Source: an uncultured Lachnospiraceae bacterium (GTDB lineage Bacteria > Bacillota > Clostridia > Lachnospirales > Lachnospiraceae). Taken from it: a stretch of DNA of 64,000 nucleotides. The stretch lies in contig CAMWXE010000013.1 in assembly GCA_947178145.1 (NCBI GenBank), positions 1-64,000 on the forward strand. The letters are read 5' to 3'. Below, in pieces: positions 1 to 64,000 of the stretch. The notes below the pieces were generated by a model, which was given only the letters and a program-made list of their open reading frames with translations, was not told where the DNA came from and did no database searches. Made by a program: the position numbers and the translations under genes. How positions within the stretch are numbered: the first letter of the stretch is position 1; every line of letters begins with the position of its first letter.

Positions 1-47
1 ATCTTTTCCATACCAGAATTATAACAGAAACAGGATATTTCTGCTGA

Positions 48-233
48 AAATTTTTTGGACGGCTTCGTCAGAATGACGACATACATGCCTTCACAAAAGG
101 AGCTTTCACGGATAACAAGATAGAGGAGTTATTGAAGCAACCTAAATGTGATTTTGTATTATATGTTGGTAATAAAAAATTGGTAAAAAGGAAAGAGTTT
201 GAACAGTACATATCGAAGAGTTTGGAAATATAA
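48..233 (+). pseudogene. Excisionase (Xis) C-terminal remnant
   Basis: An open frame after a stop at 45-47 runs to TAA at 231-233. Its last 40 residues read like the end of Tn916-type excisionases: DNKIEELL, then CDFVLYVGNKKLVKRKEFE. There is no start codon and no recognisable N-terminal winged-helix part. Excisionase genes of this type usually sit just before the integrase, as here. Either the gene is truncated or its 5' half has been replaced. The family match is by eye and fairly convincing for the C-terminal part only. Confidence 0.6.
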
Positions 234-336
234 ATCTAAAGTTTAATTTAATTATACTAAAATGACAAAGGATATGATATAATTACTATTTGTATCAAAC
301 TCTTTTGTTATTGGATAACAGAAGGGAGTTTGCTTT

Positions 337-1473
337 ATGGGTAAAGATTTAAGAGGAAAAGAGCTTGGAGTAGGCATAAGTCAGAGAAAGGATGGATTGT
401 ATACAGCAAGATTCACAGATCGAAACGGAAAAAGAAAACAACAGTACTTTAAAAAGCTACAGGAGTGCAGAAATTGGCTTGCAGATGCACAGTTTCAAGA
501 CGAGCATGGAAATATAAATGCTTCGGGTGAAATGACAGTTGATGCATGGTTTGATTACTGGATTAAAAATATTAAAGGTAAGACGGTGAGATGGAGTACA
601 CTGAGAAATTATCAAGACCGTTACGAAAAGAATATTAAGAAAGTTATAGGAAACATGATAATAAGTAACGTCAAGCCTATGCATTGCCAAAATGTACTAA
701 ATATTATGGATAACGAGGAATATGCAGGATCGAGTATGGCAAGAGCGAGAGCAACAATGAGTTCCATGTTTTCAGATGCACTGGACAACAGTTTAATAAA
801 TGTTAATCCAGTCGCCAAAAGCGTAAAATGTCCAAAAAAGCCAGAGAAGAATACAAGGGTATTTACAGTGGATGAACAAAAAAAGTTTATAGATGTTGCA
901 AAAGGTAGTAGGAATTATCTTCACTATCTTTTCATATTGCAAACAGGTATGCGTTCAAGTGAGCTGCGCGGATTAAAATGGGATGATATAGATTTTTCGA
1001 ATCGAATTATCCATGTTAGACGCAATATAATCTATGATTCTTCTTCGGGTGAGTTTATTACAGGTGATCTGAAAACAAATTCAGGTTTAAGAGATATTCC
1101 TATGACACCAGCAGCCTATGAAATACTTATGAAAATGAAAAGTCAAGAAACGAAACAAAAGAGAAAGGCATTTTCATTTGAATTTTCGGATTGTGTCTTT
1201 TTAAATCGGTTTGGTAGACTTTTCCCCAATTCAAATTATGATAGGAATTTAGCAGATTTATGTGAAAAAGCTGGGATTGAGAAGATATCCATGCATACTT
1301 TGCGTCATACATTTGCAACAAGGTGCATCGAATCAGGAATGAAGCCTAAGACTTTGCAAAAGATCCTCGGACATGCTAACCTGGCTATGACAATGGATCT
1401 ATATGTCCATGTTACAGATGATGAAAAACAAAAGGAAATGCAGAAGTTTGGAGATTTGTACAATGTGGTGTAG
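337..1473 (+). CDS. int: Tyrosine recombinase (integrase)
   Basis: This 378-residue site-specific recombinase would catalyse integration and excision of a mobile element. An N-terminal arm-binding region (about 1-60) precedes a core-binding SAM-like domain (about 65-165) and the catalytic domain. Visible catalytic residues are R206 in TGMRSSE, H320 and R323 in HTLRH, H346 in LGHANL and the nucleophile Y356 in MDLYVHV, so it looks active. AAGGGAG precedes the ATG. Base composition is AT-rich compared with the genes downstream, fitting acquired DNA. The excisionase remnant upstream suggests a Tn916-like xis-int order, which would put the element's end just downstream. Confidence 0.93.
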   Translation: MGKDLRGKELGVGISQRKDGLYTARFTDRNGKRKQQYFKKLQECRNWLADAQFQDEHGNINASGEMTVDAWFDYWIKNIKGKTVRWSTLRNYQDRYEKNIKKVIGNMIISNVKPMHCQNVLNIMDNEEYAGSSMARARATMSSMFSDALDNSLINVNPVAKSVKCPKKPEKNTRVFTVDEQKKFIDVAKGSRNYLHYLFILQTGMRSSELRGLKWDDIDFSNRIIHVRRNIIYDSSSGEFITGDLKTNSGLRDIPMTPAAYEILMKMKSQETKQKRKAFSFEFSDCVFLNRFGRLFPNSNYDRNLADLCEKAGIEKISMHTLRHTFATRCIESGMKPKTLQKILGHANLAMTMDLYVHVTDDEKQKEMQKFGDLYNVV

Positions 1474-1511
1474 TAAATGGTGTAAAAGATACTTTGATAT
1501 ATGCTTAAAAC

Positions 1512-1534
1512 CTTAAAATATTGGGGATTTTAAG
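1512..1534. repeat. Inverted repeat downstream of int
   Basis: CTTAAAAT (1512-1519) and ATTTTAAG (1527-1534) form a perfect 8-bp dyad. It lies just after the integrase, where either a weak terminator or the element's attachment site would be expected. No long U-tract follows. Confidence 0.35.
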
Positions 1535-1550
1535 AAAATGAAAATATACA

Positions 1551-1580
1551 TTTACATCATGTCACTTTATAGGGTATACT
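1551..1580 (+). promoter_or_regulatory. Predicted promoter of the four-gene operon
   Basis: TTTACA (1551-1556) and TATACT (1575-1580) are separated by 18 bp, a good vegetative sigma-factor promoter about 30 bp before the first ATG of the operon. It separates the operon from the integrase. Confidence 0.6.
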
Positions 1581-1612
1581 AAAAGATAATGAGTTTTTAA
1601 GGAAGTGAAACG

Positions 1613-4600
1613 ATGAGTGACAACAGGGAGAAGCTGGTATATCTCGAATTTTCTTGCCAGAATATAGAACGAAATGCAGAGCCTGGGGAAATTGTCGAGG
1701 ACAGCTTTACCATATATGCCGCTGATGGGTACGCAGAGGGAAAGATCTATTCGTCTGATACAAGGATGAGATTGTATGAGATCGAATTTAGTGGTGTGGA
1801 GACGCAGATTGGATATTGCTTTGATGGGACTGCTGCCGAGGCGGGCAACTGTATCCGGGGGGAGTTTGTGATCATCAGCAACCGCGGCGAATATGCGATA
1901 CCTTATAAAATTAATGTACTAAAACCGTTGCTTCAAAGTTCTCTTGGAAACATCAAAAACTTGTTTCATTTTACAAACCTCGCGCAGACAAACTGGGAAG
2001 AGGCGGTCGCACTTTTCTATTCGCGAAATTTTGTTTCCGTCTTGCAGAAAAGTGACCGCAATGCTTATTTGTCCTATGTGGGGCAGGCACGCTATGAGGG
2101 AAATGAGCAGAATGTTGAGGAATTTTTGATTGAAGTCAGTAAAAAAACGCCTATTATATATCGTTTTGATATCGAAGGCTTTCTTCTTGAGGATATCCAG
2201 GACAGCATTGTGAAGAGTATTGTTATCACTAAGAGCGGTTGGGGCTACAGCTGCGTTCATGTATGGATTCAAGGAGATTTTATCAGTACAGACAGTCAGC
2301 TTTTGACCAATGAGGATTTTATTAATAACAAGTGTAATTTTAATATATATATCGATGCCTCAAAGCTGCATAATGGTGTAAACAGCGGGGCAGTTATCTT
2401 TTCTGACGCGTGTAACGATTACACGATCCCTTTTGATATTTTAATAGAGGAGGAGCCGCAGAGAAGGACGGACAACAGGAAACAAAAACAGGCGTTATGC
2501 AATATGGTGAGCGGTTATGCCGATATGAGGTTGAATCGACTGACAAAGAATCAGTGGATAAACCGGTTTGAGCGGGAGCTCGGTGTTCTTTTGGAGTTGG
2601 ATGAGGACAGTATACTCTTCAATCTGTATCGAGTGCAGCTGCTGATTACCAAGGAGCGTTTCAATGAGGCAAAATGGTATCTCGACATGTTAGAACAAAG
2701 ACTGTCAAAGGAGCCAACCGACATTTTCCAGAATTGCTATTACCTGTATCTTATGACACTGTTCAACTGTGCAGAGGATTATGTGAGAGATGTCAGCGAT
2801 GAGATTGAGACGATTTATGCCAACAATCCCACCGAATGGAGACTGGGCTGGTTTATCCTGCAGATCAATGAGGATCTTCAGCGCAGCAGGGAGCTTCGCT
2901 GGCAGTTTATGGAGGAAATGTTCAAAAACGGCTGCACGAGTCCGCTGTTGCTGTGCGAGGCAGTCTTGCTGCTGCAGGATCACCCGACTTTCCTGCTAAA
3001 ATTGGAGCGCTTTGAGGAAAGTGTTTTGTGGCATGGAGCCAGACGGCAGATGCTCAGGCCAGAGTTAATTGAGCAGCTACAGTACCTTGCTGCCCGCAAG
3101 AAGGAGTATTCAACCCTGCTTCTCAGGATACTGGGAGAGGTGTATCGCACTTATAAGTCGCCGCAGACAGTAGCATCGATCTGTCATGTTTTGATATTGG
3201 GCGAGCGCAAAGGCGTGGATTATTATCCCTGGTATGCGCTTGGTGTGGAGCATTCTGTGAGAGTGACAGGACTGTATGAGTATTATATGATGTCGCTTGA
3301 GCTTGACAAGTATGGAGATATCAAGGAAGGCATAGAAATTCCCAAGATGGTATTGATGTATTTTGCTTATCAGAGTACGCTCGACTATGAATTGAATGCT
3401 TTCTTATATGCATATATCATTAAGAACAGAGAGAAGTATCCAGATTTGGAGCAGAGTTATCGCATTGCGATTGAGCGATTTGTGGTGGACCAGATCAAGT
3501 TGGGGCATATCAACGAAAATCTTGCCTATTTGTACAGGAATATGCTGGCACCACAGATGGTCATGGATGAGACGGCGTATGCTTTCACGCCGCTGCTTTT
3601 CATGCATCGCATCTATGTGGATAACCCGAAAGTAATAAGTATTGTCGTTATCCATGAAAAGGTCAATGGAGAGAGCTCTTATCCAGTGACAAACTGTGTC
3701 TGTATGATACCGATTTATGGAAGTGAATATAAACTCTTTCTACAAGATGAGAATGGCAACCGCTTTACGAAAAGCATCCACTATGAGAATAAGCAGCTTA
3801 TGGAGCCCAAAAAGCAGCTGGGATATATCAGTGGTTATATGCAGGGGCGACTGCGGTTTGATATCTATCTGTGCGAAGTGGACAAGAATTACATAACGAT
3901 TTCAATGGACAATGTCAAACGTTTTAAGAACCTTGCAGAGTCACCGCAGGTAGTAGAGAGCTTTAAGAAGGAAATTCGCACAAAACTGTTGCGGTTTTAT
4001 TATGATAATGATATGATTGGCGAGCTCGACGCTTTCCTGGAGGATACGGAAGCAGATGAGATGGAGGCTTCTGAGCGCGCGGAATTTATCAAATTTCTGA
4101 TTTCGAGGGGAATGTTTGACAAGGCCTATTACTGGCTGCGCTCTTATGGCGTGACCGGCGTGGAGTCAAAGTCGGTGGCGAGACTTGTCAGCAAGCGCAT
4201 TGTCAACAGGGATTATGAGTATGATGAATTTCTTGTGAATGTGGCACACTACATTTACAAGAACATGAAATACGATGAAAATATCTTGCGTTATTTAATG
4301 ATCAATTATGAAGGAAAGGTTGCTGAACTCAGAAAACTATGGAAATCTGCTGTCGATTTGGAACTTGATGCGAAGCAGATTATGGAGCGGATTCTGAGGC
4401 AGACAGAATATACAGGTGTTACGATTCCGGACAGGGACAGCCTGCTGATTGCATATGTGCAGTGTGAGGAATATGACCGGGGGCTGGTGAATGGGATGCT
4501 TTTAAATATGTCCTATGAATACTTTGTCTATGAGGCGATTCTGTGTCCGGAGATTTTTGATATATTATATCAAAAATATGTGCATGGAGAGTTGACTGAC

Positions 4601-5254
4601 AGGGTATGTAAACTGGCTCTCTTAAAGTTTTGGGCAGAGAATATACAGAGTGGACTGGAAGTGCCTGGAGATATCGCGGGGCAGTTTATACAAGAGCTTT
4701 TGCGCGACGATGTATATTTTCCTTTTTATGTAAAACTTGTGGATATGCTGCCAGAACTGCACTATATTAAAAATTGTGTGTTTGTGGAATATCGGACACA
4801 GCCGCAGAGTCAGGTATATATACACTATACATTTGATGACAGCTCTTTTACTGGCAATCCAATGGAGCGTGCTGAGGAAAACCCGATAGAAGATATTAAT
4901 TACGAGTGTTATGAAATCAGGGAAATGAAGGAAATGTATGAGGGAATCCACGTGAGCATGTTCCAGCTTTTTCACGGGGAAACGATACAGTATTACATTA
5001 CAGAGAGCTGCCTGGAAAACAAAGAGACGCTGCAGGAACATGTGACGCAGAGTGGTACATTATATGGTAAATCAGAAGTAGACTTTGTCAGTACAGCATC
5101 GGGAATACAGCAGTACGATACAGAGGATCGATTTAATATATTAAATGGTATTATGCTGAGCATTAGTCTGCATGACGAGGTGACGGCACAACAGCTGACA
5201 GAAGACTACATCTATCAGGATTTCTGCGTAAGAGAGCTTTTTAAAGTGTTGTGA
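1613..5254 (+). CDS. Giant DUF5717-like protein, Ig-like plus alpha-solenoid
   Basis: This 1213-residue protein has no known function. I recall Pfam DUF5717 for this Lachnospiraceae family, not verified here. Residues about 1-110 and 185-285 look like beta-sandwich (Ig-like) domains; about 290-1000 is a helical repeat region like a TPR solenoid, and the C-terminus returns to beta structure with many Tyr and Glu. There is no signal peptide or membrane segment, so it is probably cytoplasmic and a scaffold. AAGGAAG precedes ATG 1613. It starts an operon with an actin-fold ATPase 31 bp downstream, then a TPR protein and a membrane coiled-coil protein. Confidence 0.8.
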   Translation: MSDNREKLVYLEFSCQNIERNAEPGEIVEDSFTIYAADGYAEGKIYSSDTRMRLYEIEFSGVETQIGYCFDGTAAEAGNCIRGEFVIISNRGEYAIPYKINVLKPLLQSSLGNIKNLFHFTNLAQTNWEEAVALFYSRNFVSVLQKSDRNAYLSYVGQARYEGNEQNVEEFLIEVSKKTPIIYRFDIEGFLLEDIQDSIVKSIVITKSGWGYSCVHVWIQGDFISTDSQLLTNEDFINNKCNFNIYIDASKLHNGVNSGAVIFSDACNDYTIPFDILIEEEPQRRTDNRKQKQALCNMVSGYADMRLNRLTKNQWINRFERELGVLLELDEDSILFNLYRVQLLITKERFNEAKWYLDMLEQRLSKEPTDIFQNCYYLYLMTLFNCAEDYVRDVSDEIETIYANNPTEWRLGWFILQINEDLQRSRELRWQFMEEMFKNGCTSPLLLCEAVLLLQDHPTFLLKLERFEESVLWHGARRQMLRPELIEQLQYLAARKKEYSTLLLRILGEVYRTYKSPQTVASICHVLILGERKGVDYYPWYALGVEHSVRVTGLYEYYMMSLELDKYGDIKEGIEIPKMVLMYFAYQSTLDYELNAFLYAYIIKNREKYPDLEQSYRIAIERFVVDQIKLGHINENLAYLYRNMLAPQMVMDETAYAFTPLLFMHRIYVDNPKVISIVVIHEKVNGESSYPVTNCVCMIPIYGSEYKLFLQDENGNRFTKSIHYENKQLMEPKKQLGYISGYMQGRLRFDIYLCEVDKNYITISMDNVKRFKNLAESPQVVESFKKEIRTKLLRFYYDNDMIGELDAFLEDTEADEMEASERAEFIKFLISRGMFDKAYYWLRSYGVTGVESKSVARLVSKRIVNRDYEYDEFLVNVAHYIYKNMKYDENILRYLMINYEGKVAELRKLWKSAVDLELDAKQIMERILRQTEYTGVTIPDRDSLLIAYVQCEEYDRGLVNGMLLNMSYEYFVYEAILCPEIFDILYQKYVHGELTDRVCKLALLKFWAENIQSGLEVPGDIAGQFIQELLRDDVYFPFYVKLVDMLPELHYIKNCVFVEYRTQPQSQVYIHYTFDDSSFTGNPMERAEENPIEDINYECYEIREMKEMYEGIHVSMFQLFHGETIQYYITESCLENKETLQEHVTQSGTLYGKSEVDFVSTASGIQQYDTEDRFNILNGIMLSISLHDEVTAQQLTEDYIYQDFCVRELFKVL

Positions 5255-5285
5255 CGGGAACTTTTCTGTAAGAGAGGTAAGAAGG

Positions 5286-6635
5286 ATGTTGATTGAAAGG
5301 GCATTGGATGAGATAACGAAAAAGAATAAAGTGGTAGTTGGCTTTGATCTGGAAAATGATTATTCACAGATCAGCTACTGTCGGCAAAATCAAAGTATGC
5401 CCGAAACAGTCAGTCTGGTGATGGGAGAGGAGCAGTATAATATTCCCACACTTTTGTGCAAAAAAAATGGTGTTGAGGGAGAAGCTGCATGGCTGATCGG
5501 CATAGAAGCTCTGAAAGTGGCAAAAGAAGGACAAGGAGTGCTTGTGGAGGACTTGGTGCTGCTGGCGAAAAACAATGGCAGTGTCAGGGTAGGCACGGAT
5601 TCTGCATCCAAGGACGAACTGTCTGCGGAGTATCTGTTGGAATTATTTATAAAAAAAGCACTTGCAATTTTATCTGCATATGTTGTAACTGAGGATATTG
5701 CGGCGGTGGCGTTCACTATGAAGAATATCGACACGGATGTTATGGAAAAGATCCGGAAGATATCAAAGCATATCGGACAGCGGAAAATGGAGGTTTATTT
5801 TCTGAGTCGTGAAGATTGTTTTTTTCAGTATATGATTCACCAGCCACAGGAAATGTGGATACATGATGTACTCTTGTATGACTATAGAAGTGATGGCATC
5901 AACAGCTACCTTCTTTCCATGAACAGAAAGACAAATCCAGTGGCGTGTTTTATAGATGCTGCAGAGTATCCGCAGATGAAGATACCAGATCTGTCAGATA
6001 AGAATGAGACTGCCAAAGCCGCATATTTCAAACAGCTTGATTCCGTACTGCTCGAGATTGTGCGGAAAAACTGTGATCAGAAAATAATTACATCTGTTTT
6101 CTTATTAGGAGAATCGTTCTCGAAGGATTGGTGTCGGGAATCTCTGAAATATATGTGCAGGGGAAGACGCGTGTTTCAGGGAAATAATCTTTTTAGCAAA
6201 GGCGCCTGTTATGGCGCACGCGAGCGTGTTTATCCCTCAACATTGTCCACGTCTTATGTATATCTGTCGGAGGACAAGCTTCGGGCCAATATTGGTATGA
6301 CTTGCGACAGAGGGCAGGTTGAAGTCTACTATCCGATTCTCGACGCGGGCACAAACTGGTATGATGCACAGAATACTTTCGACGTGATGCTTGTGAAGAA
6401 TAATGCAATTACGCTCAATATATCTCCGGTGGATGGAAGAAAGACACGAGTGGCGCGGATTTCTCTCGAGGGGCTGAAGGTGCGGGGCAATAAGACCAAT
6501 CGGGTGGAGCTTCGATTTTATATGGAAGATGCCAATGCAGTGCAGATTGAAATTAAGGATAAGGGGTTTGGGGAGTTTTTTCCGTCCACAGGTCAGATTT
6601 GGAAAGAATGTTTGCCGCTTGAGGTGATCACATAA
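5286..6635 (+). CDS. Hsp70/actin-fold ATPase-like protein (DUF5716-like)
   Basis: This 449-residue protein shows the landmarks of the Hsp70/actin ATPase fold. A phosphate-1-like loop is VVGFDLENDYSQ (about 16-27), a phosphate-2-like segment is LLYDYRSDG (about 195-203) and an adenosine-binding-like segment is VFLLGESF (about 270). The last 120 residues are beta-rich and resemble a substrate-binding domain. The usual GTTNS of the first loop is replaced by ENDYSQ, so nucleotide use may differ from DnaK. I recall this family as DUF5716, not verified. Its fixed position after the giant solenoid protein suggests the two act together. The true substrate is unknown. Confidence 0.75.
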   Translation: MLIERALDEITKKNKVVVGFDLENDYSQISYCRQNQSMPETVSLVMGEEQYNIPTLLCKKNGVEGEAAWLIGIEALKVAKEGQGVLVEDLVLLAKNNGSVRVGTDSASKDELSAEYLLELFIKKALAILSAYVVTEDIAAVAFTMKNIDTDVMEKIRKISKHIGQRKMEVYFLSREDCFFQYMIHQPQEMWIHDVLLYDYRSDGINSYLLSMNRKTNPVACFIDAAEYPQMKIPDLSDKNETAKAAYFKQLDSVLLEIVRKNCDQKIITSVFLLGESFSKDWCRESLKYMCRGRRVFQGNNLFSKGACYGARERVYPSTLSTSYVYLSEDKLRANIGMTCDRGQVEVYYPILDAGTNWYDAQNTFDVMLVKNNAITLNISPVDGRKTRVARISLEGLKVRGNKTNRVELRFYMEDANAVQIEIKDKGFGEFFPSTGQIWKECLPLEVIT

Positions 6636-6679
6636 TGTAAGAAGGAATTGCTTCTGATGATAAAATTGAGGTTATGTAA

Positions 6680-7513
6680 ATGAATAATGTTTGTCTATGT
6701 ATAGGAAATTATGCGAAAAATCCATTTTATTTAAAATTTTCCGACATTTCATTGTATTCTATAGAAGAGTTATGTTATTATTTTATGGAAAGGGTACATC
6801 TTTTAGATGACTCGATTGTCTCGGCAGAGCTTGTGAATTGGATTCGGCAGGAATGCGGGTTAGCAGAACTTGCGGACGAGCTGGATGTGTATGTCAGAAA
6901 GCATGTGTCAGTTGCTGCTTTTGTCTCAACGATCTTTGAGCGGACCGGAATGTATGACAACAGTACGGTTAAGCAGGTGGACCGCATTTTGAAAGAGCAG
7001 TCAAACCTTACGATAACAGAGAAATACAAAAAGAGAGCAGAATATTTGTACCAGCAGGGTAGATTTCGACAGGCACTTGTCATCTACAGAGAGCTTGCGG
7101 AGTATATTCCTTCCAGGGACAGTGCGGGAAAAGCATTGCTATATTATAATATGGCTTCTATTTATGCGATGGATTTTGCATTTAAGCAGGCGGCAGATTT
7201 ATACTATGAAGCTTACTTGCTTCACCCTGACAGGCAGACAAGATGTGCTTATATTCTCGCGAATAGAAAGGCGCTCACAGACTACGCATACGGTGCTTTC
7301 AAGAGGGAGAATCCGAATTGGGAGGAGGATTTTCTCAAAGTGGAACAAATGTGTGCGCAGGCGGATGAAAAATGGCTTGCTTCACGGGAGAGAAAACTGG
7401 TGACAGAGCTGGCAGAGCTCAAGGATAGTGGTCAGATGGAGGCGTACCGTCAGCAGTCGCAGACAGTGATCAGACAGCTCAAGAAGGATTACAAGCGTCA
7501 GACAAAGAATTAG
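6680..7513 (+). CDS. TPR-repeat protein of the Hsp70-fold operon
   Basis: This 277-residue protein is soluble and mostly helical. The N-terminal 100 residues are unassigned. About 115-185 hold two TPR-like hairpins (YLYQQGRFRQALVIYREL and a second around YYNMASIYAM), and the C-terminus is a charged helix ending in a Lys/Arg-rich tail. TPR units normally bind other proteins, so it may be the adaptor between the ATPase and the other members. It lies 44 bp after the ATPase gene and 34 bp before the membrane coiled-coil gene. No enzyme motif is visible. Confidence 0.75.
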   Translation: MNNVCLCIGNYAKNPFYLKFSDISLYSIEELCYYFMERVHLLDDSIVSAELVNWIRQECGLAELADELDVYVRKHVSVAAFVSTIFERTGMYDNSTVKQVDRILKEQSNLTITEKYKKRAEYLYQQGRFRQALVIYRELAEYIPSRDSAGKALLYYNMASIYAMDFAFKQAADLYYEAYLLHPDRQTRCAYILANRKALTDYAYGAFKRENPNWEEDFLKVEQMCAQADEKWLASRERKLVTELAELKDSGQMEAYRQQSQTVIRQLKKDYKRQTKN

Positions 7514-7547
7514 GGAGGCAGGTATTGTTGAAAGGGGTTATGAAAAT

Positions 7548-8732
7548 ATGGGATTATTCGGAAAGATAAAAGGTCTTTTTAACCGACAGACAGATGATGA
7601 GGAAAATGTATACAGACCTGATTGGGAGGAGAGCCTGAAACGTGACAATATTGACATGCATGACAAGCTGCAGCGTGAACATTACGTCAAGGCATGTCTG
7701 GAGCAGATGTCAGAGGCTTCCAAGGAATTGGATATTCTTGGAGGGGAGTACAATCTAGTGACTTCCTATCTGACAGATATGGAGGAGCTTGAGGCACAGA
7801 ACGAAGCGGTCAAAGAGCAGTTAAAAGCATACGCCACAAAGATTATTGAGTTGGAGAATGGCAGGGAGAAGTTGGACAAGAAACGCCGTATCATGAAGCC
7901 GGAAGACTATCTTCGCATGGAGCGCGTTGAGCAGTATATGCCAGAGGGATATCACAAATTAAAAGAAGCAGAAGATTACCAGGTGCTCGTGAAAAAGGAT
8001 ATGGGAAGGCTTGACGGTGAGCGCCACGCCTATTATTACAGAAAAAATGAGCTTCAGAATGCGTTGCAGAATGTGAAAGGAATTACAATTATGTGTGTCG
8101 CCTCGATGCTGTTTCTGATATTGATGCTCTCAGTGATCAGTGCCGCGTGGCAGCTTGACGTCACGCTTGGATATGCGATTGCCATATTGATTATGGCATC
8201 GACACTCGCCTTTGTGTTTGTCAAGTTTCACGAATGGCAGAGAGAGCTTGTGAAAGTTGAGAAGGGGATCAATAAGCTTGTTCTTTTGCATAATACAGTG
8301 AAAATACGCTATGTGAACAATACGAATCTGTTAGAGTATTTATATGTAAAGTACAATGTCAACAGCTCCAATGAGCTTAAGAAACTATGGGACAAGTATC
8401 TCGAGGAGAATATTCACCGTGAGCAGGAGAAGCAGATGGAGCAGGATATGGATTTCAATGAGGCGGCTCTGCTGAAACTTCTTCGCAGCTGTAATATTGC
8501 AGATCCCAATGTCTGGCTTCATCAGGCAGCGGCGCTGATTGACAATAAGGAGATGGTGGAGATCAGACATGATCTGATCATCAGACGACAAAAGCTCAGG
8601 AAGCAGATGGAGTACAATGCGAAAGCAGCCCAGGAGGCGCAGGACGAGGTCAAGGATATCGTTGAGAAATATCCTGAATATGCAGAGCGGGTACTGGATT
8701 TGGTATCTGATTATGAAAAGGCACTTGCATAG
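7548..8732 (+). CDS. Membrane-anchored coiled-coil protein
   Basis: This 394-residue protein has a long charged coiled coil (about 30-175). A hairpin of two membrane helices follows (about 179-201 and 207-228), then a second coiled coil to the end. With two membrane passes and positive charge before the first, both coiled coils should face the cytoplasm. No catalytic motif is seen. As last gene of the operon it could anchor the solenoid/ATPase/TPR proteins to the membrane; this is inference from gene order only. There is no recognisable terminator before the purC promoter region. Confidence 0.75.
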   Translation: MGLFGKIKGLFNRQTDDEENVYRPDWEESLKRDNIDMHDKLQREHYVKACLEQMSEASKELDILGGEYNLVTSYLTDMEELEAQNEAVKEQLKAYATKIIELENGREKLDKKRRIMKPEDYLRMERVEQYMPEGYHKLKEAEDYQVLVKKDMGRLDGERHAYYYRKNELQNALQNVKGITIMCVASMLFLILMLSVISAAWQLDVTLGYAIAILIMASTLAFVFVKFHEWQRELVKVEKGINKLVLLHNTVKIRYVNNTNLLEYLYVKYNVNSSNELKKLWDKYLEENIHREQEKQMEQDMDFNEAALLKLLRSCNIADPNVWLHQAAALIDNKEMVEIRHDLIIRRQKLRKQMEYNAKAAQEAQDEVKDIVEKYPEYAERVLDLVSDYEKALA

Positions 8733-8750
8733 GGAAAAGTTGCTGTGCGG

Positions 8751-8795
8751 TTAGCGCGAACGCAATCGAACATATTCGTTTGCTAATGATATAAT
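8751..8795 (+). promoter_or_regulatory. purC promoter with overlapping dyad
   Basis: An extended -10, TGaTATAAT, has its TATAAT at 8790-8795. A dyad with arms TTAGCGCGAACG (8751-8762) and CGTTTGCTAA (8777-8786) covers the -35 position, with a second CGAA-N4-TTCG at 8767-8778. CGAAC half-sites resemble the PurR box of Bacillus. Purine repression is therefore plausible but inferred. Confidence 0.55.
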
Positions 8796-8818
8796 GACAA
8801 TAATAGGAGGAAAAAATA

Positions 8819-9691
8819 ATGCAGAAATTTGCACCAGTTAAAGAGGGTAAGGTACGTGAGGTATATGACAATGGGGATAGTCTGATTATTGTGGCAACAG
8901 ATAGAATTTCCGCATTTGATGTGATCTTAAAGAACGAAATAACAAAGAAAGGCGCGATACTGACACAGATGTCAAAGTTCTGGTTTGATTTTACAAAAGA
9001 TGTTGTGCCAAATCACATGATTTCAGTGAATGTCAAAGACATGCCTGAATTTTTCCAGAATGACAGATTTAATGGCAGCAGTATGATGTGCCGCAAGCTC
9101 GAGATGCTTCCGATTGAGTGCATCGTGCGCGGCTATATCACAGGAAGCGGCTGGGCAAGCTATAAGGAAAACGGAACCGTGTGCGGCATCAGGCTTCCCG
9201 AGGGATTGAAAGAGTCAGAAAAGCTCCCTGAGCCCATCTACACACCGAGTACAAAGGCTGAGATCGGATTGCATGACGAGAATATTTCCTTTGAGCGGAG
9301 CATCGAAGTGCTTGAGGCAAAATTCCCTGGTAGAGGTGAGGAATATGCCACAAAGATCAAGGATGCCACGATTGCGCTCTATAAGAAGTGCGCGGCGTAT
9401 GCCCTGAGCAGGGGGATTATTATCGCGGATACCAAGTTTGAGTTTGGTCTTGACGGGAACGGAAATGTGGTGCTTGGCGATGAGATGCTCACGCCGGACA
9501 GCTCGCGGTTCTGGCCGTTGGAAGGATATGAGGCAGGAAAGGGACAACCATCTTTTGACAAGCAGTTTGTGAGAGACTGGCTCAGGGCAAATCCTGACAA
9601 TGATAATCTTCTGCCAGATGAGGTTGTCGCTAAGACGGTTGATAAGTATAAGGAAGCATTCGCGCTGCTCACAGGAAAAGAGTTTGCTTAG
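8819..9691 (+). CDS. purC: SAICAR synthetase
   Basis: Phosphoribosylaminoimidazole-succinocarboxamide synthase joins CAIR with aspartate using ATP, a late step of cytoplasmic IMP synthesis. The 290-residue protein begins with the typical KEGKVREVYDNGDSLIIVATDRISAFD and carries the family motif YITGSGWASY around 107-116 and TPSTKAE around 142-148. AGGAGG lies 6 bases before the ATG. It is somewhat longer than the 237-residue E. coli enzyme but fits the longer form. It leads purC-purF-purB. Confidence 0.96.
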   Translation: MQKFAPVKEGKVREVYDNGDSLIIVATDRISAFDVILKNEITKKGAILTQMSKFWFDFTKDVVPNHMISVNVKDMPEFFQNDRFNGSSMMCRKLEMLPIECIVRGYITGSGWASYKENGTVCGIRLPEGLKESEKLPEPIYTPSTKAEIGLHDENISFERSIEVLEAKFPGRGEEYATKIKDATIALYKKCAAYALSRGIIIADTKFEFGLDGNGNVVLGDEMLTPDSSRFWPLEGYEAGKGQPSFDKQFVRDWLRANPDNDNLLPDEVVAKTVDKYKEAFALLTGKEFA

Positions 9692-9723
9692 GCACGAACG
9701 ATCGAGGGGTATGGGAAAAATTT

Positions 9724-11172
9724 ATGTATAATGAAGATATCGACAGAACGCTTGCCGAGACTGGCTTGAAAGAGGCGTGCGGCGTCTTTGGCATCTATGA
9801 TTTCGACGGACAGGATGTCGCCTCCACGATATACTACGGACTCTTTGCCTTGCAGCACAGAGGGCAGGAAAGCTGTGGTATCGCAGTCAGTGAAACGAGT
9901 GGCCCAAAAGGAAAGGTAGTCTCCTACAAAGGCATGGGACTTGTCAATGAGGTGTTCACGCAGGACAATCTGGATACAATGAAGGGTGACATTGGTGTGG
10001 GACACGTGCGTTACTCGACTGCGGGAGCTTCCACGCGGGAAAATGCCCAGCCGCTGGTGCTAAATTACGTAAAGGGAACATTGGCGTTGGCGCACAATGG
10101 AAATCTGATCAATGCGTCGGAGCTCAGGCATGATCTGGAATACACAGGCGCGATTTTCCAGACCACGATTGATTCCGAGGTGATCGCATACCATATCGCG
10201 AGAGAACGGCTCAACACCAGGACGGTAGAGGATGCTGTCAACCGGGCATGTCAGAAGATTAAAGGTGCTTATTCCCTGGTTGTCATGAGCCCGAGAAAAC
10301 TGATTGGTGCAAGAGATCCCTATGGATTTAAGCCCCTTTGTATTGGAAAGCGGGAAAACAGCTATATTATCACTTCTGAGACTTGTGCGCTGGATACGAT
10401 TGGCGCGGCGTTTGTGCGGGATGTGCTCCCGGGTGAGACTGTCACAATTACTCCCGATGGAGGGATTATGTCAGACCTGTCGCGTGCGCTTCCGAAAGGG
10501 CAGGAGGCAAGGTGTATCTTTGAGTACATCTATTTCGCAAGGCCAGACAGTCATTTCGATGGGGTGAGTGTGTATGCGTCGCGCATTCAGGCCGGTCGTT
10601 TTCTTGCTATGGATTCACCTGTGGAGGCGGACCTTGTCGTGGGTGTGCCCGAGTCAGGAAATGCGGCAGCACTCGGCTATTCGCTGCAGTCGGGGATTCC
10701 ATATGGCACTGCTTTTGTGAAAAACGGCTATGTGGGGCGGACATTTATCAAGCCGAAACAGAGCAGCCGCGAGTCGAGTGTAAAGGTTAAACTCAATGTC
10801 CTCAGAGAAGCTGTGAACGGGAAGCGCATTATCATGATTGATGACTCGATTGTGCGCGGAACGACCTCGGATAGGATTGTGAGAATGCTCCGGGAGGCTG
10901 GTGCAAGGGAAGTACATGTCCGCATCAGCTCGCCGCCGTTTCTGTGGCCCTGTTATTTTGGAACAGATGTTCCAGAGAGAGACCAGCTGATTGCACATAA
11001 CAGGACAATCGACGAGATTAGAGGTATCATAGGTGCCGATTCGCTTGGATATCTGAATATCGATCGATTAAAGGGGATGGTGGACGGACTGGGTATCTGT
11101 ACAGGGTGTTTTAACGGTAATTACCCGATGGAGCCGCCAATGCAGGATATCCGGGGCGATTTTGAGAAATAA
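9724..11172 (+). CDS. purF: Amidophosphoribosyltransferase
   Basis: Catalyses the first committed step of purine synthesis, PRPP plus glutamine to phosphoribosylamine. An 18-residue leader precedes Cys19 in EACGVFGIYD, the likely N-terminal nucleophile after propeptide removal. The glutaminase domain fills the first half. The PRPP loop IIMIDDSIVRGTTS lies near 375, and C-terminal cysteines in GICTGCF fit the 4Fe-4S cluster of the Bacillus-type enzyme. It starts 32 bp after purC and is probably feedback-inhibited by AMP and GMP, as known for the family. Confidence 0.96.
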   Translation: MYNEDIDRTLAETGLKEACGVFGIYDFDGQDVASTIYYGLFALQHRGQESCGIAVSETSGPKGKVVSYKGMGLVNEVFTQDNLDTMKGDIGVGHVRYSTAGASTRENAQPLVLNYVKGTLALAHNGNLINASELRHDLEYTGAIFQTTIDSEVIAYHIARERLNTRTVEDAVNRACQKIKGAYSLVVMSPRKLIGARDPYGFKPLCIGKRENSYIITSETCALDTIGAAFVRDVLPGETVTITPDGGIMSDLSRALPKGQEARCIFEYIYFARPDSHFDGVSVYASRIQAGRFLAMDSPVEADLVVGVPESGNAAALGYSLQSGIPYGTAFVKNGYVGRTFIKPKQSSRESSVKVKLNVLREAVNGKRIIMIDDSIVRGTTSDRIVRMLREAGAREVHVRISSPPFLWPCYFGTDVPERDQLIAHNRTIDEIRGIIGADSLGYLNIDRLKGMVDGLGICTGCFNGNYPMEPPMQDIRGDFEK

Positions 11173-11235
11173 GTAGAAACAGGTTTGCGGCAGTGGAAAA
11201 GGGATTGGCCCTGCCGGCTAAATAAGGAGAAGAGT

Positions 11236-12687
11236 ATGAGTACAGACAGATACACAAGCCCCCTTTCTGAGCGCTATGCCAGCAAGGAAATGCAGTACAT
11301 TTTTTCACAGGATATGAAGTTTCGCACATGGAGACGGCTCTGGATTGCACTGGCGGAGACAGAGATGGAACTGGGATTGAGCGAGAATGGCAAGCCTGTC
11401 ATCTCACAGGAGCAGATTGATGAGCTGAAAGCGCATGCGGAGGATATCAATTACGAGGTGGCAAGGGAGCGCGAGAAGCTTGTCCGTCACGATGTGATGA
11501 GCCATGTGTATGCTTATGGGCAGCAGTGTCCGAAGGCAGCAGGCATTATTCACTTGGGGGCGACCTCCTGCTACGTGGGGGACAATACGGATATTATTGT
11601 GATGAATGAGGCGTTGAAGCTTGTGCACAAGAAGCTTGTAAATGTGATTGATGGGCTTGCAAAATTTGCAGAGAAGTACAAGAGTCTGCCGACGCTTGCC
11701 TTTACACATTTCCAGCCGGCACAGCCTACTACTGTAGGAAAGCGTGCTACGCTCTGGATGCAGGAATTTTTGATGGATTTGGACGATCTCGAGTATGTGA
11801 TGGGAAGTCTGAAACTGTTGGGATCTAAGGGAACAACAGGTACACAGGCAAGCTTTTTGGAATTGTTTGACGGTGATCAGGAGACGATTGACAAGATTGA
11901 TCCCATGATCGCTGCCAAGATGGGCTTTCAGGAGTGCTATGCCGTATCAGGGCAGACGTATTCCAGGAAGGTAGATACGAGGGTGGCCAATATTCTTGCT
12001 GGGATTGCAGCAAGCGCGCACAAAATGTCAAACGATATCCGACTGCTGCAGCACTTAAAAGAGGTGGAAGAGCCCTTTGAGAAAAACCAGATTGGTTCTT
12101 CTGCGATGGCGTACAAGAGGAACCCGATGCGCTCTGAGCGCATAGCATCATTGTCCCGCTATGTGATGATCGATGCTTTGAATCCTGCAATTACTTCCGC
12201 GACACAGTGGTTTGAGAGGACGCTGGATGATTCCGCAAACAAAAGACTTTCGATTCCGGAAGGATTTCTTGCAATTGATGGCATTCTCGATCTGTGCCTC
12301 AATGTGGTTGACGGACTTGTGGTTTACGACAAAGTGATCACGAAACATTTGATGGCGGAGCTGCCGTTTATGGCGACGGAAAATATTATGATGGATGCTG
12401 TGAAAAACGGTGGAAACAGGCAGGAACTTCACGAGAAGATCAGGACACTTTCCATGGAAGCAGGAAAAAGTGTCAAGGCGGATGGAAAGGACAATAATCT
12501 GCTGGAGCTGATCGCTGCCGACCCGGAATTCAATCTGACATTGGAGCAGCTTCAGACGGCGATGGACCCGTCCAGGTATGTGGGACGATCGCCGATACAG
12601 GTCGATAATTTCCTCCACAAGGTGGTCAGACCAGTGCTTGAGGCAAACCATTCCGAGCTTGGCGTCAAAGCGGAAATAAATGTCTAA
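11236..12687 (+). CDS. purB: Adenylosuccinate lyase
   Basis: Releases fumarate from SAICAR and from adenylosuccinate, so it works in both IMP and AMP synthesis. The 483-residue protein belongs to the fumarase/aspartase superfamily, with signature GSSAMAYKRNP near 292-302 and the histidine-containing HLGATSCYVGD near 100. The ATG at 11236 is chosen because AAGGAG at 11224-11229 precedes it; an upstream in-frame extension lacks a ribosome site. It follows purF by 63 bp. Confidence 0.95.
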   Translation: MSTDRYTSPLSERYASKEMQYIFSQDMKFRTWRRLWIALAETEMELGLSENGKPVISQEQIDELKAHAEDINYEVAREREKLVRHDVMSHVYAYGQQCPKAAGIIHLGATSCYVGDNTDIIVMNEALKLVHKKLVNVIDGLAKFAEKYKSLPTLAFTHFQPAQPTTVGKRATLWMQEFLMDLDDLEYVMGSLKLLGSKGTTGTQASFLELFDGDQETIDKIDPMIAAKMGFQECYAVSGQTYSRKVDTRVANILAGIAASAHKMSNDIRLLQHLKEVEEPFEKNQIGSSAMAYKRNPMRSERIASLSRYVMIDALNPAITSATQWFERTLDDSANKRLSIPEGFLAIDGILDLCLNVVDGLVVYDKVITKHLMAELPFMATENIMMDAVKNGGNRQELHEKIRTLSMEAGKSVKADGKDNNLLELIAADPEFNLTLEQLQTAMDPSRYVGRSPIQVDNFLHKVVRPVLEANHSELGVKAEINV

Positions 12688-12705
12688 ATTAATGAATAAA
12701 TATTC

Positions 12706-12734
12706 TTTACTTATTCGTCAAAAAGTTGTATGAT
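12706..12734 (+). promoter_or_regulatory. Predicted purA promoter
   Basis: TTTACT (12706-12711) and TATGAT (12729-12734) are spaced 17 bp, giving a leader of about 90 nt before the purA start. This implies that purA can be transcribed separately from purC-F-B. Confidence 0.5.
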
Positions 12735-12832
12735 TATTAGCGGTGTGCAATGCACAGTGCGGCGAGTATGCATAAGCCTGCTCGTATGCGTAAAGATACA
12801 ATGTAGTAGTAATAGGAACCGGAGGTATGTCA

Positions 12833-14125
12833 ATGGTAAAAGCAGTAGTAGGAGCTAATTGGGGCGACGAGGGAAAAGGTAAGATTACCGATATGCTCGC
12901 ACGCGAGGCAGATATTGTTATCCGTTTTCAGGGGGGCGCAAATGCAGGACACACAATTGTGAACAATTATGGCAAGTTTGCACTTCACACCCTGCCTTCA
13001 GGCGTATTTTATAATCATACGACAAGCATTATCGGCAATGGTGTGGCACTGGATATTCCGATAATGATGAATGAGATCAAGTCGATCACGGACAGAAACG
13101 TGCCGATGCCAAGGATTCTGGTATCAGACAGGGCACAGATTGTGATGCCGTATCATGTATTGTTTGACCAGTACGAGGAGGAACGTCTGGGTGGAAAGTC
13201 GTTTGGCTCCACCAAGTCAGGCATTGCTCCGTTCTATTCTGATAAATATGCAAAGATTGGTTTTCAGGTGAGCGAGCTTTTTGACGAGGAGCTCCTGAAA
13301 GAGAAAATCGAGCGTGTGGCAGAGCAGAAAAATGTAATATTAGAGCATTTGTATCACAAACCGGCAATTGTTCCGGCAGAGCTTCTTGAGACGCTGCATG
13401 AATACAGAGAGATGATTGCGCCTTATGTATGTGATGTCTCCGCATATCTTGACGAGGCGCTGAAAGCAGGAAAAAATATTCTCCTGGAAGGGCAGCTTGG
13501 CACATTAAAAGATCCTGACCATGGCATTTATCCGATGGTGACATCTTCATCGACACTTGCAGCTTACGGTGCGATCGGCGCCGGAATACCGCCCTATGAG
13601 ATCAAAGAGATTTATACGGTGTGCAAGGCATATTCATCAGCAGTTGGCGCGGGCGCTTTTGTATCCGAGATATCCGGTGACGAGGCGGATGAGCTCAGGC
13701 GGCGCGGCGGAGACGGCGGTGAGTACGGTGCTACGACAGGACGTCCGAGACGTATGGGATGGTTTGACTGTGTGGCGTCCAAATATGGCTGCCGCCTGCA
13801 GGGAACGACAGATGTATGCTTTACGGTGCTCGATGTGCTTGGATATCTCGACGAGATTCCTGTCTGTACGGGATACGAGATTGATGGGCAAGTCACAACA
13901 CAGTTCCCCGTGACAGCAAAACTAGCGAAAGCAAAGCCAGTATATACGACATTACCTGGCTGGAAGACCGATATCAGAGGCATCAGAACCTACGAAGATC
14001 TTCCAGAGAACTGCCGCAGATATGTTGCGTTCATCGAGGAGCAGATTGGCTATCCAATTACACTCGTGAGCAACGGACCGGCGAGAGATGATATTATATA
14101 TAGAAAGAGCAGATTAAAGAAATAA
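12833..14125 (+). CDS. purA: Adenylosuccinate synthetase
   Basis: Forms adenylosuccinate from IMP and aspartate with GTP, the first step from IMP to AMP. The protein starts VVGANWGDEGKGK, the family's GTP-binding loop, and keeps GGANAGHT and the GATTGRPRRMGW motif. The ATG at 12833 lies 7 bases after GGAGG, whereas the ATG at 12827 is only one base after it; this gives 430 residues, the usual length. A strong terminator follows. Confidence 0.96.
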   Translation: MVKAVVGANWGDEGKGKITDMLAREADIVIRFQGGANAGHTIVNNYGKFALHTLPSGVFYNHTTSIIGNGVALDIPIMMNEIKSITDRNVPMPRILVSDRAQIVMPYHVLFDQYEEERLGGKSFGSTKSGIAPFYSDKYAKIGFQVSELFDEELLKEKIERVAEQKNVILEHLYHKPAIVPAELLETLHEYREMIAPYVCDVSAYLDEALKAGKNILLEGQLGTLKDPDHGIYPMVTSSSTLAAYGAIGAGIPPYEIKEIYTVCKAYSSAVGAGAFVSEISGDEADELRRRGGDGGEYGATTGRPRRMGWFDCVASKYGCRLQGTTDVCFTVLDVLGYLDEIPVCTGYEIDGQVTTQFPVTAKLAKAKPVYTTLPGWKTDIRGIRTYEDLPENCRRYVAFIEEQIGYPITLVSNGPARDDIIYRKSRLKK

Positions 14126-14134
14126 AAAGCGATA

Positions 14135-14178
14135 GCCAAAGGGGATGTACAGCGTCACCCTTTGGCCTTTTTATTTTT
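14135..14178 (+). terminator. Rho-independent terminator of purA
   Basis: GCCAAAGGG (14135-14143) pairs with CCCTTTGGC (14158-14166) and is followed by a T-rich run through 14178. Confidence 0.9.
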
Positions 14179-14213
14179 TTGGTGGTATTATAGATGAAAT
14201 TAAGTCAGTTTTC

Positions 14214-14242
14214 TTGAACTATTTTGATATTTATGTTATAGT
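14214..14242 (+). promoter_or_regulatory. Promoter of the nucleoside importer operon
   Basis: TTGAAC (14214-14219) and TATAGT (14237-14242) are spaced exactly 17 bp, about 40 bp before the lipoprotein start. Confidence 0.65.
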
Positions 14243-14283
14243 TAGCATGTAACACATAGTGTTGACTAAGGAGGAAAAATTTT

Positions 14284-15555
14284 ATGAAGAAGAAAGCATT
14301 ATCACTTATGCTGGCAACTGCTATGGTGGTATCACTGGCAGCGTGCGGTTCGGACGGAAACACGGATACGAATAATGCTGATACGAGCAATTCCAGCACG
14401 GAAAGCTCCAACGCAGATGCGGCCGGCTCCGATTCACAGACAGCGGCGACAGAGGGTTCTGAAACAGTGGCATCTGATATGAATATCGCAATGATTACAG
14501 ACTCAGGCGATATTACGGACCAGAGCTTTAACCAGACAACTTATGAATCCTGCAAGAGCTGGGCAGAGGCAAATAGCGTGCCATTTACGTACTACAAGCC
14601 GGACAGCGATTCTGACGAGGCCAGAAATGCAAGTGTTGACCAGGCAGTAGCAGGCGGCGCAAATGTCATTGTTATGCCTGGGTATATGTTTGCGGCAGCG
14701 GTTGTCTCGCAGTCAGAGATGTATCCGGATGTTAAATTTGTGGCACTTGACGTTGGGGCAGGAGATATCTGCGAGAAGGGCGTAGGCGAAGGATATACTT
14801 ATAATCCAGCGGATTATACCGTGACGGACTATTACAATGAAGACAATGTCTACTGCTGTACATATCAGGAGGAGCTTTCTGGATATATGGCAGGTTATGC
14901 GGCAGTAAAAGCAGGCTATAAGCATCTCGGATTCCTTGGCGGCATGTCTGTTCCGGCGGTTACGCGTTTCGGATACGGCTATGTGCAGGGAATTGACGCG
15001 GCAGCGACAGAGCTTGGGATTGCAGATGAGGTCGAAGTTGAGTACGTATGTGGCGGACAGTTCTATGGTGATGCAGATATCACAAGTGCTATGGATACAT
15101 GGTACGGAACGAAGAATGTCGAGGTTGTGTTTGCCTGCGGAGGTGGAATCTTCACATCAGCTGCTGAGGCAGCAGGTAAAGTCGGAGGAAAGGTAATTGG
15201 TGTTGATTCTGACCAGCAGCCTGTTATTGATGCCAACTATGGCGAGGGCATGACAGTTACCTCAGCAATGAAGGGACTTTCTGCGACAGTCAACAGTGTT
15301 CTCACAGATATCAGGGACGGAAAGTGGAATGATTATGTAGGAAAAATCGAGAATCTTGGACTGGTATCAGAGAATCCTGAGGAGAATTATGTACAGCTGC
15401 CAATCGAGACGACACAGTGGAGCGACACATTTACAGAGGATGACTACCGTGCACTTGTAAAGGCGATGTACAGCGGTGAGGTCACAGTATCCAGTGATAT
15501 TTCAGCTATGCCGGCAACAACTGTCAAAGTGACAGACTACGGCAGCATTAAGTAA
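14284..15555 (+). CDS. BMP-family nucleoside-binding lipoprotein
   Basis: Substrate-binding protein of an ABC importer, of the BmpA/Med/PnrA family that binds purine nucleosides. A lipoprotein signal peptide ends in LAAC at 18-21, then an acidic Ser/Asn-rich linker runs to about residue 60. The binding domain has the family's DSGDITDQSFNQ near 70 and later GVDSDQ. AGGAGG precedes the ATG. It heads an operon with one double ATPase and two permeases, the NupNOPQ-type arrangement. Placement right after purA supports a purine substrate, but that is inference. Confidence 0.9.
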   Translation: MKKKALSLMLATAMVVSLAACGSDGNTDTNNADTSNSSTESSNADAAGSDSQTAATEGSETVASDMNIAMITDSGDITDQSFNQTTYESCKSWAEANSVPFTYYKPDSDSDEARNASVDQAVAGGANVIVMPGYMFAAAVVSQSEMYPDVKFVALDVGAGDICEKGVGEGYTYNPADYTVTDYYNEDNVYCCTYQEELSGYMAGYAAVKAGYKHLGFLGGMSVPAVTRFGYGYVQGIDAAATELGIADEVEVEYVCGGQFYGDADITSAMDTWYGTKNVEVVFACGGGIFTSAAEAAGKVGGKVIGVDSDQQPVIDANYGEGMTVTSAMKGLSATVNSVLTDIRDGKWNDYVGKIENLGLVSENPEENYVQLPIETTQWSDTFTEDDYRALVKAMYSGEVTVSSDISAMPATTVKVTDYGSIK

Positions 15556-15590
15556 AGAGTTTGCGGGCGTACTTTGATTTAAACTTGGAA

Positions 15591-15616
15591 AAAGGGAGCA
15601 GTTCAACTCCCTTTTT
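15591..15616 (+). terminator. Terminator/attenuator inside the importer operon
   Basis: AAAGGGAG (15591-15598) pairs with CTCCCTTT (15607-15614) and merges into a T-run. It lies between the binding-protein gene and the ATPase gene and would raise the ratio of binding protein to transporter. Confidence 0.75.
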
Positions 15617-15656
15617 TCATAAGTAAGTTTCATTACATGAAGGGAGGTAGTATAGG

Positions 15657-17201
15657 ATGGCTGAGTATGCGATTGAGATGCTGCATATCACGAAAAAGTT
15701 TCCAGGAATCATAGCAAATGACAATATCACATTACAGCTGAAAAAAGGTGAGATTCATGCGCTGCTCGGAGAGAATGGAGCGGGAAAATCGACACTCATG
15801 AGCGTGCTTTTCGGACTGTATCAGCCGGAGGAGGGTGAGATTCACAAGGATGGGAAGCGCGTGGTGATCAATGACCCGAACGATGCTAACGCTTTGGGAA
15901 TCGGTATGGTTCACCAGCATTTCAAGCTTGTGGAGTGTTTCTCTGTCCTGGACAACATTATTTTGGGAGTGGAGACCACGAAAGGCGGACTGCTTCAGAA
16001 AGACGAGGCGCGCAGGAAAGTAGTTGCTCTGTCTGAGAAATATGGTCTATTGGTAGATCCCGACGCTGTCATCGAAGATATTACAGTGGGCATGCAGCAG
16101 AGAACAGAAATCCTGAAAATGCTTTATCGCGACAATGATATCCTGATTTTCGACGAGCCGACTGCAGTGCTGACGCCGCAGGAGATCAGGGAGCTTCTGG
16201 CAATCATGAAAAATCTCGCAGCGGAGGGTAAGAGTATTCTGTTTATCACGCATAAACTTTCTGAGATTATGCAAGTGGCAGACCGGTGCAGTGTTCTGAG
16301 AAAAGGCAAGTACATTGGCACAGTGACAGTGAAGGATACGACGCCCGAGAAGCTTTCTGCTATGATGGTGGGGCGGGATGTCAATTTTGTCGTGGAAAAG
16401 AAGCCCTCTAAGCCAAAGGATGTCGTGCTGGATATCAAGGGTATGACAGTGGCATCAAAACGGCATAAAAACAATGCCGTGAACAACGTATCCCTTCAGG
16501 TACACAGGGGTGAGATTGTCTGTATCGCGGGCATTGACGGGAATGGACAGACGGAGTTTGTATATGGTCTGTCAGGTCTGGAACCACTAAAAAGCGGCAC
16601 GATTACGATGAATGGCACGGATATCACGCATATGCCGATTCGCAAGCGCCTGACTATGGGCATGAGCCACATTCCCGAGGACAGGCATAAGCATGGACTG
16701 GTTCTGGATTACTCTCTTGAGGACAATATCGTTTTGCAGAGATATTTCGAACCTCAGTTTACGAATCAATTTGGATTTTTGAAGCGAAAGGAAATCCGGC
16801 AGTATGCAAATGGCTTGATCGAACAGTATGATGTGCGTTCAGGACAAGGTGCAGTCACGAAGGCGCGTTCTATGTCCGGCGGCAATCAGCAGAAGGCGAT
16901 TATCGCCCGTGAGATTGACAAAAATCCTGAGCTTTTGATTGCTGTGCAGCCGACAAGAGGTCTTGATGTGGGAGCGATTGAGTACATTCACAAGCAGCTG
17001 GTGGCACAGAGAGATGCCGGAAAAGGGGTTTTGCTAATCAGTCTGGAGCTCGACGAGGTTATGAATGTCTCAGACAGGATTCTTGTGATGTACGAAGGAG
17101 AGATTGTAGGGGAATTTGATCCTAAGAAAGTGTCTGTCGAGGAGCTCGGGCTTTACATGGCAGGCTCCAAAAGGTCAAATGGAAAGGAGGCGGCGGGATG
17201 A
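15657..17201 (+). CDS. Nucleoside ABC importer, duplicated ATP-binding subunit
   Basis: A 514-residue protein with two ABC domains, of the RbsA/YufO type, powering nucleoside import. The first half has Walker A GENGAGKST near 38-46 and Walker B LIFDEP near 162. The second half has the degenerate GIDGNGQTE near 285 and signature SGGNQQK near 406. The second Walker B reads LLIAVQPTRGLD, where Gln replaces the acidic residue, as is normal for this family. Its stop overlaps the first permease start by 4 bases. Confidence 0.92.
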   Translation: MAEYAIEMLHITKKFPGIIANDNITLQLKKGEIHALLGENGAGKSTLMSVLFGLYQPEEGEIHKDGKRVVINDPNDANALGIGMVHQHFKLVECFSVLDNIILGVETTKGGLLQKDEARRKVVALSEKYGLLVDPDAVIEDITVGMQQRTEILKMLYRDNDILIFDEPTAVLTPQEIRELLAIMKNLAAEGKSILFITHKLSEIMQVADRCSVLRKGKYIGTVTVKDTTPEKLSAMMVGRDVNFVVEKKPSKPKDVVLDIKGMTVASKRHKNNAVNNVSLQVHRGEIVCIAGIDGNGQTEFVYGLSGLEPLKSGTITMNGTDITHMPIRKRLTMGMSHIPEDRHKHGLVLDYSLEDNIVLQRYFEPQFTNQFGFLKRKEIRQYANGLIEQYDVRSGQGAVTKARSMSGGNQQKAIIAREIDKNPELLIAVQPTRGLDVGAIEYIHKQLVAQRDAGKGVLLISLELDEVMNVSDRILVMYEGEIVGEFDPKKVSVEELGLYMAGSKRSNGKEAAG

Positions 17202-18331
17202 AGAATGAACAGCAAAAAGAAGGCAGTTTTCTGAATAAGTGTATCAGAAACAGCGGTTTTCAGACTATTCTTGGATCGCTGCTCTGTATTGTCATAGGCC
17301 TTTTGATTGGGTATATCGTACTGCTGGTCATCAATCCGCAAGGGGCAGGAAAGGCGATTATCGCAATCCTGAAGAACTTCCTGTATTATCCAAGTGCGGC
17401 GGCTGCAACGAAATATTTTGGCACGACGCTGGTAAAGGCATCAGCGCTGCTGATGTGTTCGCTGTCAGTGCTGTTTGCGTGGAAAGTGGGACTGTTTAAC
17501 ATTGGTGCGGCAGGGCAGTACGTGATTGGCGCGGGAGCCTGTCTGTACTGTGGATTGAAATTCGGTATGCCATGGTATCTGTGTCTGATTGCTACAATTG
17601 TCGCGGCAGCGCTTGTCGGGGCAGTTTCCGGTGCGCTGAAGGCGTATTTTAATGTAAATGAAGTGATTTCCTGCATCATGCTCAACTGGATCGGGCTCTA
17701 TGCTGTGAATATGCTTCTGACGAATGTGAAAGAGCAGACAACGCCGTATACCAAGCCGCTTTCAAGCACGAACAAGAGTGCGCTGCTGCCAAACATGGGA
17801 TTGGACAAACTGTTTTCTAAAAATGAATTTGTCACGGTCGGACTGCTGCTGGCTGTCATCGTGGCAGTGGCTATATGGATTCTGCTGGAAAAGACAAAAT
17901 TTGGCTATGAGCTGAAGGCCACAGGATTGAACAAAAATGCGGCCAAATATTGTGGTATGCGCGAGAAGCGGAATATTATATTGACAATGATGATTGCCGG
18001 CGGACTAGCAGGACTTGGTGCAGGGATTTTTTATCTGACGGGCATTGAGCAGTGGATGGTGCAGCAGACATCTGTTCCCGCGATGGGCTTTAACGGGATT
18101 GCAGCGGCCTTTCTTGGCGGTTCTAATCCGATCGGAGCGATTTTTGCTTCCTATTTTATCCAGCACATCACCAGCGGAGGGACCTATGTGGATAAGACGA
18201 TGTACTGCTCGCAGATTTCGGATCTGATTTCCGCATTCATTATTTACCTGTGCGGTTTCGTATTTTTCTTCAAACTTCGCCTGAACAGATATTTGGATAA
18301 AAGAGATGAGAAGAAAGGGGGCGCAAAGTAA
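17198..18331 (+). CDS. Nucleoside ABC importer permease 1
   Basis: A 377-residue membrane protein of the BPD_transp_2/LivH-like permease family (YufP-like), with about eight to ten hydrophobic helices starting near residue 25. The conserved loop GLNKNAAKYCGM near 246 matches the ATPase-contact region of this family. It overlaps the ATPase gene by 4 bases and abuts the second permease, so the subunits are probably made in fixed ratio. Confidence 0.9.
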   Translation: MKNEQQKEGSFLNKCIRNSGFQTILGSLLCIVIGLLIGYIVLLVINPQGAGKAIIAILKNFLYYPSAAAATKYFGTTLVKASALLMCSLSVLFAWKVGLFNIGAAGQYVIGAGACLYCGLKFGMPWYLCLIATIVAAALVGAVSGALKAYFNVNEVISCIMLNWIGLYAVNMLLTNVKEQTTPYTKPLSSTNKSALLPNMGLDKLFSKNEFVTVGLLLAVIVAVAIWILLEKTKFGYELKATGLNKNAAKYCGMREKRNIILTMMIAGGLAGLGAGIFYLTGIEQWMVQQTSVPAMGFNGIAAAFLGGSNPIGAIFASYFIQHITSGGTYVDKTMYCSQISDLISAFIIYLCGFVFFFKLRLNRYLDKRDEKKGGAK

Positions 18332-19272
18332 TGCTGTTATTGATTCAGTATACATTAATATTTGCTTCCGTTCTGACACTTGTAGCGCTTGGCGGATGTT
18401 TTTCGGAGCACAGCGGTGTCATCAATATCGGTCTTGAGGGTATTATGGTTATAGGAGCGCTTGGCGGGGCGCTTACCATGAAGTACATACCGGCTGGAAT
18501 GCCAGCTGTCGGCGTTATTTTGCTTGTTGTGCTGGCGAGTGTCATAAGCGGCATGATTTTCTCAATGCTGCTTGGAATCGCAGCGATCAAATTCAGCGCT
18601 GACCAGACACTTGTCGGAACGGCGCTAAACCTTCTTGGGCCAGCGGTTGCAGTAGTGCTTGTGAGAGCGATTAACACAGCAGAGAGTGTGGATAACGTAT
18701 CTTCGACGGTTGTGTATGGGCAGGCAAAGAAGTCGTTTCTCGTGAATATCGGTTCCTTTGAGTTTAACTGGTTTATGCTGATTGCACTGCTGGTATTGAT
18801 TGCATCTTATATTATATTGTACAAGACAAAATTCGGGCTGCGCCTCTGCGCCTGCGGCGAGCATCCTCAGGCGGCAGATTCCGTGGGAATCAATGTCTAT
18901 AAGATGCGTTATGCAGGTGTTCTGATATCAGGTGCACTTGGTGGACTTGGCGGTCTTGTCTACATCACAGCCGGTGTCAGCGAATGGAAGTTCGAGAACG
19001 GTGTGGCTGGTTTTGGATTCCTGGCTCTGGCGGTTATGATTTTCGGACAGTGGCGTCCGGTCAATATTGGACTCACAGCCCTGCTGTTTGGAATGTTCCG
19101 CGCGCTTTCCAACGTCTACATGGGCTTTGATGCGCTCGTGGCGCTCAAGATTCCGAGCACGATATACAATATGCTTCCGTATATTATTTCACTGGTTGTT
19201 CTTGTATTTGTCTCTGGAAAATCAAGGGCACCCAAGGCAGAGGGCATACCTTACGATAAGGGAGCAAGATAG
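18331..19272 (+). CDS. Nucleoside ABC importer permease 2
   Basis: A 313-residue membrane permease (YufQ-like) that pairs with the preceding one to form the channel. The family motif HSGVINIGLEGIM near 30 and the coupling-loop segment ACGEHPQAADSVGINVYKMR near 172-191 are visible. Its ATG overlaps the stop of the previous gene by one base. A terminator follows immediately. Confidence 0.9.
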   Translation: MLLLIQYTLIFASVLTLVALGGCFSEHSGVINIGLEGIMVIGALGGALTMKYIPAGMPAVGVILLVVLASVISGMIFSMLLGIAAIKFSADQTLVGTALNLLGPAVAVVLVRAINTAESVDNVSSTVVYGQAKKSFLVNIGSFEFNWFMLIALLVLIASYIILYKTKFGLRLCACGEHPQAADSVGINVYKMRYAGVLISGALGGLGGLVYITAGVSEWKFENGVAGFGFLALAVMIFGQWRPVNIGLTALLFGMFRALSNVYMGFDALVALKIPSTIYNMLPYIISLVVLVFVSGKSRAPKAEGIPYDKGAR

Positions 19273-19279
19273 ACAAAAT

Positions 19280-19314
19280 CCCGATTGCATCGGTGGTGCA
19301 GTCGGGGTTTTATT
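19280..19314 (+). terminator. Terminator of the importer operon
   Basis: CCCGATTGCA (19280-19289) pairs with TGCAGTCGGG (19297-19306), one G-T wobble, followed by a T-rich run. Confidence 0.85.
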
Positions 19315-19411
19315 TACAAACATCATAATTGTAATACAATAATTATATGGACAAGAGAACGCGGCCTTCAGGCCGTGAAATGCAACAGAATTTTTGGTGG
19401 GGACAGATTTT

Positions 19412-20764
19412 ATGAATTGCGATTTGACACAGGGAAGCATTATGAAGAAGCTGTTGAAGTTTGCGTTTCCGATCATGGTGGGAAATGTGCTCCAGCAGCT
19501 TTACAATGTGGTGGACACGCTGATCGTCGGGCGCTTTCTCGGGAAAAACGCACTGGCGGCGGTGGGCTCCTCCTACACGCTGATGGTTTTTGTGACCTCG
19601 ATTATTTTAGGGCTCTGTATGGGCAGCAGTGCCTTTTTTTCCATGCAGTTTGGCAGGCGTGACTATGACAGGCTGGAAAAGGGAATCTATATGGCGTTTC
19701 TGATGATTGGAACAGTCACTGTGACTTTGAATATCCTGGTCTATGCAGGGATTTACGGGATTCTTGCATTTCTCCGCGTGCCGGACGAGGTGGTGCCGTT
19801 CATGAGAGAGTATCTCTTGTGGATATTTGCGGGAATTGTGGCAACTTTTTTGTATAACTTTGCGGCAAATTTTATGCGCGCCCTCGGAAATTCGCTGATA
19901 CCGCTCTGTTTTCTTGGCGTCTCAGCAGTTTTGAATATCTTCCTGGATTTATTTTTTATCCGCGTGCTGATGTGGGGCGTGGGCGGAGCAGCGGCGGCTA
20001 CCGTGATCTCGCAGTATGTGGCAGGTGTCGGCATTCTGATTTACTGTGTGAAAAAATATCCCGAGGTACATATCAGGAAAGAAAACAGGCATTGGAATCA
20101 GGGCATTTTAAAAGAATTGCTGGGGTTATCGTCGCTGACCTGTCTGCAGCAGTCCGTCATGAACTTTGGCATTCTGATGGTGCAGGGACTGGTCAACAGC
20201 TTTGGCGCTGTGGTAATGGCGGCCTTTGCGGCGGCAGTCAAGATTGACTCGTTTGCCTACTCGCCAGTGCAGGATTTCGGCAATGCGTTCTCAACCTATG
20301 TGGCGCAGAACTACGGTGCAGGAAAGCGCGACAGAATCCGCAAAGGAATGCGCGATGCGGTGCTCAGTGCATTCCTGTTCTGTTCTGTGATTTCTATGCT
20401 GGTGGTCTGTTTTGCCAGGCCGCTGATGTCGCTGTTTCTCGATGAGAGCAGCGCGGAGGCGGTTGTGGTGGGAGTCGGGTATCTGCGCATCGAGGCATCG
20501 TTTTACTTTGGGATTGGACTGTTATTTCTGTTTTATGGGTATTTTCGGGCAGTGAACAAGCCCGGAATCTCAGTCGTTCTTACGGTGATATCCCTTGGAA
20601 TGCGTGTTCTGCTGGCATACACGCTGTCTGCGATAGAAGGAATCGGTGTGACGGGAATCTGGATGTCTGTGCCGATTGGGTGGTTTTTGGCCGATGCGGC
20701 GGGAGCAGCGTTTTATTTGCATAAAAATAAGAAAGAGGGGCTGCGCCTGTTCCGTAGCGTATGA
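19412..20764 (+). CDS. MATE-family efflux transporter
   Basis: A 450-residue, roughly twelve-helix membrane exporter of the MATE family, which expels cationic drugs or metabolites using Na+ or H+. The typical beginning LTQGSIMKKLLKFAFPIM and the repeat motif LQQLYNVVDTLIVGRFLG are present, and the matching second-half element lies around PVQDFGNAFSTYVAQNYGAG. The ATG at 19412 is chosen because GGTGGGG precedes it by about 8 bases. Substrate cannot be told from sequence. Confidence 0.92.
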   Translation: MNCDLTQGSIMKKLLKFAFPIMVGNVLQQLYNVVDTLIVGRFLGKNALAAVGSSYTLMVFVTSIILGLCMGSSAFFSMQFGRRDYDRLEKGIYMAFLMIGTVTVTLNILVYAGIYGILAFLRVPDEVVPFMREYLLWIFAGIVATFLYNFAANFMRALGNSLIPLCFLGVSAVLNIFLDLFFIRVLMWGVGGAAAATVISQYVAGVGILIYCVKKYPEVHIRKENRHWNQGILKELLGLSSLTCLQQSVMNFGILMVQGLVNSFGAVVMAAFAAAVKIDSFAYSPVQDFGNAFSTYVAQNYGAGKRDRIRKGMRDAVLSAFLFCSVISMLVVCFARPLMSLFLDESSAEAVVVGVGYLRIEASFYFGIGLLFLFYGYFRAVNKPGISVVLTVISLGMRVLLAYTLSAIEGIGVTGIWMSVPIGWFLADAAGAAFYLHKNKKEGLRLFRSV

Positions 20765-20781
20765 TGGATGGGAAAGGATGA

Positions 20782-21249
20782 ATGACAATGGGACATTACA
20801 TACAAGCGATTATTGGAATACATGAGACTGTTCAGAAATTTGTGGATGACTGGGTCCGTGCGGAGGAAATCAAGCTGCCGCAGGGATATGGAATGGTGTT
20901 TTTGACAAACGCCCTCTTAGAGGACATCACAGAACTGTTCGACGTACCTGATGCGTTCTGCTATCCCGAACTGGATTTTTTTACCGTGGCAGCGGACCAA
21001 TTCCTGCAGCAGTATTCGTTTCGCGCGAAACTGGCTTATATAGAAACCGACTATTTTGGGGGAGTCGGAACGCAGGCGGGTGTACTCTATGAAAATGGAC
21101 GAATCGCGATTGAGCCGCGCAGCGGCGATGGAACGGTAAACCTGCTGTTAAAGGAACTTGGCGTCTGGTGCGTACCTGGTAAGGATGCGTTTGACAGTCT
21201 CAACCTCGGAAGATATCGCCATATGCCGATTGACAAGGGTTCGATATAA
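20782..21249 (+). CDS. Hypothetical protein, 155 residues
   Basis: I do not recognise this family. It is a soluble, acidic, aromatic-rich protein with no signal peptide or membrane segment. GGAAAGGATG lies before two close ATGs (20782 and 20788). The phrase FGGVGTQAGVLYENGRI near 93-109 and a central Phe/Tyr-rich core suggest a small alpha/beta domain. It follows the MATE gene by 17 bp, so the two are probably co-transcribed. Confidence 0.7.
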   Translation: MTMGHYIQAIIGIHETVQKFVDDWVRAEEIKLPQGYGMVFLTNALLEDITELFDVPDAFCYPELDFFTVAADQFLQQYSFRAKLAYIETDYFGGVGTQAGVLYENGRIAIEPRSGDGTVNLLLKELGVWCVPGKDAFDSLNLGRYRHMPIDKGSI

Positions 21250-21295
21250 TGATAATATAAAGAATGTAATCATTAAGAAACGGAGGTAATTGATA

Positions 21296-21367
21296 ATGAC
21301 TAAGATGAATAACCGTATTGGAATGAACTTCATGAAGCGTGCGATTACCTCGGAGAACTGCAAATAA
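21296..21367 (+). CDS. 23-residue peptide, possible leader peptide
   Basis: A short frame with a strong ribosome site (CGGAGG at 21281-21286) starts MTKMNNRIG and ends TSENCK, TAA. It carries four methionines and a basic middle. It lies in the gap between the unknown 155-residue gene and rsgA, and a hairpin and terminator follow. It may be a leader peptide controlling read-through into rsgA, or a small signalling or toxin-like peptide. Function unknown. Confidence 0.5.
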   Translation: MTKMNNRIGMNFMKRAITSENCK

Positions 21368-21428
21368 ACGTTGTGTGTGGCCGTGGTATCGTCTGGTGCC
21401 GCGATTTTATGCATACAGCAGATTTTTC

Positions 21429-21466
21429 AATCCCAAAGGCATAGAATGGTGTCTCTGGGATTTTTT
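21429..21466 (+). terminator. Terminator/attenuator upstream of rsgA
   Basis: AATCCCA (21429-21435) pairs with TGGGATT (21456-21462), followed by a T-run. A wobble-containing hairpin (GTGGTA with TGCCGC, near 21381-21401) precedes it. Confidence 0.7.
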
Positions 21467-21560
21467 GCGTGAAAGGAGAGATGTGCTATGATACAGAACA
21501 GGAAAAATGGATTGAAGATTGAAAGCAGAAATAAATGGATTGGAAAGAGGAAAAGGCGAA

Positions 21561-22556
21561 ATGGAAAATATAGCGATTGTTACGGCGGTGCACAGGGACC
21601 GCTATGAATTATGTTTCGGAACGGAAATTTTATATGGAAGATTAAAGACCACAGCATTTTACAACAGTGGGGAGATCGTGATGTTTCCGACGGTCGGCGA
21701 CAGGGTTCGGGTGCTTCGGAATGCGGACGGTGACAGTACGATTCTCAAGGTCATGGAGCGAAAATCAGTATTTATGCGCCTGAATGCGACACAGGGACTG
21801 CCAGACCAGGCGGTGGCAGCCAATTTTGACGATGTTTTTATCACAATGTCACTGAACAGGGATTTTCACCCATCAAAGTTAGAACGGTATCTGACCGCCG
21901 CATGGCAGAGCGGCGGGACGCCGGTTATCCTGCTGACAAAGTCCGACTTGATGGAAGATCGGGAACAGGTATTGGCGCAGGTAAACACACTGGCGCCCGG
22001 TGTCGATGTGTACTGTGTGAGTTCGTATACCGGGGAAGGATTTCAGCAGTTGGAAAAGTATTTTGCGAGTGGACATACAATCGTGCTGCTTGGCTCCTCG
22101 GGAGTTGGAAAGTCCTCGTTTGTGAACGTCGTGATGGGATCAGAGCAGATGCATACTAACGATATCAGGGAGTCGGACGCGCAGGGGCGCCACACGACGA
22201 CATATAAGCAGATGTTTACGATTCCGGACCAGATAATTCTTCCTGACAGGAGTGTCATAAAAGGAGGCGGCAGAATCATCGATACGCCGGGAATACGGAA
22301 GCTGAGCATGGGAGAGGGCGCAGACGGAATGGAATCCACGTTCGAGGACATTGAGGAGCTTGCGCTGCAGTGCAGATTTTCAGACTGCAGGCATCAGACT
22401 GAGCCAGGCTGTGCTGTCAAAAGGGCCCTGGAGGCGGGAAGGCTTGACCAGCGGCACTGGAAGACCTATCTCAGCCTGCAAAAAGAGGAGGCATATGCCA
22501 GGGAAAGGCAGCAGATATTGATGCGAAAAATGGAGAAGTCAAGAAGACGGAGGTAA
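21561..22556 (+). CDS. rsgA: Ribosome small-subunit GTPase A
   Basis: Circularly permuted GTPase that helps mature the 30S ribosomal subunit. An N-terminal OB-fold (about 1-85) precedes the GTPase, with motifs in permuted order: TKSD (G4) near 143, the P-loop GSSGVGKSS (G1) near 190 and DTPG (G3) near 235. The C-terminal zinc finger is CRFSDCRH...C. The start at 21561 (331 residues) is chosen for the family's usual beginning; an upstream in-frame ATG at 21519 is possible. Sequence details differ from the shorter RsgA usual in Firmicutes, so this may be a second copy. Confidence 0.9.
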   Translation: MENIAIVTAVHRDRYELCFGTEILYGRLKTTAFYNSGEIVMFPTVGDRVRVLRNADGDSTILKVMERKSVFMRLNATQGLPDQAVAANFDDVFITMSLNRDFHPSKLERYLTAAWQSGGTPVILLTKSDLMEDREQVLAQVNTLAPGVDVYCVSSYTGEGFQQLEKYFASGHTIVLLGSSGVGKSSFVNVVMGSEQMHTNDIRESDAQGRHTTTYKQMFTIPDQIILPDRSVIKGGGRIIDTPGIRKLSMGEGADGMESTFEDIEELALQCRFSDCRHQTEPGCAVKRALEAGRLDQRHWKTYLSLQKEEAYARERQQILMRKMEKSRRRR

Positions 22557-22576
22557 AACAGACTAGCAACCGACTG

Positions 22577-22864
22577 ATGGTCACGGAGCTATGGGTTCAT
22601 GAGAGCCTGCGGAGACAGGGGATTGCGCATCAGCTCATGGCGGTTGCGAAGGAGCAGGCCGTCCTGGAGCACAGGAGGGCAATCATCCTGGAAACGCAGT
22701 CATGCAATGTCGGTGCAATCAGTTTTTATCAGCAGGAAGGCTTTGAGCCAATCGGGATTGACAGCTGTTGTTACTCGAATTGCGATCTGGAGCGCAGGGA
22801 AGTTCGCATAAACATGGGGTATTTTCCGAACTTTGGAATCACGACTGCGGACGAAAAAATTTAG
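22577..22864 (+). pseudogene. GNAT acetyltransferase, C-terminal fragment
   Basis: Ninety-five residues matching only the second half of a GNAT acetyltransferase: VTELWVHESLRRQGIAHQLM is the acetyl-CoA-binding motif A, then ISFYQQEGFEPIG. The frame is open upstream into the 3' end of rsgA, but the N-terminal strand-helix part of the fold is absent. There is no good ribosome site. Most likely a gene cut by deletion when the rsgA end was joined to it. Confidence 0.7.
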
Positions 22865-23028
22865 ATGCATTCATGGGAATCGAACTTGTCGATGGTGCCC
22901 TGTCTGAATTTGGAGATTAGTATATAGAACCAGAAGTGTTCGAGGATTTATCGGAGGAAGAAAATGAAGTTTTCACAGCAAAATTTGATGCACCGGCCAA
23001 ACAGAAATATCCATGTCAATGGGATTGA
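22858..23028 (+). pseudogene. Unidentified decayed gene
   Basis: One frame reads NLDAFMGIELVDGALSEFGD, then a TAG at 22918-22920, then a protein-like acidic stretch ending in CQWD and a stop at 23026-23028. The sense of both halves suggests a single short protein interrupted by the in-frame stop. Family not recognised. Confidence 0.4.
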
Positions 23029-23039
23029 GGAGGAATACA

Positions 23040-23570
23040 ATGAAAATATATTATGATAGAGATGATATTTTGATACGCGATATGAAGCAGAGCGATGCGC
23101 AGGCGATCACCGAGGAGGAGATTGCACAGGGCTGGAATGCCAGCGTAGACAAGTATGAGATGAGGCTTCGTGACCAGAATGAGGGGAGGGCCGTGGCTCT
23201 GGCTGCAGAATACCACGGTGAGATTGCGGGCTATGTCAATGTGTATCTCAATTCTGAGTGGGGAGCATTTGCAAATCAGGGGTATCCTGAGATTGTTGAT
23301 TTTGGCGTGTTGGAGAAATACCGGAAGAGGGGAATCGGCAGTAAGCTGATGGATGTGGCAGAGCAGATTGCATCAGAGTATTCGGATACGGTCTGTCTCG
23401 GCGTCGGCCTTCATGCCGGATACGGCAGTGCGCAGCGAATGTACGTAAAGCGCGGGTATATTCCCGACGGTACCGGCGTCTGGTACCAGGATGCGGTTTG
23501 CGGACAAAATGCGGACTGCCGTAACGATGATGATTTGGTGTTATATTTTTCTAAGAAGCTTGAAAAATAA
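23040..23570 (+). CDS. GNAT family N-acetyltransferase
   Basis: A complete 176-residue GNAT enzyme that would transfer an acetyl group from acetyl-CoA to an unknown amine. Motif A is VLEKYRKRGIGSKLMDVAEQ near 97-116, with the P-loop-like RKRGIG. The C-terminal GYGSAQRMYVKRGYIPDG is motif B. ATG 23040 follows GAGGAGG by 7 bases. It lies after the broken acetyltransferase but is not its continuation. Confidence 0.88.
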   Translation: MKIYYDRDDILIRDMKQSDAQAITEEEIAQGWNASVDKYEMRLRDQNEGRAVALAAEYHGEIAGYVNVYLNSEWGAFANQGYPEIVDFGVLEKYRKRGIGSKLMDVAEQIASEYSDTVCLGVGLHAGYGSAQRMYVKRGYIPDGTGVWYQDAVCGQNADCRNDDDLVLYFSKKLEK

Positions 23571-23580
23571 CAAATTTTCC

Positions 23581-24309
23581 TTATGCTGCTTTTTGACTTG
23601 TTTTTTCTGTCTCCCTGTTGGTACTGAAAGACAGTTTTCTTGCCATGTAGACAGCCGGGGTGTCCAGAAGGCTTGTGAAAATAAAGATGACATAGCTCGA
23701 GAACACAATGTTCATCAAGGTTCTGAACTCATAAACGCCCCAGAATGCAGCAAAGGTGTACAGCAGCGTGTTAAAAAACTGTGAGACCAGCGTGGAACCG
23801 TTGTTTCTCAGCCACAGGAATTTTTTGGAGTCATTGCACAGTTTCGTGGTCCGTGCCCAGATGGCATGGTATGCAAAGACGTCAAACGCCTGTACGATGG
23901 CGTAGACGATAATGCTGCTGAGCATCAGCCGCGGCGTGTTGGAGAAGACGGACGCAATCGCCGGCGAAGCCCAGTCGCTGGCGTTTGGCGTGTAAAGCAT
24001 CCACGACTGCGAAATCAGGATAAATGCGCCGGAAGTAAGGATTCCAATCAGGACAGCCTTGTTTGCGGCGCGTTTTCCCTCTGTCTCGCTCAGAATATCC
24101 GTGACCAGAAAGGTTGATGCAAACAGAATATTGCCAAGTGTCTGCTCCATGCCAAAGGCATTGACGACGATTAAGACCTCAATGTTCGCTGCAATCGTTG
24201 CGAGCACCGTCCAGCAGTACAGACCTGATTTTCCGAGAAAACGGTAAAAAAGCACCACACAGGTGTAAATCAGAATCAGACTGACAATTAATAAAAGTTC
24301 ATTGCTCAT
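23581..24309 (-). CDS. Queuosine precursor transporter (YhhQ/QPTR family)
   Basis: A 242-residue integral membrane protein with six to seven helices, of the VUT/DUF165 family whose E. coli member YhhQ imports preQ0/preQ1. The family phrases ASTFLVTDILSE and YAIVQAFDVFAYHAIW, and LRNNGSTLVSQFFNT near 175, are clear. The ATG at 24309 is preferred because GGAGG lies just before it, between it and an upstream ATG. The radical SAM gene ends 76 bp upstream on the same strand, so both are probably in one operon for queuine salvage. Confidence 0.87.
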   Translation of the reverse strand: MSNELLLIVSLILIYTCVVLFYRFLGKSGLYCWTVLATIAANIEVLIVVNAFGMEQTLGNILFASTFLVTDILSETEGKRAANKAVLIGILTSGAFILISQSWMLYTPNASDWASPAIASVFSNTPRLMLSSIIVYAIVQAFDVFAYHAIWARTTKLCNDSKKFLWLRNNGSTLVSQFFNTLLYTFAAFWGVYEFRTLMNIVFSSYVIFIFTSLLDTPAVYMARKLSFSTNRETEKTSQKAA

Positions 24310-24385
24310 GATAAATTCCTCCATGTCGTAGTAATTTTTTGAAATATATTTGACTCATAGCAGGCGGGATAGTGTACCGCGGTGT

Positions 24386-25099
24386 TCAACCGACTCCGAA
24401 ATCTGTATTGTCCAGCAGAATGTCCACCCGTTCCTTATCTTTATAGATGGGATAAAGCTTTTTTAGAAAGATGTCGATGACGGACGGATTGGGCTTTACG
24501 CTGGTTGTGTTTTCGACCATGATGTTGATACAGACCCGCTCGAAATGAGCAAGACCTGTCTCGATATCATACCGCATTGAATCTTCCGTCTGGCCATCTA
24601 AACCAAAGAGCAGACAGACCTCGTCAAAACAGGCGGCAATTTCTGCGGGAGAGGTCTCGTCGATTCCTTTGCGGAGCACCTGCTCGCGGTACGGATTGTC
24701 AAAGGTCTCCACGCCAATCTTGAGTTTTACCTGAATCCCGTGTGTTTCAAAGGTCTTGCGGAATGCGGGCACCGCGTCCCGGTGCGCCCAGTGGCATTCA
24801 AAATGGATTTCGGTTATCTTTTTTTCAATACATGTTTCCAGAATCAGCGAAACTGTCCTGGCATCCAGATCCACAAAGCTTCCCGAGTTGATGACCTCGA
24901 GCTTTTGGTATTTTCCTGTGACCTGTTTTAGAATTTCCTGATTCAGTGTATAATTGCTGTTCTCATCAGGACTGAAGTCGAGGTGGTAGTCGCAGAATGT
25001 GCAGCGCCGCCATTTGCAGCCCGAGCCGCGCAGCAGCACGATTTCGCGCCGGTTTTTCTCTGTAATTTCAGAGTATCTTGTCAGTGAATCGTTTTCCAT
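24386..25099 (-). CDS. Radical SAM protein, possible queuine lyase
   Basis: A 237-residue radical SAM enzyme. Its cluster cysteines are C28, C33 and C36 (GCKWRRCTFC), a CX4CX2C spacing rather than the usual CX3CX2C. After them come EVINSGSF near 68 and KIGVETFDNPYREQVLRKGI near 127, typical of the radical SAM barrel. Radical SAM enzymes called QueL are known to release preQ1 from queuine in Clostridia; the adjacent YhhQ transporter makes that role attractive. This is inference: no QueL-specific residue was checked. Confidence 0.8.
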   Translation of the reverse strand: MENDSLTRYSEITEKNRREIVLLRGSGCKWRRCTFCDYHLDFSPDENSNYTLNQEILKQVTGKYQKLEVINSGSFVDLDARTVSLILETCIEKKITEIHFECHWAHRDAVPAFRKTFETHGIQVKLKIGVETFDNPYREQVLRKGIDETSPAEIAACFDEVCLLFGLDGQTEDSMRYDIETGLAHFERVCINIMVENTTSVKPNPSVIDIFLKKLYPIYKDKERVDILLDNTDFGVG

Positions 25100-25165
25100 A
25101 GTTTGTCTGGCCTTTCCTGGGAGCTGTTTTCTGCAGTTCCGTTATAGTTATGGATGACATGCGTG

Positions 25166-25213
25166 CGGGTTCTCCAGAGGAGTCAGCCAGCAGGCAGGGC
25201 TGGCAGATACCCG
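25166..25213 (-). promoter_or_regulatory. Structured leader of the radical SAM gene
   Basis: A closing stem CGGGT (25166-25170) with ACCCG (25209-25213) encloses two hairpins: CTCC/GGAG (25172-25175, 25079+100 region 25179-25182) and GCCAGC/GCTGGC (25086+100 region 25186-25191, 25199-25204). The result is a three-way junction in the mRNA leader of the minus-strand operon. It could be a riboswitch for a queuosine precursor, but it does not match the preQ1-I or preQ1-II consensus I know. Confidence 0.4.
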
Positions 25214-25232
25214 GTTTAATGCCTGGTCAATG

Positions 25233-25263
25233 AAAAAGGGAATCTGCAGACATACAAATTCCC
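25233..25263 (-). terminator. Second minus-strand terminator
   Basis: GGGAAT (25238-25243) and ATTCCC (25258-25263) form a stem; read on the minus strand it is followed by five U residues. It sits just downstream of another minus-strand terminator and insulates the radical SAM operon. Confidence 0.6.
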
Positions 25264-25265
25264 AT

Positions 25266-25407
25266 CAAAACAAAAGGAGCACAAAGCTCCGAATTTTACA
25301 TAAAACACACAGGCATAAGGACAGATATGTCTGCTTTGTTTAAAATCCATAGTTTTGTTTATAGACAGGATGGTTTCGAACTGTCTGTATGAAGTTTTTC
25401 ATTGGCA
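25266..25407 (-). ncRNA. Candidate small RNA of about 140 nt
   Basis: A complete transcription unit without a normal gene: a minus-strand promoter (TGGACT at 25442-25437, TATAAT at 25419-25414, 17-bp spacer), then about 120 nt with a hairpin from ACAGACAG pairing with CTGTCT, then a strong terminator (GGAGC at 25276-25280, GCTCC at 25286-25290, U-rich tail). Within it, 25402-25340 could encode a 20-residue peptide, MKNFIQTVRNHPVYKQNYGF, but no ribosome site precedes it. It does not look like 6S, tmRNA or SRP RNA. Confidence 0.5.
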
Positions 25408-25413
25408 GAGCTC

Positions 25414-25442
25414 ATTATAGCACGTCTCCTGACAAAAGTCCA
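25414..25442 (-). promoter_or_regulatory. Promoter of the candidate small RNA
   Basis: On the minus strand, TGGACT and a perfect TATAAT are separated by 17 bp. No annotated gene starts downstream within 300 bp. Confidence 0.55.
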
Positions 25443-25465
25443 CAACAATTTTTGTTGATTTTTTA

Positions 25466-25741
25466 TCAATTTTGTTGATTCCTTTTTTCGCCGGGCTCCT
25501 CTGGGTCAGGCTGTTCTGGAAAAAGTTCTGCCATGGTGTGCTTATTCTGCATACGGCCGACGCAGAACAGCGTAAGCCACGCCAGAACAGGAACCGCAAT
25601 AATGCAGAATAAAAGCCCCATAAAGCGATTTCCGGATTCCCCGGGGGCCGCAGTAAGAGCGGATATTGAAAACGCGATAATCAAAACAGCAATCGCAGCC
25701 AGCGCAATGAGGGCAATGATCCGTCGTGCCTTTTTATTCAT
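25466..25741 (-). CDS. Small membrane protein, 91 residues
   Basis: A hypothetical protein with two hydrophobic helices (about 8-31 and 42-62), a positively charged start (MNKKARR) and a hydrophilic Pro/Glu-rich tail (PEQPDPEEPGEK). The family is not recognised. The ribosome site is weak (GAAAGG, about 15 bases away). Codon use is normal, but an unrelated frame cannot be excluded. It stands alone between a 300-bp gap and the small-RNA promoter. Confidence 0.55.
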   Translation of the reverse strand: MNKKARRIIALIALAAIAVLIIAFSISALTAAPGESGNRFMGLLFCIIAVPVLAWLTLFCVGRMQNKHTMAELFPEQPDPEEPGEKRNQQN

Positions 25742-26038
25742 AACGGGATATCCATACCTTTCTATAGATGCTATATCAGTGTGATTACAGCCACCGCTGT
25801 GGCAATTTATAATATTGTTTTGTTTCTAGCAAATATCATTCTGTCGTTTCAGAGCATTTTTCAGATATGCTTTAGTATATCACAACGGGTATTGTTACGC
25901 AATCGAATATATATTCCTACTCCGGATTCAGAAATAATAGGATTGCAAATAGTATGTTTTGGGTATAAACTTATCATAGAGTGATTCAAAAACTGATAGT
26001 AAGGAACTGTTCACAATGAGAGTGGAGAATGCCACAAT
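25742..26038. other. Gene-free AT-rich gap
   Basis: About 300 bp of AT-rich sequence between the divergent small membrane protein and acyltransferase genes. TTGCAA and TATAAA near 25945-25970 are spaced only 15 bp, a poor promoter. I see no RNA, repeat or gene remnant that I can support. Confidence 0.5.
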
Positions 26039-26818
26039 ATGAAAAAAGGGAAGTTAAAATATTCTGACAGAAAGCGTTTTGCCAGGCTGGATGGCATTCG
26101 CGGGATTGCGCTGCTGAATATGATTGCATACCATACCATATGGGATTTCGTGTATCTGTATCAGATGGATTGGAACTGGTACAAATCAGAGGGTGCCTAT
26201 GTCTGGCAGCAGGGAATCTGTTGGACGTTTATATTTTTGTCCGGCTTTTGCTGGTCGCTTGGCAGTCGGACATGGAAGCGAGGCATCATTGTGTTTCTGG
26301 GTGGAGCCATCATCACGTTTGCGACATTGATTGCAATGCCGCAGAACCGCGTGCTTTTTGGCGTGCTGACGCTTACGGGTTCCTGTATGTTATTGATGAA
26401 TGGGATGGACAGATGGCTGTGTAAACTTCCGCCAATCGTTGGAATGGCTGTTAGTGGAATTCTCTTTTTTCTGATGAGAAATGTGAATGAGGGATATATG
26501 GGATTTGAAAAGTGGAATTTGGCCAGGATTCCAGGCGCATTTTACCATAATCTTTTTACGGCATACCTTGGATTTCCACAAAAAGGGTTTTATTCGACCG
26601 ATTACTTTCCGATACTACCGTGGATATTTCTGTTTATGGCAGGATATTTTACATTTCGATATCTCAATGGGAAAAAGAGGATGCGTTTTTTGGAAAAGAG
26701 TGTCCTATGGCCGGTCGAGTGGCTTGGAAAACATTCTTTTGAGATTTATATGGTCCATCAGCCAGTCATCTATGCGATACTGGAACTGATTTTTTGGGTG
26801 CGTGGAAAGTACGGATGA
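26039..26818 (+). CDS. HGSNAT-like (DUF1624) membrane acyltransferase
   Basis: A 259-residue membrane protein with about seven helices. It opens with RFARLDGIRGIALLNMIAYHTIWD, the beginning of the heparan-alpha-glucosaminide N-acetyltransferase-like (DUF1624) family, including the conserved Asp and His. The end, WLGKHSFEIYMVHQPVIYAIL, is also typical. Related proteins move acetyl groups across the membrane to sugars; the substrate here is unknown. It is followed 31 bp later by the siroheme gene. Confidence 0.85.
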   Translation: MKKGKLKYSDRKRFARLDGIRGIALLNMIAYHTIWDFVYLYQMDWNWYKSEGAYVWQQGICWTFIFLSGFCWSLGSRTWKRGIIVFLGGAIITFATLIAMPQNRVLFGVLTLTGSCMLLMNGMDRWLCKLPPIVGMAVSGILFFLMRNVNEGYMGFEKWNLARIPGAFYHNLFTAYLGFPQKGFYSTDYFPILPWIFLFMAGYFTFRYLNGKKRMRFLEKSVLWPVEWLGKHSFEIYMVHQPVIYAILELIFWVRGKYG

Positions 26819-26849
26819 AAAGTACGGATGAAAAGGATGGGTTTAAGGA

Positions 26850-28292
26850 ATGGGATATTTTCCTTTTTTTATGAATATCACAGGAAAGAATGGGCTCATT
26901 GTGGGCGGTGGCCGGATAGCACATCACAAGCTGCAAAAGCTGCTGCCATATGGGGCGAATCTGACAGTAGTGGCTTCTGAAGTGTCGGAGGAACTGGAGC
27001 AAACAGCATTAAAAAATGACATTTGTGTCGTAAGAAGAGACTTTGAACCGTCGGATTTGGCAGATATCACGTTTGCAATTGCGGCGTCGAATGATGCAGA
27101 CATAAATTTGGAGGTTGGCAGACTTTGCAGAGAGAGAGGGATTCTCGTCAATGTGGTGGACGACAAAGACGCGTGCAGCTTTATCTTTCCGTCACTTGTA
27201 AAGGCAGGAAAACTCAGTATTGGTATCTCGACAGAGGGCGCAAGTCCAGCGGTAGCGGCGTCGCTTCGAAGCCAGATCGCGTCTGTGATACCGGCGCAAA
27301 TAGATGAAATCCTCGATTATCTCAATCGTTTAAGGCCGCTGGCGAAGGCGCATATTGGGGATCGCAACAGGCGCACAGCATTTTTGAAGGAAATGGCGCG
27401 GACATGCATGGACCAAAATGCTGTGTTTGATGAACATGAGACAATGCGGCGGCTGAAAGTATTCACGGATGCAAACAGGAAGAATAATACAAATATTACA
27501 GGCAAAGTGCTGCTTGTCGGCGCAGGCTGCGGCTGTTATGATCTGATTACATTAAGAGGACTTCGCGCAATACGGCGGGCAAGTGTCTTGATATATGATG
27601 ATTTGATTGCCCCAGGGCTTTTAGAACATGCCTCGGAGAGCTGTGAGCGAATTTATGTGGGAAAGAGAAGCGGCAGACACAGTATGTGCCAGGAGCAGAT
27701 TAATGCGCTTTTGATTCAAAAGGCAAAAGAAGGCGGTCTGGTAGTCCGCTTAAAGGGCGGTGATCCGTTTGTGTTTGGCAGAGGAATGGAGGAAATGGCT
27801 GCACTCTTAGAGGAGGGGATCGATGTGGAGTATGTTCCTGGAATCACTTCTTGCATTGCGGTTCCGGCGTTTGCTGGCATTCCGGTGACACACAGGGAGA
27901 TCAGCAGAAGCTTTCATGTGATTACAGGACATACTGCGTCCGGCAGCCGGGAAATTGATTTCCAGTCACTTGCGTGTCTCGAAGGCACGCTTGTATTTCT
28001 GATGGGATTGGGGCATCTGACGCAGATTGCGGAGGGATTGATGCGGGCTGGAAAGGATGCGGCTACACCTGCTGCAGTGATACAGGGCCAATTTGATTCA
28101 AGTGTGGAAATGGTGCGGGGAACGCTTTCGGATATCGCGGCAAAAGCAGAGGAGTCCCAGATCCAGACACCAGCAGTGATTGTCGTCGGAAAGGTTGTGG
28201 ATGTTGTAAAAAGTTCTGTAACATGTTATAATGTACACGAAAGAAATGAGCAGTATAGAGAACAAAAGGAGCATGACAATGAAATTAAGTGA
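26850..28292 (+). CDS. Precorrin-2 dehydrogenase / uroporphyrinogen-III methyltransferase fusion
   Basis: A 480-residue bifunctional enzyme for siroheme (or cobalamin) synthesis. Residues 1-160 are a SirC-like NAD-dependent precorrin-2 dehydrogenase, with the Rossmann motif VGGGRIA near 17-23. Residues about 215-455 are a CobA-type SAM:uroporphyrinogen-III methyltransferase, with KVLLVGAGCGCYDLITLRG, the loop RLKGGDPFVFGRG and YVPGITS. The order matches CysG. Whether ferrochelation is also done by the first half cannot be seen. Its end overlaps metF by 14 bases. Confidence 0.92.
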   Translation: MGYFPFFMNITGKNGLIVGGGRIAHHKLQKLLPYGANLTVVASEVSEELEQTALKNDICVVRRDFEPSDLADITFAIAASNDADINLEVGRLCRERGILVNVVDDKDACSFIFPSLVKAGKLSIGISTEGASPAVAASLRSQIASVIPAQIDEILDYLNRLRPLAKAHIGDRNRRTAFLKEMARTCMDQNAVFDEHETMRRLKVFTDANRKNNTNITGKVLLVGAGCGCYDLITLRGLRAIRRASVLIYDDLIAPGLLEHASESCERIYVGKRSGRHSMCQEQINALLIQKAKEGGLVVRLKGGDPFVFGRGMEEMAALLEEGIDVEYVPGITSCIAVPAFAGIPVTHREISRSFHVITGHTASGSREIDFQSLACLEGTLVFLMGLGHLTQIAEGLMRAGKDAATPAAVIQGQFDSSVEMVRGTLSDIAAKAEESQIQTPAVIVVGKVVDVVKSSVTCYNVHERNEQYREQKEHDNEIK

Positions 28293-29142
28293 AATACTAC
28301 AGAAGAATGATGTGACACTGTCCTTTGAGGTTTTTCCGCCGAAGGCTACATCCAATTATGAGGCCGTGCAGAAAGCCGCATACGGTGTTGCAAAATTAAA
28401 GCCAAGCTATATGAGTGTGACATATGGCGCAGGCGGAAGCACACGCGGCAGTACGTTAAAGATTGCAAAGGGAATTCAGGAGGAGTATGGAGTCACGACA
28501 ATTGCGCATCTGACCTGTGTGGGGGCTACAAAGGAGGGAATCCGGCAGTCACTTGCAGACATGAAGGCGGCAGGAATCGAAAATGTACTTGCTCTGCGCG
28601 GCGATATGCCCAAAGATTTCGAGGGAGAACCGTTTATTGATTATCACTATGCGTCGGAGCTCACTGCAGATATTAAGGAGTTTGGCGGTATGTGTATTGG
28701 GGGAGCATGTTATCCGGAAGGGCATGTCGAGTCTGCAAATACACATGAGGATATTCTGAATTTAAAGAGAAAAGTTGATGCGGGCTGTGAGTTTCTGACG
28801 ACGCAGATGTTTTTTGACAACAATATTTTCTACCATTTTCTCTGCAGAGTGCGTGAGGCTGGAATTGACGTTCCTGTGATTCCGGGGATTATGCCGATCA
28901 CAAGACCTTCTCAACTGCGAAATGCGATAAAACTGTCTGGCTGCAACGTGCCGATGCGGTTTCGGAGTATTGTGGACTGCTTTGGCAATAATCCGGAGGC
29001 GATGCAGCAGGCAGGCATCATTTATGCCACGGACCAGATCATTGACCTGATTGCAAACGGGATAAAGCATGTCCATGTCTATTCCATGAATAAGCCGGAG
29101 GTCGTAAAAGGGATTCAGGATGGTCTCAACAAAATTATTTAA
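28279..29142 (+). CDS. metF: Methylenetetrahydrofolate reductase
   Basis: Reduces 5,10-methylene-THF to 5-methyl-THF, supplying methyl groups for methionine synthesis or, in acetogens, the Wood-Ljungdahl pathway. The 287-residue TIM barrel starts SFEVFPPK and has TYGAGGSTR near 53-61, NVLALRGD near 100 and TTQMFFDN near 173. ATG 28279 lies 7 bases after AAAGGAG, while the nearer ATG 28273 is too close. Translational overlap with the tetrapyrrole enzyme suggests coupled expression. Confidence 0.95.
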   Translation: MKLSEILQKNDVTLSFEVFPPKATSNYEAVQKAAYGVAKLKPSYMSVTYGAGGSTRGSTLKIAKGIQEEYGVTTIAHLTCVGATKEGIRQSLADMKAAGIENVLALRGDMPKDFEGEPFIDYHYASELTADIKEFGGMCIGGACYPEGHVESANTHEDILNLKRKVDAGCEFLTTQMFFDNNIFYHFLCRVREAGIDVPVIPGIMPITRPSQLRNAIKLSGCNVPMRFRSIVDCFGNNPEAMQQAGIIYATDQIIDLIANGIKHVHVYSMNKPEVVKGIQDGLNKII

Positions 29143-29219
29143 CAAAATATTTCAAGGTATGATTGCCTGATTTCCGGCATAGATTATACAAATACAAGAT
29201 TTCATGGAAATAGAAGGCT

Positions 29220-30500
29220 ATGCGGAATATTTATGTTGGAGATGTGGGTGTTGCAGTAAAGTATCTGCAGTTGGCGCTGAACAGAGCAGGTTTTCGGATT
29301 CAGATTGATGGTCAGTTCGGAAGAGAAACCTGCAGTGCGCTGAAAAGATTTATGGGAGAGGGAGTCGGCTGCTACGTGGACAGGGCAGCGTGGGCAAAGC
29401 TGATTCCTTATCTCAAAGGTTATACGACACATGTGATCACTGCAGGGGAAACACTGTGGGGAATAGCAGATGCGTATGATACACTGGTATCGGCGATATT
29501 GACGGCAAACCCGTCGCTCGATGCCATGAATTTACAGATAGGGACGCGGATTTACGTTCCTTTTTCTTTTGCGCTGGTGGATGAAAGTGTGCCGTACACG
29601 TCAAGCCTTACTGAGTTTGTCATGGAGGGATTGAAGATTCGTTATCCTTTTTTGATTTCGGGCTGTATCGGGAAAAGTGTCATGGGCAGGGAAGTCTGCT
29701 ATCTGCAGTTTGGAGAGGGACCGACGCAGGTCTGCTACAATGCCTGTTTTCATGCGAATGAGTGGATTACGACACCAATATTGCTGAAATTTGCGGAGGC
29801 GTACGCAAAAGCTTACGCGGAGGGGGAGGAGCTCTATGGGGAAGACACGGAAGCGCTGTTTAACGAGTACAGCTTATACTTGATTCCGATGGTCAATCCA
29901 GATGGCGCTGACCTTGTAAACGGAATGATCCGAAATGAGGAGTATGTCGAGCAGACAATGGCGATTTCTGCGGATTATCCGTCGATACCGTATCCGGAGG
30001 GCTGGAAGGCAAACATCAACGGAATCGATTTGAATCTTCAGTTTCCAGCGGGATGGGAAAATGCAAGAGAAATTAAGTTTGCGCAGGGTTACACGTCCCC
30101 GGCACCGAGAGATTTTGTGGGGGAGGCGCCGCTTTCGGCAATCGAGAGCATTAATATGTACCATTTTACGACAGCACATAATTTTCAACTGGTACTTGCC
30201 TATCACACACAGGGCGAGGTAATCTACTGGAAATACCTCGATTACGAGCCGGAGCGGTCGAGGCGCATTGCAGAATATTTCGGAAGAGTCAGCGGTTATC
30301 TGGTGGAGGAGACACCCTACGCGTCGGGTTATGCGGGCTATAAGGACTGGTTTATCGAGGCGTACAACCGCCCCGGATATACAATTGAAGCGGGGCGCGG
30401 CACCAATCCGCTGAGTATGAGCCAGTTTCCCGGGATTTATGCGGATAACAGGCTGATATTGGTGGGGGGAATGACGCAGCTGCGCGCTCTGGAGAATTGA
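29220..30500 (+). CDS. M14 zinc peptidase with peptidoglycan-binding and LysM domains
   Basis: A 426-residue enzyme resembling gamma-D-glutamyl-diaminopimelate peptidase I. Residues 1-65 are a peptidoglycan-binding domain, about 72-115 a LysM (HVITAGETLWGIADAY), and the rest an M14 carboxypeptidase. Zinc ligands are H178 and E181 in HANEW and H329 in AYHTQG; the catalytic Glu is E390 in TIEAG. There is no signal peptide, so it may act on imported or spore-related wall peptides in the cytoplasm or forespore. NPDG near 222 is the usual substrate-pocket motif. Confidence 0.93.
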   Translation: MRNIYVGDVGVAVKYLQLALNRAGFRIQIDGQFGRETCSALKRFMGEGVGCYVDRAAWAKLIPYLKGYTTHVITAGETLWGIADAYDTLVSAILTANPSLDAMNLQIGTRIYVPFSFALVDESVPYTSSLTEFVMEGLKIRYPFLISGCIGKSVMGREVCYLQFGEGPTQVCYNACFHANEWITTPILLKFAEAYAKAYAEGEELYGEDTEALFNEYSLYLIPMVNPDGADLVNGMIRNEEYVEQTMAISADYPSIPYPEGWKANINGIDLNLQFPAGWENAREIKFAQGYTSPAPRDFVGEAPLSAIESINMYHFTTAHNFQLVLAYHTQGEVIYWKYLDYEPERSRRIAEYFGRVSGYLVEETPYASGYAGYKDWFIEAYNRPGYTIEAGRGTNPLSMSQFPGIYADNRLILVGGMTQLRALEN

Positions 30501-30516
30501 GCAGCTGCCGACACCA

Positions 30517-32556
30517 TTAATCTGTAATGGCCATAAGTTCCCCGTACTTTCCCCACATTTCCCTGGTAACAGGGCGTTCCAGCTTCTCATACTCTGCACG
30601 GACAGCGCTCAATACGTGTTCCATGCAGAGTTTTCTTCTGTCATGGATTGCCATGACACATGCGGCATAGACCACATTTTTGATAATGCCCCCAGTGAAG
30701 TCAAACTGTTTTGACAGGTAATCGATGTCCAGTTCTTCGCGAGGCAGCTCTGGAGGCAAACAGTCCTCCCAGATGCTTCGCCGCATTGCGGCATCGGGAG
30801 ACTGGTATTTTAAGACATATTTCATGCGGCGCAGAAAGGCTTTGTCGATATTGTTGTACAGATTTGTGGCGAGTATCACAATGCCGTCAAACTGCTCGAT
30901 GCGCTGCAGAATGTAGGAGACCTCCATATTGGCGTAGCGATCCTTTCCGTCCGTTACTTCGCCGCGCTTGCCAAAGAGGGAATCAGCTTCGTCGAAAAAG
31001 AGTACAGGCTTTGCTTTCTGGGCAAATGCAAAGATTTGCTCCAAATGTTTCTCTGTCTCACCAATGTATTTGTCAAGCACATGTGACAAGTCAATCTGAT
31101 ACAGGGCAGTGCCAAGTTCTTTGGCCATGGCATGTGCAGTCATGGTTTTTCCTGTTCCGGGAGGTCCATAGAGCAGCACAGTCACAGCCCTGCCATAAGG
31201 ATATTGGCGTTTGAGGTTCCACTCTTCGAAAATCCGGTATCCCTCGGAAGCGCTGCAGCAGATCTGTTCCAGTGTCTTTTTTGTCTGGAGAGGAAGTTTT
31301 AGATCTTCAAACTGGATAGATGGATATAGCAGCTGCCCCAGGAGTTCTGCCTGTCCTTCGTACAGGATTTCCTTGCAGATAACAGCAAAATCCCCCGGAC
31401 TGTCCTGACTGGTACTGCGCCAGCGTGATACTGCATCGGCAATTTCGCTTGCAGAGAGCTGGTATCGCACAGAGCAGTCGGCACAGTCCAGCGGAAGCTG
31501 GTAAAGCTTGGAGAAGCCACAAAACATTGCTTCCCGTTCTCCGCGTGAGGGTTCGCGAAGCGCAATCTGATGCACATGGAAACAGTCGCCGGGTGAAACG
31601 TGTACCTCTGCATCTGTGCACAGGATTACGGGAAGATCTGCCTCAACGAAAGGAAGAACTGTCTGGGTCAAAAAATCTGACGCTGTTGTCTGAATTTGCT
31701 GGAGCAGTGGTGTGGTGATGCCGTGGAGACAGACCACTGCATTTTTCAAATAGGCGGCGTGAACGAGCCTGTTCCAGAAGGAATCCGCCTCTGCATCAGA
31801 TTCGAACAAACATTTGCATTTTGGCATGTGGACAAGAAGCAAGTCTTTTTTCATCAGGCATGCAGTATGTCTGGCAAGAAAACGCTTTCCTCCGGATCCT
31901 TTTAAGTGGAGAATGTTCGCATGAAAATGTCCGGTGTCAGAGAGCCACGCTGCGCCTTCCACGGCGAAGTTCTGTCGGATAAACAGGGGATGCAGTGTGA
32001 GACTGTGCTCAAAATATTCTACCCGGTCGGAATATAGTTTGGGAAACAGACTGTTTGAACCAGTCAGGTAGGAGAGCAGGGCATTGTCAATCTCAATTGA
32101 CGCGTAGGGAAGGGGATTTTTGTTCCAGTCCACAGTACATACTTTTTGGAGTTTCTGCAATCTGCGCATGATATCATTGTAGCTGGAATGTGTGATGCCA
32201 TCCAGTTCTGATGCAAGCTGTATGGTTACAATATTTCCGGTGTAATAGTTCAGATAAGCGGCAAATTCCGGCACATACGCTGCAGCGAGGCAGAGATCGA
32301 GCACATTGTACAATATGCCGCTGTCCAGTTCCTCCTCTTCTCCACAGAGGCGGGAGAGGAGTTCGTAGTAGCGGCAGGCCTCTGGTCCGGCATCACGCTG
32401 CCATGCTTCCAGATGCGCTTCGGTCAGGCGCTCCGTGAGCACGCGGAGATAGGGGAAGCGTTCAAAGCTGTTCTGGCGCCCGGTCTCCTCCAGATACAGG
32501 TAAGATTTCAGGATAATTCTGTATATTGTGATTTCCAGAAAGTTCATGAGATACAT
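30517..32556 (-). CDS. AAA+ ATPase, contractile-injection-system type
   Basis: A 679-residue protein with an unassigned N-terminal 400 residues and a C-terminal AAA+ domain. Walker A is GPPGTGKT near 463, Walker B FFDEAD near 518, and sensor ATN follows near 555 with the arginine pair FLRRMKY. This layout resembles the ATPase (Afp15/Pvc15) of extracellular contractile injection systems. It is divergent from a DUF4255 gene, the partner seen in those systems, but no sheath, tube or baseplate gene lies nearby. The stop is 16 bp from the convergent peptidase stop. Confidence 0.85.
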   Translation of the reverse strand: MYLMNFLEITIYRIILKSYLYLEETGRQNSFERFPYLRVLTERLTEAHLEAWQRDAGPEACRYYELLSRLCGEEEELDSGILYNVLDLCLAAAYVPEFAAYLNYYTGNIVTIQLASELDGITHSSYNDIMRRLQKLQKVCTVDWNKNPLPYASIEIDNALLSYLTGSNSLFPKLYSDRVEYFEHSLTLHPLFIRQNFAVEGAAWLSDTGHFHANILHLKGSGGKRFLARHTACLMKKDLLLVHMPKCKCLFESDAEADSFWNRLVHAAYLKNAVVCLHGITTPLLQQIQTTASDFLTQTVLPFVEADLPVILCTDAEVHVSPGDCFHVHQIALREPSRGEREAMFCGFSKLYQLPLDCADCSVRYQLSASEIADAVSRWRSTSQDSPGDFAVICKEILYEGQAELLGQLLYPSIQFEDLKLPLQTKKTLEQICCSASEGYRIFEEWNLKRQYPYGRAVTVLLYGPPGTGKTMTAHAMAKELGTALYQIDLSHVLDKYIGETEKHLEQIFAFAQKAKPVLFFDEADSLFGKRGEVTDGKDRYANMEVSYILQRIEQFDGIVILATNLYNNIDKAFLRRMKYVLKYQSPDAAMRRSIWEDCLPPELPREELDIDYLSKQFDFTGGIIKNVVYAACVMAIHDRRKLCMEHVLSAVRAEYEKLERPVTREMWGKYGELMAITD

Positions 32557-32828
32557 TTTCCTTTCTAAAAAGATTGCAAATCTTTTTTACTCTTATCATA
32601 CCAGACAGAGGCGGAAATGTGTAGCAAAATTTATTAAAACGGATTGCTTTTTGTAATATTTTTGTGTAAAATGACAACAAGATAAGGAAGGGGAACGATA
32701 GGATAAATTGAGACAATGGAGAGCGGCAGGCAGTGGCACTGCCGGATAAGAAGATGCAGGGGAAAGTGTGGATGAAGGTGTCAGAAAGAACGGCACAGTC
32801 ATATTAAAATAAGGAGTGATTGATTTTC
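32557..32828. promoter_or_regulatory. Divergent intergenic region between AAA+ and DUF4255 genes
   Basis: About 270 bp that must carry both promoters. AAGGAG at 32811-32816 serves the DUF4255 gene. A hairpin CGGCAG/CTGCCG lies near 32724-32745. No textbook promoter or operator was identified. Confidence 0.4.
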
Positions 32829-33401
32829 ATGGGAAACTATACAATAATTACAGAAACTGGCAGACGTTTGGTGGAAGTGCTGCAGAGTGTATTAGTGCCG
32901 AATCTGGTACAAAGCGCTGACGAGATAGGGCTTAGAAGCCCTGAGGACAGGGGAGATGTGGTGGTTGGAGTGTTTCTGTATGACGTGCGGTTAAGCGAGG
33001 AAGTGTTCCAGCATTCGCGCGTGGTGACAAGAGAACGGATTTCGAAGCCGCCTGTATTGCTGAGTCTTTATTATATGATTACGGCCTATTCCAAGAGTGA
33101 TGCTGCCTACAGGCTGATGCGGGATGAACTGATATTGGGCCGTATTATACAATATTTTTACGACAATCCGATTCTTCTTCCAAACGAGGATGAGCCACAC
33201 AAGGCATACGACACTGAGCTGCACGTCCAGATGTTGAATCCGGATACAGACGAGCGGTCTAAGATATGGAATTTTCCAAATGTAGGAAACAGATTGTCAC
33301 TGTTTTATAAGATATCGCCGGTTGCGATTGATTCAACAGCAGGCAAGGCGATTGCAAAGGTTACAGAAATGGATATCGATGTAATTTTGCGGACAGATTA
33401 G
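32829..33401 (+). CDS. DUF4255 (Pvc16-like) tail-terminator protein
   Basis: A 190-residue protein of the DUF4255/Pvc16_N family, the cap or tail terminator of phage-tail-like injection systems. Family marks are the beginning ITETGRRLVEVLQSVLVPNLV, the phrase VVGVFLYDVRLSEE near 51-64, PPVLLSLYYMITAYSKS near 77-93, and LSLFYKISPV near the end. The ATG at 32829 is used, 12 bases after AGGAG; a TTG at 32820 is the alternative. It pairs with the divergent AAA+ gene. No other tail gene is in the window. Confidence 0.87.
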   Translation: MGNYTIITETGRRLVEVLQSVLVPNLVQSADEIGLRSPEDRGDVVVGVFLYDVRLSEEVFQHSRVVTRERISKPPVLLSLYYMITAYSKSDAAYRLMRDELILGRIIQYFYDNPILLPNEDEPHKAYDTELHVQMLNPDTDERSKIWNFPNVGNRLSLFYKISPVAIDSTAGKAIAKVTEMDIDVILRTD

Positions 33402-33498
33402 TAATTTTCACTTATTTCAAATAATCCTGAAAGCACATTTAAGGAAAAGGATTCTGAACGCGGCTGCGTTTCAATAAAAAAGAAAGGACATTAGTATT

Positions 33499-34137
33499 AT
33501 GGAAAATGTAGTTATGGTGCTGTTTGATGTGGAAAGCGAGGCATATCAGGCATTGTCTGAGCTCAAGCGGGATGCGGTTAATCCTTTGTATACAATCTCG
33601 CAGATGGAACTTGTCAAGAAGATGAATGGCCGAATTCTGCCCTGCGATGGATTTGATTCCGGCGTGGATACACGGGATGATGCTGTCATGGGTGGATTGA
33701 TTGGAGGCTTGGTAGGGATTTTGGGCGGACCGCTTGGTATACTGCTCAGCGGGAGTATTGGCGCCTTGATTGGAAATGTGAAAGATACCTTTGATGCGGA
33801 GAAGAATATCTCCATGTTGGAATATGTCAGCGAAAAAGCGAAGGAGAATCAGGCCGCACTGATCGCGCTGCTTCAGGAGACAGATGAGATGCATTTTGAC
33901 CGCAGGCTTTCTAAATTCAGGACCGAGATTCTCCGCTGGGATGCCGCCATCATTGCAATCGAAGTCGAGGAAGCTGAAAATCTGGAAAGGGAGATGCAGA
34001 AACAGGCAAGAGACAGAATGCGCAGCGAGAAAAAGGAGGAATTCAGGCAGAATATAGACGAAGCGCGAAATAAAATCCATGCGGACATGGAGGCATTGAA
34101 ACGCAAATCCATTCGGCACAATAAATCCGACTTCTGA
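33499..34137 (+). CDS. DUF1269-like protein with Gly-rich membrane segment
   Basis: A 212-residue protein resembling DUF1269 stress proteins. A ferredoxin-like N-terminal region (about 1-55) is followed by a glycine-rich hydrophobic segment (GGLIGGLVGILGGPLGILLSGSIGALIG, split here only as a description, about 70-97) and then a long charged helical tail. The glycine-rich segment may insert in a membrane. AAGAAAGG lies before the ATG. Its role is unknown; it sits next to the DUF4255 gene. Confidence 0.75.
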   Translation: MENVVMVLFDVESEAYQALSELKRDAVNPLYTISQMELVKKMNGRILPCDGFDSGVDTRDDAVMGGLIGGLVGILGGPLGILLSGSIGALIGNVKDTFDAEKNISMLEYVSEKAKENQAALIALLQETDEMHFDRRLSKFRTEILRWDAAIIAIEVEEAENLEREMQKQARDRMRSEKKEEFRQNIDEARNKIHADMEALKRKSIRHNKSDF

Positions 34138-34140
34138 ACC

Positions 34141-34376
34141 AGCCCTTTTATCGCGGTGCTGCCGTGTGGGGAGACTGCGCTACGATTCTCCCGTGGACGT
34201 TATATCAGCAGTACGGTGACAAGAGTATTCTGGGAGAGCAGTACGAGAGCATGCATTCCTGGGTGGACTGGGTCACAGGAAGAATTGAGAAGGCCGGAAC
34301 AGACGGTTTGTGGACAGGTGATTTTCAATGGGGTGACTGGCTGGCGCTGGACGGACCTGTGAAAGGCGGGACCTAG
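34141..34376 (+). pseudogene. Alpha-L-rhamnosidase (GH78) fragment
   Basis: The frame reads FYRGAAVWGDCATILPWTLY and later LWTGDFQWGDWLALDG, which is the catalytic-barrel region of a GH78 alpha-L-rhamnosidase. Only about 75 of some 800-900 residues remain, with no start and a stop at 34374-34376. It is a leftover of a deleted gene. Confidence 0.7.
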
Positions 34377-34498
34377 GCGCGCTGGTGGTTGTCAGAAGCC
34401 GCGGTGGGGTTCAATAGAAGGAAAAGTAACGAAAAGGGGAGCTATGCAGGAAACGCATACAATGGAAAAGTGTTTAATAGATAAACGAAAGGTACATT

Positions 34499-36058
34499 AT
34501 GAAACAATTGAAAAAAATACTTTATTTTTTATTGGGGATGCTGATTGTTTTTTATGGATTTGCTATAGTATGTATTTTAAATCCAGATATATCAAAGGCT
34601 GTAGCAGCAATCTTGTATTCAGATCCGGTATCAGATACAGTCCAGCGTGTGACAGTAGAAACACAATCTGATATACCGGATTCCGATTTTTATGAAAATG
34701 GCGCAGATATCGAACCATCGGACAGGGAATCTTCTGACTGGAGTCCTGATGAGGTGCAGGCAGCGGATCGGGATTCAGAAGTGTTCTCCGGCGGGCGTGA
34801 AAACGAAGGCATAGAGGAGGGAATCGCTTCTGATTACATTCCGCCTGAGGAGTCCGAGCTTGTGATACCGGAAACTGTGTCAGGCAGAAACGGCTATCAA
34901 CAGGTGCAGGATGAGCAGGAGCAGATTGATGATACTGATGCAGAGCGGCTTCAGAACCAGCTCGATACAGGCTATACCGGAGACGGGCTGGAATTCAATG
35001 AGCTGTACTATCCTTACTACGCTATGCTGAATGAAAAGGGAAAGCACCTGTATCGGCAGATCTATGCAAACGGCAATGAACTTTATCAGGCCTTTGCGCC
35101 TGTGGAATCCGTGACAGCGGGAGAGCTCAGAAATATCTTCTCCGCAGTATACAACGACCACCCGGAACTGTTCTGGATGGAAACGGCATACTCCGGTAAG
35201 TATGTGAGAAGCGGTCAGTGTGTGGAGATTGACTTGCGGTTCAACCGCACAGCGAGGGATCTGGAGAACGCAAAAGCGCGTTTTGAGGATAATGCGGAGC
35301 AGATTTTATCAGAAGCGCAGAATTTGTCGAGTGATTACGACAAGGAAAAATTTGTACATGACGCGCTGATTGACCGCATTACGTACAATATGGGCGCAGA
35401 GATGAACCAGAGTGCCTACAGTGCGCTGGTCAATGGCCAGACTGTGTGTGCCGGGTATGCGAGAGCTTTTCAGTATCTGATGCAGCAGCTGGGCATTCCA
35501 TGTTATTACTGCACCGGGTTTGCCGGGGAGAGCCATGCATGGAACATCATCAGGCTGGATGACGGCTTCTACAACGTGGACACCACATGGGACGATACCG
35601 GAAACGGTACATATGACTATTTCAATAAGACGGACGCAGATTATGCGAGCAGTCATATCCGGCGGGATTTGTCTGTATATCTGCCTCCATGCAATGGGCA
35701 GGCATACCGGAATCTGGAGCCGGAAGAAGTGCAGGAGTCAGAGGGCAGCAGTCTCAGAAGTCTTGCGGATACAGGACTGACAGAGGATCAGGTTTTTACG
35801 GACCTGCAGGGATATTATGCGGACTGTTATGATCAAATGCTGCGGAACGGACGGGGCCGATACACCTTTTATAATGTATTGGAAGGTGATGGCCTGGTGG
35901 AGCAGTGGTATCGCGATTATCAATATAATCGTTTCAGTCAGGCATATATGGAAGACGCCATGACGCAGATTGATGCCGCTTCCTGTGAAATAACATTCGA
36001 GGTGGAGGCTCTGCAGGGCGGAAGATATTTGATCGGTCATGAATTGTATGTGCGATAA
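34499..36058 (+). CDS. Membrane-anchored transglutaminase-like protein
   Basis: A 519-residue protein with one N-terminal membrane helix (about 8-30). An acidic, disordered linker runs to about 160, and a transglutaminase/cysteine-protease-like domain lies around 280-380. The catalytic triad is visible as C317 in TVCAGYARAF, H346 in SHAWNI and D361 in NVDTTWDD. Such domains act outside the cell as proteases or crosslinkers, here probably on wall or secreted proteins. The C-terminal 120 residues are not assigned. AAAGG precedes the ATG. Confidence 0.87.
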   Translation: MKQLKKILYFLLGMLIVFYGFAIVCILNPDISKAVAAILYSDPVSDTVQRVTVETQSDIPDSDFYENGADIEPSDRESSDWSPDEVQAADRDSEVFSGGRENEGIEEGIASDYIPPEESELVIPETVSGRNGYQQVQDEQEQIDDTDAERLQNQLDTGYTGDGLEFNELYYPYYAMLNEKGKHLYRQIYANGNELYQAFAPVESVTAGELRNIFSAVYNDHPELFWMETAYSGKYVRSGQCVEIDLRFNRTARDLENAKARFEDNAEQILSEAQNLSSDYDKEKFVHDALIDRITYNMGAEMNQSAYSALVNGQTVCAGYARAFQYLMQQLGIPCYYCTGFAGESHAWNIIRLDDGFYNVDTTWDDTGNGTYDYFNKTDADYASSHIRRDLSVYLPPCNGQAYRNLEPEEVQESEGSSLRSLADTGLTEDQVFTDLQGYYADCYDQMLRNGRGRYTFYNVLEGDGLVEQWYRDYQYNRFSQAYMEDAMTQIDAASCEITFEVEALQGGRYLIGHELYVR

Positions 36059-36070
36059 TGCGCCTTTCGT

Positions 36071-36320
36071 TCAACGAAATTCAAACAGTTTGCTAACTGG
36101 AACTTCCAATGCTCTTGCAATACTGAAAATCACATCAAGCGAAACAGCACAATCATTATTTTCTATCCGTGACATATGTGTACGGCTGACATCAATCCGA
36201 TCGGCCAATTGGATTTGACATAATCCAGAAATCCGGAACAAAAGCGCATTATGTGATTGACAAGATAATCTTTCTGTAGTAGAATCAATATAATTCGAGA
36301 TGCGAAGTAAATTGCAAAAT
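36071..36320 (-). pseudogene. XRE-type repressor remnant
   Basis: On the minus strand, a frame ending at 36071-36073 reads QLADRIDVSRTHMSRIENND and then SIARALEVPVSKLFEF, a clear HTH_3 (Cro/CI) domain. Upstream the frame has no ATG and loses similarity at the usual first helix. A TTG start inside the domain is possible but would remove helix 1. Probably a decayed regulator. Confidence 0.6.
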
Positions 36321-36336
36321 TCAGTGAGTGGATGGA

Positions 36337-36837
36337 ATGATGAGGCTGGAAGAGTACGGTTTAACAGAAGAATTTTCCCGGATGATAACAGACTACATAG
36401 AGGAGATCAGGGAACTGTTGTCATCCAATCTGTGGGAGAATATCTTTCTGAATAGTTCGAAGAACGAAGTTTTTATATTTTGGCTGCTCTATCAAAAGGG
36501 CGAGGTGAACATGACCGAAATTGCGGATTACATTCATGTGCCGCTGAACACCGCAACGGGAATTATCAGCCGCATGGAGAAAAACGGACTGGTCGTGAGA
36601 ACCCGCTCCGAGGAGGATAAGCGGGTCGTCAACATTGGATTCAGTGAAAAAGGGATGGAACAGTTTGAGGCGCTGATCAGGGAACTCGTTTCCTATGGCT
36701 TGAAAGTTATGGGTTCCTTTACAAAAGACGAGATGGAACTTTTTTATAAAATGACTTCCAAGATTATGGTAATCCTGAGACAGGAGAACAGGAAAGAGAA
36801 AGCTCCGAAAAAAGTGCGGAAGATTACAATTGAATAA
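36337..36837 (+). CDS. MarR-family transcription regulator
   Basis: A 166-residue winged-helix regulator. The core VFIFWLLYQKGEVNMTEIADYIHVPLNTATGIISRMEKNG (cut here into its parts: helix 2-3, recognition helix, wing) is typical of MarR. The wing is RTRSEEDKRVV. The start may be either ATG 36337 or 36340; the ribosome site is weak. It precedes the paired Get3/ArsA genes by about 160 bp and may control them through the tandem repeats between. Confidence 0.85.
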   Translation: MMRLEEYGLTEEFSRMITDYIEEIRELLSSNLWENIFLNSSKNEVFIFWLLYQKGEVNMTEIADYIHVPLNTATGIISRMEKNGLVVRTRSEEDKRVVNIGFSEKGMEQFEALIRELVSYGLKVMGSFTKDEMELFYKMTSKIMVILRQENRKEKAPKKVRKITIE

Positions 36838-36890
36838 AATGTTATCAGGCAGCCGGCGGGCTGCTTAAAACAGGGTAAATACTTCGAGTA

Positions 36891-36938
36891 TAGAACTATT
36901 CTGAACAAAGACTATTCGAAATAAAGACTATTCGAATC
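36891..36938. repeat. Three tandem 16-bp repeats (iterons)
   Basis: Three head-to-tail units: TAGAACTATTCTGAAC (36891-36906), AAAGACTATTCGAAAT (36907-36922) and AAAGACTATTCGAATC (36923-36938). The shared core is ACTATTC(T)GAA. They sit 60 bp before the first ArsA gene and 54 bp after the MarR gene, a position suited to an operator or activator array. Confidence 0.75.
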
Positions 36939-36998
36939 AGGAATGATTGTGATTCGGGGATTTAAAACAGTTTTCATATGATAGAAATGGAGGATATC

Positions 36999-38177
36999 AT
37001 GAAAAGAATTTACATCTTTACAGGTAAAGGCGGTGTGGGAAAGAGCAGTGTCGCGGCGGCCCATGCCGTCAGGAGTGCGGAGGAAGGGAAGAAGACCCTG
37101 CTCGTGAGCACGGACATGGCGCATAATCTGGGGGACATCTTCGAGCATAAGCTGGGAAAGGAGGCGGAAACAGTACTGCCCAATCTTGACGCCTATGAGA
37201 TTGACCCGGAGTATGTGATGGAGAATGATTTTTCCGCTGTAATGAATTACCTCGCAGGCCTTTTCCCGGAGACGGAGGAGGGCAGCATGCAGAATATGGG
37301 AATGATACCGGGGATGGAAGAGCTGTTTTCGCTGCTCAAGATTGCGGACATTTATCACAAAGAAGAGTATGAGAGAATCATCGTAGACTGCGCACCCACC
37401 GGCGAGACCTTGTCGCTGTTAAAATTTCCCGAGCTGCTTTCGTGGTATATGGAAAAATTTTTCCCAATTGGAAAGGTGGCAGTGCGGATGCTGGCGCCTG
37501 TTTCCAAAGCGGCGTTTCAGGTTGAGATGCCAAATAAAACTGCCATGAATGAGATCGAGAAAATGTTCCTGAAATTAGTGGAGCTGCAGGAGCTTCTGAA
37601 AGACCGGGCGATTACCAGCGTCAGAATTGTGACAACGCCGGAGAAAATGGTCGTAGAGGAGACGAAGCGCAATTATATGTACCTGAATCTCTACAATTTC
37701 AATGTTGACGGAATCTATATCAACAGGATTTTGCCACAGGATTTGGACAATGACTTTTTTACACAGTGGATTGCCATTCAGAGGGAATATATCGCCTGCA
37801 TCAAAGAGAGCTTCGCTGCCCTGCCGATTTATGAAATCCCGTGGTATGACGAGGAACTCAGGGGAGAGAAGGCCATTCGGAGGATTGTGGAGGACGTGTT
37901 GGCAAGAAGCGACGTGTTTGCAGTGAAAAATATCACGGAGCGGGAGTGTTTTGAACAGACAGAGGCGGGATATCAGCTGAAGGTTTTTCTGCCTTGTGCA
38001 GACAAGAAAGATATCGATTTGTACCAGGCCGCGGCGGATCTTGTGATTAAGACAGGAAATTTCAAGCGCAGCATTCCGCTCCCCAACATACTCCGCAGCT
38101 ATGTGGTCACAGGTGCAAAACTGGAAGGCGGAATACTGTGTATCCGGTTTGAGAAAGGAAGGAATGAAAATGAATAG
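36999..38177 (+). CDS. Get3/ArsA-family ATPase 1 with Hsp20-like C-terminus
   Basis: A 392-residue single-unit ATPase of the ArsA/Get3 family. The deviant Walker A is FTGKGGVGKSS (about 7-17), switch I includes STDMAHNLGD, and Walker B DCAPTGETL lies near 123. The last 65 residues (LKVFLPCADKKD to LCIRFEK) match the ArsA_HSP20 alpha-crystallin-like domain found in Get3d-type proteins. No arsenite-binding cysteine triplet is seen, so arsenic export is unlikely. ATG 36999 follows GGAGG by 5 bases. The gene overlaps the next small gene by 8 bases. Confidence 0.88.
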   Translation: MKRIYIFTGKGGVGKSSVAAAHAVRSAEEGKKTLLVSTDMAHNLGDIFEHKLGKEAETVLPNLDAYEIDPEYVMENDFSAVMNYLAGLFPETEEGSMQNMGMIPGMEELFSLLKIADIYHKEEYERIIVDCAPTGETLSLLKFPELLSWYMEKFFPIGKVAVRMLAPVSKAAFQVEMPNKTAMNEIEKMFLKLVELQELLKDRAITSVRIVTTPEKMVVEETKRNYMYLNLYNFNVDGIYINRILPQDLDNDFFTQWIAIQREYIACIKESFAALPIYEIPWYDEELRGEKAIRRIVEDVLARSDVFAVKNITERECFEQTEAGYQLKVFLPCADKKDIDLYQAAADLVIKTGNFKRSIPLPNILRSYVVTGAKLEGGILCIRFEKGRNENE

Positions 38178-38406
38178 GGAAATATGGAATCGATTGAAAA
38201 TGGCAGGGGAATACCAGAAAAAGGCCATATATGCACTGTTCCCGGAAAAGGTAAGCAGGCATTTGGACGTGATTGAAACAGAACTGAAAATGATGGCTGT
38301 GGAAATCGCTGCGGATGTGGTGAGGGAATGCAGGAAATGTGATGGCAGCAGCGCTGGGCAGGATGATAAAAAAGAACCGGAAGTGAAGAAAGTCGACATT
38401 GTATAA
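38170..38406 (+). CDS. Small helical protein between the two ATPases
   Basis: Seventy-eight residues, not recognised. A basic, helical N-terminal half (MNREIWNRLKMAGEYQKKAI) is followed by an amphipathic helix and a charged tail ending KKVDIV. One CRKC near 54-57 could bind metal. GGAAGG lies just before the ATG, and the gene overlaps the upstream ATPase and ends 15 bp before the next. It is therefore almost certainly translated with both and may be their partner or regulator. Confidence 0.7.
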   Translation: MNREIWNRLKMAGEYQKKAIYALFPEKVSRHLDVIETELKMMAVEIAADVVRECRKCDGSSAGQDDKKEPEVKKVDIV

Positions 38407-38421
38407 AACAGGGGGCGGACG

Positions 38422-39576
38422 ATGAGGATTATTATCTATACAGGGAAAGGCGGCGTGGGAAAGACCAGTATGGCAGCAGCGACCGCATTAAAAATAGCGA
38501 AGGATGGGAAAAAAGTGCTCGTGATGAGCACAGACCAGGCGCACAGCCTGGGGGATTCCTTTGACCGGAAAGTCGGAAAGGAGCCTGTGAAAATCACAGA
38601 AAATCTGTACGCAGTGGAAATTGACACCGTGTATGAAAGCGAGAAGAGCTGGGGAAATTTAAAGGATTATATCAAACGGCTGCTCACCGCAAGAGGCGGG
38701 GGAGGTATCGAAGCGGAGGAATTATTAGTATTTCCAGGATTGGAAGAACTCTTTTCGATGTTTCAGATATTGGATGTGTATGAGAGCGGCGCCTACGATA
38801 CGATTATCGTGGATTGTGCGCCCACGGGGGAGACCTTGTCGCTTCTGAAATATCCTGAGCGCCTGTCGGGTTTTGTGAAAAGGATTCTTCCAATCGAGCG
38901 GACAGCGACTAAGACGGTTGGAAGAGTGATCGAAAAGACGATGAAGGTTCCCATGCCAAAGGACAATGTGTTTGATGACATCGAGTCCCTGATGGAGAGG
39001 ATGAAGAATCTGCAAAAGCTTTTGCTGGACAAGGAGACTGTGAGCCTGCGCGTGGTCACGACGCCGGAGAGAATCGTGATTGGCGAGGCGAAGCGCAACT
39101 TTACCTGTCTGTATCTGTATCACTATAATGTAGATGCGGTGATCGTAAATCATATTTATCCCCGGGAGGCGATGGAAGGATATTTTAACAAATGGACGCA
39201 GATGCAGGAGGAAGCTTTGCAGGAAATAGCGGAATGCTTTAGTGAAGTGCCCCGCTTTTATGTGGAGCTGCAGCAGCGCGAGCTTCGCACTGTAGAGATG
39301 CTGGAGACCCTGGGAGAACAGATTTTCAGGGCGTGCAATCCCAATGATGTGCTTTTTCAACAGAAAATATATGAAGTGAATGCAGAGGAAAGGAGTCTTA
39401 GAATTTACCTGCCCTTTGCCGACAAAGATGAGCTGCGGCTCGAGCAGGAGAAAAATGAACTGCTGGTGGGCGTGCGAAATGAGAACCGCAGGTTTCCGAT
39501 ACCGCCAGAGTTTGCCGGAATGGAAGTCGCGGGGGCAAGATTTGAGGATGGGTATTTGAATATCCGGTTTGATTAG
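38422..39576 (+). CDS. Get3/ArsA-family ATPase 2 with Hsp20-like C-terminus
   Basis: A 384-residue paralogue of the ATPase two genes upstream. Motifs are YTGKGGVGKTS (about 5-15), STDQAHSLGD and DCAPTGETL, and the C-terminal Hsp20-like domain runs from RIYLPFADKDE to LNIRFD. The pair resembles a split ArsA (two halves on separate chains), so they may form heterodimers. ArsA needs a membrane partner (ArsB); none is nearby. A Get3d-like role in handling membrane proteins or cofactors is as plausible. Confidence 0.88.
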   Translation: MRIIIYTGKGGVGKTSMAAATALKIAKDGKKVLVMSTDQAHSLGDSFDRKVGKEPVKITENLYAVEIDTVYESEKSWGNLKDYIKRLLTARGGGGIEAEELLVFPGLEELFSMFQILDVYESGAYDTIIVDCAPTGETLSLLKYPERLSGFVKRILPIERTATKTVGRVIEKTMKVPMPKDNVFDDIESLMERMKNLQKLLLDKETVSLRVVTTPERIVIGEAKRNFTCLYLYHYNVDAVIVNHIYPREAMEGYFNKWTQMQEEALQEIAECFSEVPRFYVELQQRELRTVEMLETLGEQIFRACNPNDVLFQQKIYEVNAEERSLRIYLPFADKDELRLEQEKNELLVGVRNENRRFPIPPEFAGMEVAGARFEDGYLNIRFD

Positions 39577-39693
39577 AAAATGCTTTCTGTCATTTACCAG
39601 AGGGAAAAATGGCGCTTTTGTTTACAGATTCGAATTCCAATGTTACAATGATACTGTATCTAGATTACAGGTTTTCGGAGGAGTGAAGCATAC

Positions 39694-40065
39694 ATGAATT
39701 ATAGACCGCTGCCGACTGGGATCAGCGATTTTGCGGAGATGATTCGATAGCACAGCACAAAAAGCCTCGCCGTAGCCCACTACGTCTGCGTTTTTTGTAC
39801 TGCACTCTCGAAGAAATATCCTGCGCAATCTGTATCACTTATTTTCCTACAGTTCCTTAAGGTTGCAAAAGATATTGACGAGATGGATGCGAGGGCGGAC
39901 GAGGCAGTCCATCAGATAGAGGACAAGAAGTATGATATGGATCTCAGAGATGACGGATACAAGTATGTGAGCTATTATGGAATCGCTTTCTGCGGCAAGG
40001 AGTGCGTCGTGCACTGTAAACCGTGCGAAGCAACAATTTTAAGAAACTTGAAAGGCAATTCCTGA
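39694..40065 (+). pseudogene. Collapsed AAA-ATPase-like/PD-(D/E)XK gene
   Basis: AGGAG and an ATG begin MNYRPLPTGISDFAEMIR, the standard opening of the AAA-ATPase-like/DUF1703 family, then a TAG at 39748-39750. From about 39840 the frame resumes with KVAKDIDEMDARADEA and VSYYGIAFCGKEC, the usual C-terminus of the same family. About 450 central residues (ATPase and nuclease core) are missing, with a 58-bp palindrome in their place. Confidence 0.75.
39749..39806. repeat. 58-bp imperfect palindrome
   Basis: Arms 39749-39775 and 39780-39806 are near-complementary around a CCCA loop (CGTAG at 39771-39775, CTACG at 39780-39784), with matching AAAAA/TTTTTT and ACAGCACA/TGTACTGC stretches outside. 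It resembles a small REP or MITE-type element, and it lies exactly where the collapsed gene is interrupted. Confidence 0.65.
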
Positions 40066-40175
40066 CGAAGCAAAGGTGACGGATTCTGCACAGGAGCGGT
40101 CAGGCATCTGCTGGATATCCAGGCTGTCAAGGGCAATCTGGAACATTGCAGACTTTGATATAGGAGGAACATAAT

Positions 40176-41069
40176 ATGGCGGCGTATTTATTTGCACATT
40201 TTATCGGCGAGGAGAAAAACGGCGAGCAGATCTATTTTTCAGTGAGTGAGGATGGGCTGCACTGGAAGGACTTAAATAATGGAAAGCCAGTGCTGATCTC
40301 ACAGACAGGAACCTGTGGAGTGCGCGATCCGTTTCTGGTCAGGAATCCGCATACGGACACCATTTATCTGATTGCCACAGATTTGCGGATTGAGGCAGGC
40401 AGAGGGTGGAAGGATGCACAGGAAAATGGAAGCAGGAGCATTATCGTGTGGGAGACAGAGGATTTCGTGCACTGGTCAAAAGAGCGGAGCTGTGAAGTGG
40501 GGCTTCCCGGTGCCGGGGATGTGTGGGCGCCGGAAGCGGTGTATGACAGGGAAAAAGAAGCCTTTCTGGTATTCTTTGCCTCCAAGGTAAAAAACGAGGG
40601 AGATACAGAGGGAAAGCACAGGATTTATGCTGCATATACAAAAGATTTTCAGGAGTTTTCAGAGACATTTCTCTATATGGAAAAAGAGATGGATGTCATC
40701 GATACTACGATACTGGAAAGCGAGGGGTATTATTACCGTGTGTCCAAGGATGAGACAGATAAAAGGCTCATTCTGGAGAAGTCCGATTCCCTTACAGGGG
40801 AGTTTGTCAAAATTGATTCCCCTGTACTGGAAGACCTGGTCGGTGTGGAGGGACCCGAGGGGTATCTGCTTCCCGACGGAAAGACATGGTGTCTGATCGC
40901 GGACCAGTTTATGGCAGGAAAAGGTTATCTTCCGATGCTGACAGAAAATCTGTCCTCCGGTGATTTCAGAATCCTGTCGCCAGAGGAGTATGACATGGGA
41001 AAGACAAAGAAACGCCACGGCGGTATTCTTCAGATTACGGACGAAGAGTACGAAAGGCTGCTGCTGTGA
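40176..41069 (+). CDS. Glycoside hydrolase family 43-like enzyme
   Basis: A 297-residue five-bladed beta-propeller enzyme, probably an arabinofuranosidase or xylosidase. Early catalytic-type segments are ISQTGTCGVRDPFLVRNP near 42-59 and the acidic APEAVYDREKEAFLVFF near 111-127; a later WGDVE-like acid is GVEGPEGYLLPDGK near 224-237. There is no signal peptide, so it would act on sugars in the cytoplasm. AGGAGG lies before the ATG. It is near the GH51 arabinofuranosidase at 45 kb, fitting arabinan or arabinoxylan use. Confidence 0.82.
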   Translation: MAAYLFAHFIGEEKNGEQIYFSVSEDGLHWKDLNNGKPVLISQTGTCGVRDPFLVRNPHTDTIYLIATDLRIEAGRGWKDAQENGSRSIIVWETEDFVHWSKERSCEVGLPGAGDVWAPEAVYDREKEAFLVFFASKVKNEGDTEGKHRIYAAYTKDFQEFSETFLYMEKEMDVIDTTILESEGYYYRVSKDETDKRLILEKSDSLTGEFVKIDSPVLEDLVGVEGPEGYLLPDGKTWCLIADQFMAGKGYLPMLTENLSSGDFRILSPEEYDMGKTKKRHGGILQITDEEYERLLL

Positions 41070-41125
41070 ATTAGAGAGACAAAAATGATCGTGCGATAGC
41101 AGCGCAATGGTCCGAAGTCGTAATA

Positions 41126-41704
41126 TCAGGCCTGATACCCGACAATTTCGTAGATATCTTTTCCGGCCTTCGCGGAGAAATAAGCTTTCAATGCCATATT
41201 TTTATCCCATTTTTCCTGTGGATAGTTTCCGTATCGGCGCGCTACGTCTGACATGCGCGCCTCCATCGTCATGACACCCTCAGCTCCTGCCATGCTGTCG
41301 CAGAGCTGAATCAGGCGGTCATAGTCATCGTATTCTGTCGCAGCCAGCGCTTCCTCAAGCTCTTTGACCGCATCGTCCTGAATGTCAAAATTTCCGATGT
41401 AATCATGGATATCCTGGATGCTGAAGGAGTGTGTCAGGCAGATTCTGGCTGCTTCATCGTAGCCGAGTTTGCGCATATAATGATAGCCGTCATAGATATG
41501 TCCCATATGTTTTACACCAAATTTTCTGCCGATATCGTGCAGAAGACCTAATATATAAGCCTTTTCACTGTCCATGCCTGCGCAGGCTCCGGCAATCTGT
41601 TCTGCACACCGGGCGGTTATTTTGCTGTGGTTTACCCACGCTCCCGGGTTGCATTGTTCTGCATCTCTTAATAGATTTTCCGCTGTATTTCGATCTGGTA
41701 ACAT
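41126..41704 (-). CDS. HD-domain phosphohydrolase
   Basis: A 192-residue protein with HD-domain metal ligands: H26 in WVNHS, the HD pair in GLLHDIGRKFG near 54-64, and D130-type Asp in YDRLIQLCDSM. HD proteins hydrolyse nucleotides or phosphates; the substrate here is not visible. GAGGAGG precedes the ATG on the minus strand. It diverges from the TetR gene and shares a 200-bp region with it. Confidence 0.85.
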   Translation of the reverse strand: MLPDRNTAENLLRDAEQCNPGAWVNHSKITARCAEQIAGACAGMDSEKAYILGLLHDIGRKFGVKHMGHIYDGYHYMRKLGYDEAARICLTHSFSIQDIHDYIGNFDIQDDAVKELEEALAATEYDDYDRLIQLCDSMAGAEGVMTMEARMSDVARRYGNYPQEKWDKNMALKAYFSAKAGKDIYEIVGYQA

Positions 41705-41839
41705 AGTAGCCTCCTCGTATTTTAAATTGTATTGTGTATTGGCTGTACAATGACAGACTGCATGGTTATCCGTGCAGTGAAATCAGTATACCATTTTCCG
41801 GCTGTAAAAGACAAGGCTGTTTTTGCTCAGCTGCCTATC

Positions 41840-41876
41840 TTGACGCTGAATCAAAAATATGATAGTATTACTATCA
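41840..41876 (+). promoter_or_regulatory. TetR promoter and operator
   Basis: TTGACG (41840-41845), 17 bp, TAGTAT (41863-41868). A perfect 17-bp dyad TGATAGTATTACTATCA (41860-41876) covers the -10 box. This is the likely binding site of the TetR protein encoded 30 bp downstream, giving autorepression of the arabinan operon. Confidence 0.75.
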
Positions 41877-41905
41877 CAAAATAAAAACAGAGGGAGGTGT
41901 TGATT

Positions 41906-42583
41906 TTGGGAGAATCCCGGATACGGAAGCAGCAGATGGAACAGCGCACACAGCAGATTCTTCATGCTGCATTGAAACTTTTTTGCGAGAAAGGGATTGA
42001 GGATACATCCGTCGAGGAGATTGCCAAAGCGGCGGATGTGGGACCGGCCACGGTCTATCGCTATTTCGAGACGAAAGCAGAGCTTGCGATCTCAGCGGGA
42101 ATTTCCTACTGGCAGAAGGTTTCAGACAAGTATGTAGGCGTGCTGTCGGAAGAAAATTATCAGAGAAAGAAGGGATACGGTCAGCTGCAATGCATTTTTC
42201 ACATTTTTGAGGAGCTTTTCAGGGAGGAGTGTCCCTTTCTGAAATTTCTGCAGGAGTTTGACATTTTTGTCCGGAAATACCAGATTTCAAAGGAGCGGCT
42301 CGCGGAATACGAGGAGGGAATCCTGAATCTGAAATCTTATGTGACAGATGCATTGGAAAAGGGACTTGAGGATGGAAGTCTGGATTTTCCGTATACTGTT
42401 GACGAGGTGTATTTTTCGGTGATGCATATGCTGCTCAGTCTGATGCAGAAGCTGTCCTGCAATGGCAGTATTCTTTTGTCGGACGAGCGGGTGGCGCTGA
42501 CATTGCAGATTAACATTGCAGGAGATTTGATTCTGCGGGGACTTGGCGGTTTCCATGCAGAGAATTTGGAGGGTATGGTATGA
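41906..42583 (+). CDS. TetR-family repressor of the arabinan operon
   Basis: A 225-residue regulator with the N-terminal TetR HTH (QQILHAALKLFCEKG, then VEEIAKAADVGPATVYRYF near 38-56). The ligand domain is unassigned. The TTG at 41906 is chosen because GGGAGG lies 8 bases before it; earlier GTG and TTG codons overlap the ribosome site. Its end overlaps the symporter start by 4 bases (ATGA), so it is the first gene of that operon. Confidence 0.87.
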   Translation: MGESRIRKQQMEQRTQQILHAALKLFCEKGIEDTSVEEIAKAADVGPATVYRYFETKAELAISAGISYWQKVSDKYVGVLSEENYQRKKGYGQLQCIFHIFEELFREECPFLKFLQEFDIFVRKYQISKERLAEYEEGILNLKSYVTDALEKGLEDGSLDFPYTVDEVYFSVMHMLLSLMQKLSCNGSILLSDERVALTLQINIAGDLILRGLGGFHAENLEGMV

Positions 42584-43929
42584 AATCGTTATCTACAGGA
42601 AAAATGTGGCTTTTTGCGATGGGGCAGTTTGGCTGGTCATTGTTGTCCGGTTTGATATCAAACTGGCTGGTGTATTTCTATCAGCCGGACGAGGCATCGA
42701 TTGCGCAGGGGCAGACAGTGTTTATCCCACAGGGACTGGTTATTTTGGGGATTTTTACGGTGATTGGGGGCATTACGGCTTTCGGGCGGTTCTTTGACGC
42801 ATTTACAGACCCATGGATTGCGTCCCTGTCAGACCGCTGTACTTCGGAACAGGGAAGGCGTATTCCGTTCTTAAAATGGGCTTCTCTGCCGCTTGCCCTC
42901 TCCACAGTGCTTGTGTTCTGGCCGCCAGTCGGTCAGAACAGCTGGCTGAACGCCGGCTTCTTGTTTGTGATGGTGATGGCATATTACTTGTCAATTACGG
43001 CCTACTGTACGCCCTATAACGCCCTGATACCAGAGTTAGGGCACAACCAGCAGGAGCGGTTAAACATCTCAACCGTGATTTCCTTTACCTTTATCGCGGG
43101 AACGGCGGTCGCTTATCTGGCTCCGGTAATCTGGGGAACACTGATTCCGGTGTTTGGGCGCGTCAATGCGATCCGCGTGACATTCGCTGTCATGGCGGTG
43201 CTGGCTTTTGTGTGCATGCAGATACCAGTCTGGTCAATCAGGGAAAAGGAGTATGTCGATACAGTACCCTCACAGGATACAGCGTTTTCCTCGCTTGCTT
43301 CCACTTTTAAAAATAAGGAATTCTGTAAGTTCGTCGGATCGGATATTCTGTACTGGATTGCGATTACGATGTTTCAGACCGGACTTCCGTTTTTCGTGAC
43401 AAGCCTTTTGAAGCTTTCCGAGACGATGACGACGATCTACTTTGTCGGCATGACAGCACTGTCGCTGGTATTTTATATTCCGATTAACAGGCTGGCGCCG
43501 AAGCTCGGGAAAAAGAAGCTGATACTGGCGGCGTTTGTAATCTTTGCACTGTCTTATCTGTACACAGGATTTCTCGGAAGAATATCCGTGATTCCGGCAA
43601 ATGCACAAGGGTTGATTCTGATGGTGGTGGCGTCGTTGCCGATGGCGGTATTTGGCATTCTCCCCCAGGCAGTCGTTGCCGATATCGCACAGAGCGACGC
43701 AAAGCGCACAGGGAGCAACCGGGAGGGAATGTTCTATGCAGCCAGAACATTTGCGTTTAAACTTGGGCAGAGTCTGTCCATGCTGCTGTTTACAGCGGTT
43801 TCCACAATCGGAAGTACATCGGGGGCGGGATACCGCATCGCGGCGTTTGGGGCAGCATGTTTCTGCTTCCTGGGTGGAATCCTGTTTCTCTTTTATAATG
43901 AGCGCAAGATTAACAAGGATATTGCGTAG
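42580..43929 (+). CDS. GPH-family sugar:cation symporter
   Basis: A 449-residue, twelve-helix transporter of the glycoside-pentoside-hexuronide family. Marks are the start LWLFAMGQFGWSLLSGL-type segment, FFDAFTDPWIASLSDR near 70-85 and TPYNALIPELG near 140-150. It would import arabino- or xylo-oligosaccharides with Na+ or H+. The downstream esterase and GH51 enzyme lie in the same operon and support that substrate class. Confidence 0.9.
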   Translation: MKSLSTGKMWLFAMGQFGWSLLSGLISNWLVYFYQPDEASIAQGQTVFIPQGLVILGIFTVIGGITAFGRFFDAFTDPWIASLSDRCTSEQGRRIPFLKWASLPLALSTVLVFWPPVGQNSWLNAGFLFVMVMAYYLSITAYCTPYNALIPELGHNQQERLNISTVISFTFIAGTAVAYLAPVIWGTLIPVFGRVNAIRVTFAVMAVLAFVCMQIPVWSIREKEYVDTVPSQDTAFSSLASTFKNKEFCKFVGSDILYWIAITMFQTGLPFFVTSLLKLSETMTTIYFVGMTALSLVFYIPINRLAPKLGKKKLILAAFVIFALSYLYTGFLGRISVIPANAQGLILMVVASLPMAVFGILPQAVVADIAQSDAKRTGSNREGMFYAARTFAFKLGQSLSMLLFTAVSTIGSTSGAGYRIAAFGAACFCFLGGILFLFYNERKINKDIA

Positions 43930-43941
43930 GAGGGTATGGAA

Positions 43942-44961
43942 ATGGACAAAAGAGCAGTGTGTGATATGATATTGCCGGAAGAAGGATATGCGGAGGCGAT
44001 GGAGACCGTTGTCGAACCATATCTTGCGGAGCGGATGAGGACAGGATACTGTGAGCGCGAAAAGGGAAAGCGGATTTTTTACGCGCGATGTCTTTCAGAC
44101 CAGCCAAAGGGTGTCGTCATAATTTCCCATGGCTATACAGAGACAATCGAGAAGTACAAGGAAAATATATATTATTTTCTTTGCGGGGGATATCATGTCT
44201 TTATGCCGGAGCACTGCGGTCATGGGCGCAGTTACCGCATGCGCAGTGATGCGGACGATTTGTCGCTTGTGCATGTGGAGGATTATATACGGTATGTGGA
44301 TGACCTGCTGTATGTGAGCCGCATGGCGGCAGCAGAGTTTCCCGGACTGCCAGTCCTTCTGTATGGACATTCCATGGGTGGCGGGATTGCGGCGGCGGCA
44401 GCTGCGCGGGCACCAGGATTTTTTGACAGGCTCATCCTGTCCTCTCCGATGATCCGGCCAAGCAGTGCGCCTGTTCCGTGGCCTTTGGCGTGTGCGATTG
44501 CAAAGGTTTTCTGTGCTGTAGGAAAAGAGGAGCAGTATGTCATGGGGAATCATGCATATAGCGGACCAGAACCATTTGCCGGCAGTGCTGCTGTGTCGGA
44601 GGCGAGATTCAACTATTATCGGGAAAAACGGAGCCGGGAACCTTTATTTCAGATGAGTGCGGTATCTTACGGATGGCTTTGGCAGGCGGCACGGCTCAAC
44701 CGCTATCTGCAAAGGAAGGCATGGCGCGGCATCACCTGCCCTGTGCTGGTCTTTCAGGCGGAGTGCGAGACATATGTCTCCCGGATAGAACAGGAACGGT
44801 TTGTGCGGAAACTGAGCCGGCGCATGAAGGGGAAGGCGAAGCTTGTGCGGGTACGCGGTGTGAAGCATGAGATTTTTAACGCAGGCGCGCGGGTGCTGGA
44901 GCGTTATTGGTATAAAGTTTTGGGTCAAAAGAGCTTGAAAGAGTCTGCAAGTCTGTTATAA
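43942..44961 (+). CDS. Alpha/beta hydrolase (lysophospholipase/monoacylglycerol-lipase-like)
   Basis: A 339-residue serine hydrolase of the Hydrolase_4 family. The oxyanion HG lies in IISHGYTE near 56-63, the nucleophile elbow is GHSMGG near 133-138, and the C-terminal triad His is in VKHEIFNA near 311-318. ATG 43942 follows GGAGGG by 7 bases. Being inside the arabinan operon it may remove acyl or feruloyl groups from imported sugars, though lipid esters remain possible. Confidence 0.87.
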   Translation: MDKRAVCDMILPEEGYAEAMETVVEPYLAERMRTGYCEREKGKRIFYARCLSDQPKGVVIISHGYTETIEKYKENIYYFLCGGYHVFMPEHCGHGRSYRMRSDADDLSLVHVEDYIRYVDDLLYVSRMAAAEFPGLPVLLYGHSMGGGIAAAAAARAPGFFDRLILSSPMIRPSSAPVPWPLACAIAKVFCAVGKEEQYVMGNHAYSGPEPFAGSAAVSEARFNYYREKRSREPLFQMSAVSYGWLWQAARLNRYLQRKAWRGITCPVLVFQAECETYVSRIEQERFVRKLSRRMKGKAKLVRVRGVKHEIFNAGARVLERYWYKVLGQKSLKESASLL

Positions 44962-45007
44962 TGAGAGAAGAAATATTGTGTGCAAAACACAGAGGAGGAA
45001 AACGGAT

Positions 45008-46999
45008 ATGAGACTGACAATCACAGGAACAAAGGGTGCAGACATTCCAAAAGAGTTCGTGGGACTTTTTATTGAAGATATTAATTATGCGGTGGACGGC
45101 GGGTTGTATGCAGAGCTGTTGGAGAACAGGAATTTTGAAAGTATGGAGGCCTTTGGCGGCGAGAACAAAAAGGATTATTACGTCAGGCATGACGGGCTGT
45201 ATGCGTGGAAAACCTATCCTGAACATGCGCCAGTACAGCTTTCCGTTGTGCAGGGAAGTCCTGTGTCCGGGAACAATCCGCATTATCTCAGGGTAGAGAG
45301 CGGGCAGGAAACGTGCGGGTTTTCCAACAAGGCGTACGACGGGATTTCTCTGCGCCCGGGTGTGCGATATACGGTATCTTTTTATGCGAGAAGCGTGAAA
45401 TATCAAGGCAAAATAACAGTTGCTATTATGAAAGGCGGAACGGTTGTCTGCGAAAAGAGTGTCGCAGCCGAGATGGCAGATGCCTTTGGCTGGAATAAGT
45501 GGATTTCCTATGCGCTGGATCTGACTGTGGAGAAAGAGGTTTCGAATGCGGAGTTTGTAGTTCTCCTGGAAAATCCGGGAATCATGGAGTTCGATCATTT
45601 TTCCATGATGCCGGAGGACGCAGTCTGTGGAATTTTCCGCAAAGACCTCGCGGAGTGTCTGAAAGACTTACAGCCTGGATTTCTGCGTTTTCCTGGCGGT
45701 TGTGTCGTGGAGGGGTCCACACTTGCCAACCGCTATCGGTTCAAGGACACGCTTGGAAACAGGGAGGAGCGCCGCTACAACTGGAACCGGTGGGCAACGC
45801 ACGGGAACAGTGCGGAAAACGACTTTCACAGCCGCTATGCCCACTATGGACAGACGTACGGGATCGGTTTCTACGAATATTTTCTGCTGTGCGAATACCT
45901 GGGGGCAAAGCCGCTTCCGGTTCTCGGTGTGGGTTTGGCGTGTCAGTATCAGTCGCACGAGAAGGTCGATTTGGAGTCGCCGGAGATTTATGAGTATATA
46001 CAGGAGTATCTTGATCTGATTGAATTTGCAAACGGCGGAACGGACACAAAATGGGGCTCTGTCCGCGCAAAGATGGGACATGAGGCACCATTTGGACTGG
46101 AAATGGTCGGTGTCGGAAATGAGCAGTGGGAGGACAAAGAGAGCCGTTTCTTTGAGCGGTATCAGCTGTTTGAGAGAGAGATTCATAAGGTGTATCCGGA
46201 AATCCGGTTAATCGGCACAGCGGGGCCGGAGCTGGATTCTCCGCGGTTTCAGGCGGCGTGGGACTTTTACCATGCACATGAGGACAAGGAAAATTTTGTA
46301 TATGCGGTGGATGAGCATTACTATATAAAGCCGGAGTGGTTCTTTGCGCATACGGATTATTTTGACAAAGTGCCACGCGGCACCAAGGTTTTCTTTGGAG
46401 AGTATGCGGCACACTCGACAGACCCCGTCAAACCGATCCCCGAGAAGGCTACAGAGAGAAACACGCTGGAAGCGGCGCTCGCAGAGGCGGCCTTTATGAC
46501 AGGAATGGCGCGGAACAGCGATGTGGTGGTCATGACCTGCTATGCACCGCTTTTGGCGCGCGTCGGATATACGCAGTGGAATCCTGACCTGATCTGGTTT
46601 GATGATAAGAAGGTGTGCAGGACGCCGAGTTATTATGTACAGCAGATGTTTGCAAAGAATGCCGGTGATTACAATATTATGATGGAAATCGATGCACAAA
46701 GTGGGAAAATGCCTTGTCAGGCAAGCTATGACAGAAACGCAGGGGAGCTGATTGTCAAGCTTGTCAATGCATCGTCTAATGCACAGGACGTTGCGCTTGC
46801 TTTCGGGAACGATTGGGAAAAATCAGGTCAGGATGCGAGCGTGATACAGTTGACCGGCAAACAGCTTTCCGACATCAACACACTCGAAAACGAACTGGTT
46901 CAGCCGGAGGAAAAAATCGTATCGCTTGGGGATAATCGGTATCAGATGCCGCCATATTCCTTCTCGGTATTGAGAATTCCGGCGGAAGGGAAGGCGTGA
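45008..46999 (+). CDS. abfA: Alpha-L-arabinofuranosidase, GH51
   Basis: A 663-residue intracellular GH51 enzyme that removes arabinofuranose from arabino-oligosaccharides. It starts VGLFIEDINYAVDGGLYAELLENRNFE, the usual opening, then a beta-sandwich insert. The acid/base is E372 in VGNEQWED and the nucleophile E465 in FFGEYAA. AGAGGAGG precedes ATG 45008. Length and the early insert fit the longer GH51 group that also includes plant-type enzymes. It is the last gene of the TetR-led operon. Confidence 0.94.
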   Translation: MRLTITGTKGADIPKEFVGLFIEDINYAVDGGLYAELLENRNFESMEAFGGENKKDYYVRHDGLYAWKTYPEHAPVQLSVVQGSPVSGNNPHYLRVESGQETCGFSNKAYDGISLRPGVRYTVSFYARSVKYQGKITVAIMKGGTVVCEKSVAAEMADAFGWNKWISYALDLTVEKEVSNAEFVVLLENPGIMEFDHFSMMPEDAVCGIFRKDLAECLKDLQPGFLRFPGGCVVEGSTLANRYRFKDTLGNREERRYNWNRWATHGNSAENDFHSRYAHYGQTYGIGFYEYFLLCEYLGAKPLPVLGVGLACQYQSHEKVDLESPEIYEYIQEYLDLIEFANGGTDTKWGSVRAKMGHEAPFGLEMVGVGNEQWEDKESRFFERYQLFEREIHKVYPEIRLIGTAGPELDSPRFQAAWDFYHAHEDKENFVYAVDEHYYIKPEWFFAHTDYFDKVPRGTKVFFGEYAAHSTDPVKPIPEKATERNTLEAALAEAAFMTGMARNSDVVVMTCYAPLLARVGYTQWNPDLIWFDDKKVCRTPSYYVQQMFAKNAGDYNIMMEIDAQSGKMPCQASYDRNAGELIVKLVNASSNAQDVALAFGNDWEKSGQDASVIQLTGKQLSDINTLENELVQPEEKIVSLGDNRYQMPPYSFSVLRIPAEGKA

Positions 47000-47018
47000 G
47001 AACTGGAGGGCATGGTAT

Positions 47019-48279
47019 ATGGGGATTTACTTAAATCCGGATAACGAGGGGTTCTGGATGTCGGTCCGTTCCAAAATATATGTGGTTCAGTCGACAGGAT
47101 ATGGGGCTTTCCTATGCGCTGCGGAAGATTTATGCCAGGACAAAGAGAAAGTTCATTTTTCTGGTTGATGAGTGGGACTGTGTGATGCGCGAGAGACAGG
47201 AATCTGAGACACAGCAGAAACAGTATCTTGACTTTCTGAGAAATCTGCTGAAGGACCAACCCTATGTGGCACTGGCCTACATGACGGGCATTTTACCGGT
47301 AAAAAAATACGGAGAACATTCTGCGCTGAATATGTTCACTGAGTATTCGATGACTGACCAGAAAACGTTTGAAGAATATACCGGTTTTACAGAGGACGAG
47401 GTAAAGGCACTTTGCGGAGAATTTGATATGGATTTTGCCGAGATGAGCAGTTGGTATGACGGATATATGTTCACGAAGTTTCAGCATATCTATAATCCAC
47501 GGTCAGTCGTGGAGGCAATGTGCTGCCGCAGATTATCAAATTACTGGACTTCCACAGAAGTCTACGATGCATTGAAAACTTATATCGATATGGATTTTGA
47601 CGGACTTCGCGAGGACATTGTGAGAATGCTTGGCGGCGGGCGTGTTGGGGTGAACACGCGCAGTTTTCGGAACGATATGCGCAATTTAGAGCGGAAGGAC
47701 GATGTGCTGACGCTGTTGGTTCATCTGGGGTATCTGGCGCATGATGCAGTGGCAAAGGAAGTTTTTATTCCAAACAAGGAGATTGTTGAGGAATTTGAGA
47801 CAGCGATGAGTGTGAGAGGGTGGTCTGAGGTCATGCGTGTCGTAAAGGCATCCGGGAAACTTCTTGATGATACTTTGGCCTGCAGCGAAAAAAGTGTCGC
47901 AGAGGGGCTTGACAGGGCGCATACAGAAGTATCATCGATATTGACTTACAATGACGAGAACTCATTGGGGTGTGCGATTGGGCTTGCGTATTACAGTGCA
48001 AGGAAAGACTATAAGCTCATCAGGGAGCTGCCGACAGGGCGCGGATTTGCAGATGTCGTGTTTCTGCCTCTTCCACACACGGGCAAACCAGCGCTGATCG
48101 TAGAATTGAAATACGACAAAACAGCTGACTCTGCCATACAGCAAATTAAGAACAGGCAGTACACACAGGCGCTCGAGAACTATATTGGAGAAATATTGCT
48201 TGTCGGAATCAACTACAATAAAGATAACGCAGACAAACCGCACAGCTGTGTGATAGAGAAAGTGGAAAAGACCAAATAA
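47019..48279 (+). pseudogene. Truncated AAA-ATPase-like/PD-(D/E)XK protein
   Basis: GGAGG and ATG 47019 begin MGIYLNPDNEGFWMSVRSKI, the normal start of this family. About 25 codons later the frame changes and a 399-residue frame opens at 47080, joining at IYARTKRKFIFLVDEWDCVM. The stretch between, which should hold the Walker A P-loop, is missing. What remains has Walker B (FLVDEWD), the DUF1703 core and a C-terminal nuclease-like LIVELKYDKTADSAIQQIKNR. It may still be translated from 47080, but it lacks ATP-binding. Confidence 0.75.
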
Positions 48280-48296
48280 ATAAGGAAGTGATATTC

Positions 48297-48845
48297 GTGA
48301 GCAATAAGAAAGACAGTATGAGCAAGTTCATCAGCCTTGTCCTGCGTCATCACCCGGAAGCGGCATATATACAGCTGGACGAACATGGCTGGGCGGATGT
48401 GGAGCAGCTGCTGTCAGGGATAAAAAGAACGGGAAGAAAAATCAACAGGACAACGCTGGAGGAGATTGTCAGGACAGACGTAAAGCAGCGATATTCGTTT
48501 AACGAGGATAAGACCCTGATTCGCGCCAATCAAGGTCACAGTATTCCTGTCGATGTCGGGTTAAAGGAGCAGGAGCCGCCGGAATTTTTGTTTCATGGGA
48601 CTGCGGCCGGATTTTATGAAAGCATTAAAAAGCAGGGACTCAAACCAATGTCACGGTTGTATGTACATCTGTCGAAGGATGTCGAAACGGCAGTCAATGT
48701 GGGAAAACGGCATGGAAAGCCGATTGTCCTCAAAATACACAGCGGCAGCATGTTCCAGGACGGTGTATCCTTCTATCTGTCCGAGAACGGTGTGTGGCTC
48801 ACGAAGAAGGTTGAGCCGAAATATTTTGAGCAGGTCAATCGATAG
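48297..48845 (+). CDS. kptA: RNA 2'-phosphotransferase (Tpt1/KptA)
   Basis: A 182-residue enzyme that removes a 2'-phosphate from RNA using NAD+, making ADP-ribose 1'',2''-cyclic phosphate. Conserved parts are FISLVLRHHPE (catalytic Arg), RANQGHSIPV near 75-84, FLFHGT near 94-99 and SRLYVHLSKD near 115-124. The GTG at 48297 is chosen because AAGGAAG lies 8 bases before it. Bacteria lack the eukaryotic splicing step it serves, so its natural target is uncertain. It follows the truncated AAA gene by 17 bp. Confidence 0.92.
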   Translation: MSNKKDSMSKFISLVLRHHPEAAYIQLDEHGWADVEQLLSGIKRTGRKINRTTLEEIVRTDVKQRYSFNEDKTLIRANQGHSIPVDVGLKEQEPPEFLFHGTAAGFYESIKKQGLKPMSRLYVHLSKDVETAVNVGKRHGKPIVLKIHSGSMFQDGVSFYLSENGVWLTKKVEPKYFEQVNR

Positions 48846-48965
48846 CAGATGTTGCACGGATTTAACTGGTACACGAAGTAAACGGTAACATGTTTTGCCC
48901 GTTACTGGAACGGAGTGAACAGTAACGAACTGTAACCCCTTTTCCGACATTTTTGCAAAAAATAG

Positions 48966-48994
48966 TTGACAAAAAGGAAGAGATGCGATAAGAT
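48966..48994 (+). promoter_or_regulatory. tRNA-Leu promoter
   Basis: A perfect TTGACA (48966-48971) and TAAGAT (48989-48994) are separated by 17 bp, 11 bp before the tRNA. Confidence 0.75.
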
Positions 48995-49005
48995 AGATTT
49001 TGTTC

Positions 49006-49089
49006 GCGGAAGTGCTGGAATTGGCAGACAGGCAAGACTAAGGATCTTGTGTCGGTAACGACGTGTGGGTTCAAGTCCCATCTTCCGCA
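49006..49089 (+). tRNA. tRNA-Leu (anticodon AAG)
   Basis: An 84-nt class II tRNA. The acceptor stem is GCGGAAG/CTTCCGC, the D stem CTG/CAG, the anticodon stem CAAGA/TCTTG with loop CTAAGGA, the long variable arm TGTCGGTAACGACG, and the T arm GTGGG-TTCAAGT-CCCAT. Anticodon AAG would be edited to inosine and read CUU/CUC. The 3' CCA is not encoded. Adjacent promoter and terminator make it a single-gene unit. Confidence 0.95.
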
Positions 49090-49098
49090 TAAGGAAGG

Positions 49099-49125
49099 CT
49101 CTGGAAAAGATTCCAGAGTTTTTTT
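49099..49125 (+). terminator. tRNA-Leu terminator
   Basis: CTCTGGAA (49099-49106) pairs with TTCCAGAG (49111-49118) over a 4-nt loop, followed by a run of T. Confidence 0.9.
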
Positions 49126-49194
49126 CATGTACAAGGGGCGCAAGGCAAAGGAATGGGAAAGTACGAGATAAAAAGGATAATAAAGAGGGGGATT

Positions 49195-50064
49195 ATGATG
49201 AGAAAACACATAAGAATTATGAGTATGGCCGCTGTCATTCTGCTGGCATCGACAGGGTGTGGCGGAAACGCTGGTCAAAAAGAAGAATCAAAAGAGCCGA
49301 TTGTAGAGGATTTTGATTTGATATTAAATGACCAGCGAACACAAGTGATTGTGCGTGATGAGCCGGATACAGTTGCGGCAGAAAGCGTGGAAGAGCCAGG
49401 GGATGCAGAGATCCCTCTGGAGACTGAGGCGATTGTACCATATGCAGACCGCATCGCGGGAGACAACGGTGTCGCTTATAATGTAGAAACGACAGTATAT
49501 GAAGATGGTGTTATAAGGATAGAATACCCGCAGCTTACCAATATGGCAGACGGACAAAAACAGCAGCAAATCAATGAGCGTATCAGACAGACAGCGACTG
49601 GCAGTATTTCCACTGAAAATCTAAATTCCTATGATTTAAAGTACGAAACAGCCACAAAGGGGGATGGCATTGTTTCCTTTATTTTCAGGGGGACAGAGTA
49701 TTATGCAAACAGCGCATATCCAAACAATGTCATCAAAACACTGAATATTGATCTGAATACTGGGAAAAATGTTCGATTTAAGGATTTTGCAGATGTGGCT
49801 TCGGTGGTGAGCAGTTTAGAGCTTGCCGATGGATATACAATTGTGAATGAAGGAGTGGATATGGCGGATTTTTCGGCATATTTAAATAATGGTTCCGTGA
49901 CAGACTATGCCATGACACTGCTTGACTATGATGTCGATTTTGAGAATCCGGAGATGATTCCAACAGGATTTTCGGCAATCAGGGACAATCATCTGATTCT
50001 CTTTATCGATGCGGAGCATGCCATGGGCGATTACGTTGAGCTGGAATTTCGTAAAAATCTGTAG
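49195..50064 (+). CDS. Lipoprotein with DUF4163/DUF3298-like domains
   Basis: A 289-residue secreted protein. A signal peptide ends in STGC around residue 22, a marginal lipobox. An acidic linker follows to about 90, then a DUF4163-like part (VYEDGVIRIEYPQL...INERIRQ) and a DUF3298/RsiV-like part (TLNIDLNTGKNVRFKDF to YVELEF). These domains occur in peptidoglycan deacetylases such as PdaC and in anti-sigma factor RsiV, without catalytic residues of their own. GAGGGGG precedes ATG 49195. Confidence 0.8.
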   Translation: MMRKHIRIMSMAAVILLASTGCGGNAGQKEESKEPIVEDFDLILNDQRTQVIVRDEPDTVAAESVEEPGDAEIPLETEAIVPYADRIAGDNGVAYNVETTVYEDGVIRIEYPQLTNMADGQKQQQINERIRQTATGSISTENLNSYDLKYETATKGDGIVSFIFRGTEYYANSAYPNNVIKTLNIDLNTGKNVRFKDFADVASVVSSLELADGYTIVNEGVDMADFSAYLNNGSVTDYAMTLLDYDVDFENPEMIPTGFSAIRDNHLILFIDAEHAMGDYVELEFRKNL

Positions 50065-50156
50065 AAATAAAGATAAAAAAAGGAATTTGAAAATCGGTGT
50101 GGAATATATAAAGTAAGGAGATTCAAACATACACGATTGTTAAATGGGGGATTGAC

Positions 50157-51164
50157 ATGACAATACGTGAAAACCTAGAACAGTGGGAGAGCGAATATTT
50201 AAGTCCCTATGCCACACTCAGTGCCAGGTCGAGAGGCAGGGACAGGGAGGAAGAACAGTGTGATATCAGACCTGTGTTTCAGAGAGACCGGGACAGGATA
50301 CTCCATTCCAAGTCATTCCGGCGTCTCAAGGACAAGACACAGGTTTTTTTGTCGCCGGAGGGTGACCATTATAGAACGAGACTTACACATACCCTGGAGG
50401 TAGCGCAGAATGCGAGGACAATTGCAAGGGCGCTGCAGTTAAATGAGGAGCTTGTGGAGGCAATCGCATTGGGGCATGACTTAGGACATACTCCTTTTGG
50501 GCATGCCGGGGAGCGCGCTCTAAATGAAATCTGTCCATATGGATTCAAGCACAATGAGCAGAGTGTGCGCACTGTGGAGCTTCTTGAAAAGGATGGTGAA
50601 GGTCTGAATCTGACATGGGAAGTACGGGATGGCATGAAAAATCATCAGACTTCAAGTATGCCGTCCACTCTGGAAGGAAAAGTAGTGCGCTTCTCGGATA
50701 AGATTGCGTATACATACCATGATATGGATGATGCTGTCAGGGCGGGGATCTTAAAGGAGCGGGATATACCAAGAGAGATCGGTGAGCTTATCGGTTACAG
50801 TCCGCGGGAGCGGCTCAACAATTTCATACACGATATTGTGACGCAGAGCAAAGGGACAGACGATGTGCGTATGTCAGATGATGTGGAGCTCGGCATGCGC
50901 AATCTGCGGCGCTTTATGTATGACAAAGTGTACAGCAATGCGGTTGCAAAGTGTGAGGAAAAGAAAGCGGTTTCGCTGGTCAAGACCTTATATGAGTATT
51001 ATATGAAGCATACCGATGCGCTGCCAAAGTTTTTTGTGGAGCTGGGATTACAGGGGGAACCGCGTGAGAAGGTCGTTTGCGATTATATCAGCTCTATGAC
51101 AGACCGATTCGCGATCTCTTTATATGAAGAATTGTATATACCTAAGTTCTGGATGGGTTATTGA
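50157..51164 (+). CDS. dgt: dGTPase-like HD phosphohydrolase
   Basis: A 335-residue deoxynucleotide triphosphohydrolase-like protein. Marks are FQRDRDRILHSKSFRRLKDKTQV (split: RDRILHS and FRRL), RTRLTHTLEVAQ with the first His, and the HD pair LGHDLGHTPFGHAGE near 107-121. It would remove triphosphate from dGTP or other dNTPs. It sits directly before dnaG, as in many Clostridia, and the two may be co-transcribed. Confidence 0.92.
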   Translation: MTIRENLEQWESEYLSPYATLSARSRGRDREEEQCDIRPVFQRDRDRILHSKSFRRLKDKTQVFLSPEGDHYRTRLTHTLEVAQNARTIARALQLNEELVEAIALGHDLGHTPFGHAGERALNEICPYGFKHNEQSVRTVELLEKDGEGLNLTWEVRDGMKNHQTSSMPSTLEGKVVRFSDKIAYTYHDMDDAVRAGILKERDIPREIGELIGYSPRERLNNFIHDIVTQSKGTDDVRMSDDVELGMRNLRRFMYDKVYSNAVAKCEEKKAVSLVKTLYEYYMKHTDALPKFFVELGLQGEPREKVVCDYISSMTDRFAISLYEELYIPKFWMGY

Positions 51165-51201
51165 GAATAGAACGTTAGCTTAGAAAGTGAGTTGGATATA
51201 G

Positions 51202-52992
51202 ATGTATTATCCGGAGGAATTGATTGAGGAAGTCAGGCAGAAAAGTGATATCGTTGACGTGATATCCGGTTATATATCACTGCAGAAAAAAGGCAGCAAT
51301 TATATGTGCTGCTGCCCTTTTCATGGAGAGAAGACGCCCTCCTTTTCAGTGAATCGCGCAAGGCAGATTTACAAGTGCTTCGGCTGCGGCGAGGGCGGAA
51401 ATGTGATCACTTTCGTGATGAAATACGAGAACTGTTCTTTTCCAGAGGCATTGAAAATGCTGGCGGAGAAGGCTGGTGTGGAGCTTCCCCGGGCGGAGTA
51501 CTCGGAGGAGGCGAAGCGGCGTGAGAATCGGCGGCTGAGACTTTTGGCTGTCAATAAAGAAGCAGCAAAATTTTACTATGTTATGCTTCGCAATGAGCGG
51601 GGAGCGCGGGCAAAGGAATATTTGGACAAGCGTCAGCTCTCCGATGAGACGCGGAAGAAATTCGGACTTGGCTATGCTCCGGCAAGGGGGGAGGAGCTGT
51701 TGGCGTATCTGCACCAAAAGGGGTTCACAGACGATATGATTCGCGATGTAGGGCTTGCGAAGACGGATGAGCGGAGGGGGACAACCACTCAGTTTTGGAA
51801 CAGAGTCATGTTTCCGATACAGGACATCAATCACCGTGTCATAGGTTTTGGCGGACGTATTATGGGTAGTGATGACAGTGGACCAAAGTATCTGAATTCC
51901 CCGGAGACAGAGATTTTTGATAAGAGCAGGAATCTGTATGGTATGAACTATGCGCGCTCTGCGAGAACGGGGAATATGATATTATGTGAGGGATACATGG
52001 ATGTCATCAGTATGCACCAGGCGGGTTTTACACAGGCGGTGGCGTCACTGGGAACGGCATTTACCCCAGGTCAGGCGGCATTGATCAAAAAATACACGAA
52101 GGATGTACTTCTGGCGTATGACAGTGACGGCGCCGGTATAAAGGCGGCACTCCGCGCGATTCGAATTTTACGGGATGCGGGAATGTCAGGCAGGATTATT
52201 AATATGTCGCCCTACAAAGACCCAGATGAATTTATTAAAAATTTGGGACAGGAGGCTTTTCAGGAGCGCATTGATCATGCGGAGAATGCATTTCTGTTTG
52301 AGATTCGGATGCTGGAGCGTGAGTTTGACCTGAGCGATCCGGAGGGAAAAACTGATTTTCATAATCAGATAGCCAGAAAGCTCTGCGATTTCAGCGAGGA
52401 TGTGGAGCGGGAGAATTATATCGAAGCGGTGGCAGAAAAATACCATATTGGTTTTGACAATCTGAGGAAGCTGGTCGTGAATATGGCGGCGAAAACGGGC
52501 GGCTATGCAGTACAGACAGCAGAGCGTCCAAAGTCAGGGATACAGAGCCGTAACAAGAATACACCCGAAGAAAATGCCAGGAAAGCGCAGCGGCTGCTGC
52601 TGACATGGCTGACGGATTATCCGCAGCTGTACGCGAAGATAAAAAATTATCTTTCTGCAGAAGATTTCACTGTGGAGCTGTACAGCAAAGTTGCCAGCCG
52701 CATGTTTGCGGATATCGAGAAGAATACATTTAATCCTGCAAGCATCATCAATATGTTTGAGGAAGAAAAAGATCAGAGTGAGGCTGCCTCGCTGTTTACG
52801 ACAAAGCTTCCTGAGCTGGAGAGTGAGCAGGAGAAAGAGAAAGCCTTTCACGATATCCTTGTGAGCGTGAAGAAAAACAGCTATGATTATTATTCGGCGC
52901 GGTCCGGTGTGGACATTATGGCGCTCAGCAAGGTAATTGAGGGGAAAAAAGCACTGGAAGAACTTAACAAAACGCATATTTCTTTAAATTAA
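51202..52992 (+). CDS. dnaG: DNA primase
   Basis: A 596-residue primase that makes RNA primers at the replication fork. The N-terminal zinc-binding domain has [12 protein letters not shown] and CFGCG, the CHC2 set near 38-63. The TOPRIM domain has [15 protein letters not shown] near 257-271 and AYDSDGAG near 308. The C-terminal part is the DnaB-binding helical region. It is followed 35 bp later by rpoD, giving the conserved macromolecular synthesis order. Confidence 0.96.
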
Positions 52993-53027
52993 GGATAAAA
53001 ATAATATGGTATGGAGGATTGACCAGA

Positions 53028-54143
53028 ATGGATGAAAACACACAAGCAAAATTTGATGCGAAATTAAAAGAGCTCCTGGCTATGGCAAAGAAGCGGAAAA
53101 ACGTGCTGGAATATCAGGAAATAAGCGATTTTTTCAAGGATATGCCTCTTGAGGAGGAGCAGTTTGAGCGAATCCTGGAGACGCTCGAACAGAATAATGT
53201 AGATGTGCTTCGCATTACAGATGACGACGATGATCTGCCCGACGACGACCTGTTGCTGGTGGACGACGAAGATATGGATGTGGAGAATATCGACCTGTCC
53301 GTACCTGACGGCGTCGGAATCGAGGACCCTGTCAGGATGTATCTGAAAGAAATCGGAAAGGTGCCGCTTCTGAGCGCCGATGAGGAGATTGAGCTTGCCA
53401 AGAGGATGGAGCTCGGCGATGAGGATGCCAAGAAAAGGCTTGCAGAGGCAAATCTTCGTCTGGTAGTGAGCATTGCCAAGCGGTATGTCGGCCGCGGAAT
53501 GCTGTTTCTGGATCTGATACAGGAGGGAAATCTCGGACTGATCAAGGCAGTGGAAAAGTTTGATTACAGAAAGGGTTACAAATTCTCCACATATGCGACG
53601 TGGTGGATTCGTCAGGCAATCACAAGGGCGATTGCAGACCAGGCGAGAACCATCCGCATCCCGGTACACATGGTTGAGACGATCAACAAACTAATCCGTG
53701 TGAGCAGGCAATTGCTTCAGGAGCTTGGGCGGGAACCGACCCCGGAGGAGATTGCAAAGGAAATGAATATGCCAGAGGAGCGCGTTCGTGAAATTCTCAA
53801 GATATCGCAGGAGCCTGTGTCGCTGGAAACGCCTATCGGCGAGGAGGAAGACAGTCATCTGGGAGATTTTATACAGGATGATAATGTCCCGGTGCCCGCA
53901 GACGCAGCGGCGTTTACATTGTTGAAGGAGCAGCTGGTTGAGGTGCTTGACACGCTGACAGACAGAGAACAGAAAGTATTAAGGCTTCGCTTTGGCCTTG
54001 ATGACGGAAGGGCGCGCACGCTCGAGGAGGTCGGCAAAGAGTTCAATGTCACGAGAGAGCGTATCAGACAGATTGAGGCAAAGGCACTCAGAAAATTGCG
54101 CCATCCTTCAAGGAGCCGAAAGCTCAAGGATTTTTTGGATTAG
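53028..54143 (+). CDS. rpoD: RNA polymerase primary sigma factor
   Basis: A 371-residue sigma-70 factor. Region 1.1 is short and acidic. Region 1.2 starts [10 protein letters not shown], region 2 includes [29 protein letters not shown]-type sequence and [13 protein letters not shown], and region 4 ends [20 protein letters not shown] 53028 lies 10 bases after GGAGG. The length is typical of Firmicutes SigA. Confidence 0.97.
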
Positions 54144-54152
54144 GAGAATAAA

Positions 54153-54980
54153 ATGCTGTTGTCGGATAGAATGAGGGCTGTGGTGGGACTTGTGCAGCCC
54201 TGCAAGAGTATAGCGGATATCGGCTGTGACCATGGCTATGTCGCAATGGAGCTTGTCAGGAGCAATATATGCAGACATGTAATTGCGATGGATATCAACA
54301 GTGGACCGCTGGACAGGGCGAAATGCAATATTGCTGATTATGACATGCAGGATTATATCGAGACTAGGCTGTCAGACGGTGCCAGTGCGTTAGAGACAGG
54401 TGAGGCGGAAGGTATTATCTGTGCCGGAATGGGCGGAAAGCTGGTCATATCCATACTGGAACAGGGAAAACAAAAGATTGACGAGATGAAGCAGGTCATA
54501 TTGCAGCCGCAGTCAGAACTGGATGAGGTGCGGGGCTATCTGAGGAAAAGCGGATATCTGATCGAGAGGGAAGATATCATATATGAAGATGGAAAGTTTT
54601 ATCCGATGATGCGTGCACTGCCTGGAGCTTTTGGAAAGCTGGAGCGGCAGATTAGTGGAAATTTGGAACAGAAATGTAAAAAGAGCGGGGTGCATATCAA
54701 TGGAATCCCTGCATGCAGACAGCCGTTTCAAATCTCCGAGATATCAAAGGGGGAAGCACAGCGACTGACAAGGGTTCAGGATACATATGGTCCATGTCTT
54801 CTTGGAATGGCACATCCAATCTTAAAGCGATATCTGTTGTGGCAGAAAGCAAACTTCGAAAATATCAGGGAGAACCTGCTGAGCCAGAGACAGCTGACAG
54901 ACAGGCAGCAGCGCCGCGTGGAGGAGCTCGACGAGCAGTTGAGCGACATTGTGTTTTGTCTGTATTGCTATTACAAATGA
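54153..54980 (+). CDS. trmK: tRNA (adenine-22-N1)-methyltransferase
   Basis: A 275-residue SAM-dependent methyltransferase that makes m1A22 in tRNA. The SAM motif is IADIGCDHGYVAMEL near 22-36, and IICAGMGGKLVISIL near 88-102 is the second family mark. It is in the usual place after rpoD (9-bp gap) and before the Nif3-like gene, as in Bacillus. Confidence 0.93.
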   Translation: MLLSDRMRAVVGLVQPCKSIADIGCDHGYVAMELVRSNICRHVIAMDINSGPLDRAKCNIADYDMQDYIETRLSDGASALETGEAEGIICAGMGGKLVISILEQGKQKIDEMKQVILQPQSELDEVRGYLRKSGYLIEREDIIYEDGKFYPMMRALPGAFGKLERQISGNLEQKCKKSGVHINGIPACRQPFQISEISKGEAQRLTRVQDTYGPCLLGMAHPILKRYLLWQKANFENIRENLLSQRQLTDRQQRRVEELDEQLSDIVFCLYCYYK

Positions 54981-55016
54981 ACTTACCAAACGATAAATTT
55001 GTCTTGGAGGAAGGTC

Positions 55017-55799
55017 ATGAAATGCTGTGAAATCATAGAAAAACTGGAGTCCCTTTCCCCGACAGCATTTGCGGAGGAATGGGACAATATTGGTCTGCTT
55101 GCAGGCAGGCGCGACAAGGAGATCAGAACGGTCTATATCGCTCTGGATGCGACGGACGATGTGATCGAGGAGGCCGTCCGTCTTGGCGCAGATATGTTAC
55201 TCACCCATCATCCACTGATTTTTCGAAAGCTTGGCAGAATTGATACGGACGATTTCATTGGGAGACGTGTCTTTGAATTGATTCAGAAGGATATTTGCTA
55301 CTATGCCATGCACACAAACTTTGACGTGATGGGAATGGCGGATGCGGCGGCTGATGAGCTTTCTCTGACGGACAGACAGGTGCTGAATGTCACCTACGAG
55401 GATGATATTTCCAAGGAAGGCTGTGGAAGAGTCGGAAAGTTGAAAGAATGCATGAGTGTGGCCGATCTGGCACAGCTTGTGAAGGAAAAATTTCATGTGC
55501 CCAATGTCCGGGTGTATGGTGATTTGGGGGATATTGTTGAGATAGCAGCAGTGATGCCGGGATCAGGAGGCGATTATATCCGTGATGCGTTGAATGCGGG
55601 CGCTGATGTGATGATAACAGGGGATATTGATCATCATGAAGGAATCGATGCAGTGGCGCAGGGAATTGCAGTGATTGATGCAGGGCATTACGGCATTGAG
55701 AAACTTTTCATACCTTATATGGAAGAATTTATGAAAAGAGAGCTTTCAGGATTACAGATATACAAGGCAGAAATGAAAGAGCCTTTTGTAGTGATATAA
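55017..55799 (+). CDS. Nif3-like dinuclear metal protein
   Basis: A 260-residue member of the NIF3/YqfO family, which forms toroid hexamers with two metal ions per subunit. Metal-binding segments are LLTHHPLIF near 62-70 and GDIDHHEGIDA near 202-212, plus the MHTNFDVM of the central part. ATG 55017 follows GGAGGAAGG. The biochemical role of the family is disputed (GTP cyclohydrolase-like activity has been proposed). It lacks the PII-like insert of longer homologues. Confidence 0.9.
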   Translation: MKCCEIIEKLESLSPTAFAEEWDNIGLLAGRRDKEIRTVYIALDATDDVIEEAVRLGADMLLTHHPLIFRKLGRIDTDDFIGRRVFELIQKDICYYAMHTNFDVMGMADAAADELSLTDRQVLNVTYEDDISKEGCGRVGKLKECMSVADLAQLVKEKFHVPNVRVYGDLGDIVEIAAVMPGSGGDYIRDALNAGADVMITGDIDHHEGIDAVAQGIAVIDAGHYGIEKLFIPYMEEFMKRELSGLQIYKAEMKEPFVVI

Positions 55800-55823
55800 C
55801 ATCAACAGAAAGGGGAAGGAGCA

Positions 55824-57506
55824 ATGGATAGAAGCAGCGAAAGAAAGCAGAGCTTTCAAGTGACGGTGAACGGAAAGACCAGAGAATATCCGGCTGGGAT
55901 AACATTTGGAGAGATTGCCACAGTGTACCAGAAGGATTATCCTTACCAGATTGCATTGGCGGTCAGAAACGGAAAGATCAGGGAATTATTTAAGAAAGTC
56001 GATCAGGATTGTACGATAGAGTTTCTGACATTGGCCGATGACACAGGACATAAGACTTATAACCGCACGGCGACGATGATTCTTATGAAAGCGATCAATG
56101 ACGTGATCGGCATGGACAAAATTGAGAAGATTAAGATGGAATTTGCCATTGGAAGCGGTTACTATTGTGCCAAGAAGGGCGATTTCGAGATAACAGATGA
56201 GGTCGTGGCAGCGATCAAGGCAAAAATGCAGGAATATGTGAATAAAGATTTCTGCATTATCAAGAAATCGATGCCATTGGATGAGGCAAATTCCCTTTTT
56301 GCCAGACAGAAAATGACAGATAAAATAAAGCTGTTCCGCTACAGAGGAAGTTCGACGGTCAATGTTTACAATCTGGATGGTTATTATGATTATTATTATG
56401 GGTATATGCTTCCAAGTACTGGTTATGTAAGATACTTTGATTTGCAGAAATATGAGAACGGTTTGGTACTGATATTGCCCAATAAAAGAAATCCGACGGT
56501 ATTGGAGGAGTTCAGGCCGCTGCCCAAGCTTTTCAGGTCTATGGAGATTGCGTCGGAATGGGGCGAAAAGCTTGGTGTGGATACCGTAAGCGACTTAAAC
56601 GACCAGATACGCAAAGGCAAATTTAATGAGCTCGTACTCGTCCAGGAAGCTTTACAGGAACGCAGAATCAGTGAGATTGCCTCTGACATTGTATCGCGTG
56701 ACGGTGTGAAGTTTGTCATGATCGCAGGTCCTTCCTCGTCAGGCAAGACTACTTTTTCGCACAGGCTGTCTGTGCAGCTGAGGACACATGGTCTGACACC
56801 GCATCCAATTGCCGCTGACGATTATTTTGTTGACCGGGAGAAAACGCCAAAGCAGCCAAACGGCGATTATGATTTTGAGTGTCTTGAGGCAATCGACACA
56901 CAGCAGTTTAATGATGACATGTGTGCGTTGCTGGCAGGCAAGCGAGTGGAGCTTCCCACCTTTAACTTTGTGACAGGAAAGCGGGAATATAAGGGGAATG
57001 TTAAGCAGCTTGGTCCCGATGATATTCTTGTCATTGAGGGAATCCACGGATTGAATGACAAGATGTCCTATGCACTTCCAGATGAGAGCAAATATAAGAT
57101 ATATATCAGTGCGCTTACGACGTTAAACGTTGATGAACATAACCGTATTCCGACTACAGATGGCAGATTACTCAGACGCCTGGTGCGGGATGCAAGGACA
57201 AGAGGAGCCACAGCCAAGCGCACAATACAGATGTGGCCTTCGGTGCGAAATGGGGAGACCGAGAATATCTTTCCGTTCCAGGAGAGTGCTGACGCCATGT
57301 TTAACTCCGCGCTGATTTACGAGCTGGCAGTGCTCAAACCATTTGCAGAGCCGCTGCTCTACAGTATCGAAAAGGGTGAGCCAGAGTATTTTGAGGCGGT
57401 ACGGCTCTTGAAGTTTCTGAGTTATTTTCTGGGAGTGGGGACGGAGGAGCTTCCCAAAAATTCTATTGTGCGGGAGTTTGTGGGCGGAAGCTGCTTTAAA
57501 GTTTAG
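55824..57506 (+). CDS. Nucleoside (uridine) kinase with ThrRS-like N-terminus
   Basis: A 560-residue fusion. Residues about 10-75 form a TGS domain, about 75-230 a threonyl-tRNA-synthetase-like second additional domain (GSGYYCAKKGDFEITDE), and about 290-500 a uridine/phosphoribulokinase-type P-loop kinase (AGPSSSGKTTFSHRLS near 299-314, ADDYFVDR near 333, VIEGIHGLND near 405). It likely phosphorylates a nucleoside such as uridine. The synthetase-derived part lacks aminoacylation domains and may bind RNA or regulate. Confidence 0.88.
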   Translation: MDRSSERKQSFQVTVNGKTREYPAGITFGEIATVYQKDYPYQIALAVRNGKIRELFKKVDQDCTIEFLTLADDTGHKTYNRTATMILMKAINDVIGMDKIEKIKMEFAIGSGYYCAKKGDFEITDEVVAAIKAKMQEYVNKDFCIIKKSMPLDEANSLFARQKMTDKIKLFRYRGSSTVNVYNLDGYYDYYYGYMLPSTGYVRYFDLQKYENGLVLILPNKRNPTVLEEFRPLPKLFRSMEIASEWGEKLGVDTVSDLNDQIRKGKFNELVLVQEALQERRISEIASDIVSRDGVKFVMIAGPSSSGKTTFSHRLSVQLRTHGLTPHPIAADDYFVDREKTPKQPNGDYDFECLEAIDTQQFNDDMCALLAGKRVELPTFNFVTGKREYKGNVKQLGPDDILVIEGIHGLNDKMSYALPDESKYKIYISALTTLNVDEHNRIPTTDGRLLRRLVRDARTRGATAKRTIQMWPSVRNGETENIFPFQESADAMFNSALIYELAVLKPFAEPLLYSIEKGEPEYFEAVRLLKFLSYFLGVGTEELPKNSIVREFVGGSCFKV

Positions 57507-57514
57507 TTCCTCTC

Positions 57515-57543
57515 TTGAAATATTTTTGAAAGTGTTATATAGT
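57515..57543 (+). promoter_or_regulatory. rnpB promoter
   Basis: TTGAAA (57515-57520), 17 bp, TATAGT (57538-57543). The predicted start, about 57550, coincides with the first base of RNase P helix P1. Confidence 0.75.
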
Positions 57544-57549
57544 GATAGA

Positions 57550-57990
57550 GGCAACTGCAGTAAATGATCGCGGCTTGCTGAATTATTTCAGCAAGGTGAG
57601 GAAAGTCCGGGCTTCGCAGGGCAGGATGCCGGATAACGTCCGGTGGAGGTGACTCCAAGGCCAGTGCAACAGAAATATACCGCCGGCACTTTGTTGTGTG
57701 GAAGATACCGTGACAGCTTGTGAGAGCTGTTTGTCGGGATAGTCCGTTCGAGGTTTATCCCTCGTTCCGGTAAGGGTGGAAGGGTGGTGTAAGAGACCAC
57801 CGCCTCTGCGGTAACGGGGAGGGCACATGTAAACCCCATCCGAAGCAAGACCAAACAGGGAACGATAGACTTGCCCGGTCTGTTTCCAGGTAGGTCGCTT
57901 GAGACTGACGGCAACGTCAATCCTAGATAGATGATCATTCGCACTGCTGTGGCAGTGCTGACAGAACCCGGCTTATCGCTGCGGTTGCCG
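57550..57990 (+). ncRNA. rnpB: RNase P RNA
   Basis: Catalytic RNA that matures tRNA 5' ends. Helix P1 is GGCAACTGCAG (57550-57560) with CTGCGGTTGCC (57979-57989). Conserved core segments are GAGGAAAGTCCGGGC, ACAGAAATATACCGCC, GGTAAGGGTGGAA and, at the 3' end, GACAGAACCCGGCTTAT. The layout is the class A type seen in Clostridia rather than the Bacillus class B. Confidence 0.97.
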
Positions 57991-57997
57991 ACAAGAG

Positions 57998-58030
57998 TAC
58001 TCTGGCTGTTGATGCCAGAGTATTGTTACA
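57998..58030 (+). terminator. rnpB terminator
   Basis: TACTCTGGC (57998-58006) and GCCAGAGTA (58014-58022) form a stem with a 7-nt loop and a short T-rich tail. Confidence 0.7.
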
Positions 58031-58076
58031 TTTTGTTTGTATAACATTCGCGTTATTATTTATTAGGGGTACAGAT

Positions 58077-59690
58077 ATGCAGAAAGGAAAGAAGAAAAAG
58101 AGAGCATTGTACATAGCGGTCAGTGCGATAGCCGCGGCTGCGGTAGTCTATTTTGGACTTGTATTGTTTTTTACAGAGCATTTTTACTTTAATACAGTTA
58201 TCAATGGTGAGAATTATTCTGCGGGATCGGTCAACACTGCGCAGAATCGTATCCTGAACATTTCAGGCAATTATGTGTTGACGATCAATGGGCGTGATCA
58301 GCTGACAGACACGATTACCTCTGCAGATATAGCATTGAGAATGGAATTTGGAGAGGAATTTAGTACGATTATGGAGCAGCAGAATGCTTTCTTATGGCCA
58401 ATTTCCTTTTTCAAAAAATCGGAATATGTAGTTGATACGATGGTTACATACGATAAGGAAGAGCTGAACAGAAAAATAGACACACTGAGCTTTTTTAAAT
58501 CAGAAAATATCAGACAGCCACAGAATGCATACTTGAGCGATTACACGGAAAGCGGCTATCAGATTGTCCCAGAGGACAAAGGTACAGTGCCAATTCGTCA
58601 AAAGATTTATCGCGCAGTGGAGGAGGCAGTCAGTCTGCTTGCAGAGTCAGTGGATTTAGACGAGAAGGGGTGCTATGTAAATGCGCAAATCACCTCAGCG
58701 GACAGGGAACTGCAGAAGAAATGTGAGCAGCGGAACCGTTTGGTAAATACGACAATTACGTATACATTTGGCGACGACATTGAAGTGTTGGATGGAAGTG
58801 TTATCAAAGACTGGCTCGTGCTGGATGGCGAAACAATAGAGCTGGATGCAGGCCTCGTGCGCGAATATGTCAATGCACTTGCACGGAAGTATGACACCTG
58901 GGGAAAGAAGCGTGAGTTCCAGACGACAGGTGGTGAGATACTCACAATTGCGGAAGGTGCATATGGCTGGTGGATGAACCGGGCTGAAGAGACAGAAGAG
59001 CTGATTGAACAGATTAAAAATGGTGAGAGCGGAGAGAGAACGCCGGTGTATTATGCACAGGCAGCGCAGTATGGCGATGATGATATCGGGGATACTTATG
59101 TGGAGATTGATCTGACCAGTCAGCATTTGTGGGTATACAATGAGGGAGAGCTTGTGGAGGAGACCGACTTGGTTTCTGGAAATGTAAGCAGAGGATATAA
59201 TACGCCGGTTGGAATTTATGGTATTACATACAAGGAGCGGAATGCAACACTCAAAGGGGCAAATTACGCCTCCAATGTAAGTTATTGGATGCCGTTTAAC
59301 GGAAATGTGGGAATGCATGATGCTTCGTGGAGAAGTTCTTTTGGAGAGGATATCTATCTTAGAAACGGCTCACATGGCTGTGTGAATCTCCCTGTCAAAA
59401 AGGCAGAAGTGATTTATCAGTATGTGGAACAGGGAGAACCGGTCATTGTATACGGCGGAGTGACGGCTGTCTCAAAGCCGGAGACAGCAGAAGAGCCAGA
59501 GACGATAGAGGAGCCGGAATCAGTTATCGATACGGAGGAGCCGGCAAATCCCGAGCTGACACCCGAACAGCAGCAGCAGATTCTGATTGAGGCAGGACTG
59601 CTAAATCCTGATGGGACACCAATACAGCCAACACAGGAGATTCAGGAAGAGACTCCGGCGGATGCCGCACAGACAATAATACAAGAGTGA
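58077..59690 (+). CDS. L,D-transpeptidase (YkuD), membrane-anchored
   Basis: A 537-residue wall crosslinking enzyme. A basic start and one membrane helix (about 10-33) precede PG_binding_4-like (VanW-associated) repeats to about 330. The YkuD domain lies around 340-465, with catalytic Cys C435 in SHGCVNLP and His in GMHDA. A Pro/Glu-rich tail follows (EEPETIEEPESV). The start at 58077 is chosen as the first ATG just before the membrane helix. It would form 3-3 crosslinks in peptidoglycan outside the cell. Confidence 0.92.
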   Translation: MQKGKKKKRALYIAVSAIAAAAVVYFGLVLFFTEHFYFNTVINGENYSAGSVNTAQNRILNISGNYVLTINGRDQLTDTITSADIALRMEFGEEFSTIMEQQNAFLWPISFFKKSEYVVDTMVTYDKEELNRKIDTLSFFKSENIRQPQNAYLSDYTESGYQIVPEDKGTVPIRQKIYRAVEEAVSLLAESVDLDEKGCYVNAQITSADRELQKKCEQRNRLVNTTITYTFGDDIEVLDGSVIKDWLVLDGETIELDAGLVREYVNALARKYDTWGKKREFQTTGGEILTIAEGAYGWWMNRAEETEELIEQIKNGESGERTPVYYAQAAQYGDDDIGDTYVEIDLTSQHLWVYNEGELVEETDLVSGNVSRGYNTPVGIYGITYKERNATLKGANYASNVSYWMPFNGNVGMHDASWRSSFGEDIYLRNGSHGCVNLPVKKAEVIYQYVEQGEPVIVYGGVTAVSKPETAEEPETIEEPESVIDTEEPANPELTPEQQQQILIEAGLLNPDGTPIQPTQEIQEETPADAAQTIIQE

Positions 59691-59700
59691 ATTTGAGGAT

Positions 59701-59740
59701 AATTCCAGCAGGGGTGCGTGACCTATGCTGGAATTATTGT
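59701..59740 (+). terminator. Terminator after the L,D-transpeptidase gene
   Basis: AATTCCAGCA (59701-59710) pairs perfectly with TGCTGGAATT (59726-59735); a modest T-rich tail follows. Confidence 0.7.
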
Positions 59741-59791
59741 ATTTCATTGACTATCTTGAGAGGATTCACTATAATGGGAATGGGAATAGAA

Positions 59792-60646
59792 ATGAAGAAA
59801 TTATTGCGCTTTTTTTGGGGCATACTGGTAGTAACAGGATTTGTCATGGCACTGCTTGTCATGATACACAAAATATATTGGGATACACATGAATTTGTAG
59901 TGACAGCTTGTGTATCTGAAAGGACTGCCATCAGGGCAGCGAATGTAGCCGGACTGAAAATAGCAGAAAAAGGGGAATTCGATGCGGAGGATATAGGAAT
60001 GCAGATCGTTTACCAGCTGGCAAAGCGAAGTATCGTGAAGGTTGTTGTGAAGGATGCTGTGGGGAGCGGTATTATATGGCGGATTGAGGATGGGGTTGTG
60101 ATTGCTTCCAACAGACATTTACTTATGAAGGATGTGAAGGCGGAGATTGTATTTGGCAGTGGGGAGTCTGTCATTGCGGATGGAATAGGCTATTCCCAGC
60201 AGTATGATATTGGATTTGTCAGGATACCAGAGGAGGCAGTGACGGATAATATTTTGCGCAATATTTATGAGGCAGTGCCTGTCTTGTACGACGCAGAGTC
60301 AGAAGATGGGAAGACAGCGTTTATACAGGAATATTCGGGAAAGCGCGTTTTGCAGATGGGGGCAGTGATTGAACCCGGTACGGTCAGCTTCTCGACAGGC
60401 AGCGTGAAAGGGCTTACTTTTGTGCCCTTATTTAATACAAATGTGTTGGAAACAGCCTGTTTTTCCAGGGCGGGAATGTCTGGTGGCGGTGTGTTTGATG
60501 AAGGCGGACGTTTTCTTGGTATGATTTCGGGTGGAGAAGTGCCAGAAGAGGCCAGGAAGAAGGAGGCTGAGATTTCGTATAGTATTCCGGCGGCATTGAT
60601 CGCATCAGAGTATGAAGCGATCACAACTGAGAGAAATAACCAATAG
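59792..60646 (+). CDS. Membrane-anchored trypsin-like serine protease
   Basis: A 284-residue protein with an N-terminal membrane helix (about 5-27) and a chymotrypsin-fold domain like HtrA without a PDZ domain. The triad is visible as H109 in NRHLL, D139 in YDIGFV and S230 in AGMSGGG. The region just before His is GSGIIWR, the usual first strand. It likely degrades or processes proteins outside the membrane. ATG 59792 is preferred over upstream in-frame starts, which would add an unlikely extension. Confidence 0.85.
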   Translation: MKKLLRFFWGILVVTGFVMALLVMIHKIYWDTHEFVVTACVSERTAIRAANVAGLKIAEKGEFDAEDIGMQIVYQLAKRSIVKVVVKDAVGSGIIWRIEDGVVIASNRHLLMKDVKAEIVFGSGESVIADGIGYSQQYDIGFVRIPEEAVTDNILRNIYEAVPVLYDAESEDGKTAFIQEYSGKRVLQMGAVIEPGTVSFSTGSVKGLTFVPLFNTNVLETACFSRAGMSGGGVFDEGGRFLGMISGGEVPEEARKKEAEISYSIPAALIASEYEAITTERNNQ

Positions 60647-60661
60647 ACAGGAGTAGAGAAC

Positions 60662-61153
60662 GTGGTTAAACCAGAGGGAAACAGAAGGATTTCGAAAGTG
60701 GATGCATATCTGAACTGTGCGGAGAATTTTGCATATCGGAGCACTTGCATCAAAAGGAAATATGGGGCCGTTATTGTCAAGGAGGATGCTGTTATTTCGA
60801 CGGGGTATAATGGTTCGCCCAGAGGATTTGAGAATTGTTGTGATATTGGTGAGTGTCCGCGGATTAAGCTGGATATGCATCAGGGGGAAGGATATGCTAT
60901 TTGCCGGGCTGTTCACGCAGAGGCAAATGCGTTGTTAAATTGTTCCAGAGAGCAGACATTAGGGGCAGACTTGTACCTTGCCGGGATCAATCCTGACGAT
61001 TTGTCGGTGCATAAGGCAAAGCCGTGTCCCCTGTGTGCCCGCATGATAATACAGGCGGGAATCAGAAATGTATACCTGAGAAAAGGAGAAGGTGTTGACA
61101 ACTATGAGGAGATACCAGCGACGCAGCTTCAGTGGTATATCGAGGCGAAATGA
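60662..61153 (+). CDS. dCMP deaminase family protein
   Basis: A 163-residue zinc-dependent deaminase, most like deoxycytidylate deaminase (dCMP to dUMP) and ComEB. Zinc ligands are H90-type in AVHAEANALL and PCPLC with both Cys. The N-terminal GYNGSPRGFENC is typical. The GTG start follows AGGAG by about 9 bases. It lies 15 bp after the protease gene. Confidence 0.92.
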   Translation: MVKPEGNRRISKVDAYLNCAENFAYRSTCIKRKYGAVIVKEDAVISTGYNGSPRGFENCCDIGECPRIKLDMHQGEGYAICRAVHAEANALLNCSREQTLGADLYLAGINPDDLSVHKAKPCPLCARMIIQAGIRNVYLRKGEGVDNYEEIPATQLQWYIEAK

Positions 61154-61168
61154 AAGAACGTTATTTAA

Positions 61169-61196
61169 TTGAAATTTAATACCTCGCTGGTAGAAT
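61169..61196 (+). promoter_or_regulatory. Promoter of the G3E GTPase pair
   Basis: TTGAAA (61169-61174), 16 bp, TAGAAT (61191-61196). Confidence 0.55.
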
Positions 61197-61198
61197 TT

Positions 61199-61255
61199 TT
61201 TGTTATTTTGTGTTAACATAGAAAATTAGAGATAAAGTTAATTAGTGATAACAAA
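61199..61255 (+). promoter_or_regulatory. Leader inverted repeat before the G3E pair
   Basis: TTTGTTAT (61199-61206) and ATAACAAA (61248-61255) are perfect inverted arms around a 41-bp centre containing GTTAAC and GTTA-N8-TAAC. They could be a regulator site for metal control, but the arms do not match the Zur consensus I know. Confidence 0.4.
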
Positions 61256-61276
61256 CTGTTGAGGAGGTTGTATAAA

Positions 61277-62488
61277 ATGACAAAAATAGATATATTTTCA
61301 GGCTTTTTAGGGGCAGGGAAAACAACTTTAATCAAGAAACTGTTGAAGGAGGCACTTGATGCGTCGAAGGTCGTGCTGATTGAAAATGAGTTTGGTGAGA
61401 TTGGCATTGACGGCGGTTTTCTGAAGGAAGCTGGCGTTGAGATTAAGGAGATGAATTCAGGATGCATCTGCTGCTCATTGGTAGGGGATTTTGGAAGCTC
61501 TCTGAAGGAAGTGATTGAGACTTATCATCCAGAGAGAATCTTAATCGAGCCGTCTGGTGTGGGGAAACTTTCTGATGTTATGAAGGCAGTGCAGAATGTG
61601 GACACCGATGCAGAGGCAGAGCTGAACAGTGCTGTCGTTGTCGTTGACGCAAACAAGTGTAAGATGTACGCAAAGAATTTTGGTGAGTTTTTCCTGAATC
61701 AGATTGTGCATGCGGGTACAATTATTCTCAGCAGGACGGCAGATATCAGTGAAGGCAAACTGAATACGGCGCTTGAGATTATCCGCGAGCATAATGATAA
61801 GGCAACCGTCATCACGACACCTTGGGAGGCGCTTGACGGAAAGAAAATTCTTGAGACAATAGAGAATGCCAAAGATTTAGAGGCAGAGCTTATGGCGGAG
61901 GTCGCAAAATTGCACGACGCGCATGAGCATCATCATCATGACCATGACGCGCATGAGCACCATCATGATCACGACGACCATGACCACTGCCATGACCATG
62001 ACGCGCATGAGCATCATCATGAGCATGACGAACATGAGCACCATCATCATGACCATAACGAGCATGACCACGATGAGCATGAGTATCATCATGACCACGA
62101 TGAGCATGAGCATCATCATGACCACGATGAGCATGAGCATCACGACCATGACCATGACGGGGAGTGCACTTGCGGCTGTCATGACCATGAGCATCACCAC
62201 CATCATCACGCAGATGATATTTTTACCAGCTGGGGCTTTGAGACACCGACAGCATACACAAAAGCGGAGCTTGAACAGATTCTGGAGGAGCTTGAGGATG
62301 AAAAGAAATATGGTACGATACTTCGCGCAAAGGGTATGGTATCAGCGGGGGACGGCACCTGGCTGAACTTTGACTATGTTCCGGGTGAGAGTAATGTGCG
62401 TGCAGGAGCGGCAGAGGTTACGGGAAAGATCTGTGTGATCGGCGCAGAGCTCAAGGAGGACAATTTGAGTGCGCTGTTTCATAAGTAA
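61277..62488 (+). CDS. CobW/G3E GTPase with long His-rich linker
   Basis: A 403-residue metallochaperone-type GTPase. Walker A is GFLGAGKTT (9-17), the metal site C63-I-C65-C66 lies in GCICC, and Walker B ILIEPSG lies near 93. Between the GTPase and the CobW C-terminal domain is a roughly 100-residue stretch (about 213-313) of His, Asp and Glu with one CTCGC. This should bind many Zn, Ni or Co ions. ATG 61277 follows GAGGAGG. The next gene encodes a second member of the family. Confidence 0.93.
   Translation: MTKIDIFSGFLGAGKTTLIKKLLKEALDASKVVLIENEFGEIGIDGGFLKEAGVEIKEMNSGCICCSLVGDFGSSLKEVIETYHPERILIEPSGVGKLSDVMKAVQNVDTDAEAELNSAVVVVDANKCKMYAKNFGEFFLNQIVHAGTIILSRTADISEGKLNTALEIIREHNDKATVITTPWEALDGKKILETIENAKDLEAELMAEVAKLHDAHEHHHHDHDAHEHHHDHDDHDHCHDHDAHEHHHEHDEHEHHHHDHNEHDHDEHEYHHDHDEHEHHHDHDEHEHHDHDHDGECTCGCHDHEHHHHHHADDIFTSWGFETPTAYTKAELEQILEELEDEKKYGTILRAKGMVSAGDGTWLNFDYVPGESNVRAGAAEVTGKICVIGAELKEDNLSALFHK
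61916..62217 (+). repeat. Degenerate CAT/GAC/GAG codon repeat
   Basis: About 300 bp of repeating CAT, GAC, GAG and CAC codons, with near-identical units such as GACCACGATGAGCATGAG at 62093 and 62120. It encodes the His-rich linker and may vary in length between strains. Confidence 0.7.
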
Positions 62489-62527
62489 AGGATTATTTCC
62501 AGCAGTATTACGAGGATAGGAGAAGGT

Positions 62528-63460
62528 ATGAAGCCCGTATATATTATTAATGGATTTTTGGAGAGCGGTAAGACAGAGTTTATATCGTATACACTTTCAC
62601 AGCCCTATTTTCAGACAAAGGGTACAACGCTTCTGATACTCTGCGAGGAAGGCGAGATCGAGTATGATGAGGATATCCTCAGGAGAAGCCGCACGATAGT
62701 GGAAGTGGTGGATGCGGAAGAACAGATGACTGCGGCGAATCTATTGGAGCTTGAGAAGCGGTACAAGCCAGAGCGCATGATTATCGAATATAATGGCATG
62801 TGGAATTTCAAGAATCTGAAACTGCCGTGGCATTGGAGATTAGAGCAGCAGATCACAACGATTGACGCATCTACATTTCAGAACTACTATACAAACATGC
62901 GTTCCTTGCTCGCGGAGATGATCAGAAAGTCCGAGCTGATTATCTTTAATCGCTGTGATGGACTGATTGATCAGCTGAGCAGTTTCAAGCGAAATGTAAA
63001 GGCTGTGAATCCGCAGGCGGAGATTATCTTTGAGGACAAGAACGGTGAGGTAAATCAGATCTTTGAGGAGGATCTGCCATACGATTTAAAAAGTGATATG
63101 CTTGAGCTTGATGATTATGGTTATGGTATCTTCTATTTGGATGCCATGGATAATCTTGACCGATATATCGATAAGACAATTCAATTCAAAGCGATGGTGC
63201 TGAAGCCGGAGGACAGCAACAATGCATATTTTGTGCCTGGAAGGATGGCAATGACTTGCTGTGCGGACGATATGGCATTTTTGGGATATGCGTGTAAGTA
63301 TGATAAGTGCAGTGAATTGACAAACAAAGACTGGGTTGAGGTGACTGCCACGGTTCACAGGGAATTTTGGAAGGATTACAATGGTGAAGGGCCGGTACTT
63401 TACGCGGTCAATGTTTTGCCGACGAAAAAACCAAAGAATGAAGTTTTGAACTTTGCATAA
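62528..63460 (+). CDS. Second CobW-like GTPase with TIGR03943-like C-terminus
   Basis: A 310-residue protein with Walker A GFLESGKTEF (9-18) and NRCDG near 145 as the base-specificity motif. The CXCC metal motif of the partner is absent. The C-terminal third (VLKPEDSNNAYFVPGRMAMTCCADD to VEVTATVH) looks like the OB-fold of TIGR03943/DUF1980 proteins, which occur with metal permeases. It is 40 bp after the His-rich GTPase gene, probably a two-protein metal-delivery unit. No permease gene lies downstream here. Confidence 0.85.
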   Translation: MKPVYIINGFLESGKTEFISYTLSQPYFQTKGTTLLILCEEGEIEYDEDILRRSRTIVEVVDAEEQMTAANLLELEKRYKPERMIIEYNGMWNFKNLKLPWHWRLEQQITTIDASTFQNYYTNMRSLLAEMIRKSELIIFNRCDGLIDQLSSFKRNVKAVNPQAEIIFEDKNGEVNQIFEEDLPYDLKSDMLELDDYGYGIFYLDAMDNLDRYIDKTIQFKAMVLKPEDSNNAYFVPGRMAMTCCADDMAFLGYACKYDKCSELTNKDWVEVTATVHREFWKDYNGEGPVLYAVNVLPTKKPKNEVLNFA

Positions 63461-63486
63461 AAACAGCAGGCATTGGCCTGCTGTTT
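63461..63486. terminator. Bidirectional terminator
   Basis: AAACAGCAGGC (63461-63471) and GCCTGCTGTTT (63476-63486) form a strong hairpin with A and T runs on both sides. It ends both the GTPase operon and the convergent pyrI. Confidence 0.9.
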
Positions 63487-63930
63487 TTATATTTTGAAAT
63501 TTTCCTTATTTCCATATTTCTCTTCACAGTATTTGCAGCGATAAATTTCTTTTTTGTCGTCTGTCAAAACAAAGATATGCGGAAGCTCCTGCTCGATGGA
63601 TGTAATACAGCGGGGGTTTTTGCACTTCAGGACATTTTTAATTTCTTTTGGAAGCGACAGTGGGAGCTTTTGGACAATCTCACAGTTTTTGATAACATTG
63701 ACAGTGATATTGTGGTCGATGAAGCCCAGGATGTCAAGGTTCAGTGTATTGATATCACATTCAACCTTTAAGATATCCTTCTTGCCCATTTTCCCGCTTC
63801 TTGCGTTTTTGATGATTGCCACAGTGCAGTCAAGCTTGTCAAGTCCGAGATGCTTATAAATACTCATGCTTTTTCCGGCTTTAATATGGTCGAGTACAAA
63901 TCCTTCCTCAATTTTTCCTACATTCAACAT
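63487..63930 (-). CDS. pyrI: Aspartate carbamoyltransferase regulatory subunit
   Basis: A 147-residue PyrI that binds the catalytic PyrB trimers and carries CTP/ATP feedback control of pyrimidine synthesis. The start is LNVGKIEEGFVLDHIKAGKS, and the zinc-binding domain has CKNPRC and CKYC. ATG 63930 is chosen because AGGAGG lies just before it; an upstream ATG is too early. PyrB should lie to the right, beyond the window, since pyrBI order is usual. Confidence 0.93.
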   Translation of the reverse strand: MLNVGKIEEGFVLDHIKAGKSMSIYKHLGLDKLDCTVAIIKNARSGKMGKKDILKVECDINTLNLDILGFIDHNITVNVIKNCEIVQKLPLSLPKEIKNVLKCKNPRCITSIEQELPHIFVLTDDKKEIYRCKYCEEKYGNKENFKI

Positions 63931-64000
63931 AGCTGATATCCTCCTGTTCAAATTGTCATTTCTAATAGTGTCAAAAGCAGTGCCATGCGCACATATACGC

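Follow-up and report, generated by a model that had tools for sequence, protein, structure and literature searches.

The operon at the left end of the window (the whole stretch of 64,000 nucleotides analysed here, from an uncultured Lachnospiraceae bacterium) raises the question of what an Hsp70-like protein does in a four-gene set whose two largest products belong to families listed by Pfam as of unknown function: P1 to DUF5717 (PF18984 and PF18983) and P2 to DUF5716_C (PF18980). A sequence-only reading had proposed a membrane-tethered chaperone or assembly machine built around an ATPase. We consider the best explanation, with a probability of about 0.6, to be a complex that serves as scaffold or holdase in the manner of Ssz1, independently of ATP, and that is tethered by P4 only where P4 exists. 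The features on which the analysis rests are:

1613..5254, plus strand: P1, 1213 aa, DUF5717_N and DUF5717, probable scaffold with TPR-like helical repeats
5286..6635, plus strand: P2, 449 aa, predicted DUF5716 pseudo-Hsp70 with NBD and SBD-beta, lid-less
6680..7513, plus strand: P3, 277 aa, TPR-like
7548..8732, plus strand: P4, 394 aa, predicted coiled coil and two-helix membrane hairpin, accessory
1551..1580, plus strand: promoter-like TTTACA-18-TATACT, 10 of 12 consensus positions
5340..5366, plus strand: degenerate phosphate-1 loop GFDLENDYS (P2 residues 19-27), DnaK counterpart GIDLGTTNS
6255..6620, plus strand: P2 SBD-beta-like domain, about residues 324-445 (hhalign, HMMER, VIA-align; approximate boundaries)
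8082..8222, plus strand: P4 hydrophobic segments, residues 179-197 and 207-225 (Kyte-Doolittle scan)

The four-gene operon is real: all four ORFs start with ATG and lie head to tail on one strand with successive gaps of 31, 44 and 34 bp, in agreement with the tight spacing reported earlier. The promoter that had been assigned to it exists as a site, but 37 such sites occur on both strands of the stretch where 17.2 are expected, so its role as the operon's promoter is plausible and no firmer. In Pfam searches, P1 matched PF18984 (6.8e-276, 918 bits) and PF18983 (3.9e-67, 227 bits), each against a curated cut-off of 25, and P2 matched PF18980 over residues 141-443 (1.1e-101; 340.2 bits, curated cut-off 34.7). 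P3 gave TPR matches solely, all below cut-off (best 8e-4), which fits its earlier description as a TPR protein, and P4, for which Pfam returned no family and no match of weight, has the two hydrophobic segments anticipated for a two-helix membrane coiled-coil protein. NCBIfam yielded zero matches for P1-P4. Weak matches of the P1 repeats to TPR-type PDB profiles (best 7e-4) suggest that P1 is probably a solenoid of TPR-like helical repeats serving as a scaffold. In the excerpts of the literature retrieved, DUF5716 is named once, in a paper on another subject, and a search of largely non-subscription scope yielded no publication that deals with the operon.

By descent and predicted fold, P2 belongs to the Hsp70s. 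Using hhalign between self-built profiles in place of HHpred, we matched it to the Hsp70 profile at 99.6% (E 3e-24); against PDB DnaK it scored 6.7e-6, with a weak second HMMER domain corresponding to SBD-beta. Its AlphaFold model (pLDDT 93.6) found Ssz1, DnaK and Hsp110 as best matches among solved structures, the Ssz1 Z score exceeding that of DnaK (23.0) by less than 1. The arrangement is that of an Hsp70, an actin-like NBD followed by SBD-beta, with VIA-align rows spanning the full length, and the protein ends at residue 449, right after the beta domain, with the SBD-alpha lid absent. Both the actin-type fold and the altered phosphate-1 loop claimed from the letters alone were thus borne out.

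The nearest relatives of P2 occur in a longer operon that some sister families within the order Lachnospirales possess. Among 20 loci taken from these families (L082-L101), 11 (L082, L083, L086-L088, L090, L092, L094-L096 and L098) carry on one strand the full order P1, Hsp70-X (X), a GrpE-like gene, P2a, P2b, an Hsp70-vWA fusion (Z) and a P3-related TPR gene, with small extra ORFs interspersed in L090, L094 and L095 and some genes split in L092; the other nine are end-cut or broken up (for example L085, L091, L093 and L097). P1 is mostly in two pieces there, P1a and P1b, and a P4 relative comes next in L084 and L092. P2b of L084 is absent from the ORF calls, and a genome search shows it as a 549-aa frame. 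Pfam assignments in L086 were HSP70 for X (6.2e-78), a C-terminal GrpE for the protein after it (7.1e-11), DUF5716_C (PF18980, 2.2e-33) plus HSP70 (PF00012, 1.8e-14) for P2a, HSP70 (1.6e-63) plus DUF5716_C (1.3e-12) for P2b, and HSP70 (8.1e-92) plus VWA (7.1e-10) for Z. Our literature searches did not turn up an operon of this make-up, in which Hsp70 occurs four times, once fused to vWA, alongside a GrpE-like protein. Three intact Hsp70s with a GrpE-like protein in the sister operon support the proposed kinship to a chaperone machine, and the complex may reasonably be supposed to act in chaperoning or assembly.

When named genomes were scanned with the vWA part, 95 places were confirmed and the best 80 retained; 73 of these had at least 57% vWA identity, among them Defluviitalea phaphyphila Alg1, Petrocella sp. 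FN5 and many Defluviitaleaceae MAGs, and no record titled Lachnospiraceae appeared among the best 80 of 95. X, GrpE, P2a, P2b and Z occur together at 35 of the 73 loci, many of which are cut by contig ends, and at 18 of the 28 that are at least 19 kb long. The two isolates have the order P1-X-GrpE-P2a-P2b-Z-P3, to which Petrocella adds P4. In the class sample, the vWA profile gave nothing in the ten genomes of the window's family listed and weaker matches in 16 of 291 genomes, from other families. The remaining seven of the best 80 of 95 places (L223-L229) are distant relatives (32-37% identity) from other phyla, with contig titles naming Bacteroidota/Bacteroidetes, Ignavibacteria, Pseudomonadales, Desulfobacterales and Desulfoluna, and ORFs of 459-597 aa in four of them.

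To assess catalysis, we counted active-site positions (E. coli DnaK numbering) in 68 distinct P2 homologues. Lys70 and Glu171 were found in none and Thr199 in one, and the second Gly of the adenosine motif was likewise absent (0/68). P2 therefore shares descent, fold and the NBD plus SBD-beta layout with Hsp70/DnaK (PF00012) and differs in lacking the catalytic residues and the lid, and on these residue counts it is very probably not an ATPase, contrary to what had been proposed. A functional ATPase whose active site has been remodelled would be in keeping with a fold preserved at high confidence in the model, with the retention of Asp8 (61/68) and of the Asp194 position (44/68), and with an invariant first Gly in the adenosine motif (68/68); we regard this as very unlikely given the residues lost, and the sister-family P2a is also devoid of Lys70 (0/20), whereas P2b, X and Z retain every residue counted. 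The lobe IIB span has a median of 37 residues in P2 versus 84 in P2a, so that more than half is missing. P2-specific positions (F278, W282, C291, F297 and W358) are almost invariant.

How P2 relates to P2a was examined in a tree rooted on P2b as outgroup with 16 P2 rows of the window's family, six long-branch rows, L084 among them, being excluded. P2 of the window's family formed a single clade (99/97) inside P2a, sister to the P2a of L092 (100/99), and monophyly of P2a was rejected (p-AU 0.0008). A quicker tree that included the window's P2 and the long-branch rows placed L084 next outside. Because P2 nests within the pseudo-Hsp70 P2a, and because X, GrpE, P2b and Z persist in L092 (a locus with two split genes), the simplest reading is that the window's family kept the dead Hsp70 and lost three intact Hsp70s together with the exchange factor. 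X, Z and P2b clustered against five other Hsp70s, all from the window's genome (100/98, with a long-branch warning), and P2a joined this grouping with an SH-aLRT of 97; since the outside set comprised just these five and long branches may meet, a single origin of the four operon copies is likely rather than certain. The order suggested is duplication, death of one copy and then loss of the live ones.

L092 (also L221) is the MAG contig JAQSXR010000023, from the genome nearest the window's family by P2. Its split genes are Hsp70-vWA (198 + 494 aa) and the P3 relative (123 + 195 aa), and its GrpE-like protein is short (279 aa); either a decaying operon or MAG errors may account for the splits.

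For the distribution, we took one genome from each of 150 genera of the window's family, plus 14 control genomes. PF18980 (P2) and PF18983 (P1) were each found in 145 genera and in none of the controls, the P3 profile in 147 genera including three weak matches (G020, G029 and G128), and the P4 profile in 67, of which 65 strong and two weak (G013 and G063). By hit coordinates transcribed manually, 144 genomes carry both genes, and in 141 of them P1 lies directly 5' of P2 with contig and strand shared; of the three exceptions, G055 resembles a broken contig, and the genes sit on separate contigs in G009 and G039. The P1-P2 order is conserved far beyond chance, and the earlier expectation of a conserved neighbourhood held. 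P4 is downstream of P2 in 64 of its 67 genomes; set against 145 genera each for P1 and P2, its 65 strong genera argue against a membrane tether as part of the core. Near-complete genomes without P1 (G029, G091 and G098) also lack P2, with P3 missing or weak. PF18980 occurs at a single place in each genome of the family except G129 (6% contaminated) and G137, whose two places are the halves of a single gene lying in different frames. An in-frame fusion of P2 and P3 was found in five genera; this fusion, the co-occurrence and the spacing point to a physical P1-P2-P3 complex.

Beyond the one-per-genus sample, PF18980 was found in 5 of 398 genomes of the phylum sample, each from the window's family, and in 117 of 246 of the order sample, while the P1 profile matched 75 of 146 genomes of the order sample and 14 of 291 of the class sample, ten of the latter strongly and all from the window's family, the other four by short, marginal matches (E 5e-5 to 7e-4). 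Neither was found in several families of the order (f141, f152 and f159 among the rows listed). Five unannotated fecal records titled 'Bacteriophage sp.' (MT835719, MT835486, MT835988, MT837634 and MT837190) contain P2 relatives at 23-29% identity and are probably bacterial contigs.

P2 is under strong purifying selection, with dN/dS of 0.020 and 0.019 in two pairs with dS below 0.4, the remaining pairs being near saturation (dN/dS 0.03-0.17) or past it. This bears on whether the operon could be what is left of a larger machine, in decay and without a present role, as the derivation by loss of four genes and the patchiness of P4 might suggest. We find that scarcely credible in view of the selection on P2, the retention of P1 and P2 in nearly all genera and the near-invariance of the P2-specific residues.

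Among the closest known systems is Ssz1 of the eukaryotic ribosome-associated complex (RAC), which, according to PMC7083937, binds ATP but does not hydrolyse it, is lid-less and holds a segment of Zuotin as a pseudo-substrate in its SBD-beta. By sequence and model, P2 is likewise a lidless Hsp70 fold without catalytic residues; it differs in being bacterial, in a lobe IIB span more than halved and in nesting within a bacterial operon lineage. No J-domain (DnaJ) partner was detected among the four window proteins or ten sister-operon proteins scanned and, with no J-protein in the operon, we do not class it as a member of RAC. Elsewhere in the window's genome, one Hsp70 locus has a small protein that by eye looks like GrpE and another protein that looks like DnaJ (L131, on C15) and another has a DnaJ-domain protein (L132, on C6).

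Hsp110/Sse1 is a divergent Hsp70 that partners other Hsp70s, retaining the ATP site and lobe IIB and having a long acidic insert and a lid; P2 aligns with it over 389-400 residues at an rmsd of 8.0-8.7. P2 could be a co-chaperone of ordinary DnaK, regulating its canonical cycle in the manner of Hsp110 or Ssz1. We judge this unlikely: the four window proteins have no J-domain or GrpE match, the span of P2 more than halved is that of lobe IIB, the site at which exchange factors act on Hsp70, and no CIRCE heat-shock operator (up to 3 mismatches) is present at the operon. Heat-shock control was also dismissed on a wider scan with the same threshold (window, L062-L101 and L133), whose one site, in L069 at 14505, precedes P1 by about 2.3 kb, an interval that contains other genes.

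Derivation from GTPase-centred conflict systems of the GAP1/DO-GTPase type, and hence a role in immunity, was considered because such GAP1-N2/DO-GTPase systems, according to Kaur et al. (2020; PMC7159879), likewise carry two Hsp70s in one locus together with GrpE and a protein of FNIII/TPR type. A conflict-type set is present elsewhere in the window's genome, and PDC-M61B, a candidate defence family, is matched by two of the sister-operon Hsp70s (3.9e-11 and 2e-7). Yet the four window proteins gave no GTPase or GAP1 match and zero matches in PADLOC, none of the ten sister-operon proteins scanned matched a GTPase or GAP1 family, and a plasmid search with P1 returned no match. Nor is the operon patchy: nearly every genus of the family has it, almost always as a single copy, a core distribution that sets it apart from those systems and makes this origin highly improbable. 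The conflict-type set (L130, C35:22500-42000) comprises DO-GTPase matches, two Hsp70s and sub-cut-off fn3 and GAP1-M, the features for which we liken it to the systems of PMC7159879. Its FNIII protein was tried as a relative of P1 and rejected (hhalign 0.3%).

In the scaffold or holdase reading that we prefer, P1 and P3 would assemble in the cytoplasm with P2 into a conserved complex centred on P2, a catalytically dead, lidless Hsp70 descended from P2a, which is itself already degenerate and is encoded next to three intact Hsp70s and a GrpE-like factor. P2 would most likely act without an ATPase cycle, and thus independently of ATP in the cell. By analogy with Ssz1, its beta domain may bind a stretch of P1 or P3 as a pseudo-substrate, or weakly hold an extended segment of a client, with P1 and P3 as repeat scaffolds and P4, in the minority of genera that encode it, presumably anchoring the complex to the membrane. 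More tentatively, nearly the whole family may rely on a core machine that derives from Hsp70 and needs no ATP, a bacterial Ssz1 counterpart standing on its own and with a housekeeping task. If true, the one dead Hsp70 among the four of an operon would have outlasted its three live partners, along with scaffold proteins. Two unnamed, near-universal families would gain an identity, DUF5716 as a pseudo-Hsp70 and DUF5717 as its scaffold, and the function of a pseudo-Hsp70 without Hsp70 partners becomes testable.

The flanks vary. Upstream, near the contig end, a tyrosine integrase (337-1473) whose GC content is 0.359 (window: 0.466) ends 139 bp short of P1 and may mark the border of an integrated element; querying the genome with the junction (1440-1640) gave no second copy. 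The ORFs downstream of the operon are presumably purC, purF and purB; a search with the purine region brought up no informative match. One recurrent flank cluster (3), which we take from its size to be valS, occurs at eight loci of the window's family and two sister loci, and another (4), presumed to be purine-type genes, at ten loci of the window's family. A functional neighbourhood or pathway was considered and rejected, the flanks differing between loci in this way and being read as synteny. At L071, a 385-aa protein adjoining the operon was considered as half of a split P1a and is not P1a. The ORF at 8819-9691, taken as purC, encodes about 290 aa in the window and in L069 and 235-250 aa in L071-L073, L075 and L076, the two sizes being weakly similar (E about 1e-10).
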